NCBI GenBank assembly: GCA_030710605.1
Contig: CP092872.1
Location: forward strand, 4,722,715 to 4,786,714
From: Cordylochernes scorpioides
Taxonomy: Eukaryota > Arthropoda > Arachnida > Pseudoscorpiones > Chernetidae
Direction: 5' to 3'
Length of the DNA: 64,000 nucleotides
Part shown: piece after piece, positions 1 through 64,000 of the stretch
Position numbering within the stretch: position 1 is the first letter of the stretch
Layout of the letters: each line of letters begins with the position of its first letter
The notes under the pieces: model-generated
Database searches by the model: none
The model's input: the letters and a program-made list of their open reading frames with translations, nothing else
What the model was told of the DNA's origin: nothing
Translations under genes and position numbers: made by a program

Positions 1-6
1 AATTCA

Positions 7-590
7 TCTATATATATAAAAATGAATGTATGTGTGTCTGTTTGTTTGTTTGTTTGTTTGTTTGTTTGTCCTTTATGCCTGACCAAACCACTCATTGGAT
101 CGCCATGAAACTTTGGGAAGTTATTTAGTATAGTACTGGGAAGGTTTCTAGCAAATAAAATTTTTGAAATAACTTTTCGCCTAGAAATAATCAAGATAAA
201 TATTATAATTTATCTGTTATAATTCAACAATCTGCTCTAAATATTATCATGATGATACGATGATTTTGTAATGTAGAAAATTAGGAAAGACAAAATTCAG
301 GATGACACGGCAATTTATTTGAGACAAGAATAATGATACAATTCAAAGGCACTATTCCTTTAACTTCCAATTACCGAGGGAACCAATTAATATTGATTTT
401 ATTCAACTTATCGAGTATTTTTCAAGGGACCGGGAAAAAAATGTTCACTTTATCGAGAGATTCGTTAGACAAACTTTTACTCGGGTAAAACCCGGGCGAA
501 TCTTAAATATTATTTATCAAAAGTAAGATTATCTCAGGATGACACGGCAATGTGACACGGGAAAAAATGTTCACTAGATAAAACTATGAT
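7..590 (+). mobile_element. Helitron-like element, 5' end and body (3' end rearranged)
   Basis: It begins A|TCTATATATATAAAAATG followed by a (TGTT)n stretch, the 5' start shared by the other Helitron-like repeats here. Around 480-505 it reaches the GGGTAAAACCCGGGCG sequence seen near Helitron 3' ends, but no CTAG terminus follows. Instead it switches to sequence matching 1850-1900. It is non-coding and probably a recombinant of two copies. Confidence 0.55.
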
Positions 591-1045
591 TTTCTATATG
601 ATATAAAAAGCCGACAATGAAGAGTGAATGTAATATAAAAAGCCAACAATGAAGAATGAATGTAAGATAAAAAGCCAACAATGAAGAGTGAATGTAAGAT
701 AAAAAGCCAACAATGAAGAATGAATGTAAGATAAAAAGCCAACAATAAAGAGTGAATGTAAGATAAAAAGCCAACAATGAATAGTAAATGTAATATAAAA
801 AGCCAACAATGAAGAATGAATGTAAGATAAAAAGCCAACAATGAAGAGTAAATATAATATAAAAAGCCAACAATGAAGAATGAATGTAAGATAAAAAGCC
901 AACAATGAAGAGTAAATATAATATAAAAAGCCAACAATGAAGAGTGAATGTGAGATAAAAAGCCAACAATGAAGAGTGAATGTAATATAAAAAGCCAACA
1001 ATGAAGAATGAATGTAAGATAAAAAGCCAACAATGAAGAGTAAAT
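590..1045. repeat. 32-bp minisatellite, about 14 units
   Basis: The unit is about 32 bp (core AAAAAGCCAACAATGAAGA) repeated from roughly 594 to 1042 with few substitutions (GAAGAGTG/GAAGAATG, GTAAGAT/GTAATAT). Because 32 is not a multiple of three and the minus strand lacks stops, all three minus frames stay open for 130-150 codons. Those ORFs read as repeating CWLFILH-type peptides and are not evidence of a gene. Confidence 0.9.
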
Positions 1046-1616
1046 CTCTATCTATCTATATATATAAAATTGAAATAATATTATCATGCATATAGAAATA
1101 AATGATTATATGCCTCTTCTTTATGCCGGACCAAACTACTCATTTCATCGACATTTTTGAAAGTAAAACAGTGTAAACGGTATTAAATATGTATAATGGA
1201 ACAATGGCTTAAAATATAATAGAAAGTGAGCTGAATGAAGACAAAAAAAAATGTTAAGAATTCCCTATGAATTGAAATGAAGTGATTTTGGATATAAAAT
1301 ATAAAAAAAAAACTCGATTGATACACATTTAAAATGGTTAAAATGGCATTTATTAAGCCAAACAGTGTGAAAAAGTAGATACAGTAGAGCTTCCATTGAG
1401 AGGATGCCTAAAATCGTAGCTTAAACCGTCTCTCCGAGAGGCAGTCTCTTATTAAAGGTCTATTAGAGATTCTTTAATATCAATTAGAACCTCCAATGAG
1501 AGACCACCTACAGGAGAAACAAGTTGAGTCATGTTTTTAGGTGGTCTTTCTTAAGAGACTCTATTTACATATATTAAAATCAACATTTTCTTACTGTTAC
1601 GTTTAATTACTGCTAA
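1046..1616. other. AT-rich stretch, possible decayed pogo/Tigger-type MITE
   Basis: No gene is visible. Around 1380-1570 it starts TACAGTAGAGCTTCCATTGA and repeats gagag/ctctc motifs with partial inverted symmetry. This resembles CAGT-ended TA-inserting MITEs, but I cannot place a clean right end. Confidence 0.35.
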
Positions 1617-2366
1617 TCTATATATATAAATTTGAATGTCTGTCTGTACTCTATAGATTCAAAAACCATACATCCAATCGCCGTGAAATTTTGGAATATT
1701 ATTAGGTATATCACCGGGAAGGTTTTTGAAAAATAATTTCATGAATATCTTGAATATCCTTAGAGTTATTTGCAGATTTGTAGATTTAACTCGCAAGCAG
1801 CGCCCCCATTGTGACGATGATAACAAGTTTTCTTATCACTAAGTTTGTTATCTTAAATATTATTTATCAAAAGTAAGATTATCTCAGGATGACACGGCAA
1901 TTTATTTGCGACAAGAATAATGATACAATTCCAAGGCGAAGATACTATTCCTTTAACTTCCAATTACCGAGGGAACCAATTAATATTGATTTTATTCAAC
2001 TTATCGAGTATTTCTCAAGGGACCGGGAAAAAATGTTCACTAGATAAAACTATGATTTTCTAATGTAGAAAATTAGGAAAGACAAAATTCAGGATGACAA
2101 GGCACACAGGGACCGGGAAAAAATGTTCACTTTATCGAGAGATTCAAATTTACGAGTTTCAAATTATCAAATATATCTTTTTTATTTTTTAATAAGTTTT
2201 TAGATAATTGTTTTAACAAATGTTCGCTAGACAAACCTTTACTCGGGTAAAACCCCGGGCGAAGCCGAGTACGTTTTATAAGTTTAAAGAGAATTGTTTT
2301 AACAAATGTTCGTTAGACAAACATTCACTCGGGTAAAACCCGGGCGAAGCCGGGCGGGTCCGCTAG
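1617..2366 (+). mobile_element. Non-autonomous Helitron, about 750 bp
   Basis: The 5' end is A|TCTATATATATAAATTTG. The 3' end is a GC-rich hairpin (ACCCGGGCGAAGCCGGGCGGG) followed by CTAG|T. TC...CTRR ends, a subterminal hairpin and insertion between A and T are the Helitron hallmarks. The body (GGGACCGGGAAAAAATGTTC, CTCGATAAAG motifs) is shared with the reverse-oriented copy at 24351-25038. No ORF is present, so it depends on Rep/helicase from elsewhere. Confidence 0.8.
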
Positions 2367-2529
2367 TGATAAATAAATTATTATTGGTTTGTCTTTTTTT
2401 TAATAGAATATACTTTTTTTTAAATGTATTTATATAATGAATTCGAATAGGAGCATACAAACTTTAAAATTTCATTTATAAATTAAATAATTTATTTGAT
2501 ATATATATATTTATATATATATATATTAA

Positions 2530-2830
2530 AAATAAAGAAGGCATCTCCTGACCACAAGCACATGTGCTTTTTAGATGGCAGAGCGCCATCTAGTGGAGTA
2601 AAAATAAACTAAACGTTTATTTAGCTTACTCCGAGATATTTGGCCAACCCAATTTCTTGATAAATCTAGAAAAGCCATCCACGAACGCGTTTCGCGCTTT
2701 TGGCGCTCGTCAGCGTGGAGAAGGCTGTAACCATTGCGACCAAAAAGATTTTTTGGACCCAATGGCTTCCCGAGAAATCAAGAAATGGGTATTTAAGGCC
2801 AAATTTGCGTAAAGACGCTTAACACATGAA
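2530..2830 (-). mobile_element. Family B hammerhead-bearing element (truncated)
   Basis: It opens with AAGGCATCTCCTGACC, followed by GAGCGCCATCTAGTGG, a ~25-bp imperfect palindrome with Family B spacing, and the ribozyme block at 2678-2719. Relatives lie at 6600-6950, 10780-11560 and 50320-50645. It has no coding capacity. The hammerhead type and flanking architecture resemble the terminal repeats of Penelope-like elements; that relationship is inferred, since no PLE reverse transcriptase is present. Confidence 0.65.
2678..2719 (-). ncRNA. Type I hammerhead ribozyme motif, family B, complete core
   Basis: On the minus strand the order is stem I strand UCCACG, core CUGACGA, stem II GCGC-CAAAA-GCGC, GAAA, minimal stem III CGCG closed by A-U, H17 = U, and stem I strand CGUGGA. 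Stem I pairs 6/6 and stem II 4/4. Stem III is the palindrome ACGCGU with no loop, so it can only form well between two RNAs, as described for newt and Penelope-like hammerheads. Cleavage is predicted after the GUU triplet. Activity is inferred. Confidence 0.8.
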
Positions 2831-4112
2831 AAAACAATAATCAATATAGATAATACCGTAACAGAGTTTTCCATTGTAAAGTCCTAAGCTATCTCCTCCA
2901 AAGATTCTGAACTACACATAACGATCTATATACCAAAATTTTCGTTATTTTATTCTTCGTATGTTAGTTCTGTTTTTATTTTCCTAATGTTAACAGTTAT
3001 TTTTATTTTTTAATTTAATCTATTTTACAATCGTAGATTTTTTGCATTTATCATCATCAATTCCTTTGTTTTGAAAGCGCGTTCTTTTTATTCTAGCATT
3101 TATTTCTTTTATATTTCTTTATAATTATTTTTGTTTTGTATCTTTGTAATTATATTTTGTAAGTATAAGTTTTTTTCCCCTTTACAGCAATGTCTTTATG
3201 GCATTTTGAAAATAAAATACTAAAAAAATGCAAATATATTATTTAAAAAAATACTATCACGTATATTTAAATAATTTATAGTTCTCAGTTGTAAAGTTTG
3301 AAGCTATCTCCTCCAAAGATACTTAACTATAAATAGCCATCTATATACCAAAATTTTCGTTATTTTTTTCTTTACATGACCGTTTTATTTTTATTTTCCA
3401 AATATTAATAGATTTATTTATTTTCAATTTGTTTGATTTTGCAATCGTAGATCTTTTGCCTTCAAATGTTGTTTATCTTATATTATTTGTTATTTTTCAT
3501 CATCGGATTGTTTATTTTTAAAACACGTTCTTTTTTATTATTACCTTTTACTAATTTCTAATATATATTTTGTATTTCTGATTCAATTAATTTGTAAGTA
3601 CTTTGTTATAGTTTTTCATTTAAATTTAGCTCAATTTTTGTGTCTGGTTTTCTTTTTTGCAGTATCTTTCATAATGTCTTTGGCATCTTTATTTTTCTCA
3701 TAAAAAGGCTGATATAATTTGTATAATCAATTGTTGATTACTTAATTTGTTATAGTTTTTCATTTAATTTAGCTCCATTTTTGTTTCTGATTTTCTTTTT
3801 TTTTTTTTGCAGTATCTTTCCTAATGCCTGATTTGATTACTTGATTTGTTATAGTTTTTCATTTGAATTTAACTCCATTTTTGTGTCTGTCATTTTTCTT
3901 CTTCTCATAAATAGGCTGATGCTGTATTTGTGTAGTCAATTGTTGTATTTTGTGTCTGGTTTCTGTTTTGCAGTATTTTATTGGAATCCTTTTTTTTTCA
4001 ATCAATTGTTTCCTCACATGATTGGAATTTCCTTTTTATGCCTGTCCTGGCATTCAGTTTTATAGTTTTCCTCTGCTTGGTTCTTATTTTAATTTTTTTT
4101 TCAGCTTCTGTC

Positions 4113-4301
4113 ATGCCTCGAAAAGGCCTTGGAAGACTCACTCCCCAAACCGTTAGTCGTGCTTATATGACTCGCCGCAGGAACAACACCCCGATTTCTA
4201 TTTCTGCTGTTCCCACTGCAGATATTATTGAGGGCCTGGGAATAGTCTGCCCTAACTGCTCAGCTCTGCATTTCCCTTGGAAACTGTTGGTAGCACATTA
4301 G
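4113..4301 (+). pseudogene. Helitron replicase/helicase N-terminal fragment
   Basis: The 62-codon open stretch starts MPRKGLGR, is basic (Arg/Lys rich) and ends near CPNCSALHFP. It resembles the N-terminal region of Helitron-encoded proteins, where a short basic segment precedes a CxxC-A-LH motif. A pyrimidine tract and TTTCAG lie just upstream (to 4104), so the ATG may sit at the start of a second exon. The stop at 4299 removes the Rep nuclease and the rest of the protein. The match to the family is by motif memory only. Confidence 0.5.
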
Positions 4302-5123
4302 AAATTAATGATAAAGTACTGAATTGCTTACCAAACAGGTAGGTTTATTACAACCTTGTAAGTTTGTAAGTTTAACCCACATATATATAAAATTAGAAAT
4401 GTAGTTTTTAATGAGGTCTTTCAAATGAATTTATTCCTTTAATATGTTGTCATATCTGCAATATAGTTGTGTTGTTTGCATTTTCTTTTCTTTTTTTTTT
4501 TTGGTTTCAAATATATTTATTTATACTTTTTACCAATATACCTATAATTTCTCACCCGAAAAGATTTTTTACATTTTATTTGTTATTCAAAAAACTATTA
4601 TCAATTATTTTTGGTCTTCTCTTTATTTACTTATTTTACTCATTGATCTATACATACAATTATTTGCATACAATTATATAATACAATTTTCTACATTTTT
4701 GCACTGTGCAGTTTAATATGTTGTTAATTAAAGGGTTTTTAGGCAAAAATCAACTGTTGAAATTTGAATTTCAAAATAGTTGAATTATCGAAAGTGTCGA
4801 ATTACAGTTTGTCAATGATAGGCCGTAGGTCGAGATATCAAAAATGTCGAATTATCGTGTGTTGAATTAAGGAGGTAATATTGTATATATATATAAAATA
4901 GAAATGTAGTTTATAATGAGATCTTTTAAATTAAATTATTCCTTTAATATATTGTCATATCTGCAATATAGTTTTGTTGTTTGCAATTTTCTTTTTTTTT
5001 TCCTTTCAAATATATGTGTCCACTCTGAAATATAGTTTGTAAATTTATATTCCAATTTATTTTGAAAGTTGAACACACTGTATAGTGTCTGAAATATCTT
5101 TGGCCCCCTTCGGATACCAACCT

Positions 5124-5262
5124 TCGCTTCATTCTAGAGAGGCGTTAGTTTTCACTAAGGTTGGCTTTTGCTATGACTATAAATAAGGCTCAAGGCCAAA
5201 CCTTGGCTACAAGAGCCTGTGTTTACGCACAGACAACTTTGAGTGGCTTTTTCAAGTGTGCG
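5124..5262 (+). pseudogene. Helitron helicase fragment (late helicase motifs)
   Basis: The frame reads ...RR*FSLRLAFAMTINKAQGQTL... and then ATRACVYAQT. The block LAFAMTINKAQGQTL is the conserved Pif1-like superfamily 1 helicase segment near the C-terminus of Helitron proteins. An in-frame TAG precedes it and no ATP-binding Walker A region is seen in the window. It is a relic and supports assigning the surrounding 2867-6496 block to Helitrons. Confidence 0.7.
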
Positions 5263-5321
5263 AACATTGGATAGCATACATGTAAAGATGACCCATATCT
5301 TTTGCTCCTTCAGATTTCAGA

Positions 5322-5460
5322 CTTCCATTCATTCTGAAGAGGCATCAGTTTTCACTAAAGTTGGCTTTTGCTATGACTATAAATAATATTTGGGTTCTTC
5401 CTACAAGAGCCTGTGTTTATGCATGGACAGCTCTATGCGGCTTTTTCATGTGTTTGAACT
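5322..5460 (+). pseudogene. Second, more decayed copy of the same Helitron helicase fragment
   Basis: It reads ...FILKRHQFSLKLAFAMTINN and then TRACVYAWTALCGFF. It is homologous to 5124-5262 but has lost the KAQGQTL part by mutation. Together the two look like a ~200-bp tandem duplication inside the element. Confidence 0.6.
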
Positions 5461-6599
5461 TTGTACAAAATACATATAAAGTTGAACCCATGTATGAATA
5501 AAATAGAAAATTATTTTTAATGAGTCCTTTAGATTAATTCCTTTTATAAGTAGTCTCCGCTGCAATATAGTTGGCATCTCTTTTTTCTGATTTATTTTCT
5601 TATATTATTTTTAATTTTAAATATATTTATATATAAACTTTTCACTAATATCTATTGTTTCTCAACTCAAAGGAATTTATTGTATTAGTATTTTTTAATA
5701 CACTATTATCAATTATTTTGATTTTGGACTTCTCTTTATTTACTAATTTTTCCCATTTCTCTATACATAAATTTCGTGAATTTTCAGTGGATGCCTTCGC
5801 CTCTGTAATACCTTTTTACCGGTAAAGTTGTATTTAAACAACAATCAACCTTGTAAATTTGATTTTTTAAAATGGTCGAATTATCGAAAGTGTCGAATTA
5901 TCGAAAGTGTCGAATTATCGATAGTGTCGAATTACAGTTTGTTTATTTATTTTTTAATAAGGTCCTCTTATCTTATCTGCAATATAGTTGTATTGTTCGA
6001 AATTTTATTTTCTAATTTGTTAATTTTTTTCTTTTTTTTTTCACTCTAATAATATTTATTTAAATCTAATAATTTTTAATTAATGCAATTTAATTAATAA
6101 TTTATTTAATTCAATGTCTATAGTTTCTTCCCTGAAATTGCTTACCAAACATGAGTCAGTGTGTCCTCAGTGTTAACAGTTGGAGTGTTAGAATGCGGAG
6201 AAGCAAAATAACTCCCTACTGAATTTCTCATAGTCTTACTCCCAGAGGAATGCATCCACACCAGTTAAACTCTAGGTTGGTGCTATTGTTATGCTTCTGA
6301 GAAGTTTAATCCTAAGCAGGGTCTTTGAAAATGGTACACGTGTGGTGATACAGAGCATGTGCTCTCATGTCCTTAAAGTAGTGTAGTTCTGTTGTTTGCA
6401 ATTTCATTTTCTGATTTGTTAAAATTTTTCTTCTATAGTTTCTCACCTGCGGATCCTTCGGGTAAACCTGGGTCGTTGCCCGGGTCACTCGGCTAGTTAT
6501 ATATATATATGAACATTTAAAAAATACTTTTTAGAGGATTCCAAATTTATCAAATAATTATAAAATTACTACATATATATATGAAAAAACAATGGAAAA

Positions 6600-6950
6600 A
6601 AAATATAAGTGGGTCAGGTGTTGATATTAAAAACAAAGTAGGCATATCCTGACCAGGAGCACATGTGCTTTTCAGAAGGCAGAGCGCCATCTGGTGGAAC
6701 ATAAATACACTATTCATCGATTTAACCTGTTCCCTGATATTTGGCCAACCCAATGATGTTGACGAGCGCCAACAGCGCGAAACGCGTTCGTGAATGCCTT
6801 TTCTTGATTTATCAAGAAATTGGGTTGGCCAAATATCAGGGAACAGGTTAAATCGATGAATAGTTGTTTTCAGTTCCACAGATGGCGCTTTGCCTTCTGA
6901 ACAGGACATGTGCTCCTGGTCAGGATATGCCTACTTTGTTTTTAATATAT
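6600..6950. mobile_element. Family B element, palindromic copy with degraded hammerhead
   Basis: The block is a large imperfect inverted repeat: GAGCACATGTGCTTTTCAGA...GCCATCTGGTGGAAC on the left is mirrored by the 6830-6945 sequence. A family B ribozyme remnant sits between the arms at about 6755-6793 (UGACGA, GCGC-CAACA-GCGC, GAAA, CGCGU) but C3 is U and stem I no longer pairs. An ORF across it is spurious. Confidence 0.6.
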
Positions 6951-6961
6951 ATATGTATATA

Positions 6962-7500
6962 TATAAAATAAAAGGATTTAAAAGCGCGAATGTTTCTTTT
7001 ATACATATAACGAACTTCTACTGTCCCTTACTGCGATGAACATGTATAAAAGAAACATTCGCGCTTTTAAATCATTTTATTTTATATATATAGATGGCGC
7101 GTTATTGCTTTGTGTTAATTTATGCCTAACTGGCCTTGTCTTTATAGTTTGCTGAAGAGCATTGCTCGAAGCAAATATTTGAATGTAATTCTACTGTCCT
7201 ATAAGCTTATGTCCATAGTTTACTTGAAAACCATTTCTAAGATTCCATCCTTCAGTGTAGCATATAAAAGCAGAATGATCCAATACAGTATTAGAGCTCT
7301 GAGAAGCGGTCTGGTGGATTAAATTGGCGAAACCGCTGGGAGGGTTCACCACTGATGAGCCAAGCCCTCCCAATATATTTTTTCATCGCAGTAAGGACAG
7401 TAGCAGTTCGTTTTATGTATAAAAGAAACATTCGCGCTTTTAAATCCTTTAATTTTATATATATAGATGGCGCGTTATTGCTTTGTGTTAATATATATGT
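6962..7500 (+). mobile_element. Family A element (alpha subfamily) with an extra inverted arm
   Basis: A right arm (TTCATCGCAGTAAGGACAG... to CATTCGCGCTTTTAAATCC) and the motif AGATGGCGCGTTATTGCTTT occur twice, at 7094 and 7465, giving a partly tandem, partly inverted layout. At 6962-7085 an arm pair without ribozyme forms a near-perfect palindrome. There is no coding capacity. Tandem plus inverted terminal repeats around a self-cleaving motif are typical of Penelope-like elements and retrozymes; this membership is inferred. Confidence 0.6.
7305..7371 (+). ncRNA. Reverse-order hammerhead motif, family A (reference copy, all pairs intact)
   Basis: Segments in order: stem III strand AGCGGU 7305-7310; C17 at 7311; stem I strand UGGUG 7312-7316; 7-nt linker; stem II strand UUGGC 7324-7328; GAAA 7329-7332; stem III strand CCGCU 7333-7337 (A15.1 at 7332); helix IV GGGAGGG 7338-7344; UU; stem I strand CACCA 7347-7351; CUGAUGA 7352-7358; stem II strand GCCAA 7359-7363; G; helix IV CCCUCCC 7365-7371. 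All pairs are Watson-Crick (III 6, I 5, II 5, IV 7). Canonical hammerheads run CUGAUGA, GAAA, UH cyclically; here the order is UH, GAAA, CUGAUGA. The predicted cut is after C7311. Catalysis is untested. Confidence 0.75.
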
Positions 7501-7769
7501 ATATTTATGTCGTGATCTAATGGAAGGGTACAACCGTTATATTTATAATCCACAAGAATTAGTTCCAGCCAAGTGAGCAACGACGTGCCGTAGCATTCAA
7601 CGCGATGTCTGCCATGTTTATTTTTGTACAGTTTTAATAGATGGATGAATTTGCATATTTACATTTAAACACAAGCTTAACATATTTACATACTTATTTT
7701 GGCGAAAAGAAATTATACATCTATAATATTATACATATTATGACATATATATGTTATTAAAAAAATGAG

Positions 7770-8110
7770 ATTTCAGTTGTTTTGAATATCTTGAGGATTA
7801 TGTTATGGTAATACAGTCGTGGTTAAAATCTTGAAAGTATATTACTAAAAATAGTTCTGATCAGAGATTTCTTTAAGCTAAGGGAAAAAAAAATATATAT
7901 ATATAAATATATAAAAACATAATTTGGTAAAAGTACTGCCTGGCTTAAGGCGTAAGAATAAAAAAGAAATAAAACTTATTTACATAATGTACAAAAGATT
8001 TGAGCCGGCCATCGGGAAACAACAACAACGAGTTTTCATAGTAGAAGCGCGACATCTGACGGTCGATTTAGCAGAGTATTTGTATCTTTGAAATATAATT
8101 TTAAATAAAA
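7770..8110 (+). repeat. Dispersed repeat family F
   Basis: A non-coding repeat marked by GAGCCGGCCATCGGGAAACA and a preceding CTTAAGGCGTAAGAA. Other copies are at 44850-45110 (same strand) and 48305-48850 (opposite strand, interrupted). I do not recognise the family and see no terminal inverted repeats. Confidence 0.55.
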
Positions 8111-8224
8111 TGATATTTTTATATAACATATATATTGTTTTATATCGTGAAGACAGAGGGTGGCCTGGCAGAGGAATATAGTTATTTAGAATTAAAGATA
8201 TCTCAGAAGATATAAATCTTTTTA

Positions 8225-8260
8225 TTATTTCGACGTTTCGACAAACGTCAAGATGCTAGT
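8225..8260 (-). ncRNA. Degraded family D hammerhead remnant
   Basis: The minus strand reads UUGACG, then UUUGUC-GAAA-CGUC-GA, matching the GUC-GAAA-CGU-C signature of the family D motifs at 29072 and 49661. The CUGACGA core is damaged, so it is probably inactive. Confidence 0.35.
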
Positions 8261-8544
8261 GCTGTAGGTATATATATTTTATTCAGAGAATTACAAATTT
8301 ATATATTTTAAAAGATAATAGTTTAACTGTATATATTGTAAAAATAGTGCCAAAATTAAATTTTACTGGGATCGGATGGATGAATTTTAAAAAGGATCAG
8401 GAAATATTCCGACAGATATGGCAGAAGCCATTAGCAACTATTTGCATGATCAAAAGATTATTTTATCTTAATGTATATATTTTAGTAATTGGTCTATATA
8501 TTCGTTTGTGCTTGTATATGCGCTTAATATATATATTAAGAAAA

Positions 8545-8785
8545 AGGCATCTCCTTATCGTGCAACCATCTATCGGAATAAATATCAACTATTCTCGTTG
8601 ATTTTCAATTATTCCAGAATTGGCCAAATACCCATTCTTGATTAATCAAGAAAAGCTAACCACGGACGCGTTTCGGGCTGTTGGCCCACATCAGCGTGGT
8701 GCAAGCTGTACCTCAACGACCAAAAAAATTGGTCATTAAGGCATCCTGAAAAATCATTAAACGGGTAGTTAAGGCCAGAATATAT
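8545..8785. mobile_element. Family B2 element (truncated)
   Basis: It begins GAAAAAGGCATCTCCTTATC, contains GAATAAATATCAACTATTCT and the ribozyme block at 8660-8699. Related copies occur at 29205-29470, 32410-32690, 33840-34090 and 53485-53680. It differs from family B in arms and stem I but shares the CGAAACGCG core and the GCGCCATCTA-type motif in other copies. Confidence 0.55.
8660..8699 (-). ncRNA. Type I hammerhead motif, family B2, one core change
   Basis: The minus strand has stem I CCACG/CGUGG (5 bp), stem II GGGC-CAACA-GCCC, GAAA, stem III palindrome ACGCGU and GUC at the cleavage site. The core reads CUGAUGU, so A9 is changed to U; this would be expected to cripple cleavage. Confidence 0.65.
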
Positions 8786-8792
8786 ATATGAA

Positions 8793-9150
8793 GAGACAAG
8801 GGTCGCCTCTCCCGTCAAAATAGACGTCTAAAACCAGACGCCATCTATTGACCATCGCCACAACTTTGGCAGATTGTCAAGATTCCATTAGATCCCGTGT
8901 GGATCTCATGGAATAAAGTCCGCCCTAGACTGACGAGGGCCATTAGCCTGAAACCATGGTCTCTAGGTGGACGCTTTTCAGTTTTCCAAAGCTGGTGTGT
9001 GGCTTTGTTACCGACCCGAGGCCGCTAGTTGCGGCGACGGTCAATAGATGGCGTCTGGTTTTAGACGTCTGTTTTGACGGGGGAGGCGACCCTTGTCTCT
9101 TTATATAAATTTCCTCCTAGCAAAATTTCCATCTCTATATATATATATGG
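8793..9150 (+). mobile_element. Family C hammerhead element, 8793-9150
   Basis: Roughly 100-bp inverted arms (CGCCTCTCCCGTCAAAATAG...GACGCCATCTATTGACC and its mirror at 9030-9110) flank a ribozyme at 8918-8972. TATA-rich microsatellite borders both ends, as for the copies at 9560, 11640 and 31835. No ORF belongs to it. Confidence 0.65.
8918..8972 (+). ncRNA. Type I hammerhead ribozyme motif, family C
   Basis: Stem I CCUAGA 8924-8929 pairs with UCUAGG 8962-8967, with a further GUCC/GGAC extension. CUGACGA is at 8930-8936, stem II is GGGC-CAUUA-GCCU (last pair G-U), GAAA is at 8950-8953, stem III is the palindrome ACCAUGGU, and H17 is C at 8961. All core residues are present. The self-complementary stem III suggests it works as a dimer. 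Confidence 0.75.
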
Positions 9151-9559
9151 TATGTTTTCCTGTCTTCTGATTGTCGTGGTAGGCAGGTTAGATGCAGTCG
9201 TGGGGGCCACAATGGTCAGAGTGGTTACAGCCGTCAATGGATAGCACAAATGGACGAGGGATGTTGGATTTCATCTCAGAGAGAGAGAAAGAAGCCAGCG
9301 CCGGTCCAGGAGATTCTGATCTATTCTAGAGCCAGAGGGGAACTGTCTGTAATCTGACTGTCGGTTCGACTGTGTAATCAAGGACCCTTTCTTTCTGTCT
9401 GGGTGTCGGCGGACTCTCAATCAAACTTTATTATCCCTTTTTGTATTTACATAATGGCCAAACTGGAGAGTTGGATTGTGTCTACATTTCTGGCTGTTAT
9501 ACTATACTACATATGGATATCAAGTATATATATAGAGATAAATATATTACCATATATAT
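9151..9559. other. Unassigned stretch between family C copies
   Basis: It holds a moderately GC-balanced segment (9150-9480, with GTCTGTCTGG-like text) and AT-rich sequence. I see no ORF with family features, no tRNA and no terminal repeat. Confidence 0.4.
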
Positions 9560-9760
9560 AAAAAGAGACAAGGCTCGCCTCTCCCGTCAAAATAGACGTC
9601 CAAAACCGACGCCATGTTGTGGCTTTGTCACCGAACCGAGGCCGCTAGTTTGCGGCGACGTTCAATAGATGGCGTTTGGTTTGACATCTATTTTGACGAG
9701 AGAGGCGACCTTTGTCACTTTAGATCAATATTCGCCCGGCACAATTTCCATTATATTATA
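9560..9760 (+). mobile_element. Family C deletion derivative without ribozyme
   Basis: The two inverted arms (GCCTCTCCCGTCAAAATAGA and GACGAGAGAGGCGACC) are nearly joined. The central hammerhead block and the spacer seen at 8880-8990 are missing, leaving a MITE-like hairpin. Confidence 0.65.
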
Positions 9761-9939
9761 TCTATATATATAAAATATATTGGTAACAGGTTGGGTCTTG
9801 TCAAAAGTGAACCTGGCAGCTGTTTCAAATCTGAATTTGCATCTTTATCAATCTCTTAGACATATGTTCCGAAAATATGACGGGTAACTGCCGAATCATT
9901 TACGTTTAACTTTGATATAGCTTTTTATTGTTTTTTTAA

Positions 9940-10339
9940 TATAAATATATATCCGAATTTCTATTATATATTATTTATCATTTCATTTACCAATTTCTTT
10001 CCTATTTGTATGTTTGTTTGTTTGTATGTCCGGTATACAAATTCGCAGTAGTTCACTAATTCAAACCAAAATTTCCATACATAGGTAAAGAAAATACAGG
10101 GAAAACGATAGGCTATTTTAAAAATATATATAAATCAATTATTAAAATATATTTTCAAATTATTCTACTTAGCTCACGAACAGCGCCCTCTATCAAATAT
10201 TAGATTAAATTATGCTGATGCAAACAAATAGATAATGCTAATAACAAACAATTATAAAAAAATATTATCTAAATATATATCACTCGGGTAGATATGCACA
10301 CGGGTCAATCCCGGGGCGAAGCCCGGGTCACCCGTCTAG
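9940..10339 (+). mobile_element. Helitron 3' part with clear terminus
   Basis: It ends in a strong hairpin CCCGGGGCGAAGCCCGGG, then TCACCCGTCTAG|T, at 10339. Sequence around 10010-10080 (GTTTGTTTGTTTGTATGTCC) is the usual 5' part of this family, so the element is short; its exact 5' TC cannot be fixed. Confidence 0.65.
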
Positions 10340-10779
10340 TATGTCATAAAGCAACTTCCCAATTCATTCGGTTTCGATATATCGTATATGTATCGAGACA
10401 AATGGAGAAATATAAAATTGAAATATTTCGCTATTTTAGGAAAAATTAAAGTAGGTATTCGTTAAGACGTATGGAATCTTTCTCTTCCACCCCCAGAATT
10501 ATACTTTCAATGGAAGCACTGTTTGCCAAGGTGGGATATTTACTCGAAATACCTCAAAAAGTGCAAGGTTAGGGAATTCGATGCTAGAGTACATCTGAAA
10601 TGTTTCTTTATTATCCATATCGATTTCTTTTATTAATATGGAATAATTTAATTGGATTAATAAATTGATAAAGAAATGGAATATTTTTTTTATAATTAAC
10701 AAAATTATTTTTATTATTAAATTCGCTTTGGCATATATATGTGTGTGTATATGTGAAAAATTAAGAAAAGAAAAAGGTC
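10340..10779. other. AT-rich stretch, nothing recognised
   Basis: No credible coding frame, repeat end or RNA gene is visible. Small minus-strand ORFs have low-complexity Ile/Asn/Phe composition. Confidence 0.4.
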
Positions 10780-11100
10780 AGATTTTGATATTAAAAACAA
10801 AATAATCCTGACCGTTCAAATGAGAGTTTTAGATAGTAGAGCGGCTTCTAGTGGAACAAAAATCAACTAACTGTTGATTTAATTTGTTCCATGATATTTG
10901 AGTAACCCATCTTTTTGATGAATCAAGAAAGGCCAACCACGAAATATATATATATATATAAACACAGTAGAAAAAATCAAAATAAATAAAAAGGTCAGGT
11001 GTTGATATTAAAAATAATGAAGGCATATCCTGACCAAAAGCACAAGTGCAGGAAACAGGTTAAATCAATGTTCAGTTGATTTCTGTTCCATGTTCTGGCC
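10780..11100. mobile_element. Two family B fragments in tandem
   Basis: 10780-10940 and 10985-11100 each start with the GTCAGGTGTTGATATTAAAA / CAGATTTTGATATTAAAAAC lead of family B. Both lose the ribozyme (the first stops at AACCACGAA). Between them is a TATATA tract. Confidence 0.5.
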
Positions 11101-11244
11101 CGGCCAAAAACTACAAAAATAAACGTGGCAGACATCGCGGGCGAATGCTACGGTACGTCGCTGCTCACTTGGCTGGAACTATTTCTTGAAGATTACATGC
11201 ATAACAGTTGCACCCTTCCATTCGATCACGACATATATATATAT

Positions 11245-11560
11245 ATATATTAAAAATGGCATATCCTGACCAGGAGCACATGTGCTTTACAGAAGGCAGA
11301 GCGCCATCTGGTGGAACAGAAATCAACTAAACATTGATTTAGCCTGTTCCCTGATATTTGGCCAACCTAATTTCTTGATAAATCAAGAAAAGCCATCCAC
11401 GAACGCGTTTCGCGTTTTTGGCGCTCGTCAGCGTGGAGTAGGCTGAACCACTGCGACCATAAAAATATTTTTTGGTCCCAATGGCTTCCCGAAAAACCAA
11501 GAAATGGGTATTTAAGGCCAAACTTGCGTAAATACGCTTAGCACATTTAAAAAACGAAAG
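11245..11560 (-). mobile_element. Family B hammerhead element
   Basis: It contains GGCATATCCTGACCAGGAGC, GAGCGCCATCTGGTGG, the palindromic AAATCAACTAAACATTGATT, the ribozyme at 11396-11437 and the tail AAATGGGTATTTAAGGCC to ~11545. It is the fullest copy of this family here. Confidence 0.65.
11396..11437 (-). ncRNA. Type I hammerhead ribozyme motif, family B, intact core
   Basis: The minus strand has UCCACG, CUGACGA, stem II GCGC / (A)CGC with a slightly larger loop, GAAA, CGCGU palindromic stem III, U17 and CGUGGA. Stem I pairs 6/6. One stem II pair is weakened relative to 2678-2719. Confidence 0.7.
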
Positions 11561-11639
11561 AAAAAAATAAAAGATAAAAAGATCCTGTGTTGAAATAAAT
11601 ATTAAAAATGGCATATCCTGACCAGGAGCACATGTGCTT
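11561..11639. mobile_element. Family B 5' scrap before family C copy
   Basis: AAATATTAAAAATGGCATAT then CCTGACCAGGAGCACATGTG repeats the start of family B and stops abruptly where family C begins, suggesting a nested or chimeric junction. Confidence 0.45.
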
Positions 11640-12075
11640 ATATGGAAGCCTAGGGCGACACTCCTGTCAAAATAAACGTCAAGAACTGACGCCATCTATT
11701 GACCGTCGCCGCAACTAGAGGCCTCGGGTAGGTGACAAAGTCAAATTTTCCATCTATATTCTAGCCATAGATTTGGCCCAGCCACCTTGCCAGCAAAACA
11801 CCTCTTTGGTAGATTGTGAAGATTCCATTAGATCCCGTGTGGATCTCATGGAATAAAGTCCGCCCTAGACTGACGAGGGCCATTAGCCCGAAACCATGGT
11901 ATCTAGGTGGACGCTTCTCAGTTTGCCAAAGCTGGTGTTGTGGCATTGTCACCGACCCGAGGCCGCTAGTTGCGGCGACGGTCAATAGATGGCGTCAGTT
12001 CTTGACGTTTATTTTGATGGGAGAGGCGCCCTAGGCTTCTCTGGATAATTTCCTCCCGGAAAATTTTCCATCTAT
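11640..12075 (+). mobile_element. Family C hammerhead element, fullest copy
   Basis: The left arm 11645-11745 (CCTAGGGCG, GTCAAAATAAACGTCAAGAA, GACGCCATCTATTGACC) is mirrored at 11955-12060. The middle carries the intact ribozyme 11858-11912. A TTTCCTCCCGGAAAATTTTCC end is followed by a TA microsatellite. Confidence 0.7.
11858..11912 (+). ncRNA. Type I hammerhead ribozyme motif, family C (perfect copy)
   Basis: Stem I: GUCC 11858-11861 with GGAC 11909-11912, and CCUAGA 11864-11869 with UCUAGG 11902-11907. Core CUGACGA 11870-11876. Stem II GGGC 11877-11880, loop CAUUA, GCCC 11886-11889. GAAA 11890-11893. Stem III is the 8-nt palindrome ACCAUGGU 11893-11900. H17 = A at 11901. Every core base and every pair matches the hammerhead consensus; cleavage is predicted after A11901. 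Orientation follows the plus strand. Confidence 0.85.
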
Positions 12076-12089
12076 ATATATATATATAT

Positions 12090-13289
12090 ACAGAAATCTT
12101 TATTTTCAAACTAGTTAGCTCAATAACATTGCGTGGGTTTTCACAAAAATGCGGAAAAATTGCATTTCTCTCTCTCTCTTTCTAAGTTCTCCTAAATATA
12201 ATAAATTAGATCCACAATAAATGGACATTCATAAAAAATGAGTTGATATTATTTTATTAAAAACTATTATTATTTTCATAATCAAATTAATTTTAAAGCC
12301 AATATTTTGTACATATATGTAATACATCTATAATATAAAAACATATATTCATATAAACTCTAAAGCTTTAACCTAATATATATGCATATATATATTCATT
12401 ATGTTTTTATAAAGTAATATATATGCATGGATGTGTTTTTGTTAGAGGTTGTTTTGAAGCTAGTGAAATAGGTTTTGCAACCATTTTAATTATGTTTCGC
12501 TTCAATATTTTAATAAAGAAATGGATATCCTTGTAATGTACTCTCGAAAATAATTAGTCTCCTGAAGTATATATATATATATAATGCTATTGAATATACT
12601 GCTGTCAGTATGTATATAGGGAAATAAATGTATTCATAACACATGGAAAGATAAGGTCGGTCTTTTTGATGTATATATGGAGTTTTTTTTATATAATTTG
12701 ATTTGCATAATTAGACTTATATTCAGTTATACCTCTACCCCTTTAATATTTATATCAAATCTAAATGTATATATGTTGGTTCGTTTTTGAAGACAACTCT
12801 CAGATATATAAAATTATTTTATTAAACATTAAACATTTTCAGATATATATAGAAACGAGTTAATTATCTCTTATTTAAGGCAACAAAAGATTCATCTAAT
12901 TTTTATACATTTTCTAACCAGATTCAACTTGTGAAAACAGACGACAAGGAAAATAATAAACAAATGTATAATAGAGGGTAAGTTCCTATTTTTTACAAGC
13001 TTTCACACTCAAAGATAATTCAACTTCTTGATTCAGTATATTTATATTTTTACTGATTATATAAACCAAAATCAAATCACAAATACCCGTTTTTATCAAT
13101 TAATAAACTGTTTATTTTATTTGCTTTCATGGTTATATGTAAATTTTATGAAGAATTTACATAAATATTACCACTTAGGAACCCCACCCTTGCTCACACT
13201 CGATGGCAATGTAGGTGTAGAAATTATGTTAAATAGAATTGAAATGATGGAAATATAATGGATATATAAGAGATAGAACAATATATTTT
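12090..13289. other. AT-rich non-coding stretch
   Basis: Mostly TATATA-rich sequence with small frames of low complexity (for example 13028-13258). I see no domain, RNA gene or repeat terminus. The satellite begins at about 13290. Confidence 0.4.
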
Positions 13290-13839
13290 TTTTCAGGTAA
13301 AAAGACCATTACAAGGTTCAACAAGATAATCTATCTACAAAGGCCATGACAAGGTTCAACAAGATAATCTATCTACAAAGGCCATGACAAGGTTCAACAA
13401 GATAATCTATCTACAAAGGCCATGACAAGGTTCAACAAGATAATCTATGTACAAAGACCATGACAAGGGTCAACAAGATAATCTATCTACAAAGGCCATG
13501 ACAAGGTTCAACAAGATAATCTATCTACAAAGGCCATGACAAGGTTCAACAAGATAATCTATGTACAAAGACCATGACAAGGTTCAACAAGATAATCTAT
13601 CTACAAAGGCCATGACAAGGTTCAACAAGATAATCTATCTACAAAGGCCATGACAAGGTTCAACAAGATAATCTATGTACAAAGACCATGACAAGGGTCA
13701 ACAAGATAATCTATGTACAAAGACCATGACAAGGGTCAACAAGATAATCTATGTACAAAGACCATGACAAGGGTCAACAAGATAATCTATGTAAAAAGAC
13801 AATTACAAGGTTCAACAAGATAATCTATGTACAAAGACC
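13290..13839. repeat. 38-bp satellite, left block
   Basis: About 14 head-to-tail units of 38 bp (ACAAGGTTCAACAAGATAAT then CTATSTACAAAGRCCATG). Many units on this side carry the variant CTATCTACAAAGGCC, whereas the right block is mainly CTATGTACAAAGACC. The array is interrupted at 13839 by LINE copy 1. Confidence 0.95.
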
Positions 13840-13844
13840 TCCAT

Positions 13845-16800
13845 CCAGGACCTTGTACAAAATATCAATTGATGAACAGTCCCAATATAAATACGGCAAT
13901 AATTGTAAGAAATAGCACCTTAAAAATTCAATTAATTACAGAATTCACTAACACATTCGCTACAACTATAACCATACAAACAAAAAGTAAGAAAATATAT
14001 CTTTCCAACATTTATATACATCCGAATTCAATGAAAAGTGAGCACGAGGAATTTATGAAGAAGTTAATTAATACAAATTTACATATACCGGTGATAATTT
14101 GCGGCGATTTCAATGCCAGAGCTCCGTTATGGTATGATATCAGGAAAAATTATAATGGACATAGACTGATCCCTATCATAGATGAAATAAACTTAACTAT
14201 CCATAATAATAAAACTTTCACGTGTCGTGATGCAAGTGTGATTGATCTCACACTAACAAATAAACAAGCAATTGCGGCGATCAGAAATTGGAAGACACAG
14301 CAGATATCGCAAATTTCAGATCATGTAGCTATATCTTTTGAAATATATACAAACGAACAATTAGTTCAGAAAAATATTATTCCACTTGGAAATTTAATGA
14401 GAAAAATGCGAACTGGTTAAGTTTTAGTCAAAGAATTAACAGTACTGAACGAGAAAAAATTGAAAACTTACTAGACATAGTGGATACACCAAAAATGATT
14501 GATCAAACGGTAAAAGAACTTACGAACATGCTGATTGAGGCAGCACATAATTCACTCAAAGTAAATAATAATATAACAACAAAAAATAATATTAGTAATA
14601 AGTGGTGGAATACGAATTTACAGCTTCTAAAGGATCACTGTCATTATCTTAGGAACTGTTACTATAGAAACAAAAATTGCCCTAATCATATTAAACAATA
14701 CTATAAAAGCATACGAAATAAGTATTTACGGGAAATAGAAAAAGCTAGGAAAGCATCCTGGAGAATTTTTCTGGAGGAAAACAAATCGAACAACCCTTAT
14801 AGAAACTTATATAAGGTGTATAAAAACATCAAAAGTGGATCTAATCGGAAGAGAAATATGCAAATTTTGGAGGGTAATACTGATATGGAATGTTTGCAGA
14901 AGGGTGAGGAATTATTGAATAACTTATTTCCAGATGATAAATGTGAAGAAGATACAAACATCCATAAAAGTATAAGAAATTATAATTTAAAACTACTAAA
15001 TAAAGAAAAACCGATGGTTATGATTACTGAAGTTAACGACTTAATTGACAAATTAAATCCAAAGAAATCTCCCGGAATAGACAACATCTCTAACAACATG
15101 ATAAGGCACACTAAACAATTTATAGCTCCTATATTGGTGAAACTATTTCAAAAATGTTTAGACCTACAATACTATCCTGCTGAATGGAAAAGAGCAGAGG
15201 CAATAATTATTCCGAAACCTGGAAAAACAGATTTTAATAACTATAAAAATTATAGACCTTTATGTCTTAATCCCAACATTTCTAAAATATTTGAAAAAAT
15301 AATTAATAATAGAATAATAAAATATTATGAAGATTTTAATTTACTAAGTGATCGACAACATGGCTTTAGAAGATCGAAATCTACTATTACTGCACTAACT
15401 GAAATAATAAAAATTGCGTTAGAACATAAAACAAGAGAATATGCAGCAATAATTGCAGTGGATATTAGTGCAGCGTTTGATAATGCATGGTGGCCGGCCT
15501 TGATGAAAAGACTAGATGAAGATGGTGTGCAGGCTTCAACGATAAAACTTCTACAATCATACTTTGATAATAGAAGAATAAAATTTAGATATTCCTCAAC
15601 TGAAATTAATAAGAAACTAAGTAAAGGATGTCCACAGGGAGGACCACTATCTCCCACATTATGGAATATTCTTATTAATGAGATACTGAATAATAGTCTG
15701 GATGATAATTGTGAAACAATAGGATATGCAGATGATATTACGTTAATATGTTGGAATAAAACTCCTGAACAACTAAGAAAGACAATAGATAATGTATTAA
15801 GAAAAATCAATAAGTGGTGTGAAAGTCGTAAATTAAAATTGTCAGATGAAAAAACAAAAATATTATATTTATATAAATGCAATAGCGATATAATAGTCTC
15901 AGGTAGCAAGTTAATTAAACCGGTTGAAGAACTTAAGATCCTAGGAGTGACTATTAAAAATCACCGAGTCAGAAACAAACTGGACTTTACGCCTCACGTT
16001 AATGAAATGATCATAAAAGTAACTAGAGCTAGTGGATACCTATTTGGCCTGACAAAGAAAGCATGGGGTCTAGACTTTAGACGAAGACTGATATTGTATA
16101 AGACATTATATCGAAGTACAATTACTTATGGTTATCAAATATGGTATCCATTCATAAACAAAAAGTCTAAGGACAAACTAAATTCTCTTCAATATAAAAT
16201 ACTAAAACATTGTATACAGGCCTACAGTACAACATCATCGGACTGTACACACATACTTGCACAAGTCCCCAAACTTACTGATTATATTGAATCTAACATG
16301 TTGAAAACCGAAATAAATTACAACCGATTTGACTCTTCAAGTAGGAATATAATTTCTAATTATATAAGGGAAAAATTGCAGAAATACTATGAGAAGACTA
16401 ATACCATTTTCAAGTCCTTCTTCACTGACTCCCAAATACCCAAATATGTCAAGCCAAATTTTTACAGTGTCCAATTTTTTACTGGACACGGTAACTTTAG
16501 ATCATATTTGTACAAAGTCAGAAAGACGGATTCGCCTAAATGCTCATGTGGTGCAGAAGAAGAAAATCCTGTACATATTCTAACGGACTGTCGACTTGTA
16601 GAGGACTTGAGAGTCAAAAATCAAATAAATATAAATTGTATAAATCAAATAGTTAATAATAGATATATGTATATAAATTTTAATATATTTTGTAGAATGT
16701 TTTTTACTAATAGATAGCCTGGGCTGTAATAACTGGTATATAGTTATATGCTGTAAATAGCTCTAAATTTCTGTTCTTATCTGTGATGTTCACTAATATT

Positions 16801-16972
16801 CATTATAGGGTAATTAAATCGTTAACTAACTGACAAAAATATGTAAATAATTTCTATTATAATAACTAAAATCATATTAATAATTACTGTAAATAAGTTC
16901 CCAAACTTGTGTATGCATGCAAATATCCAAGACGGATATCGCGTGTATTGTAAATGATAATAAAATAATAAA
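13845..16972 (+). mobile_element. R1-clade-like LINE, copy 1, 5'-truncated, inserted in the satellite
   Basis: It encodes an apurinic-type endonuclease, a reverse transcriptase and a C-terminal CCHC motif, with no RNase H, as in the R1/TRAS/SART group. It lacks ORF1 and the first ~50 codons of ORF2. The 3' UTR is ~255 bp and ends in an A/TAA-rich tail (GATAATAAAATAATAAA). The flanks read CAAAGACC on the left (plus 5 extra bases) and ATGACAAGG on the right, so the satellite phase continues with no target duplication. Confidence 0.85.
13847..16717 (+). pseudogene. LINE ORF2: endonuclease plus reverse transcriptase, frameshifted
   Basis: First frame to 14420: endonuclease with CGDFNARAPLW, DLTLTNK and SDHVAI motifs (the metal-binding and catalytic Asp/His region). 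Second frame from about 14396, with the ORF-track start at 14480: reverse transcriptase with NPKKSPGIDNI, NYRPLCL, AVDISAAFDNAWW, KGCPQGGPLSP and YADD (15725-15736), then a thumb and a C-terminal CSCG...HILTDC zinc motif near 16540-16590. A one-base deletion near 14365 (relative to copy 2) shifts the frame; the rest is uninterrupted to 16717. It would nick target DNA and copy its own RNA, but this copy is dead. Confidence 0.85.
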
Positions 16973-19900
16973 ATGACAAGGTACAACAAGATAATCTATG
17001 TACAAAGACCATCACAAGGTTCAACAAGATAATCTATGTACAAAGACCATGACAAGGTTCAACAAGATAATCTATGTACAAAGACCATGACAAGGTTCAA
17101 CAAGATAATCTATGTACAAAGACCATGACAAGGTTCAAAAAGATAATCTATGTACAAAGACCATGACAAGGTTGAACAAGATAATCTATGTACAAAGACC
17201 ATGACAAGGTTCAACAAGATAATCTATGTACAAAGACCATGACAAGGTTCAACAAGATAATCTATGTACAAAGACCATGACAAGGTTCAACAAGATAATC
17301 TATGTACAAAGACCATGACAAGGTTCAACAAGATAATCTATGTACAAAGACCATCACAAGGTTGAACAAGGTAATCTATGTACAAAGACCATGACAAGGT
17401 TCAACAAGATAATCTATGTACAAAGACCATGACAAGGTTCAACAAGATAATCTATGTACAAAGACCATGACAAGGTTCAACAAGATAATCTATGTACAAA
17501 GACCATGACAAGGTTCAACAAGATAATCTATGTACAAAGACCATGACAAGGTTCAACAAGATAATCTATGTACAAAGACCATCACAAGGTTGAACAAGGT
17601 AATCTATGTACAAAGACCATGACAAGGTTCAACAAGATAATCTATGTACAAAGACCATGACAAGGTTCAACAAGATAATCTATGTACAAAGACCATGACA
17701 AGGTTCAACAAGATAATCTATGTACAAAGACCATGACAAGGTTCAACAAGATAATCTATGTACAAAGACCATGACAAGGTTCAACAAGATAATCTATGTA
17801 CAAAGACCATGACAAGGGTAAACAAGATAATCTATGTACAAAGACCATGACAAGGTTCAACAAGATAATCTATGTACAAAGACCATGACAAGGTTCAACA
17901 AGATAATCTATGTACAAAGACCATGACAAGGTTCAACAAGGTAATCTATGTACAAAGACCATGACAAGGTTCAACAAGATAATCTATGTACAAAGACCAT
18001 GACAAGGTTCAACAAGATAATCTATATACAAAGACCATGACAAGGTTCAACAAGATAATCTATGTACAAAGACCATGACAAGGTTCAACAAGATAATCTA
18101 TGTACAAAGACCATGACAAGGTTGAACAAGATAATCTATGTACAAAGACCATGACAAGGTTCAACAAGATAATCTATGTACAAAGACCATGACAAGGTTC
18201 AACAAGATAATCTATGTACAAAGACCATGACAAGGTTCAACAAGATAATCTATGTACAAAGACCATGACAAGGTTCAACAAGATAATCTATGTACAAAGA
18301 CCATGACAAGGTTCAACAAGATAATCTATGTACAAAGACCATCACAAGGTTCAACAAGATAATCTATGTACAAAGACCATCACAAGGTTGAACAAGGTAA
18401 TCTATGTACAAAGACCATGACAAGGGTAAACAAGATAATCTATGTACAAAGACCATGACAAGGTTCAACAAGATAATCTATGTACAAAGACCATGACAAG
18501 GTTCAACAAGATAATCTATGTACAAAGACCATGACAAGGTTCAACAAGATATTCTATGTACAAAGACCATGACAAGGTTGAACAAGATAATCTATGTACA
18601 AAGATCATGACAAGGTTCAACAAGATAATCTATGTACAAAGACCATGACAAGGTTCAACAAGGTAATCTATGTACAAAGACCATGACAAGGTTCAACAAG
18701 ATAATCTATGTACAAAGACCATGACAAGGTTCAACAAAATAATCTATGTACAAAGACCATGACAAGGTTCAACAAGATAATCTATGTACAAAGACCATGA
18801 CAAGGTTCAACAAGATAATCTATGTACAAAGACCATGACAAGGTTCAACAAGGTAATCTATGTACAAAGACCATGACAAGGTTCAACAAGATAATCTATG
18901 TACAAAGACCATGACAAGGTTCAACAAGATAATCTATGTACAAAGACCATGACAAGGTAGAACAAGGTAATCTATGTACAAAGACCATGACAAGGTTCAA
19001 CAAGGTAATCTATGTACAAAGACCATGACAAGGTTAAACGAGATAATCTATGTACAAAGACCATGACAAGGTTCAACAAGATAATCTATGTACAAAGACC
19101 ATGACAAGGTTCAACAAGATAATCTATGTACAAAGACCATGACAAGGTTCAACAAGATAATCTATGTACAAAGACCATGACAAGGTTCAACAAGATAATC
19201 TATGTACAAAGACCATGACAAGGTTCAACAAGGTAATCTATGTACAAAGACCATGACAAGGTTCAACAAGATAATCTATGTACAAAGACCATCACAAGGT
19301 TCAACAAGATAATCTATGTACAAAGACCATGACAAGGTTGAACAAGATAATCTATGTACAAAGACCATCACAAGGTTCAACAAGATAATCTATGTACAAA
19401 GACCATGACAAGGTTCAACAAGATAATCTATGTACAAAGACCATGACAAGGTACAACAAGATAATCTATGTACAAAGACCATGACCTGGTTCAACAAGAT
19501 AATCTATGTACAAAGACCATAACAAGGTTCAACAAGATAATCTATGTACAAAGACCATAACAAGGTTCAACAAGATAATCTATGTACAAAGACCATGACA
19601 AGGTTCAACAAGATAATCTATGTACAAAGACCATGACAAGGTTCAACAAGATAATCTATGTACAAAGACCATGACCTGGTTCAACAAGATAATCTATGTA
19701 CAAAGACCATAACAAGGTTCAACAAGATAATCTATGTACAAAGACCATGACAAGGTTCAACAAGGTAATCTATGTACAAAGACCATGACAAGGTTCAACA
19801 AGAAAATCTATGTACAAAGACCATGACAAGGTTCAAAAAGATAATCTATGTACAAAGACCATGACAAGGTTCAACAAGGTAATCTATGTACAAAGACCAT

Positions 19901-20640
19901 GACAAGGTTCAACAAGATAATCTATGTACAAAGACCATGACCTGGTTCAACAAGATAATCTATGTACAAAGACCATAACAAGGTTCAACAAGATAATCTA
20001 TGTACAAAGACCATGACAAGGTTCAACAAGATAATCTATGTACAAAGACCATGACAAGGTTCAACAAGATATTCTATGTACAAAGACCATGACAAGGTTC
20101 AACAAGATATTCTATGTACAAAGACCATGACAAGGTAGAACAAGGTAATCTATGTACAAAGACCATGACAAGGTTCAACAATATAATCTATGTACAAAGA
20201 CCATGACAAGGTTCAACAAGATAGATAATCTATGTAGAAAGACCATGACAAGGTTCAACAAGATAGATAATCTATGTACAAAGACCATGACAAGGTTCAA
20301 CAAGATAATCTATCTACAAAGACCATGACAAGGTAGAACAAGATAATCTATGTAGAAAGACCATGACAAGGTAGAACAAGGTAATCTATGTACAAAGACC
20401 ATGACAAGGTTCAACAATATAATCTATGTACAAAGACCATGACAAGGTTCAACAAGATAGATAATCTATGTAGAAAGACCATGACAAGGTTCAACAAGAT
20501 AGATAATCTATGTACAAAGACCATGACAAGGTTCAACAAGATAATCTATCTACAAAGACCATGACAAGGTAGAACAAGATAATCTATGTAGAAAGACCAT
20601 GACAAGGTAGAACAAGATAATCCAGGCACAAAGACCATCC
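16973..20640. repeat. 38-bp satellite, right block, about 96 units
   Basis: Highly homogeneous 38-bp units with scattered single changes (CATCACAAGG, GACCTGG, AAGGTAATC) that recur together, evidence of block amplification. The last ~470 bp (20135-20606) is two copies of a 236-bp higher-order unit made of six monomers, two of them with a GATA insertion. It ends in diverged units near 20640. No ORF survives in it. Confidence 0.95.
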
Positions 20641-21052
20641 CAAGGTCTGGCGTGTGAAGTGTCAATAAAGGCCGAGACTGGATAACTGTTTTTAGTTAGT
20701 TTTTTAGGCAATATATCAGACGATCTGCCCCACTGAATATTTTATAAGATAATTACCAAAATTTTGCGCCATTATTCTTTAGTCAGAAATGCTTTTTAGG
20801 CCTAAATCAATGAGATCTATTCTGGGAAAATCATTCCCGGATTAAAAAGGTAAAATTCTTCAATCTACCTGGCGATATTGTCTTGTCACTGAGTTGTTCT
20901 TATTTCATTGACCGGATCTCTTCATTGTCACCTCGACTCTTTCTGTGGAAATACAAAGTTATCCAGAAAGTTCTTATTTTTTCGAAAACGTTGTTTTTCC
21001 TATAAATTGACGAGTATTATTATTATTTCGAATATATTATAACTAGACGAAT
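20641..21052. other. Satellite edge and unassigned sequence
   Basis: It starts GGTCTGGCGTGTGAAGTGTC and then AATAAAGG, and runs into AT-rich sequence with no visible gene. It could be single-copy flank; I see no boundary motif. Confidence 0.35.
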
Positions 21053-21186
21053 TACCCGGGCAACGCCCGGGTTTTACCCGAGTGCGAATATATTTTAAAA
21101 CGTTTTAATTCAAATACTATTCGTTACAATTATAAATTGGCGCCATGGATGTCACTCTTGTGAAACGTCCCGTTCCAAACTGTGTG
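21053..21186 (-). mobile_element. Helitron 3' end (reverse strand), truncated by satellite
   Basis: The minus-strand terminus is CTAG|T with a hairpin ACCCGGGCAACGCCCGGGTT. About 100 bp of body follows, including AATTATAAATTGGCGCCATG, also found behind the terminus at 39198. The body stops where the 73-bp satellite starts. Confidence 0.7.
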
Positions 21187-21563
21187 TTTTTAAAAGTGGC
21201 CGCTATAGACAGGGTGGTCTGTATAGACAGGTGGATGTATCACACAGCTGATAACAGGGTTGCCTAGAGTGGCCGCTATAGACAGGGTGTTCTGTATAGA
21301 CAGGTGGATGTATCACACAGCTGATAACAGGGTTGTCTAGAGTGGTCGCTATAGACAGGGTGGTCTGTATAGACAGGTGTATGTATCACACTGCTGATAA
21401 CAGGGTTGCCTAAAGTGACCGCTATAGACAGGGTGGTCTGTATAGACAGGTGAATGTAACACACTGATGATAACAGGGTAGCCTAAAGTGACCGCTATAG
21501 ACAGGGTGGTCTGTATAGACAGGTGGATGTATCACACAGCTGATAACAGGGTTGTCTAGAGTG
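21187..21563. repeat. 73-bp satellite, left block
   Basis: About five units with period 73 bp (ataaCAGGG at 21251, 21324, 21397). Each contains GGCCGCTATAGACAGGG, TCTGTATAGACAGGTG, CACACAGCTGATAAC. The minus frame stays open for two to three units and gives repeating MCYIHLSIQTT peptides, a by-product of the repeat. Confidence 0.9.
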
Positions 21564-22079
21564 ACAATTAAAACATACTTTATTGACACTCGTCAATAGT
21601 TACATTCAATCAAGAGTTAATGGGATTTACAGATTAGGGGGGGGGGAGCATTTCGCTGAGTATGCGCAGGCCCTCACGCACAAAGGGATCTGAGCTCCGA
21701 GCGCGCTCAGATGCAGCGCTGACGATCCCGGCAAGAGTGGTTCTCTTCTGAGTGGAGAGGCGCCTGAGGAGAGGTTCCCTATCCTCGGGGAAAATAATCG
21801 CCTCTACGATGTCACCCTCTGTGACTCTTATATCGGATAAAGGCTCCGAGTAGCGCTCACGGCTTAATTCATAAATTATGTCATTTGCCTGGTCGTAGCA
21901 GGCATCAATGAATTCGGTAGACAGTGGAGGTGGAGGTGTCGCGATGTCCGGCGACGTCTTTTCCCCGTGGAGAGCGGGTGGTGTTGGCTTAGCAGGCCAA
22001 GGCGCAGGCAGTGTGGGTGTTGGAGGCACTGCTGGTGTTGTCCTGAGCTCGGCCTTGACTTGTCCGAGGACTTTGTAAA
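21564..22079 (-). pseudogene. GC-rich 5'-truncated retrocopy of an unknown mRNA, inserted in satellite
   Basis: The insert is bordered by the direct repeat GTTGTCTAGAGTG (21551-21563 and 22080-22092). On the minus strand the reading frame is open from the junction (LYKVLGQVKAEL...) through Pro-rich and acidic segments (...PPPPLSTEFIDACYDQA..., VTEGDIVEAIIFPEDREP) to TAA at 21634. A 70-nt 3' UTR with AATAAA ends about 15 nt past the signal, as a processed transcript would, but with no poly(A). No domain is recognised. The frame has no start of its own: the first candidate is GTG. Confidence 0.6.
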
Positions 22080-22548
22080 GGTTGTCTAGAGTGGCCGCTA
22101 TAGACAGGTGTATGTATCACACAGATGATAACAGGGTTATCTAGAATGGCCGCTATAGACAGGGTGGTCTGTATAGACAGGTGGATGTATCACACAGCTG
22201 ATAACAGGGTTGTCTAGAGTGGTCGCTATAGACAGGGTGGTCTGTATAGACAGGTGTATGTATCACACTGCTGATAACAGGGTTGCCTAAAGTGACCGCT
22301 ATAGACAAGGTGGTCTGTATAGACAGGTGAATGTAACACACTGATGATAACAGGGTAGCCTAAAGTGACCGCTATAGACAGGGTGGTCTGTATAGACAGG
22401 TGGATGTATCACACAGCTGATAACAGGGTTGTCTAGAGTGGCCGCTATAGACAGGTGTATGTATCACACAGCTGATAACAGGGTTGTCTAGAATGGCCGC
22501 TATAGACAGGTGTATGTATCACACAGCTGATAACAGGGTTGTCTAGAG
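22080..22548. repeat. 73-bp satellite, right block
   Basis: It continues the same unit as 21187-21563. Several units here are shortened: the GGGTGGTCTGTATAGACA part is missing at 22095, 22445 and 22495. It is followed by a GC-rich 22549-22625 segment of unknown nature. Confidence 0.88.
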
Positions 22549-22629
22549 GGGGGCAGGGAGGACACGTGTTCGCCGGCAGCCAATGGGCGCGCATTCTATC
22601 CGTGAGCTTCACACAGACAGAATAAGGCA

Positions 22630-23010
22630 ATTATATATAGAGATACTTAATACAATTACTTTATTAAAATTCGAAACTATTATAGACGTATAAAATATAA
22701 AATGAAAGGATTTAAAATCACGAATGTTTCTTTTATACATAATACAAACTTCTACTGTCCTTACTGCGATGAAAAAATATATTGGGAGGGCTTGGCTCAT
22801 CAGTGGTGAACCCTCCCAGCGGTTTCGCCAATTTAATCCACCAGATCGCTTCTCAGAGCTCTAATACTGTATTATAGACGTGTAAGATTCTTTTAAAAAT
22901 TAAACAATATCTACTGCCCTTACTGCAATGGAAAAATTAATGGGCAGTAGAAATTTTCAATTTTTAAAAGAATTGCGTCTATAATAGTTTCGAATTTTCA
23001 TAACAGATTG
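22630..23010 (-). mobile_element. Family A alpha copy nested in a family A beta copy
   Basis: The outer beta element has arms TTCGAAACTATTATAGACG... and the mirror at 22940-22995. It is split at ATTATAGACGT, which flanks the insert on both sides (22679-22689 and 22871-22881). The inner alpha copy (22690-22870) is truncated and contains the motif at 22784-22850. Confidence 0.7.
22784..22850 (-). ncRNA. Reverse-order hammerhead motif, family A, one mismatch
   Basis: It is the same as 7305-7371 except that the stem III strand reads AGCGAU. This breaks the 15.2-16.2 pair next to the cleavage site (AUC instead of GUC). Stems I, II and IV and the CUGAUGA and GAAA cores are intact. Confidence 0.65.
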
Positions 23011-24032
23011 CGTTCTAATTCATCATAAATACTTTATACATAATACAAAGACATTATACATAACGTCACACAGGTAAAAATCGAATCTTAAATATTGTTT
23101 TATAAAATTTGGTGTTAGCTTTTCTTGTTTTATTAATATAATTGAGTTGATCAAATATCATGGAACTAGTTAAATAAACGTTTAGTTGATTTTTGTTTCA
23201 CTAGATGGCGCTCTACCAATTAAAATGATCATGTAAGTGGTCAAGAAATGCCTTTTTGTTTTTAATATCTATTTATCTATATATTTATATATCGTGCTGT
23301 ATTTTCAAATAATAATTTAATTACACTTCGAATATATATTCTACGAAATGGCAAAGATGATCTAATTCCAATATTGAAAGCTTGGTCGTCGTGATACAAA
23401 TATTTCTAATTCCGAACAGACGATTATTTGGGATATCTCTGGGGCAGACGAAAACAATTTATTCGCAGACGAGATCAATGAGATGTCGATGAGGGTTGTC
23501 ATTATTGCAGAAGGTTTATTGTATCACGTGATATAGCTCGAGATTCTTCTGTGTATATATCTTTATTTAAACATTGCGCCATCTACCTGTCAAGATTGGA
23601 AGCTTTTTTTTTTTTGCGCATCGACTATTTTAAGATTGATATATATATATATTTTTACTTGAATAGAATTCAATTGAATGAATGATCAATTTGAAAAAAG
23701 TTTCTGGTTCAAAATCACATTAATAGGTACCGCTCAACAAAAGCAACCTAATTTATGATAATTGAAACAGTGAATAATATGTGAAGGTTATTCACATATT
23801 AAACAAAATGTTAACGCGGGATTCAATCCCGGTTCATGGCTGTCGGGAATCGAGGGTGTTACCCACTCGTCCCCCGACTTTGTATTTGAAAAAAGGGTGG
23901 CATAAGTTTTGTAAAAATATATTATAAGATACAAGATACAATTATAATTGTATAATAATCATTTATTTCATTAAGAAAAGTTCTAATTATGTAAATACTT
24001 ATTTTTATGTATATATTATCACAAAGCAATAA
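23011..24032. other. AT-rich stretch with a decayed family B/D scrap
   Basis: Around 23180-23265 is a family B-like segment (GTTTCACTAGATGGCGCTCT). At 23573 GCGCCATCTACC occurs. The segment 23336-23545 has an open, unremarkable frame that I do not recognise. No gene is called. Confidence 0.4.
23817..23885 (-). mobile_element. tRNA-like SINE head fragment
   Basis: The minus strand has GACGAGTGGGTAACAC (A-box-like) and CGGGATTGAATCCCGC (B-box-like) at roughly tRNA spacing, with an AT-rich continuation. The arms do not make a clean cloverleaf, so I read it as a SINE promoter region or tRNA relic. Confidence 0.45.
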
Positions 24033-24350
24033 TGCGCCATCTATACTTATAAAATGAAAGGATTTAAAAGCACGAATGTTTCTTTTATACATAATACAAA
24101 CTTCTACTGCCCTTACTGCGATGAAAATATATTTTGGAAGGGCTTGGCTCATCAGTGGTGAACCCTCCCAGCGGTTTCGTCAATTATTTCGCCAATCTGG
24201 TGGATTAAATTGGGAAACCGCTGGGAGGGTTCACCACTGATGAGCCAAGCCCTCCCAATATATTTTCTCATCGCAGTAAGGGCAGTAGAAGTTTGTATTA
24301 TGTATAAAATAAACATTCGTTCTTTTAAATCCTTTTATTATATATAAATA
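24033..24350. mobile_element. Family A alpha, two head-to-head halves
   Basis: A minus-strand copy (24133-24190) and a plus-strand copy (24196-24257) face each other across an 8-bp join. Each keeps GAAAC-helix IV-CUGAUGA but lacks the AGCGGU strand, so neither can form stem III. The outer arms (CACGAATGTTTCTTTTATAC) are complete. Confidence 0.65.
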
Positions 24351-25038
24351 CTAGCGGATGTACCCGGCTTTGCCCGGGTTCTACCCGAGTAAAGGTTTGT
24401 CTAACGAACATTTGTTAAAACAATTCTCTATAAACTTATTATAAAAAAGATATATTTTGATAATTTGAAAGTCGTAAATTTGAATCTCTCGATAAAGCGA
24501 TCATTTTTTTCCCGGTCCCTGTGTGCCGTGTCATCCTGAATTTTGTCTTTCCTAATTTTCTACATTACAAAATCATCGTTTTATCTAGTGAACATTTTTT
24601 CCCGGTCCCTTGAAAAATACTCGATAAGTTGAATAAAATCAATATTAATTGGTTCCCTCGATAATTGGAAGTTAAAGGAATAGTATCTTCGCATTGGAAT
24701 TGTATCATTATTCTTGTCTCAAATAAATTGCCGTGTCATCCTGAGATAATCTTACTTTTGATAAATAATCTTTAAGATAAAAAACTTAGTGATTATAAAA
24801 CTTATAGATAATAAAAACTTGTTATCATCGTCGCAATGGTGGCGCTGCTTGCGAATTAAATCTACAAATCTGCAAATAACTCTAAGGGTATTCAAGATAT
24901 TCAAGAAATTATTTTTCAAAAACTTTCCCGGAGATATACCTAATAATATCCCAAAATTTCACGGCGATTGAACGTATGGTTTTTGAATCTATAGAGTACA
25001 CACAGACAGATAGACATTCAATTTTATATATATTTAGA
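24351..25038 (-). mobile_element. Non-autonomous Helitron, 688 bp
   Basis: The minus-strand 5' end is A|TCTAAATATATATAAAATTG and the 3' end is a hairpin (ACCCGGGCAAAGCCGGGTA) followed by CTAG|T. It is homologous along its length to 1617-2366. It inserted directly beside a family A arm. Confidence 0.8.
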
Positions 25039-26278
25039 TCATCTTTCAGTTTCTTGGAAAGTTGCCTGTCGAAGGACTTCAAAGTCCGAAAACTTGCCGA
25101 ATTTACAGCATTAATAATATAAACACGTTGACGTAAACTTCTGTTCCTTCTTGAAAAATATATTATAGAAAAAAGAACACAATTTGTGCGGTTCATCAAA
25201 ATTTTAGTGAAGTATTTATTATATTTAAAATATAGATTATTAACTTTTTTTATTTTATATTATTTGCTACTTTGTAAACTTCCCTCTCATAGCTTATCTT
25301 GTATTCTATAAATTATAATTATCTTAAATAAATTGCTGTGTTTTCCCTAATTTTCTATGTTACTGTATATCTATTTTTGATTGTTTATTTAACCTCATTC
25401 TCTATAAAATGTTTGCAATTTCTATTTTGGTTGAACTAAAATAATCAGTTATAATGTCTTAAAAAACAGTTAATGTTTGCTAAATGTATTTATAATGCGT
25501 CAACTATACATTTTGAATAGAATGCTGAAGCATATATAAAATAACTCTCAAAATGCTATCTCATTTTAAAAACGGTTATGATGCTTCAAAAGTTAATTAA
25601 TTCTAAAATCGTTCCCGATTCCTTAAAAATGTTAATAATTCTAAAAGATGTTATAATACGTTAAAATCAGAATGAATGCTGAAGGAAGTTATAACGCAAT
25701 AAAACATTTTAAATATATTTAATAATGTATATACGTGTTTACATTTCAAATATACGAACATATTTGAAAAGGTTTAAATTAAACATCACAGAGTAATTAA
25801 TCTGTATGCCACTATAGATAAGATACCAAAAGATCTAAAAATCTTTAACGACAACTGGCCTCCTAAATTTAAGATGGCGACAGCCCGGCTTAACAAAGTT
25901 TCGGCGGCTTATGATTTAAAATATTTATCATGGGCGAGATAAGCAAATAGGAATATGATTGGGAGCTAATGTGGAAACTATGGCGGTCCCATGTAATTGT
26001 AGGTCCAGTCGTGGCGTGGTTTCTCTCCATCAAACCACACGCAACCACTTTTTAACTTGTTCCCAAGTTCTAATATTGTTTTTTTAAAGCAGCAGATAAA
26101 TTACAAGCAGCCACTGAGTTTATGTTGTTATTTGTCTTGAATATATATTACCTGGATCCACTGTAGGTGTTAGGACTGATGTGGCATGTGTCCTTGGAAC
26201 TATTGAATGTTAAAGTGGAGAATTAAGTTAATGTAGTTTCTCTCGTCAGGGGATGATACAAAGTGGTTTATTTCATTG
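25039..26278. other. Unassigned AT-rich stretch
   Basis: No gene is recognised. A slightly GC-richer part (25800-26170, containing AAGATGGCGACAGCCCGGC) has stop codons in all frames. Confidence 0.35.
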
Positions 26279-26695
26279 AAATACACTCATGGACAAAACT
26301 TAAAGAAGTTGTACCTTTTAACATGTATATCGGGATTCAGATAATAACTATAAAAGATATACTCATGGACAAAACTTAAGGAATTTGTACCTTTTAGCAT
26401 GTACAGCGGGATTCAGATGATAACTATGAAATACATACTCATGGACAAAACTTAAGGAAGTTGTACATTTTAACATATACAGCGGGATTCAGACAATAAC
26501 TCTGAAAGATACACTCATAGACAAACTTCAAGGAAGTTGTACCTTTTAACATGTATATGGGGATTCAGACAATAACTCTGAAAGATACACTCATAGACAA
26601 AACTCAAGGAAGTTGTACCTTTCAACATGTATATCGGGATTCAGACAATAACTCTGAAAGATATTACAGTGACCTTTATTGAGGACACATGAGAT
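26279..26695 (+). repeat. Dispersed tandem repeat family G, four to five partial units
   Basis: Repeats of CACTCATGGACAAAACTTAA, GAAGTTGTACCTTTTAACAT, GGGATTCAGACAATAACTCT. A complete unit as seen at 36743-37105 is about 115-120 bp and also contains TTACAGTGACCTTTATTGA and GACACACGAGATAACC. Units here are shortened to ~60-85 bp. Confidence 0.75.
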
Positions 26696-26699
26696 AACT

Positions 26700-27115
26700 A
26701 AGTGAGAAAAAAAATAGCCTCTGTCTCCTTTAAAAAAATAAAAATAAATAAGCAGCCAACGACATCAAAATCTTTCCTCCTCTTCAGGTATTCTTCATGA
26801 ATGTACTAACAAAAAAATTGGAATATTCGTTTAAAGAAAGATTTGAGATAGAGAGATATTTATTTATGAAAGGTATATACATTTTATTATTACTATTTTG
26901 TAAATATATTTATTTGAATTTAAAAGGAATAAAAAATACTCGATAAATATTTATTAGTGGAAAAATGTATGAAATAAGGCGGTGATATTAAGAAAATAGC
27001 ATCTATTGATTGTTCAACGTCAAGTTATTGATGGCTAGAGCCTTCTTTCGGAATAAATATCAACCAAGCGACTAAATTTCACATTACTGAATTATATAGG
27101 TTATATTCATTTCAG
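26700..27115. other. AT-rich, nothing recognised
   Basis: No ORF with family features and no repeat terminus is visible. Confidence 0.35.
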
Positions 27116-27395
27116 TATATATAACGAAAGAAGACATTAAGACGCGAATGTTTCTTTTTCACAAATAAATCAAACTACTATTGATGAAAAAATTCTGGGA
27201 GGGCTTGGCTCATTAGTGGTAAACCCTCCTAGCGGTTTCGTCAATTTTATCTATCAAACTGCTTCTTTAGAGCTCTAATAATGTATTGTATCATTCTGCT
27301 TTTATATTTTACACTGAATGGTGTAATCTTAGAAATTTGTGAAAAGAAACATTATAGTCTTTATGTCTTCATTCTTCATATATAGATGACGCGTT
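27116..27395 (-). mobile_element. Family A alpha, decayed copy
   Basis: Arms and helix IV (CCCTCCC) are recognisable. The core reads CUAAUGA and stem III has one mismatch. The distal stem I pair is A-U here (UGAUA with UACCA) instead of G-C, a double change that keeps that pair, although another stem I pair is lost. Confidence 0.6.
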
Positions 27396-27399
27396 ATTG

Positions 27400-28140
27400 C
27401 CTCGTATTTCAGTATATGTGGCTCGAAATATCAGAAACACTTTCTGTTGTGTTCGGTACAGTAGGGAAATGCTTTTTCTTCAATATATTTATATTTTTGT
27501 AGGTATTCAAATCTGTATATTATTTCAGGAATGTTATTATAATGTGCCCAAGTTGTTTGTAAACAAGCCCTGTTTTAAACGAATCCTGTTTTAGGCAAAT
27601 TTATCGTAAAAAAAAATGAGTCTTAAAGTAAGTAGTGTGACTTAAACGAGTCATGTTTTTAGCAAATTCTGTTTCACAAAGGATTAGTGTCATGTCCAGG
27701 ATTGTGTCTTAAAAATGAAGCCTGTTTTAAGCAAGTTGTTCCTAAGATACACCTGTCTTGTTAAGAAACCCGTTGTACATAATCAAAGACATGTTGTCTG
27801 ATATTTACCTCGTACAAGAACCTGTGCCAAGAGACAAGATATGTGATCCAGTCATTTTATTTTGTCTTTCTTAGGGTCCCCTACAGACACAGCTTTTAAT
27901 ATATTTGATAAACTTTAAAAGATAAATTTAGAAAATCCCGAGTAGATTTCAATACAATAATTACCTTTATACAGTTAAACTAATCCAGTTAGATATTGCC
28001 AAAAAGTATGAAAAGAGAAATTAGTGAAGGCTGACTTGTCTGGATTGAAATTATAACGATACTCAGTATTTGGAATGAGTAAACACTGGATTGAAACCTG
28101 TTTGCCTATATGAATACCAAAATGTCAAATCCCAAGGCTA
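27400..28140. other. Unassigned stretch
   Basis: A run at 27540-27780 contains loosely repeated GCCTGTTTTAAGC / AATCCTGTTTTAGGC / AGTCATGTTTTTAGC motifs, a degenerate short tandem repeat. No gene is visible. Confidence 0.4.
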
Positions 28141-28385
28141 GGGAGAGTCTTCAAACACATTTTTATTATTATTATCCCTAGTAAACGTGGTACAGGCCAT
28201 GATATTCATGGTAGGTAGTTAGCGACTGCTTTTACTGTAAGTACACTACATGTCTACAAAAGAGAAAAGCAATTCGGGTTTGCACTTATAAATGTGCCAG
28301 AGCTCTGTTTGTTTATTTTCACTCACTGGTGGGATTAGACATTTACAAAAATCAGGGGCCATTGGAGTATTTTTTTCAATTAGAA
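28141..28385 (-). mobile_element. SINE family S, body and tail
   Basis: Shared with 43815-44130 and 52735-52950: GTGGTACAGGCCATGATATT, GCGACTGCTTTTACTGTAAG, AATGTGCCAGAGCTC, CACTGGTGGGATTAGAC. The tRNA-like head is missing or degraded in this copy. Confidence 0.65.
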
Positions 28386-28855
28386 AAAAATGTCCAATCC
28401 CAGGTCGTAGCAGTCAAAAACTAAATTTTTAAACCTCTCTTCCACTGGCCATCCATTTAAACACATTGAGAATCTTGACCTCTCTTAAAGGTAGTCTTTA
28501 TTTGGAGGTTAATTTGGCAATTCATTGCTATTCTCGAATTTAACACAATTGGTCGCTTAAGGTGGTAATTATTCAACAGATAGACCGTTAATGAGAGGTA
28601 TTTCTATGTAAATAAGATTGTCCCATAATGTGTCCCATGTTAATATGTCAGTAAAGGAGGTATTGCCAAGCTGGGTACCCATAAATAGAAGGTTGGGTTT
28701 ACGAGGCTTTTGTGTCCAATCAATAATATAGCCTATATCTGTGCCATGTTCCTGTCTTTATGTTCTTTGTCTTCTTTCTGCTCCACTGGAAATCCTGTCC
28801 AAATATTTACGATAACGCTGTTAGTAGAACTAAAATATCCAAACATAGAAAAAAC
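28386..28855. other. Unassigned stretch with possible MITE relic
   Basis: 28480-28615 resembles the 1380-1570 block (GAGGT/ACCTC-type half repeats). No coding signal is visible. Confidence 0.35.
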
Positions 28856-29200
28856 CGCCATCTATAAGTAAAAAATGAAAACATTGAAAATAATTATTAT
28901 TCTTTTCTTATAATTGAAGATACTTCAGCCCCAGTAAATATTTTTATTATCTCGACGTTTATACAAACATATTTTGTCCTCGTCAGGAGCGAACAAAAAT
29001 GAAAACATTTGGCAAAGCGTTAAAAATTATTAACTTTCATTTTAACGCTTTGCCGTATGTTTCAATTTTTGTTCGTTCATGACGAGGACAAACAATTTTT
29101 GTCGAAACGTCGAGTTAATAAAAAAATATACTGGCCGAAGTATCTTTATTTTGAAGAACTATGAATGCCGGCCAGGCAGCCTCTATCTTTACTATAAATA
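28856..29200. mobile_element. Family D element, palindromic
   Basis: It begins ACCGCCATCTATAAG. The left part carries TCCTCGTCAGGAGCG (minus-strand core CUGACGA) and the right part a plus-strand hammerhead-like block at 29072-29115. GGCAAAGCGTTAAAAATTAT is mirrored across 29035. It ends near GCCAGGCAGCCTCTATC, as does the copy at 49560-49790. Confidence 0.55.
29072..29115 (+). ncRNA. Hammerhead-like motif, family D, damaged core
   Basis: It reads AUGACGA, GGACAAAC...UUUUUGUC, GAAA, CGUC, GAG. C3 is A and stem I is reduced to about three pairs, so it is probably inactive. The GUC-GAAA-CGU-C signature is kept. Confidence 0.45.
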
Positions 29201-29204
29201 TATA

Positions 29205-29470
29205 TATAATAGCTACTCGTTTCATGATTTTTCAAGATGCCTTAAGGACCAGTGTTTGGTCGTTGAGATAAATCTTGCACCACGTTGATGAGAGTCAACA
29301 GCACGAAACGCGTCCGTGGTTAGCTTTCCTTGATTAATCAAGAATGGGTATTTGGTCAATTCTGGAATAATTAAAAATCAACGAGAATAGTTGATATTTA
29401 TTTCGATAGATGGCACAAGCCATCATCAACTTTAAGTTGCACGATAAGGAGATGCCTTTTTCATAAATAA
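29205..29470 (+). mobile_element. Family B2 hammerhead element
   Basis: The ribozyme at 29280-29319 is followed by GGTTAGCTTTCCTTGATTAA, GAATAGTTGATATTTATTTC, AGATGGCACAAGCCATC and the end AAGGAGATGCCTTTTTC. It is the plus-strand counterpart of 8545-8785. Confidence 0.6.
29280..29319 (+). ncRNA. Type I hammerhead motif, family B2, C3 changed
   Basis: Stem I CCACG/CGUGG 5 bp, core UUGAUGA (C3 to U), stem II GAGU-CAACA-GCAC with a mismatch, GAAA, palindromic ACGCGU, GUC. C3 is essential in tested hammerheads, so activity is unlikely. Confidence 0.6.
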
Positions 29471-29960
29471 TTATTCTGTTGAATAATTAAAAGGTCTCTG
29501 AAAAAAAAGAGTTTATTTTTATTTTTCAATCAGTATCAAGCCTTTGGACATCTCTGTCCTTTTGAAGGAGAATATCAATAAAAGAATAAAACACCTTTTG
29601 ACATCAGGCGACGTTTTATTCGTTTATTTATGTTCTCTTGTAGAGCAGCAGAGATTTCCGAAAACTTGAGATTGCTTAAAAATAAAAAGAAACTCCCCTC
29701 TCAGAGACCTTCTTAATTATTCAATTTATGTTCAGTACATTTAAATTAATTAAATAATTATTCTGCTTCATTTTGATATATTTATATCAGTTTTGTTAAT
29801 CCTGTTTCTCTTGAGTTGTCCTTGAAGAAAATGTTAGCCTTTCGAATAAAGTTTTAACAAAGGTTTATTTCCTTATAATATTATAGATATATTTATGTAT
29901 AAAAAAAGGTTATGATTATATTAATTCATAAATTAACTTCATTTCATTCATACCATTAAA
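29471..29960. other. Unassigned AT-rich stretch
   Basis: No gene is recognised. Sequence such as TCTCTGAAAAAAAAGAGTTT and its distant mirror CTCCCCTCTCAGAGACC hint at an old inverted-repeat element spanning 29490-29720. Confidence 0.35.
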
Positions 29961-29964
29961 ATGT

Positions 29965-30075
29965 TAAAAAAAAAACCTTGATAAGGGTTGGCATTCAGCC
30001 AACTAAAATATTGGTAAAATATATGATATTTTGATCCAATATATTCCTCTTTAATTAAATAATTCATAATTATAA
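29965..30075 (+). mobile_element. Family E fragment with hammerhead-like block
   Basis: CCTTGATAAGGGTTGGCATT then CAGCCAACTAAAATATTGGT. GAAA has become UAAA, so the motif is dead. It ends with the family E end TCCAATATATTCCTCTTTAA. Confidence 0.5.
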
Positions 30076-30244
30076 AAATATATTTTTAAAATTATTTTTT
30101 TAACTCTACCCGTCGGAAATGAAGGGACTTGAAGGATTCTCTTTATTCGAAAATAGATTTATTCTTTTATATTATTTAAAATATTTACTAATTATTTATA
30201 GAAGCAATATATGTTTATTATGATTAATATTATATAATAATATT

Positions 30245-30400
30245 TCTACATAGGGCCATCTCAGGGCCATTAGAGCATTTTTTAATTAACAGAATAAAGT
30301 CCCCAATGCGGGATTCGAACACAGGTCAGTATGTTCGAAAACCAACAATTTAAATCTCATTTCCACCACCATAGATATCATGTAAAACAAAAAAAAAACG
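30245..30400 (-). mobile_element. SINE family S head fragment
   Basis: The minus strand contains TTGGTTTTCGAACATACTG and GTGTTCGAATCCCGCATTGG, matching the tRNA-like head of the 43815-44130 copy including the B box. The 3' body is absent. Confidence 0.55.
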
Positions 30401-30890
30401 AACCAAATGATCAATCTTCTTTGTACTTCACTCATTTCAAGACACAAATTCGTGGTGGTGCCTTGTCTAAGAAGACACAAATTATGGAATCTTTTAGAAT
30501 ATAGATTTAATGGCCACACCTCAGGTTACGCTATGGCAACAAGCCATTAAGTTGATTCACAAAATGGTCCTAAAATGTGCATAATAATTGTATTAAAGTC
30601 CCAGAAGGTTGTAACGAGGCCAATAAAAATCCTCCACGCTATAATAGCTGTCTAATGGCGCCATATTAGAAGGTGGCCAAACATGTGGCCGCCGCCGTAA
30701 TTAGAGACACGGGGGGCCACCGCCCTCATTTTACCCTCCACGGCCCCCTGGGTCACATTCTCTAGACATTCTTGCTTAACTCTTTCTCTGGAATATAAAT
30801 CTAAAACTTTGTTTAAATACCACAGTTTGTATGAAACAACCAACAATGATCGACACAACTTAAGGAATTTTCATATTTTTGATGTATACG
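30401..30890. other. Unassigned stretch
   Basis: No gene is visible. A GC-richer part (30655-30770) has ...GGTGGCCAAACATGTGGCCG..., and no coding signature that I recognise. Confidence 0.35.
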
Positions 30891-30894
30891 TATA

Positions 30895-31210
30895 TAACCG
30901 TAACCAGTGAACAAAACTTGAGGAAGTGTGAAGTCTGCCAAATGTCGTCCTTCATCTTTTTTGAAGGAGACTAAGGTTGTTTACATTTGGATATCTCGTG
31001 TGTCTTCAATAAAGGTCACTGTAATATATTTCAGAGTTATTGTCTGAATCCCGATATACATGCTAAAAGGTACAACTTTCTCAAGTCTTGTTCATGAGTG
31101 TATATTGGTGATCTCGTGTGTCTTCAATAAAGGTCACTGTAATATCTTTCAGAGTTATTGTCTGAATCCCGATATAAATGCTGAAAGGTAGAACTTCATT
31201 TAGTTTTTCC
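30895..31210 (-). repeat. Family G tandem repeat, reverse orientation, two units
   Basis: CTCGTGTGTCTTCAATAAAG, GTCACTGTAATATCTTTC, GTTATTGTCTGAATCCCG occur twice about 120 bp apart, the mirror of 36743-37105. Confidence 0.75.
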
Positions 31211-31555
31211 TTAACTTCCTTAAGATTGTATATTATAAAAAGTAGTCATCAATGAGTAACAACACGAACGCATGCATTATAACTGACAAATCACTTTTTA
31301 AAAAATATATTTATAATTTGTTAAGTGTATATAGCTTACAGATAATCTAACATATTGTTGTTTGTCGTTATAAGTAAAGGACGTAAAAGAAATTCCCAAC
31401 AAGCAAACACTCTCTGGTAACATGATGAGGATGGAAAATTCCGTCAATCTATTCACGCTCTACCGAGTTTCTTTAATGGCAGTTTCTTTTCACGTTCTTT
31501 ATTAAACCCTCAATTGTTGATAAATACCATGTTATGATGCATTAGCGTGCTCTCT
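31211..31555. other. Unassigned AT-rich stretch
   Basis: No gene or repeat end is visible. Confidence 0.35.
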
Positions 31556-31557
31556 GT

Positions 31558-31800
31558 TATCAAAATTCGAAACCATTATAGACGCGTATGATTCTTTTTT
31601 AAAATAAACAATTTCTACTGCAATGGAAAAATTGAGGGCCTGGCTCATCATTGGTGAACCCTCCCAGCGGTTTCGCCAGTTTAATCTATCATACCGCTTT
31701 TATATTGCATTTTTCGAACTTCCTCCTATAGTGATACTGATTCAAGATTCTTTTAATGGGTATTTTAGATAAACTATGGACATAAGCTTTAAGGACAGCA
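31558..31800 (-). mobile_element. Family A beta element
   Basis: Arm TTCGAAACCATTATAGACGC, then the reverse-order motif at 31633-31698, then ATACCGCTTTTATATTGC and GATAAACTATGGACATAAGC. The beta subfamily is shared with 56530-56945. Confidence 0.6.
31633..31698 (-). ncRNA. Reverse-order hammerhead motif, family A beta (compensatory stem II)
   Basis: Stem III AGCGGU/ACCGCU is intact. Stem II is CUGGC with GCCAG: relative to UUGGC/GCCAA, both sides changed and pairing is kept. H17 = A. C3 is A (AUGAUGA) and stem I is weakened (UGAUA with CACCA). Confidence 0.6.
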
Positions 31801-31834
31801 GAATTATATACATTTATAAATATAAATGGAAAAA

Positions 31835-32062
31835 TTGCCGGGAGGAAATTGATGCATAGAAGCATAGGGCGCTTCTCCCGTCAAAATAAACGTCAAAAAC
31901 TGACACCATCTATCTAGGTGGACGCTTTCTCAATTTGCCAAAGCTGGTGTTGTGACTTTGTCACCGACCCGAGGCCGCTAGTGTGCGGTGACGGTCAATA
32001 GATGGCATCAGTTTTTGACGTTTATTTTGACGGGAAAAGCGCCCTATGCTTCTATGGATATA
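31835..32062 (+). mobile_element. Family C deletion derivative
   Basis: Both arms are present (GGGCGCTTCTCCCGTCAAAA ... GACGGGAAAAGCGCCCTATG). The left copy jumps from CTGACACCATCTA straight to TCTAGGTGGACGC, so CUGACGA, GAAA and stem III are lost while one stem I strand survives. Confidence 0.65.
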
Positions 32063-33235
32063 TAAATATATAAAAATCATACGCGTCTATAAGAAGTTTA
32101 GAATTTTAAATACCATGTTGATATATCCTTTTACTGAAAATTAGAAACTATTTAAGACGCCCATTAAAATTTCTTTCAAAAGAATCATACACGTCTATAA
32201 TAGTTTATAATTCCAATAACAGATGGCGCGCTAATCTATCATTTCAATGTTTAGCAAGGATCCGATGTCTAAAAACTCCAAATATTTCATATGGTCTAAC
32301 AAAACGCCTGTAAATTATGCTTCACCTCAATATTGATTTCTCAAATTATTATTAGAAAAATATACGAGTATAGCAAAGTGAAATTGTAGTAGGATTAGAT
32401 GAATCAATTCTGAAAAAGGCTTCTCCTGATCGTGCAGCTATAAGTTGCTGATGGCCTGCGCCATCTATCGGAATAAATATCCACTAATCATTGATATTGA
32501 ATCGTTGATTATTTTACCTTTTTGGTCATTGATGCGTGGTTAGCTTTTCTTGATCAATAAAGAAAGGGTATTTTACCATTTCTGGAATAATTAAAAGTCC
32601 ATTAGTTGATATTTTTCTGATAGATGGGGCAAACCATCAACAACCTTTATTTGCAAGATCAGAAGATACCTTTTTCTTAGTTTATCCTCAGAAATTCTAC
32701 AAATTAGATATACAAATAATTTATCCTGGTAGTAGTCTTTTAGTAGATTTTTGTTAATGTGTGTCATGATCATATCTTTGAGAGTTATTGTCTGAATTCC
32801 GATATACATACTTAAAGATACAACATCCTTAAGTTTTGTCTCCATGAATGTAGTTATATAACCCCGAGGTTAAAAAGGATATCAAATTAAGGTTATTCTC
32901 ATTTTCAAGAAGTATTGAAACCATAAATGATTTTTTAGAGTTTTATGATATTTTCTTTAAATATTAATTTTAGTTTTTATTACATCAAAATGTCAGTGAA
33001 TCTTATATACACACCTTTGTAAAGGTTCTCAAACTGCGTACCAAAATACTACATATATATATATTAGATAATATGTGAAAAAATAGTAACAATGTGATAT
33101 TGTACTGGGATAAGATGCATAAATATTTTGGTTGGCTGATCGGCAACTTTTTTTATTATTTATTGAAAATAAGCAAAAAAATATGGTTCAACTTAATTTT
33201 ATTGACGTTATTTGGCGCTGAGTTTGTTGTTGACA
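32063..33235. other. Mosaic of old repeat scraps
   Basis: 32090-32240 is a family A beta arm ending ACAGATGGCGCGCTAAT. 32410-32690 is a palindromic family B2 copy without ribozyme (GCGCCATCTATCGG inside). 32735-32850 is one reverse family G unit. The rest is AT-rich and no gene is called. Confidence 0.5.
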
Positions 33236-33350
33236 CCCATAAATATGTTATAATACCTTGATAAAGGTTGGCGTTCAGCCAACTGAAATATTGGTAAAAT
33301 AGATTATATTTTGATACAATATATGCCTTTTTAATTAAATATGTATAATA
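33236..33350 (+). mobile_element. Family E element end
   Basis: It contains the hammerhead-like block 33254-33296 and the typical end TTGATACAATATATGCCTTT. Mirrors occur at 41470-41640 and 59755-59905. Confidence 0.55.
33254..33296 (+). ncRNA. Hammerhead-like motif, family E
   Basis: Stem I UACC/GGUA 4 bp; core UUGAUAA plus an extra A; stem II GGUUGGC-GUUCA-GCCAACU; GAAA; minimal stem III AUAU; U17. The layout is that of a type I hammerhead with minimal stem III, but C3 and G8 deviate. It is either a decayed hammerhead or a structural element descended from one. Confidence 0.4.
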
Positions 33351-33839
33351 TATCATTGAGTACTGTACAAACAACTGAATATAGAATAGACAAAGACTCC
33401 TCCTTCTATATCCAATATATACAAGGAATCCCAATTACACGAACAAATATTTGATATATCCTATAGAAGCCATTTAATAGGTTTAATATAAATAGGTTTC
33501 TATATATTCAAATTAACGGTCCCAACATTTTACTGATGTTTCCTAACATCTCTGATGAAAATTAAGAAAAAGGTCAGTTCCAGTCATAGTTTTTTAAGAT
33601 GCTCAAATTTTGGTCTTCGAGGTACAGATTACAACCCGAAATGCCTACGTGGTTAGCTTCTCTTGATTAATCAAGAAACTGTATTTGGATAATTCTGGAA
33701 TAATTAAAAATTCAACGGTCAATTGATATTTATGCCGATATATGGCGCAAACCATCAGTAACCATTAATTGTACGATCAAGAAATGTTCCCTTTTGTCAA
33801 TTCCAGAAATGAGTTTCTTTTTAAAAAAACTTTTTATAA
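33351..33839. other. Unassigned stretch with a degraded B2 scrap
   Basis: 33625-33790 has ACAACCCGAAATGCCTACGT and GATATATGGCGCAAACCATC, remnants of family B2. No gene is visible. Confidence 0.4.
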
Positions 33840-34092
33840 ATTAAGAAAAAGGCATCTCCTTATCGTGCAACTGAAAATTAGTGATGGCTTGCGACATCTA
33901 TAGAAATAAATATCAACTATTATCGTTGATTTTTAATTATTCCAGAGTTGGCCAAATACCTATTATTGATTAATCAAGAAAAGATAACCTTAAAAATAAT
34001 CTAGAATAGTTGTTATTTATTCCGATAGATGGCGCAAGCCATCAGCAACTTTCAGTTGCACAATAAGGAGATGCGTTTTTCTTAATTTATGC
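33840..34092. mobile_element. Family B2 palindrome without ribozyme
   Basis: Two full arms (AAGGCATCTCCTTATCGTGC ... GGAGATGCGTTTTTCTTAA) meet at about 33988 with the hammerhead block deleted. It shows that the element ends are inverted repeats. Confidence 0.65.
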
Positions 34093-35055
34093 ACCTTATT
34101 CCGGTAAAATATCACATTTGTAATTTTTTTCACTTTTTATAAGTGTATATCCTTCGGTTAATAAAGCCGCTCTACAGGATAAATACTCTAAATAGTGTGT
34201 TCACAGTTATTTGAATACAGATAAAACGCGGGGTTTTACTTCAAATACAAATATATACCAACCTCGATTAATGTTTTATATTTTATTCTAAAATATTTCT
34301 TAAAACTTTTTTCAATCTCTAAATTATTTTCCTCGAATACACTACTTTACATTTGATTTCATTTAACTAAATTTGCATACCAACTCGTTGTACATATTTC
34401 AATTGTTTTGATTTTTTTTCTCTTTTCATTTAACTAAATTGCATACTAATTCTTGATTGTATTTCAAATGATATTTTTTACATTTCTTTCTATGTGTAGT
34501 TTACCTCTAAAGTGTAAGTGTCCCTAGTGGGACATAGCGCTAAAAGTAGAACTAAAAATCTCATATATTATTACAAATTTTATAATAGTTCAACACACAA
34601 ATCAGTAAAAAATGTTATTTATGAAGCTTTATAATTTTCAACTATATATCCCACATCTATTGTAATTTATAAAAATAACTTCAAAATATAGTTTTAAGAA
34701 ATTGTTTTGTGGAGTTAAAAAAAAGTAAGGACTTAGTTTTTTCTATAAAATACAATTTAACAATGTATTGTTTGCCAATAGCCTAATTGGATTAAAGATT
34801 TTATTGAAGAATTCGATGATTGTAACTTTGTTGTTTCTTACCTTATAATGGTGGTTTTATTTATTTTGCAATTGTTAATCGGAAAACTGGTTGATTTATT
34901 ATGTTATTTATCCATTTTCAACATAGCATGAACTGTACAATAGTTAAACCTTTGTAAATAGAATTTTTGTTGCATTTAAAATTTTATTAAACTTTTTAAA
35001 ATATATATATTTATAATATATTTTCACGATATATATGTATATTAGATAGTAAAAA
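34093..35055. other. AT-rich stretch with repeat family K
   Basis: 34250-34560 is shared with 49790-50045 (TTTCATTTAACTAAATT, AAGTGTCCCTAGTGGGACAT, AGCGCTA); a related tail occurs at 35614-35690. The hairpin TGTCCC...GGGACA is conserved. I do not recognise the family and see no gene. Confidence 0.45.
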
Positions 35056-35059
35056 GGCA

Positions 35060-35275
35060 TATATTGTATAGAATAAAATATTTATAGTCAATATTTCGGT
35101 TGGCTGAATGCCAACCTTTATCGAGGCATTACAATTTTTGTTTACCTAAATATTTATACCTAAGGTGTACAAAATTGTAATGCCTCGATAAAGGTTGGCG
35201 TTCAGCCAACCGAAATATTGACTATAAATATTTTATTCAATCCAATATATACCTTTTTACTATATATTGATTTAA
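35060..35275. mobile_element. Family E palindrome
   Basis: AATATTTCGGTTGGCTGAAT at 35090 is mirrored by the block near 35210 with arms of ~90 bp around 35155. Each half carries a family E stem II hairpin (GGUUGGC...GCCAACC) followed by GAAA. The core is UCGAUAA. Confidence 0.6.
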
Positions 35276-35308
35276 GTATGGATTGCTCTATTTCCAGAAT
35301 ATATGTAT

Positions 35309-35614
35309 GTCATAATATATACTCTTCCAGGAATAATAAAGCAAACCTACAGTCAACCCAAAGAGAGACGGGCGGGTAAATACCGGACACTTTAGACATC
35401 AGCGACATTCCAAGGGGCGACCACTGGGGTCCGTTACTTGGAACTTCGGGACTATTAAGATAGTTGGGGATTGTGTGCGACACGAACGGCCGCCCGGCTT
35501 TGCCAGGCCCGGTTCTCTCACTCCCTCTCTCTCTCTGGTTGTCTGGGATTCCTCTTCCAACTTGTGGTATGATTATTTCTCTTCCCACCTTATTATATTG
35601 CCACATGTATATAA
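35309..35614. repeat. Dispersed repeat family J, copy 1
   Basis: Shared with 48956-49262: GTCATAATATAT.CTCTTCC at one end and TATATTGCCACAT at the other. The GC-rich middle contains GACACTTTAGACA. There is no ORF of note and the family is unknown. Confidence 0.6.
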
Positions 35615-36330
35615 TATAAAGTTGCGGGAGGATTTCCTTATTTCGACTTAGAGCGCTATGTCCCCCTAGGGACACTTGCAACCATGATATTCATTTAGCA
35701 AAAGAAGCATCTCTTTAATTATTCATCAGAACGATTGCACTATTGCATCACCACAGTAAATCCCTTCACTGCTGATGTTGAAGAATGAGTCACAACACCA
35801 GTTTTGGAAATTTCAAACTAGAAGCCAACAACCTGTTTACCATGGTTTTGGACTATGACCCTCATCAGTACAGGGGCGGCTTCGATTTCATAACATTCTA
35901 CGAGAAAATCTATCTTCTTCTTCTTTCTTATCTCCACTCAATCATATCAGGGTATCAAGCTTGTTTGACAACCATCATGACTGGGTGAAGTAGAATGTGT
36001 CTGTCTTTGTCATTAAGACTGGGAGCACTACTCAGTGACAGGCTGACTTAGCTCTAAAATGAATGACCACCTCTGACATGAGGAACAGACGCCATGTGCA
36101 TCCGCTCCTAACATGGAGTACAAACGCTGCTCATCCTGTATCCCTGGATTAGGAGCCCTAACAGGGTACTATCAGCCGGGCCAGCTGAGCCCAGGTTTTT
36201 TAGTGAGCTTGTTACTGCTCCCCCTCCTCCTTTTTCATCCGGGCTTGAAACCGGCAAAGGCGGAGTTGAGAGAATCTATGAAACCGGTCTAATTATTTTA
36301 TAAAAATATAATATATAAGTCGAGAAATAT
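35615..36330. other. Unassigned stretch, moderately GC-rich
   Basis: 35614-35690 matches family K (CGACTTAGAGCGCTATGTCC). 35900-35960 shares ~40 bp (ATCTCCACTCAATCATA) with 43115. 36060-36290 is a GC-rich segment with GAAACCGGCAAAGGCGGAG that looks like a LINE or SINE 3' part, but I cannot assign it. Confidence 0.4.
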
Positions 36331-36331
36331 A

Positions 36332-36580
36332 CACTCTATAACAAAAAATATCGACGCACCAAGAAGCATTTGTCCGATATATATGAAAATACGTATACAA
36401 GTGGGGGTCCAACGACATATTGACATTCTCAATTTGTGATGATCAAACTCTGAAATAAAACAATTAATTGTTCTGAAATTTTAATAATTTTTTCCCCTAT
36501 ACATGCTCTTTACATACCTTAATTTTTGTCCTAATCTAACAACTCCTTCTTGGTGTGTCGATATTTTTTGTTATACAGTG
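36332..36580. mobile_element. Tc1/mariner-type MITE, 249 bp
   Basis: Terminal inverted repeats of about 30 bp (AACAAAAAATATCGACGC ... GTGTGTCGATATTTTTTGTT), flanked by TA on both sides, with an AT-rich non-coding centre. Confidence 0.8.
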
Positions 36581-36742
36581 TATATGAATAATATAAAAGG
36601 TTTATAAATGAAGTAGGTTAAAAAATATTAGAAGAAATATGCACAATATGTATACAATAAATTAAGCAATGAGTATACAAACAACGGAAAGATAAGTATA
36701 AAAATGCTTCAGACAAGAAATATAGGTTGTATGAATATTATT

Positions 36743-37105
36743 AGATACACTCATGGACAAAATTTAAAGAAGCTGTACCTTTTAACATGTATATCGGTAT
36801 TCAGACAATAACTCTGAAAGATATTACAGTGACCTTTATTGAAGACTCATGAGATAACCAATATACACTCATAGACAAAACTTAAGGAAGTTGTACCTTT
36901 TAGCATGTACCATATATCGGGATTCAGACAATAACTCTGAAAGATTTTACAGTGACCTTTATTGAAGACACACGAGATAACCAATATACACTCATGGACA
37001 AAACTTAAGGAAGTTTTACCTTTTAGCATGTATATCGGGATTCAGACAATAACTCTGAAATATATTACAGTGACCTTTATTGAAGATACACGAGATAACC
37101 TAGTA
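36743..37105 (+). repeat. Family G tandem repeat, three full units
   Basis: Three head-to-tail units of ~118 bp with boundaries near ACTCATGGACAAAA. Minus-strand ORFs across it read LSFVYECILVIS repeatedly and are by-products. Confidence 0.8.
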
Positions 37106-38475
37106 TGAACAAAATTACCTGTCTTCTTTAAAAAAACGATATTAAAGACTTTCCACTTCTTTATATTTTGTTCATAGGTATATCTGTAAGAGAGATAAGT
37201 GCACACACACATCAGATGTTGATATTATATAAAAAAAAAATAATTTTATAGAAACTTCACCCATATCAGTGTAAGCTTCTAATAAGGCTTATCAGAATTA
37301 AAACAATTGTTATAAAAATGATTTTTGAAAAAGTTCTCCAACAAGGAGATGCTCACCAATCTCCCGGGTCGATGTACCGTCAACACGGAAGTCTGTGAGA
37401 CCCCTCGGGACATTCTACCTCGAAATTAAAATGTCGGCACGAGTTCATCGAACAATGATAAATTTTAGGTTATGTTGTTGGTTTCTGTAGAGTTGACTCA
37501 TTGTAGGTTTGTATTGTTTCGTCAATAAATTGGTTTGTTCCGGTTGTTGAACTCTGGGTCCTGTACTGATATTGGTTAACTCATTAAATGTTTGTATTAT
37601 TATTTTTTTTTTTTTTGCCATTGAATTGATTTATTCACTGCAGTAAATAAAAAATATGTGATATCTTGAACGTATTACGGCCGCGGATATAAACATTTTG
37701 TCTTGAAATTACGCTCATTTTGATCTAAACGAAGAAAGGAATATGGTATAGTTTGATTCTTGTGTTCAAGATAGCCCATGTACACCACAGAACTAATGGC
37801 CACTGACTCGCCATGATGGAATCGTTCTGGAATTCAATTAAACCACTTCGAGATGAATTAATATGGAAGATTTATCAACTAGTTGAGATAACTATATACA
37901 TATATGGTCCACCATTGACTCTACCTATATTGTCTTCCTTTGGCCGGCACAAAACATTCGTAAATATGTAAATACGTAATTAAAACTTTTATTTTCTTTC
38001 TTACTCCCGTCTCAAGTCAGGTATTCTCATTCTTGAATTATTTTATTATTTCAATTAAGACAAATAGAGATTTAAAGTTGTTTTATTATATTTTTAAAAG
38101 TTTACACATAACTTTGGCATAATACTCATGAATTAAAACAAGAATATTTATCTATATAAAATATATTTTATAATAAATATATTGATTTAATATATTTACA
38201 ATATTTTCAAAAACATATACTAAGTAAATTTATCTCTGTAACTTTACAATTCTATATCAAAATAGGTTTCAAAATTAAAATAACCAAATTCAATTTCAAA
38301 TGGACCCTATTCATCATCTTCACAAACTATTTATTTTGTGAAATTTTATAATTAGCTTATTTTAACTTGAATATTAAGATATTTCTCACTACGTTTAGAA
38401 TTCCTTCCAAATTTGATTCAATAAATTACCCAATACAAGTTGACAATATTCCAGTAAAAAAGGTGAAACTTAGAT
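37106..38475. other. Unassigned AT-rich stretch
   Basis: No gene is recognised. A GC-richer 37335-37460 segment (CAATCTCCCGGGTCGATG) has stops in all frames. Confidence 0.35.
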
Positions 38476-38800
38476 TTTAAATTATAAACACAAGATTTAA
38501 GACCAAATTCAAATAAATAAAAAGTGTGTGACGTTTCGGTAACAACGTTGTTACTTAAACCACACATACTATATTCGACATTATCATCAAACATGTTCCG
38601 AACATGAACTCCACAAATGCCCTCGGAGAGCGCTACGTCGATTATAAATATCTACCTTCATTCCTACCATTATTATTACCTTATAACTCCCTTTGAGTGT
38701 AAAGATTGACGAGATGTCAATAAAGTTGTTTAATTGTCAATTGTCACTATTTATTTATTTGAATTTGGTCTTATTACCTTGTGTTTATAACCTATAATAC
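38476..38800. mobile_element. Inverted-repeat element L
   Basis: Ends ATAAACACAAGATTTAAGAC ... GGTCTTATTACCTTGTGTTT are inverted, with AATTCAAATAAATA mirrored as well. Inside, TAACAACGTTGTTA followed by CCGAAACGTCACACAC on the minus strand has hammerhead flavour (GAAAC-GUC), but no CUGAUGA core is present. Confidence 0.5.
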
Positions 38801-39197
38801 AAATTGTGAATTATCATAATATTATAAGGGTTTATCACCTGATTTTTAATTTAATAAGATAAAAGAGTATTCAGGGCTAAATTTATTATTCTAGTTTCGG
38901 TCTAACATGTCCTTTAACAGGAGTACCTAACGTGTATAGTTAGCTACAAGTTATACTCCTAGTTGCATATTTTCCTTTATACTCCTAGTTGCATATTAGC
39001 CCGCCAGCTAGAGAAATAAAAATTGTGCATGAAGCCCAAGATACCTTTTGATATTATTATATACTAAACTCTACTGCTCATAGTTATTTTCTAAACTGTA
39101 AATTTACATATTACAATCCAAGGCATATCTCCACATTCTGTTAACTATCAGAATGAATATCAATTAAGCACCATTTTACTTAGGCTTTTATTTCATA

Positions 39198-39340
39198 CTA
39201 GCCGAATGACCCGGGCAACGCCCGGGTTTTACCCGATTAAATGCTTCTATTCAAATACTATTCGTTACAATTATAAATTGGCGCCGTGGATGTCATTCTT
39301 GTATAATATATAATTGAGTTTTAAAAATTGTAAAAAAAAA
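39198..39340 (-). mobile_element. Helitron 3' end (reverse strand)
   Basis: CTAG|T terminus with hairpin ACCCGGGCAACGCCCGGGTC, then ATTATAAATTGGCGCCGTGG as at 21053. The body ends where the tRNA-like sequence begins. Confidence 0.7.
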
Positions 39341-39342
39341 AT

Positions 39343-39410
39343 GCATCGGCCGGGAATCGAACTCGGGGCGCCCGCGTGGCAGGCGAGCATTCTACCACTG
39401 AAACAAAAGC
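39343..39410 (-). tRNA. tRNA-Gly(GCC) pseudogene
   Basis: The minus strand contains a standard glycine tRNA body: TTCAGTGGTAGAATGCTC (A box), anticodon loop CTGCCACG with GCC, and GAGTTCGATTCCCGGCCG with an intact B box. The 5' acceptor strand reads GCTTTTGT against 3' CCGATGC, so the acceptor stem cannot pair, and two bases are missing before the D arm. It is therefore a pseudogene or the start of a tRNA-derived repeat. Confidence 0.75.
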
Positions 39411-39419
39411 AAACGGTGA

Positions 39420-39818
39420 CAGAATTAAGAACGCATGACGCTGATAACTGTATATATTAGAATTGTTGCACCAAGTTGCAGCTGGCAGGGTCGTCGACCT
39501 TCGTTTCTTCCTTCTTGATGTTATACACGTTTTCCGAGCGGGTTTCCATATTCAAAAAGCAAATAAATAAAAATAAATTACCTTTTAAAGTTATTGCGTT
39601 TATTTATTCGTTGTCTTCCTCGTAGGTCGTGATCCGCAGTCTTGGTCTAGGTCCTCTCTCGCTCCAATAACCAATCAAGATATATGTACAATAAAATATT
39701 ACAAAAGGAATGAAACTATAAAAAGGAATAATGATAATCTAAATAATCTGTTTTATATAAAAATAAACAAATATATAATTTAAATTTTAAATATATTAAA
39801 AATAATATTATAAATAAT
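39420..39818. other. Unassigned stretch
   Basis: No gene is visible. Composition shifts from balanced (39470-39670) to strongly AT-rich. Confidence 0.35.
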
Positions 39819-39819
39819 A

Positions 39820-39992
39820 CAGTCGAACTTGGATAATTCGAACCCCAAGGGACCATAAAAAAATTCGAATTATCCAAAAATTCGAATTAAAGATGTTAAA
39901 TTATTTATATAGGAAATTCTAGGGACCAAGATAAATATTCGAATTAAAGAGGTTTTCGAATTAAAGAAGTTCGAATTATCCAAGTTCTACTG
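39820..39992. mobile_element. pogo/Tigger-type MITE, 173 bp
   Basis: TIRs CAGTCGAACTTGGATAATTC and GAATTATCCAAGTTCTACTG, flanked by TA on both sides. CAGT-like ends with TA duplication are typical of the pogo group. Confidence 0.85.
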
Positions 39993-40119
39993 TATAAGAA
40001 ATACGCGCATTAATCATGTGATGCAACAATATATAAATGCAAATGATATCTATATGGATACCGTTTAATATTATTTTACTGTTTTGTGGCAATGTGTTTA
40101 TTATGATAGATATCATCAA

Positions 40120-40525
40120 ATATTTTACACAAATAAATTTACTGGCAAAGCGTTTCTTTTAAATATCATCAAATATTATCTCTACAGACCTTACTGCAAT
40201 GATATGAGTTATTGAATGAGAGGGCTTGGCTCATCAGTAGTGAACCCTCTCAGCGGTTTCGCCAAATTAATCTCTAGACCGCTCTACTATTGTATTGGAC
40301 TGGTTTTGTTATATACCCTGCATTTTCTATGGAAGGCAGCTTAGGGGTGTTTATTGAACTATGGACATAAGCTTATAGGTCTGTAGAGGTACATACATAT
40401 AATTTCAAGGTATTGCATCGAGCAAAGCTCTTCCGCAAAATATGTTTTCATAATCAATATATATTAGTAAATTAAAAGAAACGCTTTGCCAGTAAATTTA
40501 TTTCTGTAAAATTTTAACGATAGAT
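40120..40525 (-). mobile_element. Family A gamma element
   Basis: Inverted arms AAATTTACTGGCAAAGCGTT ... AACGCTTTGCCAGTAAATTT flank the motif at 40218-40283 and the internal GACATAAGCTTATAGG segment. It ends AGATGGCAATT. Confidence 0.65.
40218..40283 (-). ncRNA. Reverse-order hammerhead motif, family A gamma (compensatory changes)
   Basis: Stem III AGCGGU/ACCGCU, C17, GAAA, CUGAUGA and stem II UUGGC/GCCAA are intact. Helix IV is GAGAGGG/CCCUCUC: both sides changed and pairing is kept. Stem I is UAGAG/CACUA, where the second pair changed G-C to A-U and the fourth became A-A. The I-II linker is 6 nt. Confidence 0.7.
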
Positions 40526-40534
40526 GGCAATTAA

Positions 40535-40770
40535 ATTTATTTTAATAATCAAATATCCCTACAGGACATACTGTAATGATACAGGTTTTTTAAACAAAGG
40601 GCTTGACTCATCAATAGTACAAATTCTCAGCGGTTTCGTCAATAGAGATTAATTTAACGGATTTCCTGAGAGATTTCACCACTGATGAGCCAAGCCCTCT
40701 CATTCAATAACTTTAATCATTGCAGTGAGTTTAGGAAAGATATTTGATAATCTTTATCACAACAAACCCC
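40535..40770. mobile_element. Family A gamma, two inverted partial copies
   Basis: A minus-strand half (40600-40640) faces a plus-strand half (40665-40706, with CACCACUGAUGAGCCAAG and CCCUCUC). Neither has a complete set of strands. Confidence 0.5.
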
Positions 40771-40996
40771 TTACCAAAATACTAATTTTATTCCCCAAAT
40801 ATTGTCCCTACCTATTTTCTTTATAATTCTATAATTCCCAACCACAAACGTATTTAGGACTGTTGGTACTTGTCATTGTATTCCAGGCTTTAACCTAAAG
40901 ACTTCCATTTTTCCTAAAGTTTCCATCATTCTTGGTACCAGGTAGAAAACCTCAAAAAAACAGACCCTCCAACTAAACAGAAGGAAGTCAACACAG

Positions 40997-41165
40997 TTGG
41001 CCAGATGGAAATCTGGTCACCTGCGCCCTCTATTCTATAAAGAGGGAGCCAAAAGCTTCCCCATGTGCACTAGGTGCAAAATCGAAGAGGCCACTCCCCA
41101 ACATTTACTAAATTGTATTGGAAAGGACAAGAGATCCCTGCTACAGAGAACTAGAGCTTCTTTAT
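40997..41165 (+). pseudogene. C-terminal fragment of a different LINE
   Basis: The frame reads LARWKSGHLRPLFYKEGAK, then FPMCTRCKIEEATPQHLLNC, then a stop after TRASL. The SGHL segment plus C-x2-C-...-H-x4-C is the zinc-like tail found after the RNase H region of many arthropod Jockey/I-type LINEs. The upstream part is absent. It is separate from the R1-like copies, which have CSCG...HILTDC. Confidence 0.6.
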
Positions 41166-41469
41166 GAGCACGACCTCCAAGATTTGGTCTAATTTAGACT
41201 AAAAGGATAAGTAAAAAAAAATGCCTAAAGGCTAAAATGACTGGTCATAGGGACTGGCTGAAAATAAATCAAGAAATGGGAAGTTTTTATGGTCAAATTT
41301 GCGTAAATACGATAAAAACAAGTATAAAGGAAAATATGCAACTAGGAATATAACATCTAGTCAACTATACACGTTAATTTTCCTGTTAAAGGACATGTTA
41401 TACCGAAATCTAAAATAATAAACTTAACCCTGAATACTCTTTTATCTTATTAAATTATATTTTTGAAAA
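41166..41469. other. Unassigned with family B tail
   Basis: 41265-41315 (AAATCAAGAAATGGGAAGTT, TTGCGTAAATACG) matches the tail of family B at 11500. The rest is AT-rich. Confidence 0.4.
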
Positions 41470-41645
41470 TAGAGCAATCCATAAATAAATCTTTAATTAA
41501 AAAGGCATATATTGGATCAAAATATCATTTATTTTACCAATATTTCAGTTGGCTGAACACCAACATTTATCAAGGTGTTATAACATATTTAATGTGTGTC
41601 AACAACAAACTCAGCGCCACATAACGTCAACAGAATTAAGTTTTT
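41470..41645 (-). mobile_element. Family E element
   Basis: AAAAGGCATATATTGGATCA end, then ATATTTCAGTTGGCTGAACA and CACCAACATTTATCAAGGTG (minus-strand hammerhead-like block), then TCAACAACAAACTCAGCGCC. It parallels 59755-59905. Confidence 0.6.
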
Positions 41646-42398
41646 AAAATATTTTGTTATATTCAATGCAGAAAAAAAAATTGATAAATTTGATAAAAGA
41701 TTATGAATTAAAAGTATTAAGTAAAATTGTCTATATAAAATTAATTTCTCTATGAAGTATTTAAGTATTTTCTTTAGTAGGTTTATCGATAATTTCAGCA
41801 TTCCGTCTTTATTCCATCTTGTGCTGACTCAAAAATTACCTTCAAATTTTCAATTTTTTTTCCGCCCCCTCCCACGGGCTAATCGGATTATGTCCCCTCC
41901 CCCAGCTGATTAATTAATTAAACTTCTGTCCATAAAAACATTTTTTAATCAACGTTAAAGGCATGTGGGACAACTTTTGTTTTTTTTTAAACCTCAATTC
42001 TTAATGTATATTTTAACATATTTTTCCTTATTGGATGTTTTGAATAACGCATAAAAAATGATGTTATTGCTATTTAAAAGACGTAAATATATGTCATAAT
42101 TTGTATAATTGTATAATATGTATAATTTCACCATAATTATTATGTTAAATTGTAAATACAAATTCATCGCGCGCTCACGAGTGTGGAACAAGTTCTATTT
42201 TGACGCATACACGCACAACGGTCGCGTCCTTCCATTCGACCACGACAGCCACGGCATATATATATTTGTTCTTTATTTTTGAACTTATTTCAGTGTGTGA
42301 AAATAATATATTATTTTGACTTATGTAAATAAAAGGACAACAGTCATCAGTCAAAAACGCCAAATTGGCATATAATAAATAAGTTCGTTGAATCTACA
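41646..42398. other. Unassigned AT-rich stretch
   Basis: No gene is visible. TTCCATTCGACCACGAC at 42230 also occurs (as TTCCATTCGATCACGAC) at 11217, part of an unknown shared repeat. Confidence 0.35.
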
Positions 42399-42400
42399 TA

Positions 42401-42664
42401 CACCCATACCTCGCTTTGCGTCGGGGTTATATTCCAAAAAAACACAACGCAAATTGAAACGACGCAAAGTGAAAATATGTGAAGGCGCAATCAAAAACAA
42501 AGGTGTTGCCATATTTTAGGGGGAAAAAAATTAAAGACTCAATCCAAAACAACGCAACTTCGAAATTCTAACGACACACAGTGAAAATCAGTAAAAATTA
42601 AGCAGCGACGCAACTTCGAAAAAAAAAAACGCAAAACGAAACGACGCAAAGCGAGGTATTGGTG
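42401..42664. mobile_element. TA-flanked MITE, 264 bp (family M1)
   Basis: TIRs CACCCATACCTCGCTTTGCG and CGCAAAGCGAGGTATTGGTG, flanked by TA. The interior repeats ACGACGCAAA/GTGAAAAT motifs. A second copy without its right end is at 45395-45623. Confidence 0.85.
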
Positions 42665-42835
42665 TATTTTCAATTTCCATATTGAAATCAACCAACTCTC
42701 CTATCAACAGATGATATTTGCAACTATTCACATATAGGTTAGAGATATTTACCCCACATTCACAAAGCAAAAGAAAACATAATATATATAAGCTACAATA
42801 ACAAGATACTGCACGATTCTTTACCTGGATAATTA

Positions 42836-42930
42836 TTTTCTAATGAAAAGAACAGATTTCATGATTTTTTATGTAAATAAAATAACAAGAGATATAAGAA
42901 ATCATGAAATCTGTTCTTTTAATTAGAAAC
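42836..42930. repeat. Hairpin with ~33-bp near-perfect arms
   Basis: AATGAAAAGAACAGATTTCA... is mirrored by ...TGAAATCTGTTCTTTTAATT with a ~25-bp AT loop. It could be the core of a small fold-back element; no TSD is evident. Confidence 0.65.
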
Positions 42931-43814
42931 AATTTCTATAGGAAAAGAATCCCCCAGAATCTTGATAATGCATCTTATAATACCTGATGATTTCTCTTGC
43001 TTTGTGTATGTGATGTAAATTTCTTTAACCAATATGTCTCTAGTTGCAAATATAATTTCTTGATGGGAAGTTGGTTGATTTCAATATAGAAATTTAAAAT
43101 ATGCCTTCTTTTTTTATCTCCACTCAATCATAGAAGGGTATCAAGCTTGTAAAGCTTATTGATGGTGTCTGCCGGGGAAGAGTAGAGCTCATCAATGGAT
43201 GAGTCAATACAGTCAATAATGTGTTTTGTGGTTGCAGGTTGAGAATTACCGATATTATGTAAATACAGCAAACGTTATTTATTAGATGACGACTTGTCGA
43301 TTCACATATGCAAATGATCCATTTATTGGTTCGAATTATGAAATTCTTCGATAATATATCGATTCAATGTTAGCTTCTCTAAGACTTATTTTCAGGAATT
43401 TAAAAATAATTTTAATTGAATCGGTAATTTTTGTAAGGATCATGCTAGCTGCATAACCAAGTTCAATACAGATCAGACGATAATACACACGCTTAATAAA
43501 TCCATTCTAAATATTTCCCATCTCTCCAGTCAACCTTGTATAAGAAAGAAATAATTAATTGAAATATAATTTCATTTGAAAATATTTTTTTTCTAAATAT
43601 ATAAAACAGTGTTGTAATGGCTAAGTGTTACCTGAATAAGACTCGTTCTAGCTTTACAAGTTGAACTGAATGTTTATTTCATCCAGTAATCTCCTTTTAT
43701 ACAAAATAGAAAAATATAGATAAAAAGGAAATATTTTACGTAAAGTTAAAACAATTAACAAATGCTATGATTTTGCATAGTCAATAACAAATATAAAACG
43801 TAACATTATTATAG
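42931..43814. other. Unassigned AT-rich stretch
   Basis: 43110-43160 shares text with 35905-35960. No gene is visible. Confidence 0.35.
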
Positions 43815-44130
43815 GTAAGGAAGGGGGTCGGTGGAAGGCTGGTTAAACCGTTTGGTTTTCGACCACTACGACCCGGGTTCGATTCCCGCATTGGACAATT
43901 TTTTATGTTTAAAAAAAATGCTCCAATTGTCACCGATTCTTGCAAAAGTCCAACCCCACCAGCGAGTGCAAGTAACCAAACGGGGCTCTGCCACATTTGT
44001 AAGTGCAAAGTCGAACTGCTTTTCACATGTGTAGACATGTGGGGCGCTTACAGTAAAAGCAGTCGCTAACTACCCACCATGATTATCATGGCCTGTACCA
44101 CGTGAACTAGGGATAAGCAAAAAAAAATTA
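43815..44130 (+). mobile_element. tRNA-derived SINE family S, fullest copy
   Basis: The head has GGTTAAACCGTTTGGTTTTC and a consensus B box GGGTTCGATTCCCGCA. The body has AATGCTCCAATTGTCACCGA, CCAACCCCACCAGCGAGTGC, GGGCTCTGCCACATTTGTAA, GCTTTTCACATGTGTAGACA. It ends CACGTGAACTAGGGATAAGC plus A8. RNA polymerase III transcription would be expected. Other copies: 28141, 30245, 52735. Confidence 0.75.
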
Positions 44131-44466
44131 TAGGTTATTTAACATATCATAACAAAAAGATTGGTTTTATTTTATAAACGCTTTTACTATTCGTCGCCAG
44201 GTTCATTTTTGTTAACACCCTGCTTTCGCAGATAGGAGGTTTCGAATAACTTCCGCCCAGTATTATTAAAGTTATCTAATCTCTTCAAGCGCTTTCTATC
44301 TATATTTTTATCCTTATTTAATATTATTTAGTCATACTGATTTATATTTAAATATAAAAGCATATATTGGATCAAAATATCATTTAAGAATATTTTGATC
44401 CAATATATGCCTTTTTACTTAAATATTCATTTATGGATTGCTCTATTTTCAAATCCTATTTATATT
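44131..44466. other. Unassigned, with a family E inverted end
   Basis: 44360-44425 has GCATATATTGGATCAAAATA facing its mirror TATTTTGATCCAATATATGC, two family E ends joined head to head. Confidence 0.45.
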
Positions 44467-44467
44467 A

Positions 44468-44744
44468 CACCTATCCCCCTATTTACACGGTATATACGTT
44501 CCTGAGAAAAACGTGTAAATCGGGGGATAGGTGTATACAGAAATAAAAATAAAATGCATTGACAGGTTAAAATATGTAGTCAGCACATAAGCTCGGGATT
44601 CCTCGTGAGATGTGTACACAGCGCATGTGTTCAATCACAGTAGCATTTAGTATAGTGCGATAAAAACAAAACAAAAATTATTTGGAAAACCGTGTAAAAG
44701 CGAAAACATGTAAAACAAGTACCGTGTAAATCGGGGGATAGGTG
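44468..44744. mobile_element. TA-flanked MITE, 277 bp (family M2)
   Basis: TIRs CACCTATCCCCCTATTTACA and TGTAAATCGGGGGATAGGTG flanked by TA. A third copy of the right end (GTGTAAATCGGGGGATAGGT) lies inside at 44511-44533, giving a small hairpin at the left end. Confidence 0.8.
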
Positions 44745-44849
44745 TATATTAAAAGATACATATATGTTGTAAAAAGATTTTGTGATTTTAGAGTATTTTA
44801 TATAGATTTATTGATCATTTGCTTGATCCCGGAATTCATGAGCATGTGA

Positions 44850-45115
44850 CACTGCAGTCGTGGCAATAATTAAATAAAATTAGTTATCAAAAATAGCTTT
44901 AATTGAAATAAAGTAATATATAAAACATAATTTGATAAAAGTAATTCCTGGATTAAGGCGAAGAATAAAAAAAATGAAAAACTTATTTACATAATGTACA
45001 AAAGGTTTGAGCCGGCCATCGGGAAACAACAACAAAGAGTTTTTATTGGAGAAGCGTGACCTCTGGCGATCGATTTAACAGAGTATTTGAATCTATGAAA
45101 TATATATATTTTTTT
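44850..45115 (+). repeat. Dispersed repeat family F, copy 2
   Basis: GGTTTGAGCCGGCCATCGGG then AAACAACAACAAAGAGTTTT, as at 8000. Confidence 0.55.
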
Positions 45116-45393
45116 AATTAATATAACATATATATAATCGTATAAGGTTATTGTAATAAATTAGTTTCAATCTCAATCTTTTACTAATAATATTTATAAG
45201 TTTAAATGATATGAGAAGAGAAATATATTTCTTTATCACAATAGTGTCAGCTTTCAGACTTCTATTGCTCTTTCACAAACATTCTACGTTTAAAGATATG
45301 TTACCAGTTGAATAAATATTCAAATCCGAGGGATTATCTTTATAAAACAAGATATTATTGATAACCCCATATCATTTAACTTTGAATATTTAT
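45116..45393. other. AT-rich, nothing recognised
   Basis: No coding or repeat signal apart from TA-rich tracts. Confidence 0.3.
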
Positions 45394-45394
45394 A

Positions 45395-45623
45395 CACCCA
45401 TACCTCGCTTTGCGTCGGGGTAACGTTCCAAATAAAAACACGACGCAAATTGAAACGACGCAAAGTGAAAATATGTGAATGCGCAATCAAAAACAAAAGT
45501 GTTGCCATATTTTAGGAAAAAATTCAAAAAAATAATAATAAAGACTCGAATCCAAAACAACGCAACTTCGAAAATCTAACGACGCACAGTGAAAATCAGT
45601 AAAAATTAAGCAGCGACGCAACT
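45395..45623. mobile_element. MITE family M1, right end missing
   Basis: Left TIR CACCCATACCTCGCTTTGCG with TA; the interior matches 42401-42600. It stops at CAGCGACGCAACT without the right TIR. Confidence 0.75.
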
Positions 45624-45799
45624 CAAGTTTTAACCGAAGCATTATTCATACCGTATTTGAATTCCTAAATCAAAACCGATTAATTTAGTTATATTCAATA
45701 TCATTTATTAATAAGGTCTTTAAAATAACAAAAATATTTATTTATATTGAAGTTTCTATCAAATTTTATATAATATAAAACAGATACTAATATTCATAA
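45624..45799. other. AT-rich spacer before mariner
   Basis: Nothing seen. Confidence 0.3.
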
Positions 45800-45801
45800 T
45801 A

Positions 45802-47106
45802 CAAGGTATGTCCCATAAGTTCCCGGACTGGGTCCATAAAAAAATAAATAAATGAAAAATGTAAATAAATTTGACTGTTTATTATAGAAAAAATATCTGG
45901 GAACACGGTGGTACCAATATCGAGGCGGTACGTGCGCGTGCGCCAAAGTTATTATAATTTATTTAAAGGTTACACCTTGCGCTGCGGCGATTTTACGATG
46001 GAACAAAAATTGAAGCAGAGGATTTGCATAGATTTTTGCGTGAAACTTCAAATATCAGCAACCGAAACTTTTGAAATGCTTAATAAAGCATTCCCCAATG
46101 ACACCCCAAAGAGAACAACTGTTTTTAAATTACATTCTAGATTTAAAGCTGGCTGAATTTCTATTGAAGATGATCCTCGGCAAGAACGCCCAAAATGTGC
46201 AAAAAATCACCGATTTGATAAAAGAAAATCCTCGAACCACTTTGCTGGAGCTAGAGCAAGACACAGGCATCTCTAAAACAACGATTGGAAGGATCGTAAC
46301 CAAAGATTTGAAGCTCAAAAAGACTCCTGCAAAATTCATCCCAAGATTCCTCACTCATTAGTGTGGGCTGTGTCGGCTTGCAACCTGTGAGAACATGTTG
46401 GAAATGACATGAACGGATCCGGAATGGAAAGACAAGATAATCACAGGCGACGAGACATGGGTCTATGACTATGACCCTGAAACCAAGCGTCAATATGCCG
46501 AGTGGAGAGGTCAGGGTGAGCCTAGACCAAAAAAATCCAAGATATTGAAATCCAGAAACAAGGTTTTGCTGGTCGCTTTTTTTGGATAACAAGGGCATTG
46601 TTCATCACGAGTATCTTCCTGCAGGCCAAACAGTTATTAAGGAAATGTATTTGGACATTCTTCGCCATCTAAGGGAAGCGATTCGAAAAAAATGCCAGAA
46701 AAATGGCCTAATGGAGACTGGATCCTACACCATAACAATGCCCGCCCTCACACAGCGCACTTGGTGACGAGTTTTTTTGGCTAAAAACGGGACAGAAATC
46801 CTACCTCAACCACCCTATTTCCCAGACATCGCACCAAATGACTTTTTCCTGTTCCCCAAACTTAAAGCAGTTCTAAAAGGAAGACATTTTGACACCAGGG
46901 ATGACATAATAGAAAAATCGCTGTTGGCATTGAAGAGCATTCCAAAAGAGCTCTATAAAAACTGTTTCGACAATTTGGGGAAACGATGGCGCTGGTGCGT
47001 TGAAGCAAGGGGGGGTTACTTTAAAAAGTTTTAATAATTTTTTAAAAAAATATCTTACCTTTTTTTTTTTATGGACCCAGTCCGGGAACTTATGGGACAC
47101 ACCTTG
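45802..47106 (+). mobile_element. mariner element, 1.3 kb
   Basis: Terminal inverted repeats of ~37 bp (CAAGGTATGTCCCATAAGTT ... AACTTATGGGACACACCTTG) are flanked by TA at 45800-45801 and 47107-47108. The size and content are those of a full-length mariner carrying one transposase gene. Confidence 0.95.
45998..47034 (+). pseudogene. mariner transposase, inactivated
   Basis: From the ATG to the last codon the span corresponds to ~345 residues, the family's usual length. Seen: N-terminal helix-turn-helix (MEQKLKQRICIDFCVKL, ATETFEMLNKAF), a second HTH with ELEQDTGISKTTIGRIV, the PRFLT linker, first catalytic Asp in TGDETWVYDYDPETK (46449), second site HHNNARPH with Asn replacing Asp (46734), third Asp in PPYFPDIAPNDFFLFP (46840); spacing fits DD34D. 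Breaks: TGA at 46154, frameshift near 46190, stops near 46360 and 46410, frameshift near 46770. It cannot make active transposase. Confidence 0.92.
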
Positions 47107-47108
47107 TA

Positions 47109-48304
47109 TTATCAGATTGAGAACAACGAAAAACATTTTGTTGAAGGTGATCATCTTGAAATTTCTTGGAAGAAAATATGTGAATTGTTCAAGCTGTTAG
47201 AAGTTATGTATGCAAATTCCTTATTGTAAAAAGTATTCTTTTAATTAGATTTATTTGCATATCTGAAGAATGTAAATAGAATTTTTTTTCTTCAGTGAGT
47301 TGCTGGTGAAGTGTAGATGAGTGTGTAGCAATGTATAATAAATATTTTTGTAGGATAATAGGACTTATTGATTTTATAGAATATTTTCTTTAAAAAGGTA
47401 AGATAAAAAAATCTCTGCCCAACAACACATTTGACTATATAAAATATGAAATCTACAATTTTTAAAATTCTCCCCAATGGATAATTATTGAATTATACAT
47501 TCAAATAAATCCATTTATAAAGACGAAATAATATACTTTCAAATGTTTAAAGAATCTCTCAGAATACAAAGAAGAATTTAGGAACAAGAAATTTTATCCA
47601 ATTCTTAAAATATTTCTCTCTTTAAACTAAAACTTTTTCATAAATATAAAAAAAAAACTTTTCGTTTGTATTTCACTTTTTTGAATAAAAATGGAATTTC
47701 AAAAAAACTTGATTTTATTTATTAATAAACAATATTCAGTATATTTATATATTAATTTATAATCAAAAAAATATTTATTATTAAATTAATCAAAAGATTT
47801 ACTCTAATTTCCATCTACAAAATATATGCAGTATCAAAGTCAAAATGTGAAAAATATCAGACGATTACAAGGAAAAATGGAGACATTGACGAAAAGCCCT
47901 AACAAATTACAATTCCATTTAAAGGGATAAAGCTAGGCAATAAGCCATTTGAGGCCATCAATGTAGGACAACATGATGGACATACGCAATTAAATTAAAA
48001 TCAATTAGCGTACAATAATGTAATTAAAGTCATAAATAAGTGGAGAGTTATGGAGGGAAAAACTTCCATCTGGGCTATTGACCAGAATCGACCAGAAAGG
48101 GTTCACGCCTTTTTCCAGGCTTCCCATCAGCCGTTTAGCCATTATGCTTTTGATATATTTAGGTTATAAAGCTTCATTTAGGATATTTTATATAAAATAT
48201 TATTTATTAGCAACAAATATAATTTACATTTCAATATATAGATATGCAGCAAACATATATACATGTTATATAAAAAATATGTTTTTCAAATATATTTCAT
48301 AGAT
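47109..48304. other. AT-rich non-coding stretch
   Basis: No gene, RNA or repeat end is recognised. ORFs are short and Ile/Lys/Phe rich. Confidence 0.4.
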
Positions 48305-48850
48305 AAAATACTCTACTAAATCGACCACCAGAGGTCGCCGTTTTCACTATATAAACTCATTGTTGTTGTTTCCCGAAAATATTCTAGCCAGACTCCTGAT
48401 CGCTGATGATCGCCTATTTTTGAAGCCTTGGGTGCTTTGGAGCTCTAGGTGTGTTTGGCGCTTCCTTGGTTCCCTCGCAAGCGGCGCGCTGTTACCAGAT
48501 GCAGCGGGCTGTTCGCATGTGTTGTCCCTGTGTACAATTGTGCCTTAAAATGCTTCCAGAATAGCATGTAGAAGGCGGATTAATTGGTACGTTGTTGTTT
48601 CCCGATGGTCGGCTCAAATCTTTTGTGCATTATGTAAATAAGTTTTTCATTTTTTAGAACTTACGCCTTAAGCCAGGCAGTACTTTTATCAAATTATGTT
48701 TATGTATATTCCTTAGCTCTCAATTAAAGAAATTTCTGATCAAAACCATTTTATTATTATATTTTCAAGATTTTAACCACGACTGCACATTACCATAATC
48801 TTCAACACATGATCAAAATTCAACAGAAATCTCATTCTTAAATATAATAT
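48305..48850 (-). repeat. Dispersed repeat family F, copy 3, interrupted
   Basis: The reverse copy of 7770-8110 (GTTTCCCGATGGTCGGCTCA, CTTACGCCTTAAGCCAGGCA) is split by a 215-bp GC-rich insertion (48376-48590). Confidence 0.6.
48376..48590. other. GC-rich insert with 15-bp target duplication
   Basis: The insert is bounded by GTTGTTGTTTCCCGA on both sides, where uninterrupted family F copies have a single one. The insert (contains GCTCTAGGTGTGTTTGGCGC and GCAAGCGGCGCGCTGTTACC) has no tail, no inverted ends and no recognisable protein. Confidence 0.6.
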
Positions 48851-48955
48851 AAATTTTCTTATTATTCTCATTTTTCTTTTTATAACAATAGAATATTCAA
48901 AAAGAGAAGCAGAAAATCTTTATTAAATGTAATATATATATATATATATATATGT

Positions 48956-49262
48956 CATAATATATTCTCTTCCGGGATGAATAAAACAAACCAACAGCCA
49001 ACGAGAGAGAGATGGGTAGCTAAAGCGAGACACTTTAGACAACTAACTTACGACCATTTTTGGCCACATTCCTGAGGGGGGGGGCGTCACCACCTGGCGA
49101 CTAACCTGGTTAGCCCCCCGGTTGTGTACACAGGGAAAACAGTCGTTCAGCTGATAACGTCTCGCTCGCTCTCTCTCGGCTGGCTGCCTGGATGATTGCT
49201 CTAACAACTCGTCGTGTGATTATTTCTCTCCTCACCACATTTACCACTATATTGCCACATAT
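48956..49262. repeat. Dispersed repeat family J, copy 2
   Basis: GTCATAATATATTCTCTTCC ... TATATTGCCACATATATA, with a GC-rich middle that differs from copy 1 in 49070-49200. (TA)n lies at both ends. Confidence 0.6.
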
Positions 49263-49559
49263 ATATATATATATATATAAAGGTTCAAAAATCAATTAAA
49301 AATTTAACAATAAGCATATTTTTATTGTAAAAAATCACGATATTTCGAGTAACGACGTTCTTATACCGTTTTAACAATGTCAAGTGGAGAAAAACAAACT
49401 GTTTGTAAAAAGCAAATGTTCAACTGTACACGTGCGGGCGTGCTTAACCAAATCAAAACTTTAAAATACTTTTAAAACATTAAATTATCCCACACACACA
49501 CACACAGTATTGGTTTAATTGAATAATTCTCTAATATCTAGAATTATTTCATTCTAAAA
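49263..49559. other. AT-rich with one hammerhead-flavoured block
   Basis: 49325-49385 (minus strand: UUGACAU ... CUCGAAAUAUCGUGA) has GAAA-AUAU-C and a CAC/GUG closing pair like family E, but the core deviates at two or more essential positions. Confidence 0.35.
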
Positions 49560-49790
49560 TATTCCTTCAAACTTTTAAAATATTTTTATATGAAAAATAG
49601 ACACTTCGGCCAGTTGGAGTTTTTTTTATTTTCTCAGCGTTTCGACAAAATCTTTGTAACATCTCCTGACAAAGACAAAATATTTTTGTCGAAACGTTGA
49701 GAAAATAAAAAACTCCAACTGGCCGAAGTGTCTATTTTTTATATAAATATGAATGCCAGCCAGGCAGCCTCTATCTTTTTTAAATCTGTA
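49560..49790. mobile_element. Family D element, palindromic
   Basis: ACACTTCGGCCAGTTGGAGT on the left is mirrored by ACTCCAACTGGCCGAAGTGT on the right around 49670. It ends GCCAGGCAGCCTCTATC as at 29185. The ribozyme block is 49661-49703. Confidence 0.6.
49661..49703 (+). ncRNA. Hammerhead-like motif, family D
   Basis: Stem I AUCUC with GAGA(A); core CUGACAA (G8 changed to A); stem II AGACAAAA...UUUUUGUC; GAAA; minimal stem III ACGU; U17. It is one essential core base away from consensus; a neighbouring copy (28970-28985) keeps CUGACGA. Confidence 0.5.
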
Positions 49791-50319
49791 AATTGCTTTT
49801 CTCGAATACACACAATACTTTATAATTTGATTTCATTTAACTTAATTTGCACACCAACCCTTTGTACATATATCAATATGTATTGATATATATTTTTTAT
49901 CTTTTCTTCTAACTAACTTGCATACTGATTCTGTACATATTTAAAATACCTTTGATTTCTTTTCTTTCAAAATTTTTGTTTATCTTTAAAGTGCAAGTGT
50001 CTCTTAGGGGCACATAGCGCTCTAAGTCGAAATAAAGAAATTATCCCACGAATTCGAGTAAAATAATGTAAACAAGATGATGATGATAAGTTTATATTTA
50101 CAGACAATATTTAATTATAATATGATTATAGAATTTTATAATCAAATATATTATAATACTTAGCTATAATTCTAATGCATTTCTCTTCATTTCAGTAATG
50201 TTTATAGCTAAGAGAATCTATATTTTGTGGCAAAACTATTTAAATGAATTTTGAGTGATCAAGATATGCTTATTTCTTTATAATTATAAGTTTGTGAGAA
50301 GATATTAAGAATAAATAAT
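49791..50319. other. Repeat family K and AT-rich sequence
   Basis: 49790-50045 matches 34250-34560, ending AGGGGCACATAGCGCTCTAA and GTCGAAATAAAGAAATTA. The remainder is AT-rich with no gene. Confidence 0.4.
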
Positions 50320-50645
50320 AAAAAAGGTCAGGTGTTGATATCGATATCAAAAAAGGCATATCCTTACCACACCATTAGTTTATTTTTATATTTTTCACCA
50401 TGTTCCATGTATTTAGGTAAGTTTGGCCTTAAATACCCCCATTTTCTTGATTTCTCAAAAAGCCTTTGGGACCGAAATATGTTTAGTCGTAGAGTAATAG
50501 CCTACAACACGTTGACGAGGGCCAACAGCCCGAAACGCGTTCGTGGATGGCATTTTTATATTTACTAAGAAATTGGGTTAGCCAAATATCAGGGAACAGG
50601 TTTAGTTGATTTCTGTTCCACTAGATGGCGTTCTGCCAATTGAAT
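50320..50645 (+). mobile_element. Family B hammerhead element
   Basis: AAAGGTCAGGTGTTGATATC start, a ribozyme block at 50508-50545, then GTTAGCCAAATATCAGGGAA and TTCCACTAGATGGCGTTCTG. It is the plus-strand form of 11245-11560. Confidence 0.6.
50508..50545 (+). ncRNA. Type I hammerhead motif, family B, C3 changed
   Basis: Stem I CACG/CGUG, core UUGACGA (C3 to U), stem II GGGC-CAACA-GCCC, GAAA, palindromic ACGCGU, U17. Stems are intact but the C3 change should abolish cleavage. Confidence 0.6.
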
Positions 50646-51517
50646 TTTCAACATTTAGAATGAAACAATACCTATCCTATAAGAGAATTTATAAATGGTA
50701 ATTCTGGTATAGAATATAATCTTAATATTTTATAAATTACAAATATTGTTAGACACCGCAACTATTTTTCTATTTACAATAATTAAAAGAAGCTTTCAAG
50801 AAAGCCCTTCGTCAACTAACTAGAACGTATAAACAAGGGAATAGAAAGAGATTATATAGCATTTTAAAAGAGATCTATATGTTAATATAGGACATATAAT
50901 AATTTAAGAATTTACATAATTGAATAAATTTGAATAATTAACTATAAACAGGTTAATTAATTCAGTAATGAGAAAAAATGTAGATAGTGAATCCCATTAT
51001 ATAAATTAAACTATATCTTAAATATGGATAAACATTCTTTTATATGGTGGACTGCACCAATAGAGAGTTTAAGGTTAATAAAATGGTGCGTATATAATCC
51101 CTAGCTGTTGGTGAAGACTTAAGATAGTGTCCACGGCTCATCAGCTCCTCGTAAAAACACTTCAGCTCCAACGGCTGAGCCAGACTGTCCATTAGGGACA
51201 TCCCTGCTAGAACTTTACGACCAATAAAGAGACAAAATGAAGAACTTTATGCTGATAATAATTTGAGCGACAGTTCAATGTTGCGGAGACGTCATCAAGT
51301 GTCCATAGTTTCTTTCTCTCTTTAAATTTCTCCTCTTTATCACCCTGGGCTGGGAGATGTCATAAAACTCCGTTACTTGTCACCAATAAATTCTTGTGAA
51401 GTGGAGCTTCTCTATGTTATAATTGGGATTTGATGATGGGGATTTTGACTTCAGTTCTTATTGATTTCTTTATGGTTAGAGCTTCAGAGATAGAGTAGAG
51501 TTTGAAAACATATACAC
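50646..51517. other. Unassigned AT-rich stretch
   Basis: No gene or repeat end is recognised; 51080-51400 is somewhat less AT-rich. Confidence 0.35.
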
Positions 51518-51842
51518 GGATGTACGAAACTTAAAGAAGTTGTACTCTTTAGCATGTATATCGGGATAAAGATAACTCTGAAAGATATTACAGTGACCTT
51601 TATTGAAGACACACGGGATAACCAATATACACTCATGGAGGAAGTTGTACCTTTTAGCATGTATATTGGGATTCAGACAATAACTCTGAAAGATATTACA
51701 GTGACCTTTATTGAAGACACACGAGATAACCAATATACACTCATGGAGGAAGTTGTACCTTTTAGCATGTATATTGGGGTTCAGACAATAACTCTGAAAT
51801 ATATTACAGTGACCTTTATTGAAGACACACGAGATAACCAAG
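51518..51842 (+). repeat. Family G tandem repeat, three units
   Basis: Units TTTAGCATGTATATTGGGAT, TTACAGTGACCTTTATTGAA, GACACACGAGATAACC with period ~109 bp; slightly shorter than at 36743 because the ACAAAACTTAAGG part is missing. Confidence 0.78.
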
Positions 51843-52734
51843 TTTGAACAGCCTTTGTCTCTTTAAAAACAGAAGACCAGCGATATTCAAAATATGAAAA
51901 TTCCTCAAATATTGTCCATGATTGTACATAGGTTTCAGATAATATTCCGAATATTATGTTAAAATGACAATTTTTCGGAAATGTCTTCTCAATAAATCGT
52001 GACGAACTTCCATATTTGTCGATGGGATATTCTCGAAAGGTTCGTTTTTGAAGCATAAATAAATAATAAACTATAAAAAAAATCATATTTTCCGTCTAAA
52101 TAAACGCAAAACCTATACGTTGTTTTCCATCCTTCTCTGTAAACTGAAAGATTCTCTCAGGGCAAGCCACAAATACCAGCTAGAGGCAGATTCCCAACAA
52201 TCATTGTTCTGGCTAAATGACCCTCTTTAGACTTTTCTCTTCATAAATCATAATTCTCCCGACAAATTTCCCATTGATATTACTTCCAATTCTATCATTT
52301 AAACACCTCTTTGACAAATTCGGAAAGATATGTATGTTGTACGTCTTTTCGAAGCTAGTAACCTGATAAAACGCGATCACATGGAAGCTTGCCTCCCAAT
52401 TTCAAATAAACTCTGCGAATAAAATTATTTTAATATTTATTCAATTCAATTATAATTTTATTTGCATCTATATTTCAAGTTTACAAATTCGGAAGGTTTC
52501 ATGAATTCCATGTCAATCTCATGAAATCAAAACCCGCCTTGGAACGAACAAGGTCATTATCACTAAATCCCTAGGTGAGCGTTGAGAATTTTCTAAAGTT
52601 TCTGTTGTGGCTTTTTTACCGACCTGAATCAGTTTACAGAAAATGTTTAGAAATGACGATTTTTTTTTTCTTTTTGAAAATAGAAGTAATCTTTCACTTT
52701 ACAGATCAATATTCTACAAAAAGAAATATTCATT
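51843..52734. other. Unassigned stretch
   Basis: No coding signal; nothing recognised. Confidence 0.35.
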
Positions 52735-52955
52735 TTCTTTTGCTTATCCTTAATACACGTGGTACAGGCCATGATAATCATGGTAGGTAGAAGTAGGCGA
52801 CTGCTTTTACTGTAAGTGCACCACATATCTACACATGTGAAAAGCAGTTGGACTTTGCATTTACAAATGTGCCAGAGCCCCGTTTGGTTACATGCACTCG
52901 CTGGTGGGGTCTGACTTTTGCAAGAATTAGGGGCCATTGAAGCATTTATATTCAT
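52735..52955 (-). mobile_element. SINE family S body
   Basis: GTGGTACAGGCCATGATAAT, AGGCGACTGCTTTTACTGTA, CACATGTGAAAAGCAGTTGG, GCACTCGCTGGTGGGGTCTG, mirroring 43900-44110. The tRNA-like head is absent. Confidence 0.7.
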
Positions 52956-53084
52956 ATTAAAATATTCATCCAAATAAGAAATTCTGCAAAAATGATTTTT
53001 AAATTAAAGAATATAATCGTTATAACATACCTAAATATGAGGAAAGGTTATGTACAGGATTTTCTTATAAAAAATCATTTATTA

Positions 53085-53475
53085 ACACAAAGCAATAACG
53101 CGCCATCTATACATATAAAATAAAAGGCTTTAAAAGCGCGAATGTTTCTTTTGTACATAAAACGAACTTCTACTGTCCTTACTGCGATGAAAAAATATAT
53201 TGGGAGGGCTTGGCTCATCAGTGGTGAACCCTCCCAGCGGTTTCGCCAATTTAATCCACCAGACCGCTTCTCAGAGCTTTAATACTGTATTGGATCATTC
53301 TGCTTTTATATGCAACACTGAAGGATGGAATCTTAGAAATGGTTTTCAAGTAAACAAGTTTTCAAGTGAGCCAAGCCCTCCCAATATATTTTTTCATCGC
53401 AGTAAGGACAGTAGAAGTTCGTTTTATGTATAAAAGAAACATTCGCGCTTTTAAATCCTTTTACAAATCATTTAT
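53085..53475 (-). mobile_element. Family A alpha element, inverted-arm copy
   Basis: AACGCGCCATCTATAC start; arms GCGCGAATGTTTCTTTTGTA ... TAAAAGAAACATTCGCGCTT; motif at 53202-53268. The right arm also repeats TGAGCCAAGCCCTCCC, so the second half of a ribozyme is present in inverted orientation at 53367-53383. Confidence 0.7.
53202..53268 (-). ncRNA. Reverse-order hammerhead motif, family A (second perfect copy)
   Basis: It is identical in all paired and core positions to 7305-7371: AGCGGU 53263-53268, C17 53262, UGGUG 53257-53261, CCCUCCC 53202-53208, all read on the minus strand. Two copies 46 kb apart and on opposite strands keep the complete set. Confidence 0.75.
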
Positions 53476-54174
53476 ATAAAGAAAAAAAAGGCATTTACTG
53501 ATCGTGCAACTAAAGGTTACTGTTGGCTAACGCCATCTAGCGGAATAAATATCAACTAAACGTTGAATTTTAATTATTCCAGAATTGACCAAACACGGTT
53601 ATTTGATTATTCACGAAAAGCTAACCAAGTACGCGTTTCGTGTTCAGGAAATTCCTTTTTTATTAATTTATCCACCTGATCCAAGTACAAATTCACTTTT
53701 TTATTGTTTTTCATAAATCATTTAGAGTTTTGTGGTGTTTTGCATAACAATAGTTATGTTTAGATAAATTGTCGAGATATGCAAATATGGTTTTGCATAG
53801 TGTTTGTTTGTGTTACTATGTTAATTATTTTTATGTATATATATATATATATATCATTAAATTGTAAATAGTTCATTCAGTCATATTAGTGTTTATGAGG
53901 CAATAAAGGTATTATCTCTCACTTAATGGATCTCGGTGACCTGGAGTAGTTGTAGAGACACAACAAGTTTTTATAAGGATTAAAACCTAAAATGTCTATA
54001 TGGCTTTTTAATAAATTATTTGCGGAAGTGTAAGGTTCAATGACTTATATTTGAATATTCCTACATACTATCCATAGAGTATATGAATCAATTGAATATC
54101 TTTTCTCAAAGAAAATTTCTCAAAATATCATAAAATATATTAATTACAATTAATACAGAGAGCAATAACGTACC
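53476..54174. other. B2 fragment and AT-rich sequence
   Basis: 53485-53680 is a family B2 piece (AACGCCATCTAGCGGAATAA, ACGCGTTTCGTG) with the ribozyme core deleted. The rest has no recognised feature. Confidence 0.45.
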
Positions 54175-54385
54175 TTCTATATATAACAAATGATATTGGA
54201 TCATTCCAATACAGTATTAGAGCTCTAGGAGAAACGGTCTGGTAGATTAAATTGGCGAAACCTCTGGGAGGGTTCACCACTGATGATCCAAGCCCTTCCA
54301 ATATTTTTTCATCGCAGTGAGGACAGTAGAAGTTTGATTTATTTGTGAAAAGAAACATTCATGTCTTAATGTTTGCATTTGTTAT
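54175..54385 (+). mobile_element. Family A alpha, decayed motif
   Basis: Motif at 54233-54299: AACGGU, C, UGGUA, UUGGC, GAAA, CCUCU, GGGAGGG, CACCA, CUGAUGA, UCCAA, CCCUUCC. Stem III and the 10.1-11.1 pair are broken, while the three core strings are intact. Confidence 0.6.
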
Positions 54386-55189
54386 ATATTAATTACAATA
54401 TATTTAATATCAAATTATATACCATATATATCAACATTGTATCTATTTTTCTCCACAAATTTTTATTATTATTTAATAATTGAATTAAAATGTTTATATT
54501 TGTGTAACCTTTTTGAGATATTTTCTATTTGATTACAATATAAAAAATATATTTTTATCTTGTTTGTTGTTTTTAGAATATAAATTGTAAATAAAATTAT
54601 AAATTATTGAAGATTCAAGTATATTTTTTATAATTCGATTGTTAATTTAATATGATAAAATATCTCTAAAATATAATAATAGAAAGTATGTAAATATTTG
54701 AACTATAAATAGAAATATTCTGAATATTCAAAAAACATATTGCATTCTAGTTAGAGGTATGGGTAAAAACAAGACAAAAAAATGTTAAACTACTTCAGAA
54801 AAGAAAAACGTAAAGAAAAAAAATTCCCCTAGCAAGATCTATTTTAAAATGACTCATCTTTTGGGAAAGGAACCTTTCAATTTATCAAGAACTCCATGCT
54901 AAGGTGTTATTACTGGGGAAAAAAAGGTTGCTCAGAGGTTAATTGTCATTTCCTTCAAGGTGGGAACCTACCAGATGCACGAACGGCAAAACGCCTCCCC
55001 AGGAAAAAAAAAATATCGAGGGGTGAAAAATTACTGCAGGAATTTTGTTTTTAACTTTGCAGTTTTTATCTTTGGTAAAAAATATTGGAAGATAAGATTC
55101 CGGATTACCTGAGGGTTAGAGAAACTTATACCGTGTCATATGATCTATCTATATGGTGGGAGAAATAACCTAGAACACAATTACAAGGT
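54386..55189. other. AT-rich stretch
   Basis: Nothing recognised; long A/T tracts. Confidence 0.35.
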
Positions 55190-56465
55190 TGTTCCAGAGG
55201 TTCGTAAACACTTGCAAAAATTTGAAATACCAATATTATTCGCCATGATATTATTTGCCGTTATGTATAATGTCTTTTATTATGTAAAAAGTAATTATAT
55301 TATATATTAATAATTGTATTGTGTGTATTATTGTGTATTCGCCGTAATATTCATATATCTCCATACATCTCTATCACAGCAGCAGCAATGTCCACCATCT
55401 CTTCATTGGAAAATGGGTGCCGTTGCCACGTTAGTCACCTTGGAAACGAACCAGAATTTGGTAAAATATTCCAAGGGTCCAGGGGGGACCGCAGAGAGGT
55501 GTGGTCGGACTTCTCCCCCCCCCCCCACCCCCCCCCCCCCAATATTTATATTCGCCAAGTAATAAGAGAAACAACGTTTCAAGAAAAACACGAACTTTTA
55601 GACAATCTTATTAAAAATTTGCGCTCTTTTGTTATTTCAATCGTCATAAATCCCTCTCAAACTGCCTATATTGCGATAAGAAAATTTTAATAGATAATCA
55701 GTAGTGAAGTCTACCAACGTTTTAACCAGTTTCTCACCAATATTTATACTAAATCTATTGTACATGGTTGTCCCAAAAATTAGTAAACACTTGAAAAAAA
55801 TTAAAATACCAATATTATTCGACATAATATTATTCGCCGTTATGTATAATGTCTTTGTATTATGTATAAAGTAATTGTATTATAGGTATTATTGTGTATT
55901 AGCCATAATAATATTATTCGCCAATAATAAAAACAGCGTTTTAAGAAAAACACAAACCATTACACAATCTTATTGAACATTTTCATTCTTTTGTTATTTC
56001 AATCGACAGAATTTCTTCTCTCGAACTGCCTATACTGCATGGAGAAAAAATTATGGATAACTATTAGTGAAATCTACCAGAATTTTAACAAGTTTCTCAC
56101 CATGTGTATTTGGTTGTCTCAAAAGTTCGTAAATACTTGCAAAATTTGAAATACCAATATTATTAGCCGTTATGTATAATGTTTTTGTATTATGTATAAA
56201 GTAATTGTATTATATATTATTATTATGTATTTACCGTGATAATATTATTCGCCAAGTAATAAGAAAAACAACGTTTTATGAAAACACGAACTTTTGGACA
56301 ATCTTAAAGAACATTGCGCTCTATTGTAATTTCAATCGTCATAAATTCCTCTCGAACTATCTATATTGCAATAAGAATTTTTTTAATAGATAACCAGTAG
56401 TGAAGTCTACCAACGTTTAAAACAGTTTCTCATCAATAATTATAATAAATCTATTGTATTTGGCT
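55190..56465. repeat. Three-copy tandem duplication, ~350-bp unit
   Basis: Units start near TTCGTAAACACTTGCAAAAA (55204), TTAGTAAACACTTGAAAAAA (55779) and TTCGTAAATACTTGCAAAAT (56126). They share ATACCAATATTATTCGCC, CGTTATGTATAATG, AAACACGAACTTTTAGACAA and TCAATCGTCATAAATCCCTC. The first unit is longer by a ~190-bp GC-rich insert. No ORF is conserved between units. Confidence 0.75.
55354..55540. other. GC-rich insert within the tandem duplication
   Basis: It is present only in the first unit, bordered by AATATTCATAT and AATATTTATAT (one mismatch). It contains GGAAAATGGGTGCCGTTGCC and a C-rich run. An open frame crosses it on both strands but matches nothing I know. Confidence 0.5.
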
Positions 56466-56529
56466 TTTAGGTTTATACAGGAGCATCAAAAGGCCTCACG
56501 TGTAACGGAAAATGTTAATAAATTAAAAA

Positions 56530-56950
56530 TAAAATCTTTCGAAACTATTTTAAAGGCGTGAGATTCTTTTTGAAATTAAACAATTTCTACTGCCCTTACT
56601 GCAATGGAAAAATTAATGGGAGGGGGGGGGGGCTGGCTCATCAGTGGTGAACCCTCCCAGCGGTTTCGCCAGTTTAATTTACCATACCGCTGTTATATTG
56701 CATTTTTGCAACTTCCTTTTATAGTGATACTGTTGGTAGACTCTTGGAATGGGTATTTTAGATAAACTATGGACATAAGCTTTGAGGACAGTAGAATTAC
56801 ATACGATTATGAATATATAATATGCTTCGAGCAATTGCTCTTCCGCAGTAAGGGCAGTAGAAATTGTTTAATTTCAAAAGAATCTTACGCCTTTAAAATA
56901 GTTTCGAATTTTGATAACAGATGGCGCGCTAGTGCATCATATAATAAAAT
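56530..56950 (-). mobile_element. Family A beta element, complete arms
   Basis: Arms of ~60 bp (TTCGAAACTATTTTAAAGGC...TTTCTACTGCCCTTACTGC and the mirror 56845-56920), then ACAGATGGCGCGCTAGT. The motif lies at 56618-56691, and GATAAACTATGGACATAAGC in the middle. Confidence 0.7.
56618..56691 (-). ncRNA. Reverse-order hammerhead motif, family A beta
   Basis: AGCGGU, A17, UGGUA, linker AAUUAAA, CUGGC, GAAA, CCGCU, GGGAGGG, UU, CACCA, CUGAUGA, GCCAG, then a C-rich helix IV strand lengthened to about ten C. All core residues are present. Stem II carries the compensated C-G pair; only the distal stem I pair is lost. Confidence 0.7.
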
Positions 56951-57117
56951 CTTTAAAAATGTGTATATAATGAAATATACCTTTTCTTAATGCTGTTGAA
57001 ATTGACTATTACCTAATAAGGAGATCTTTCCGACAATAAACATTTTATTTAAAACAACGTTTAGATCAAATTCTATTGTACTCGTTGAACGAAGCATTAA
57101 TACAGGTGGAGAGGTAC

Positions 57118-57290
57118 AGTATCTGTCTGGTGGATTAAATTGGCGAAACCGCTGGGAGGGTTCACCACTGATAAGCCAAGCCCTCCCAATATATTTATTC
57201 ATCGCAGTAAGGGCAGTAGAAGTCTGTATTATGTATAAAAGAAACATTCGTGCTTTTAAATCCTTTCATTTTACAGTACCTATATAACTT
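57118..57290 (+). mobile_element. Family A alpha, 5'-truncated
   Basis: The copy starts inside the motif (CTGTCTGGTGGATTAAATTG), so the stem III strand is replaced. The core is CUGAUAA. The right arm to ATTCGTGCTTTTAAATCC is complete. Confidence 0.6.
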
Positions 57291-57532
57291 ATATTGGCTA
57301 ACTAGCTATCTAAGTGGAGTATTGAGGTACTAACCTAACCTTCCCTTGTCATATGCAAACATGTCGATTTAATGAAGTAAATATTTACGATATTCTATTA
57401 TAGATAGATAAATAAAAACATTCTCAAATATTTATGAAAATACAATATAAAATGAAAAGATTTGAAGCACGAATGTTTCTTTTATACATAATACAAACTT
57501 CTACTGTCCTTACTGCAATGAAAAAATATATT

Positions 57533-57599
57533 GGGAGGGCTTGGCTCATCAGTGGTTAACCCTCCAGGCGGTTTCGCCAATTTAATCCACCAGACCGCT
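57533..57599 (-). ncRNA. Reverse-order hammerhead motif, family A, near-complete
   Basis: AGCGGU, C17, UGGUG, UUGGC, GAAA, CCGCC, (U)GGAGGG, AACCA, CUGAUGA, GCCAA, CCCUCCC. All core bases are intact; terminal pairs of stems III and I are lost. Confidence 0.65.
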
Positions 57600-57766
57600 T
57601 CTCAGAGCTCTAATACTGTATTGAGCGATTCTGTTAAATATACGAATGTATTTCTACTGTCCTATAAGCTTATGTCCATAGTTTTCTTGAAAACTATTCT
57701 GAGATTCCATCCTTCAGTGCTGCGTATATAAGCAGAATCGTCCAATACAGTATTAGAGCTCTGAGA

Positions 57767-57833
57767 AGCGGTCTGGTGGATTAAATTGGTGTAACCGCTG
57801 AGAGGGTTCACCACTGATGAACCAAGCCCTCCC
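57767..57833 (+). ncRNA. Reverse-order hammerhead motif, family A (compensated 10.1-11.1 pair)
   Basis: Stem II is UUGGU with ACCAA: the pair next to the core changed from C-G to U-A on both sides. GAAA became GUAA, so it is probably inactive. Stems III and I are intact; helix IV has one mismatch. Confidence 0.6.
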
Positions 57834-57955
57834 AATATTTTCTTTCATCGCAGGAACGACAGCAGAAGTTTGTGTTATGTATAAAACAAACAAATTCGTG
57901 CTTTTAAATATTTTCATTTTATATGTAAAGATGGCGCGTTATTGCTTTGTGTTAA

Positions 57956-58927
57956 TATATGAAATGTTAACGCAAAATATAATGATTAGACTAAGCCTGG
58001 ATAATCCAGATCAAGTAGAACTAACTATGCAAGACCTCAACTCAATTCATAGGTAGATATTGTAACATAGAAATTTATGAAAGACAAACTTCAGAATTAA
58101 TTATCTTGACCAATGACAAAGTTGTTTTCATGTGATATACAATAATTTGTAATTTAAGTTTACTCTGCAATAAATTGATAAAGAGGGAGTAATCTCTCGA
58201 AATATTTTAAGAAAAAAAATTGTTTTTTCTTTACAGATAAAGCTACGCCCTTTTATATAAACTTCAGGATGACACAGCAATTTATTTAATGTAATAACAA
58301 ATTAAAATTAATAAATAGCAGAGAGGCAATGAGAAATATTTTACAGTGTATCAATATACAAATATCGAAATTAAAAAATATTTTCATAGAATAATTGAAT
58401 AATCTGCTACAATATTATCTTTCTTGAAAGTTGTTTCTTATCCGAGTTCAAATTAGAACAGTTGACGTCTTCACAATGTAGTCGCATGGTAGTCGCTCAC
58501 GGAGGTGGGCGCTTATTGGAGGTAGTACTATAAATAACGGCCAATTGACCTCCCCTTGTTTCACTAATATACACAATACAATAATTAACAAAACAATAAG
58601 AGAGTTATTATTGGGTGGAAACTCGCTTATGCAAATTGGAGCGTGAGATAATTACGAGGTAATATGCAAATAAATCCATTGTCAAGCCAATCAAGTTGAG
58701 GTGTTGATATAATTAAAATTGCTAATTTATCCCGGCTAATAAATGATATGCACCCTTATCGATTAGACTTGTGCCTAATATGGAAGTTTGCATATAGGCT
58801 CGAACTTTGGCATATATATATATATTGTGGGTATTCTCTAATGGTCTGTGCTTATATAATATATGTATGAATCCTTATTCAATCAAAATTTAATATATAT
58901 TATATTAAATAAATATAATCCTTTATA
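57956..58927. other. Unassigned AT-rich stretch
   Basis: 58255-58300 (AACTTCAGGATGACACAGCA) is a Helitron body scrap. 58460-58570 is less AT-rich (GGAGGTGGGCGCTTATTGGA) and unrecognised. Confidence 0.35.
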
Positions 58928-59733
58928 TCTATAAAAATGAAATCCAAAATCGATGTTTGTTATCGCGTTGCGCAAAATCTACAGAATAAATCATTATGAA
59001 ATTTCGCATGTAGGTAGAGTAAGATTTCGTTTAACATATAAGCTATTCAAAAAACTAAAAAGGTTAATGTGCTTTTTTCAAAAATTTAAAACCAAAAGGC
59101 GTTAGTTCCAGCCTTTTACCGCTTGGCGCAGCACTGGTCGCGACGATAAATGAATTTGATTGGTTAATTATTTTACACGTAGTTTACACGATGAATGTTA
59201 GTTTGTTTACACGATGAATGTTTTTAAAAGGTAAGATTATCCAATCGCCGTGAAACTTTAGCAAGTTATTTACTATACTACTGGGAAAGTTTCTGGTTTG
59301 AATTTGATTTTAAATAAAAATTCTTTGCAATCTTATTTACAAATTTTCTACTTTCACTCGCAAGCAGCGCCTCTCGCAGTTCTGGTGAAATTACATTTAT
59401 AAATTGTAAAAATGCTAAAATGTGTTCCAGGTATAATAAATTTAATATTTAATTTGAGGATTTATTAATATAATATTCTAATGACGTTGTAAAAAAACTT
59501 GGCATTTCAATATTAATATATATTCAAAGAAAATATCTTATTAAAATTTAATAAATTTTCAAAAAAAGTATGTGCTTCAAAAATATATTTAAACGCATAT
59601 AACAATATTTATATACGTTTATAAATCTATATATAGGTGATTGGATGTTTTCAATAATCGTTTCAAAAAATGTTTGTTAGGCAAACCTTTACTCGGGTAA
59701 AAACCGGGCGAAGACAGGAACATTCGCTGATAT
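58928..59733 (+). mobile_element. Helitron, decayed 3' end
   Basis: 5' end A|TCTATAAAAATGAAATCC; AATCGCCGTGAAACTTTAGC in the body; 3' GGGTAAAAACCGGGCGAAGA with the terminal CTAG mutated (CGCTGA at 59730). Confidence 0.65.
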
Positions 59734-59754
59734 TAAATATACAAGTATTTTTGA

Positions 59755-59905
59755 ATAAAACGGCATATATTGGATCAAAAAATAATTTATTTTACCAATA
59801 TTTCAGTTGGCCAAACGCCACACTTTATCAAGGTATTATAACAAGTGTGTCAACAACAAACTCAGCGCCACATACCGTCTATAGAATTAAGTTTAAAAAA
59901 TATTT
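59755..59905 (-). mobile_element. Family E element
   Basis: GGCATATATTGGATCAAAAA, ATATTTCAGTTGGCCAAACG, then CACACTTTATCAAGGTATTA and CAACAACAAACTCAGCGCCA. The hammerhead-like core is on the minus strand; stem II (AGUUGGCC...) is damaged. Confidence 0.6.
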
Positions 59906-60256
59906 TGCTTATATTTAATGGGGGGAAAATTATACATAAAATTATACAAGAATATTTATAAGTAGTATACACATACAAGTATATATTTAATATACAAGTA
60001 TATACTTTTTATTTATTATCATTTACAAAGCACGCGATATCCGTCTTGGATATTTGCATGCATAAACAAGTTTGGGAGCTTATTTACAGTAATTATTAAT
60101 ATGATTTTAGTTATTATAATAGAAATTATTAACATATTTGTCAGTTTGTTAACGATTTAATTACCCTATAATAAATATTAGTGAACATCACAGATAAGAA
60201 CAGAAATTTAGAGCTATTTACAGCATATAACTATATGTCAGTTATTACAGCCCAGG

Positions 60257-63200
60257 CTATCTATTACTAAAAAACATTCTACAAAATCTATTAAAATTTA
60301 TATACATATATATATTATTAACTATTTGATTTAGACAATTTATATTTATTTGATTTTTGACTCTCAAGTCCTCTACAAGTCGACAGTCCGTTAGAATATG
60401 TACAGGATTTTCTTCTTCTGCACCACATGAGCATTTAGGCGAATCCGTCTTTCTGACTTTGTACAAATATGATCTAAAGTTACCGTGTCCAGTAAAAAAT
60501 TGGACATTGTAAAAATTTGGCTTGACATATTTGGGTATTTGGGAATCAGTGAAGAAGGACTTGAAAATGGTATTAGTCTTCTCATAGTATTTCTGCAATT
60601 TTTCCCTTATGTAATTAGAAATTATATTCCTACTTGAAGAGTCAAATCGGTTGTAATTTATTTCGGTTTTCAACATGCTAGATTCAATATAATCAGTAAG
60701 TATGGGGACTTGTGCAAGTATGTGTGTACAATCCGATGATGTTGTACTGTAGGCCTGTATACAATGTTTTAATATACTATATTGAAGATAATTTAGTTTG
60801 TCCTTAGACTTTTTGTTTATGAATGGATACCATATTGGGTAACCATAGGTAATTGTACTTCGATATAATGTCTTATACAATATCAGTCTTCGTCTAAAGT
60901 CTAGACCCCATGCTTTCTTTGTCAGGCCAAATAGGTATCCACTAGCTCTAGTTACTTTTATGATCATATCATTAACGTGAGGCGTAAAGTCCAGTTTGCT
61001 TCTGACTCGGTGATTTTTAATGGTCACTCCTAGGATCTTAAGTTCTTCAGCCGGTTTAATTAACTTGCTACCTGAGACTATTATATCGCTATTGCATTTA
61101 AATAAATATAATATTTTTGTTTTTTCATCTGACAATTTTAATTTACGACTTTCACACCACTTATTGATTTTTCTTAATACATTATCTATTGTCTTTCTTA
61201 GTTGTTCAGGAGTTTTATTCCAACATATTAGCGTAATATCATCTGCATATCCTATTGTTTCACAATTATCATCCAGATTATTATTCAGTATCTCATTAAT
61301 AAGAATATTCCATAATGTGGGAGACAGTGGTCCTCCCTGTGGACATCCTTTACTTAGTTTCTTATTAATTTCAGTTGAGGAATATCTAAATCTTATTCTT
61401 CTATTATCAAAGTATGATTGTAGAAGTTTTATCATTGAAGCCTGCACACCATCTTCATCTAGTCTTTCCATCAAGGCCGGCCACCATGCATTATCAAACG
61501 CTGCACTAATATCCACTGCAATTATTGCTGCATATTCTCTTGTTTTATGTTCTAACGCAATTTTCATTATTTCAGTTAGTGCAGTAATAGTAGATTTCGA
61601 TCTTCTAAAGCCATGTTGTCGATCACTTAGTAAATTAAAATCTTCATAATATTTTATTATTCTGTTATTAATTATTTTTTCAAATATTTTAGAAATGTTG
61701 GAATTAAGACATAAAGGTCTATAATTTTTAAAGTTATTAAAATCAGTTTTTCCAGGTTTCGGAATAATTATTGCCTCTGCTCTTTTCCATTCAGCAGGAT
61801 AGTATTGTAGGTCTAAACATTTTTGAAATAGTTTCACCAATATAGGAGCTATATATTGTTTAGTGTGCCTTATCATGTTGTTAGAGATGTTGTCTATTCC
61901 GGGAGATTTCTTTGGATTTAATTTGTCAATTAAGTCGTTAACTTCAGTAATCATAACCATCGGTTTTTCTTTATTGAGTAGTTTTAAATTATAATTTCTT
62001 ATACTTTTATGGATGTTTGTATCTTCTTCACATTTATCATCTGGAAATAAGTTATTCAATAATTCCTCACCCTTCTGCAAACATTCCATATCAGTATTAC
62101 CCTCCAAAATTTGCATATTTCTCTTCCGCTTAGATCCACTTTTGGTGTTTTTGTACACCTTATATAAGTTTCCATAAGGGTTGTTCGACTTGTTTTCCTC
62201 CAGAAAAATTCTCCATGATGCTTTCCTAGCTTTTTCTATTTCCCGTAAATACTTATTTCGTATGCTTTTATAGTATTGTTTAATATGATTAGGGCAATTT
62301 TTGTTTCTATAGTAACAGTTTCTAAGATAATGACACAGTGATCCTTTAGAAGCTGTAAATTCGTATTCCACCACTTATTACTAATATTATTTTTGGTTGT
62401 CATATTATTATTTACTTTAAGTGAATTATGTGCTGCCTCAATCAGTATGTTCGTAAGTTCTTTTACCGTTTGATCAATCATTTCTGGTGTATCCACTATG
62501 TCTAGTAAGTTTTCAATTTTTTCTCGTTCAGTACTGTTAATTCTCTGACTAAAACTTAACCAGTTCGCATTTTTCTCATTAAATTTTCAAGTGGAATAAT
62601 ATTTTTCTGAACTAAATTGTTCGTTTGTATATATTTCAAAAGATATAGCTACATGATCTGAAATTTGCGATATCCAATTCCAAATTCTGATCGCCGCAAT
62701 TGCATGTTTATTTGTTAGTGTGAGATCAATCACACTTGCATCACGACACGTGAAAGTTTTACTATTATGGATAATTAAGTTTATTTCATCTATGATAGGG
62801 ATCAGTCTATGTCCATTATAATTTTTTCTGATATCATACCATAACGGAGCTCTGGCATTGAAATCGCCGCAAATTATCACCGGTATATGTAAATTTGTAT
62901 TAATTAACTTCTTCATAAATTCCTCGTGCTCACTTTTCATTGAATTCGGATGTATATAAATGTTGGAAAGATATATTTTCTTACTTTTTGTTTGTATGGT
63001 TATAGTTGTAGCAAATGAGTTAGTGAATTCTGTACTTAATTGAATTTTTAAGCTGCTATTTCTTACAATTATTGCCGTATTTATGTTGGGACTGTTCATC
63101 AATTGATATTTTGTACAAGGTCCTGGAAATATTACCTCCTCTTTGATTATATAAGGTTCTTGTATCATTACTATATCTGCATTTCTAATTTCATCAGATG

Positions 63201-63288
63201 CACAAAGCTCATTTATACAGTTTTTGCTTTTTCTGGTATTTTGTTGAATAATTTTGATTTTGTCAATATATAGTTTTCGCCCCATCAT
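60257..63288 (-). pseudogene. LINE ORF2, copy 2, broken at two sites
   Basis: The start is MMGRKLYIDKIKIIQQNTRK, a typical endonuclease N-terminus (QxNxxxS region, MIQEPYI), then CGDFNARAPLW and SDHVAI. A TGA at about 62587 replaces a TGG still present in copy 1. A 2-bp insertion near 62340 (CACTGTGTC against CACTGTC) shifts the frame. From 62374 the reverse transcriptase is open: NYRPLCL, AVDISAAFDNAWW, KGCPQGGPLSP, YADD at 61238-61249, and CSCG...HILTDC. Copies 1 and 2 carry different lesions. Confidence 0.85.
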
Positions 63289-63300
63289 TCTGGAAGCTTA

Positions 63301-63684
63301 TTATTGGCCCGCATCTTCTATATGTGTAGAATAGTCCGTTCTTTGTATTATGATTTGCATCTCTTTTTTATAGATTGGGCAGTCTTGACTATTCGGTTTA
63401 TGCTCCAAATCTCTATTTCTAAAATGTGGATGTTTGACGCAGTTGCAGCATTTAATTGTAGTCGAGCATTCGTGTTCTCCCTCTTTTTCACATTTAATAC
63501 ATTTTTTTGGGATTGGGACAGTTATTCCTCTTATGATTAGGATTAAATAAAAAAACAGTTCTGACATTGATTCACTAATATTTTATCTTTAATATCGCAT
63601 CGTTGAATATCCGTGTAAATTTTTCCCTTTCTCTTCATAATTTGGTAGACTCTAGGTGAAACCCTCAGTACTACATCTGCTCTG
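63301..63684 (-). pseudogene. LINE ORF1 C-terminus (nucleic-acid-binding zinc knuckles), frameshifted
   Basis: The upstream frame reads VVLRVSPRVYQIMKRKGKI, then YTDIQRCDIKDKILVNQCQN. After a frameshift near 63555 the other frame gives PIPKKCIKCEKEGEHE and KCCNC...HPHFRNRDLEHK...CP. Paired CxxC-type knuckles just before the ORF2 start are the standard end of gag-like ORF1 in R1 and Jockey group LINEs. The rest of ORF1 lies beyond the truncation. Confidence 0.7.
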
Positions 63685-63734
63685 GTATATACTGGTATAA
63701 GAATATAAAATATCATCATGAACTAGCGCTCTCT

Positions 63735-63990
63735 ATTGCTGAAATTCATAAATTTATTTCAAGCGCTATTTTAAAACATAAGTGTTTAAAATATTCTCTA
63801 CAGACATATACATATACCGCAATACATATAAATTGAAAATGGGGTGGCTCATCAATGGTGAACTCTCCCAAATAGCGAAACCGCTGAGAGGATTCACTAC
63901 TGATGAACAATACCTTCCCTTTTTCAATTTTTATTCATTGCAGTGTATATAAATGGTTGTAGTAAAAATGATTCTAAATATTTATGTTCA
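63735..63990. mobile_element. Family A gamma-like, decayed inverted copy
   Basis: GGGGTGGCTCATCAATGGTG (minus half) meets AGCGAAACCGCTGAGAGGAT and CACTACTGATGAACAATACC (plus half). Neither half has all strands. It abuts the 5' end of LINE copy 2. Confidence 0.55.
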
Positions 63991-64000
63991 AAATTCGCCT

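Follow-up and report, generated by a model that had tools for sequence, protein, structure and literature searches.

A type-SGC hammerhead motif within a probable retrozyme-like repeat of the pseudoscorpion Cordylochernes scorpioides

Here we describe a hammerhead motif, and the short repeated element that carries it, in a 64,000-nt stretch of the Cordylochernes scorpioides genome (the window, meaning the whole stretch of DNA that was analysed). The element copy lies at 7042-7496 on the plus strand, where it comprises 1.22 units of a 372-nt repeat (from unit position 104 to 185), has direct repeats at its two ends (7042-7123 and 7415-7496), and shows no open frame of at least 120 aa. An inverted partial copy (unit positions 63-157) stands head-to-head with it at 6953-7048 on the minus strand. 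A TATA box, TATAAAAG, is read from the sequence at 7263-7270 (plus strand), its first T being 49 nt before the predicted cleavage site, C7311/U7312, which is placed by hammerhead geometry and by the starts of genome-wide copies.

By direct reading, the plus-strand motif at 7305-7371 holds UH, GAAA and CUGAUGA blocks in the order S-G-C, with all hammerhead core nucleotides present and with C rather than G at H17 (C7311). The 5' part of block S, AGCGGTC (7305-7311; sequence and descriptor), comprises the stem III 5' strand AGCGG, U16.1 and H17, and is followed by the stem I 5' strand TGGTG (UGGUG; 7312-7316) and by block G (7324-7332), in which the stem II 3' strand TTGGC (7324-7328) precedes GAAA (7329-7332), both assigned by sequence, descriptor and alignment. 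Further along come the stem III 3' strand CCGCT (CCGCU; 7333-7337; sequence and folding), the helix IV 5' strand GGGAGGG (7338-7344; folding and alignment), a TT spacer, and block C (7347-7363; sequence, descriptor and alignment), made up of the stem I 3' strand CACCA (7347-7351), CTGATGA (7352-7358) and the stem II 5' strand GCCAA (7359-7363); the helix IV 3' strand CCCTCCC (CCCUCCC; 7365-7371; sequence and folding) closes the motif. Stems I, II and III are each paired at 5/5 positions (III being counted beyond A15.1-U16.1), and the 7 bp of helix IV at 7338-7371 join stems I and II. A first-pass annotation of this DNA had described three blocks flanked by fully pairing stems, as this reading bears out, and had proposed a pair of hairpins with loops that come together as stems I and II, with cleavage expected between C7311 and U7312. 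A pseudoknot-free fold of 7294-7375 gives both hairpins, III and IV (-29.3 kcal/mol, z -2.1; 7 of 200 shuffles were equally stable), and the published type-SGC topology agrees with the loop pairing (Eckert et al., 2023; PMC10085705).

The cyclic order C-G-S of hammerhead types I, II and III is not the one found at 7305-7371. A canonical hammerhead there was considered and rejected, both on the S-G-C block order and on Rfam hammerhead profiles, which gave no match over 6500-7600 at E up to 5. The earlier claim that circular permutation cannot produce this order stands; Eckert et al. (PMC10085705) describe the same topology as type SGC (the HRIMA-1 motif and its variants), a non-circular permutation that has a helix joining stems I and II and counts 583 predicted members; the accompanying suggestion that the topology was possibly undescribed had thus been overtaken in 2023 and is abandoned. 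According to the same paper, in vitro cleavage at the predicted base occurs in several type-SGC RNAs, and disruptive and compensatory mutants of SGC-3 (loss and rescue) show stems I, II and III and the I/II helix all to be required. The motif shares with these RNAs the S-G-C order, the core nucleotides, stems I to III, the I/II helix, a short linker from stem I to stem II and, as in a few published members, a 0-nt link from stem III to that helix; it differs in lying in an animal genome with ~125,000 matches, and activity, tested in the published RNAs (PMC10085705), is a prediction here. By its sequence, block order and helices the motif is a type-SGC hammerhead of predicted activity, a class assignment to which covariation lends modest support.

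The motif is highly repeated. Allowing up to 3 mismatches, a 34-nt part of it is matched at 124,606 places in the 2.62 Gb assembly (62,271 on the forward strand and 62,335 on the reverse), against 0 matches in the same assembly for the reversed 34-nt control pattern at the same threshold. Sound in its description of the motif and its topology and mistaken on novelty, the first-pass annotation had noticed neither this repeat of ~125,000 matches nor the pile-up of insert 5' ends at the predicted site. Within the window, blastn with 7290-7390 as query returned 17 more matches, some complete and some partial, on both strands (E below 1e-5). Three main subfamilies occur in the loci read: A, to which the window motif belongs; A2, with a UA cleavage site and CTGGC/GCCAG as stem II; and B, with TAG/CTA as stem I and GAGAGGG/CCCTCTC as helix IV. 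All three are present on the minus strand of the window, the descriptor finding a second subfamily A copy with intact core and stems at 53202-53268, a B copy with the B-type stem I and helix IV at 40218-40283, and an A2 copy with the UA site, the A2 stem II and a damaged helix IV at 56627-56691; another A copy, with one stem III mismatch, lies at 22784-22850.

The conservation of pairing was followed across 17 aligned copies, complete or nearly so, chosen by hand and related to one another. Standard pairs fill 94.3% of the 387 pair cells, and helix IV is paired in 99.2% of its cells. Both sides of a pair change together in stem I (G-C/A-U, 3 rows), stem II (U-A/C-G, 7 rows) and helix IV (G-C/A-U, 4 rows); stem III has no such change, and 13/17 rows lack the outer G-C pair of stem I. 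The number of both-side pairs (three) was matched by 212 of 500 shuffles and the cell count by 0 of 500, while partners slid by 1-3 columns gave at most one both-side pair. Position H is C or A in 17/17 rows, and some aligned copies carry core mutations (e.g., CTAATGA in locus L027). In 17 related rows, covariation by itself gives modest support to the fold. Apart from the three subfamilies, a family D (locus L010 at 786, L003 at 753, L013 at 2377) carries blocks G and C from about the cleavage site on, preceded by another upstream sequence, common to its copies, that offers stem III no partner; it may represent a fusion at that site. L010 was considered as a 5' end at the site and rejected as an internal replacement, its far upstream sequence being shared.

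The short links within the motif bear on which RNA form would be active. Stems I and II are connected by GATTAAA, 7 nt, or 5 nt if a G.U and an A-U pair extend stem I, compared with typically 3 nt in type SGC (PMC10085705); stem III passes into helix IV with 0 nt between them, and stem II is separated from helix IV by 1 nt, a single G. The 0-nt link may fit the known fold poorly. This caveat, which the first-pass annotation had attached to its tight stem III/helix IV link, is raised likewise by Eckert et al., in whose account a few natural type-SGC members with a 0-nt link are not obviously compatible with the crystal structure (PMC10085705). The ribozyme could therefore be real and yet work as a dimer or between tandem units, with hairpin III of one RNA joined by hairpin IV of another to relieve the strain. 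Tandem and head-to-head copies are common in the fetched loci, and weak axolotl retrozyme hammerheads cleave better as dimeric constructs (PMC7229834), both of which agree with such an arrangement. Against it, single constructs of published type-SGC RNAs cleave as they are transcribed (PMC10085705), although their link lengths may differ from 0 nt, and helix IV is retained in three subfamilies, as a cis fold requires. We regard a dimeric active form as unlikely, yet as the best placed of the alternatives.

The element itself is a short unit, often with a putative promoter of its own. Its 372-nt length is seen in the tandem copy at L020, and a further tandem copy lies at L015/L016. Across the window and 30 loci, 80 unit matches (some overlapping and double-counted) reach at most 1.92 units; their 5' ends are scattered and their 3' ends fall mostly at unit positions 90-190. 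Because B copies resemble the A unit no further than about position 93, the 3' ends at 90 reflect lost likeness rather than insert ends. Among 43 distinct leaders ending in AGCGGTH, a few of them from loci fetched for other reasons, a simple pattern finds TATA upstream of the cleavage site at 49 nt in 16, at 38-39 nt in 16, at 31 nt in 1 and in none of the remaining 10; leaders differ between subfamilies, and 32/43 nonetheless have TATA at 38-39 or 49 nt. Given a usual TATA spacing of ~30 nt, transcription would begin 8-18 nt before the site (near 7294 in the window copy), at or just 5' of the stem III strand. Many copies contain the promoter half and cannot have arisen from cleaved monomers beginning at U7312, so multimeric or circular templates would be needed, as have been proposed for animal retrozymes (PMC7229834).

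If the predicted site is cut in vivo, insert 5' ends should be concentrated there, and counts of exact 32-mers preceded by three bases that each depart from the family sequence point in this direction. Genome-wide, subfamily A has 101 starts at the site (7312), 17 at +4 (7316) and 34 at -4 (7308); subfamily B has 213 at the site and 13 at +4; and A2 has 281 against 118, an excess of only 2.4-fold, with 24 listed A2 control places sharing the preceding triplet CCC and perhaps forming one subfamily. Two or three positions were counted per subfamily and the site and control 32-mers differ, which makes the size of each excess rough; some matches are, furthermore, duplicates or arrays. Counting places more than 500 kb apart leaves 84 for the A site (100 listed of 101) against 13 (of 17) at +4 and 34 (of 34) at -4, and for B 49 within the first 100 listed of 213 (a list that extends no further than contig C8), against 12/13 for its whole-genome control.

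Sequences were fetched from subfamilies A and B: 40 of the 100 listed A sites, 14 of the 17 and 6 of the 34 A controls, and 20 B stretches. At A sites the break falls at TGGTGG. By a rough blastn call, the 41 junctions in the 40 A loci abut an inverted element copy in 25 cases, a direct copy in 11 and neither in 5, a call made approximate by the B reference being itself partly palindromic; the left side is without element likeness at L044, L060, L079 and L080. At least three A-site loci (L051, L063, L069) are small insertions within an intact leader, and some direct-orientation junctions, such as L075, may be internal deletions, so A-site starts are not all insert ends; nor are those of controls L090, L099 and L100. 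In two subfamily B arrays, L102 (118-nt units) and L101 (122-nt units), one repeat meets the next at the site, though the first unit of each array starts elsewhere. Two window copies on the plus strand, recognised by sequence likeness, begin at about the cleavage site: one at 57125-57273 (from unit position 370, with its core mutated to CTGATAA) and one at 24196-24345 (from unit position 371), head-to-head with an inverted copy at 24005-24185. Site starts amount to a few hundred among ~125,000 copies and the leader is kept in many sampled copies (the 43 distinct leaders above), from which it follows that uncut or circular templates must be common. The pile-up nevertheless suggests that the cleavage site is used in vivo.

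End counts alone cannot separate a start from a cut, and U7312 could accordingly be read as the transcription start, with insert ends produced by transcription and the hammerhead likeness a relic. The promoter speaks against this, TATA lying 38-39 or 49 nt upstream in 32/43 leaders instead of ~30 nt; moreover, subfamilies differ by 10 nt in this spacing and yet share ends at the site, and in three subfamilies the ends match the position predicted by hammerhead geometry. We consider a start at U7312 very improbable.

A more basic objection is that the repeat is a palindromic DNA sequence without RNA function in which hammerhead words occur by coincidence. Many copies do stand in inverted, hairpin-forming arrangements, including those at 25/41 A-site junctions. 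A simple inverted repeat was nonetheless rejected as the source of the pairing, as stems I and II are crossed in a way that such a repeat does not produce, and pairs are kept in the subfamilies through both-side changes. Chance was further gauged with descriptors in which the stem sequences were free, all six block orders were allowed over a span of at most 120 nt, and UH was required with UG excluded. At 14 or more of 15 pairs, the strict form gave 4 matches on both strands of the 64-kb window, all SGC, against 0 in 20 first-order Markov windows. The lax form (12 or more of 15 pairs, UG likewise excluded by design) gave 25 distinct SGC, 4 CGS and 3 GCS matches over 205,932 bases, compared with 2 SGC and 7 of other orders in five Markov controls of 205,932 bases each; this sample was mostly fetched because it bears the repeat, its count is therefore not independent, most of the 25 SGC matches are close copies, and some are junction hybrids (L078, L110, L117). 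The exact motif pattern had 0 matches in the viral contigs searched. A palindrome with coincidental hammerhead words seems to us scarcely credible. Equally hard to credit is an active canonical hammerhead put together from three tandem units (C from the first, G from the second, S from the third), for although tandem copies exist (L015/L016, L020) and the resulting order would be C-G-S, each RNA would need three complete units where the longest of the 80 matches spans 1.92, and helix IV would have no role.

With these alternatives weighed, the best explanation as a whole is, very probably, that a type-SGC hammerhead sits inside a short retrozyme-like retrotransposon of C. scorpioides. In common with metazoan retrozymes (Cervera and de la Pena, 2020; PMC7229834), the element has short, apparently protein-free tandem units, a (here predicted) ribozyme within the unit and a huge copy number; metazoan retrozymes have units of ~170-400 nt and reach up to 120,000 copies in axolotl. 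Those retrozymes carry a canonical type I hammerhead, whereas the element has a non-circular permutation in its place, and many of its fetched copies are inverted head-to-head. Penelope-like elements with minimal type I hammerheads are likewise tandem or partially tandem, with the hammerhead in the repeated part, and reverse transcription starts internally in them, as perhaps here too (PMC11167929); unlike them, the element shows no RT or GIY-YIG ORF, its 372-nt unit being too short for an RT ORF.

For this retrozyme-like element we infer a life cycle in which cleavage, circular RNA and a reverse transcriptase each play a part. The TATA promoter would start transcripts ~8-18 nt before the cleavage site, judging by its spacing, leaving the stem III 5' strand in a short leader. 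The RNA would fold into hairpin III (AGCGGU/ACCGCU) and hairpin IV (GGGAGGG/CCCUCCC), whose loops would pair as stems I and II to build the hammerhead core and cut after H17, the site expected from geometry, thereby fixing the RNA 5' end at U7312. From tandem copies the cut would free 372-nt monomers which, by analogy with animal retrozymes, might be circularised. A reverse transcriptase from another element, perhaps (as a guess) a Penelope-like one, could begin copying near unit positions 150-190; on cleaved RNA it would stop or jump at U7312, and the resulting inserts, head-to-head pairs and concatemers would carry a junction at that base, while on multimeric or circular RNA it would continue through the promoter.

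We further favour, with less assurance than the retrozyme-like setting as such, the view that this is an animal retrozyme lineage built on a non-circularly permuted, pseudoknotted hammerhead, in which block S lies in the leader and transcripts trim their own 5' ends, with hundreds of insert ends as footprints of in vivo cleavage and with the repeat as the first genomic and animal home of type SGC. Type-SGC hammerheads have so far been reported almost only from RNA of unknown organisms, with no named host or role, and PMC10085705 reports none in genomes of known organisms. Our search of the literature after 2022, with most subscription papers outside it, turned up the 2023 paper and two on structure-alignment tools and no later report of type-SGC occurrences; among the papers listed by searches on retrozymes in arthropods, hammerheads in arachnids and Cordylochernes repeats, none dealt with this element or with repeats of Cordylochernes. 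As far as the searched literature shows, the S-G-C topology is already known and the abundant, retrozyme-like animal setting is new. Were this reading correct, type SGC would be tied to a host animal, a mobile element and a promoter, would have a likely job, and would offer a very large set of natural variants, among them the 0-nt link that Eckert et al. found difficult to square with the crystal structure. A scrambled, pseudoknotted ribozyme could then serve an abundant animal-genome repeat, and insert ends could be used as a record of in vivo ribozyme cleavage.

The same genome holds other candidate ribozymes. A second hammerhead family (L031-L040) is of canonical C-G-S type I, with HH9 as its best Rfam match (34.8 bits, gathering 52); it shares the host and core words of the SGC motif and differs in its C-G-S order and its stems. 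A decayed HH9-like piece was recognised by sequence likeness at 6760-6818 of the window, ~500 bp upstream of the SGC motif. Genome-wide, Rfam Hammerhead_1 at E up to 1 gave 38 matches, none above cut-off, and the type III profile gave 0. A Type-P1 twister-like match lies on the minus strand of L036 (1027-1081; 41.9 bits, gathering 67.2, E 2.9e-6). The genome also encodes GIY-YIG domains such as Penelope-like elements carry: of 17,015 candidates, 150 were scored and 146 matched. Three of six GIY-YIG loci (L122, L124, L125) show by eye canonical minimal hammerhead-like motifs, as in Penelope-like elements, in which CTC-CTGACGA is followed downstream by GAAAC and by GTCGAG, the last in places decayed; one of the six fetched, L124, has an element copy at its edge, and no Pfam reverse transcriptase was found in the five ORFs scanned from these loci. 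Among the repeat-bearing loci, a U4 snRNA match adjoins B-type copies on the plus strand of L018 (1857-1965; 83.4 bits), and tRNA matches occur in L006, L126, L003 and L010.

Two LINEs lie in the window, its two RT ORFs being paired with EEP-type endonuclease ORFs. The first, with its EEP ORF at 13824-14417 and its RT ORF at 14342-16714, stands between 38-bp tandem stretches at 13301-13839 (14 copies) and 16973-20646 (96 copies) of apparently the same repeat; the second, with the same domains, is on the minus strand at 60260-63297. The protein of the first at 14342-16714 is most similar to C. scorpioides sequences, its top three matches being 90, 91 and 84% identical over part of its length. 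These LINEs were considered as mobilisers of the element and set aside, no link being seen. A palindromic, decayed element copy (63826-63938) is situated upstream of the ORFs of the minus-strand LINE, at a distance of ~530 bp. Further tandem arrays occupy 603-1045 (32 bp), 21195-22548 (73/55 bp) and 26281-26663 (76 bp), and 76-bp-like units recur at 36745-37100 and 51536-51841.
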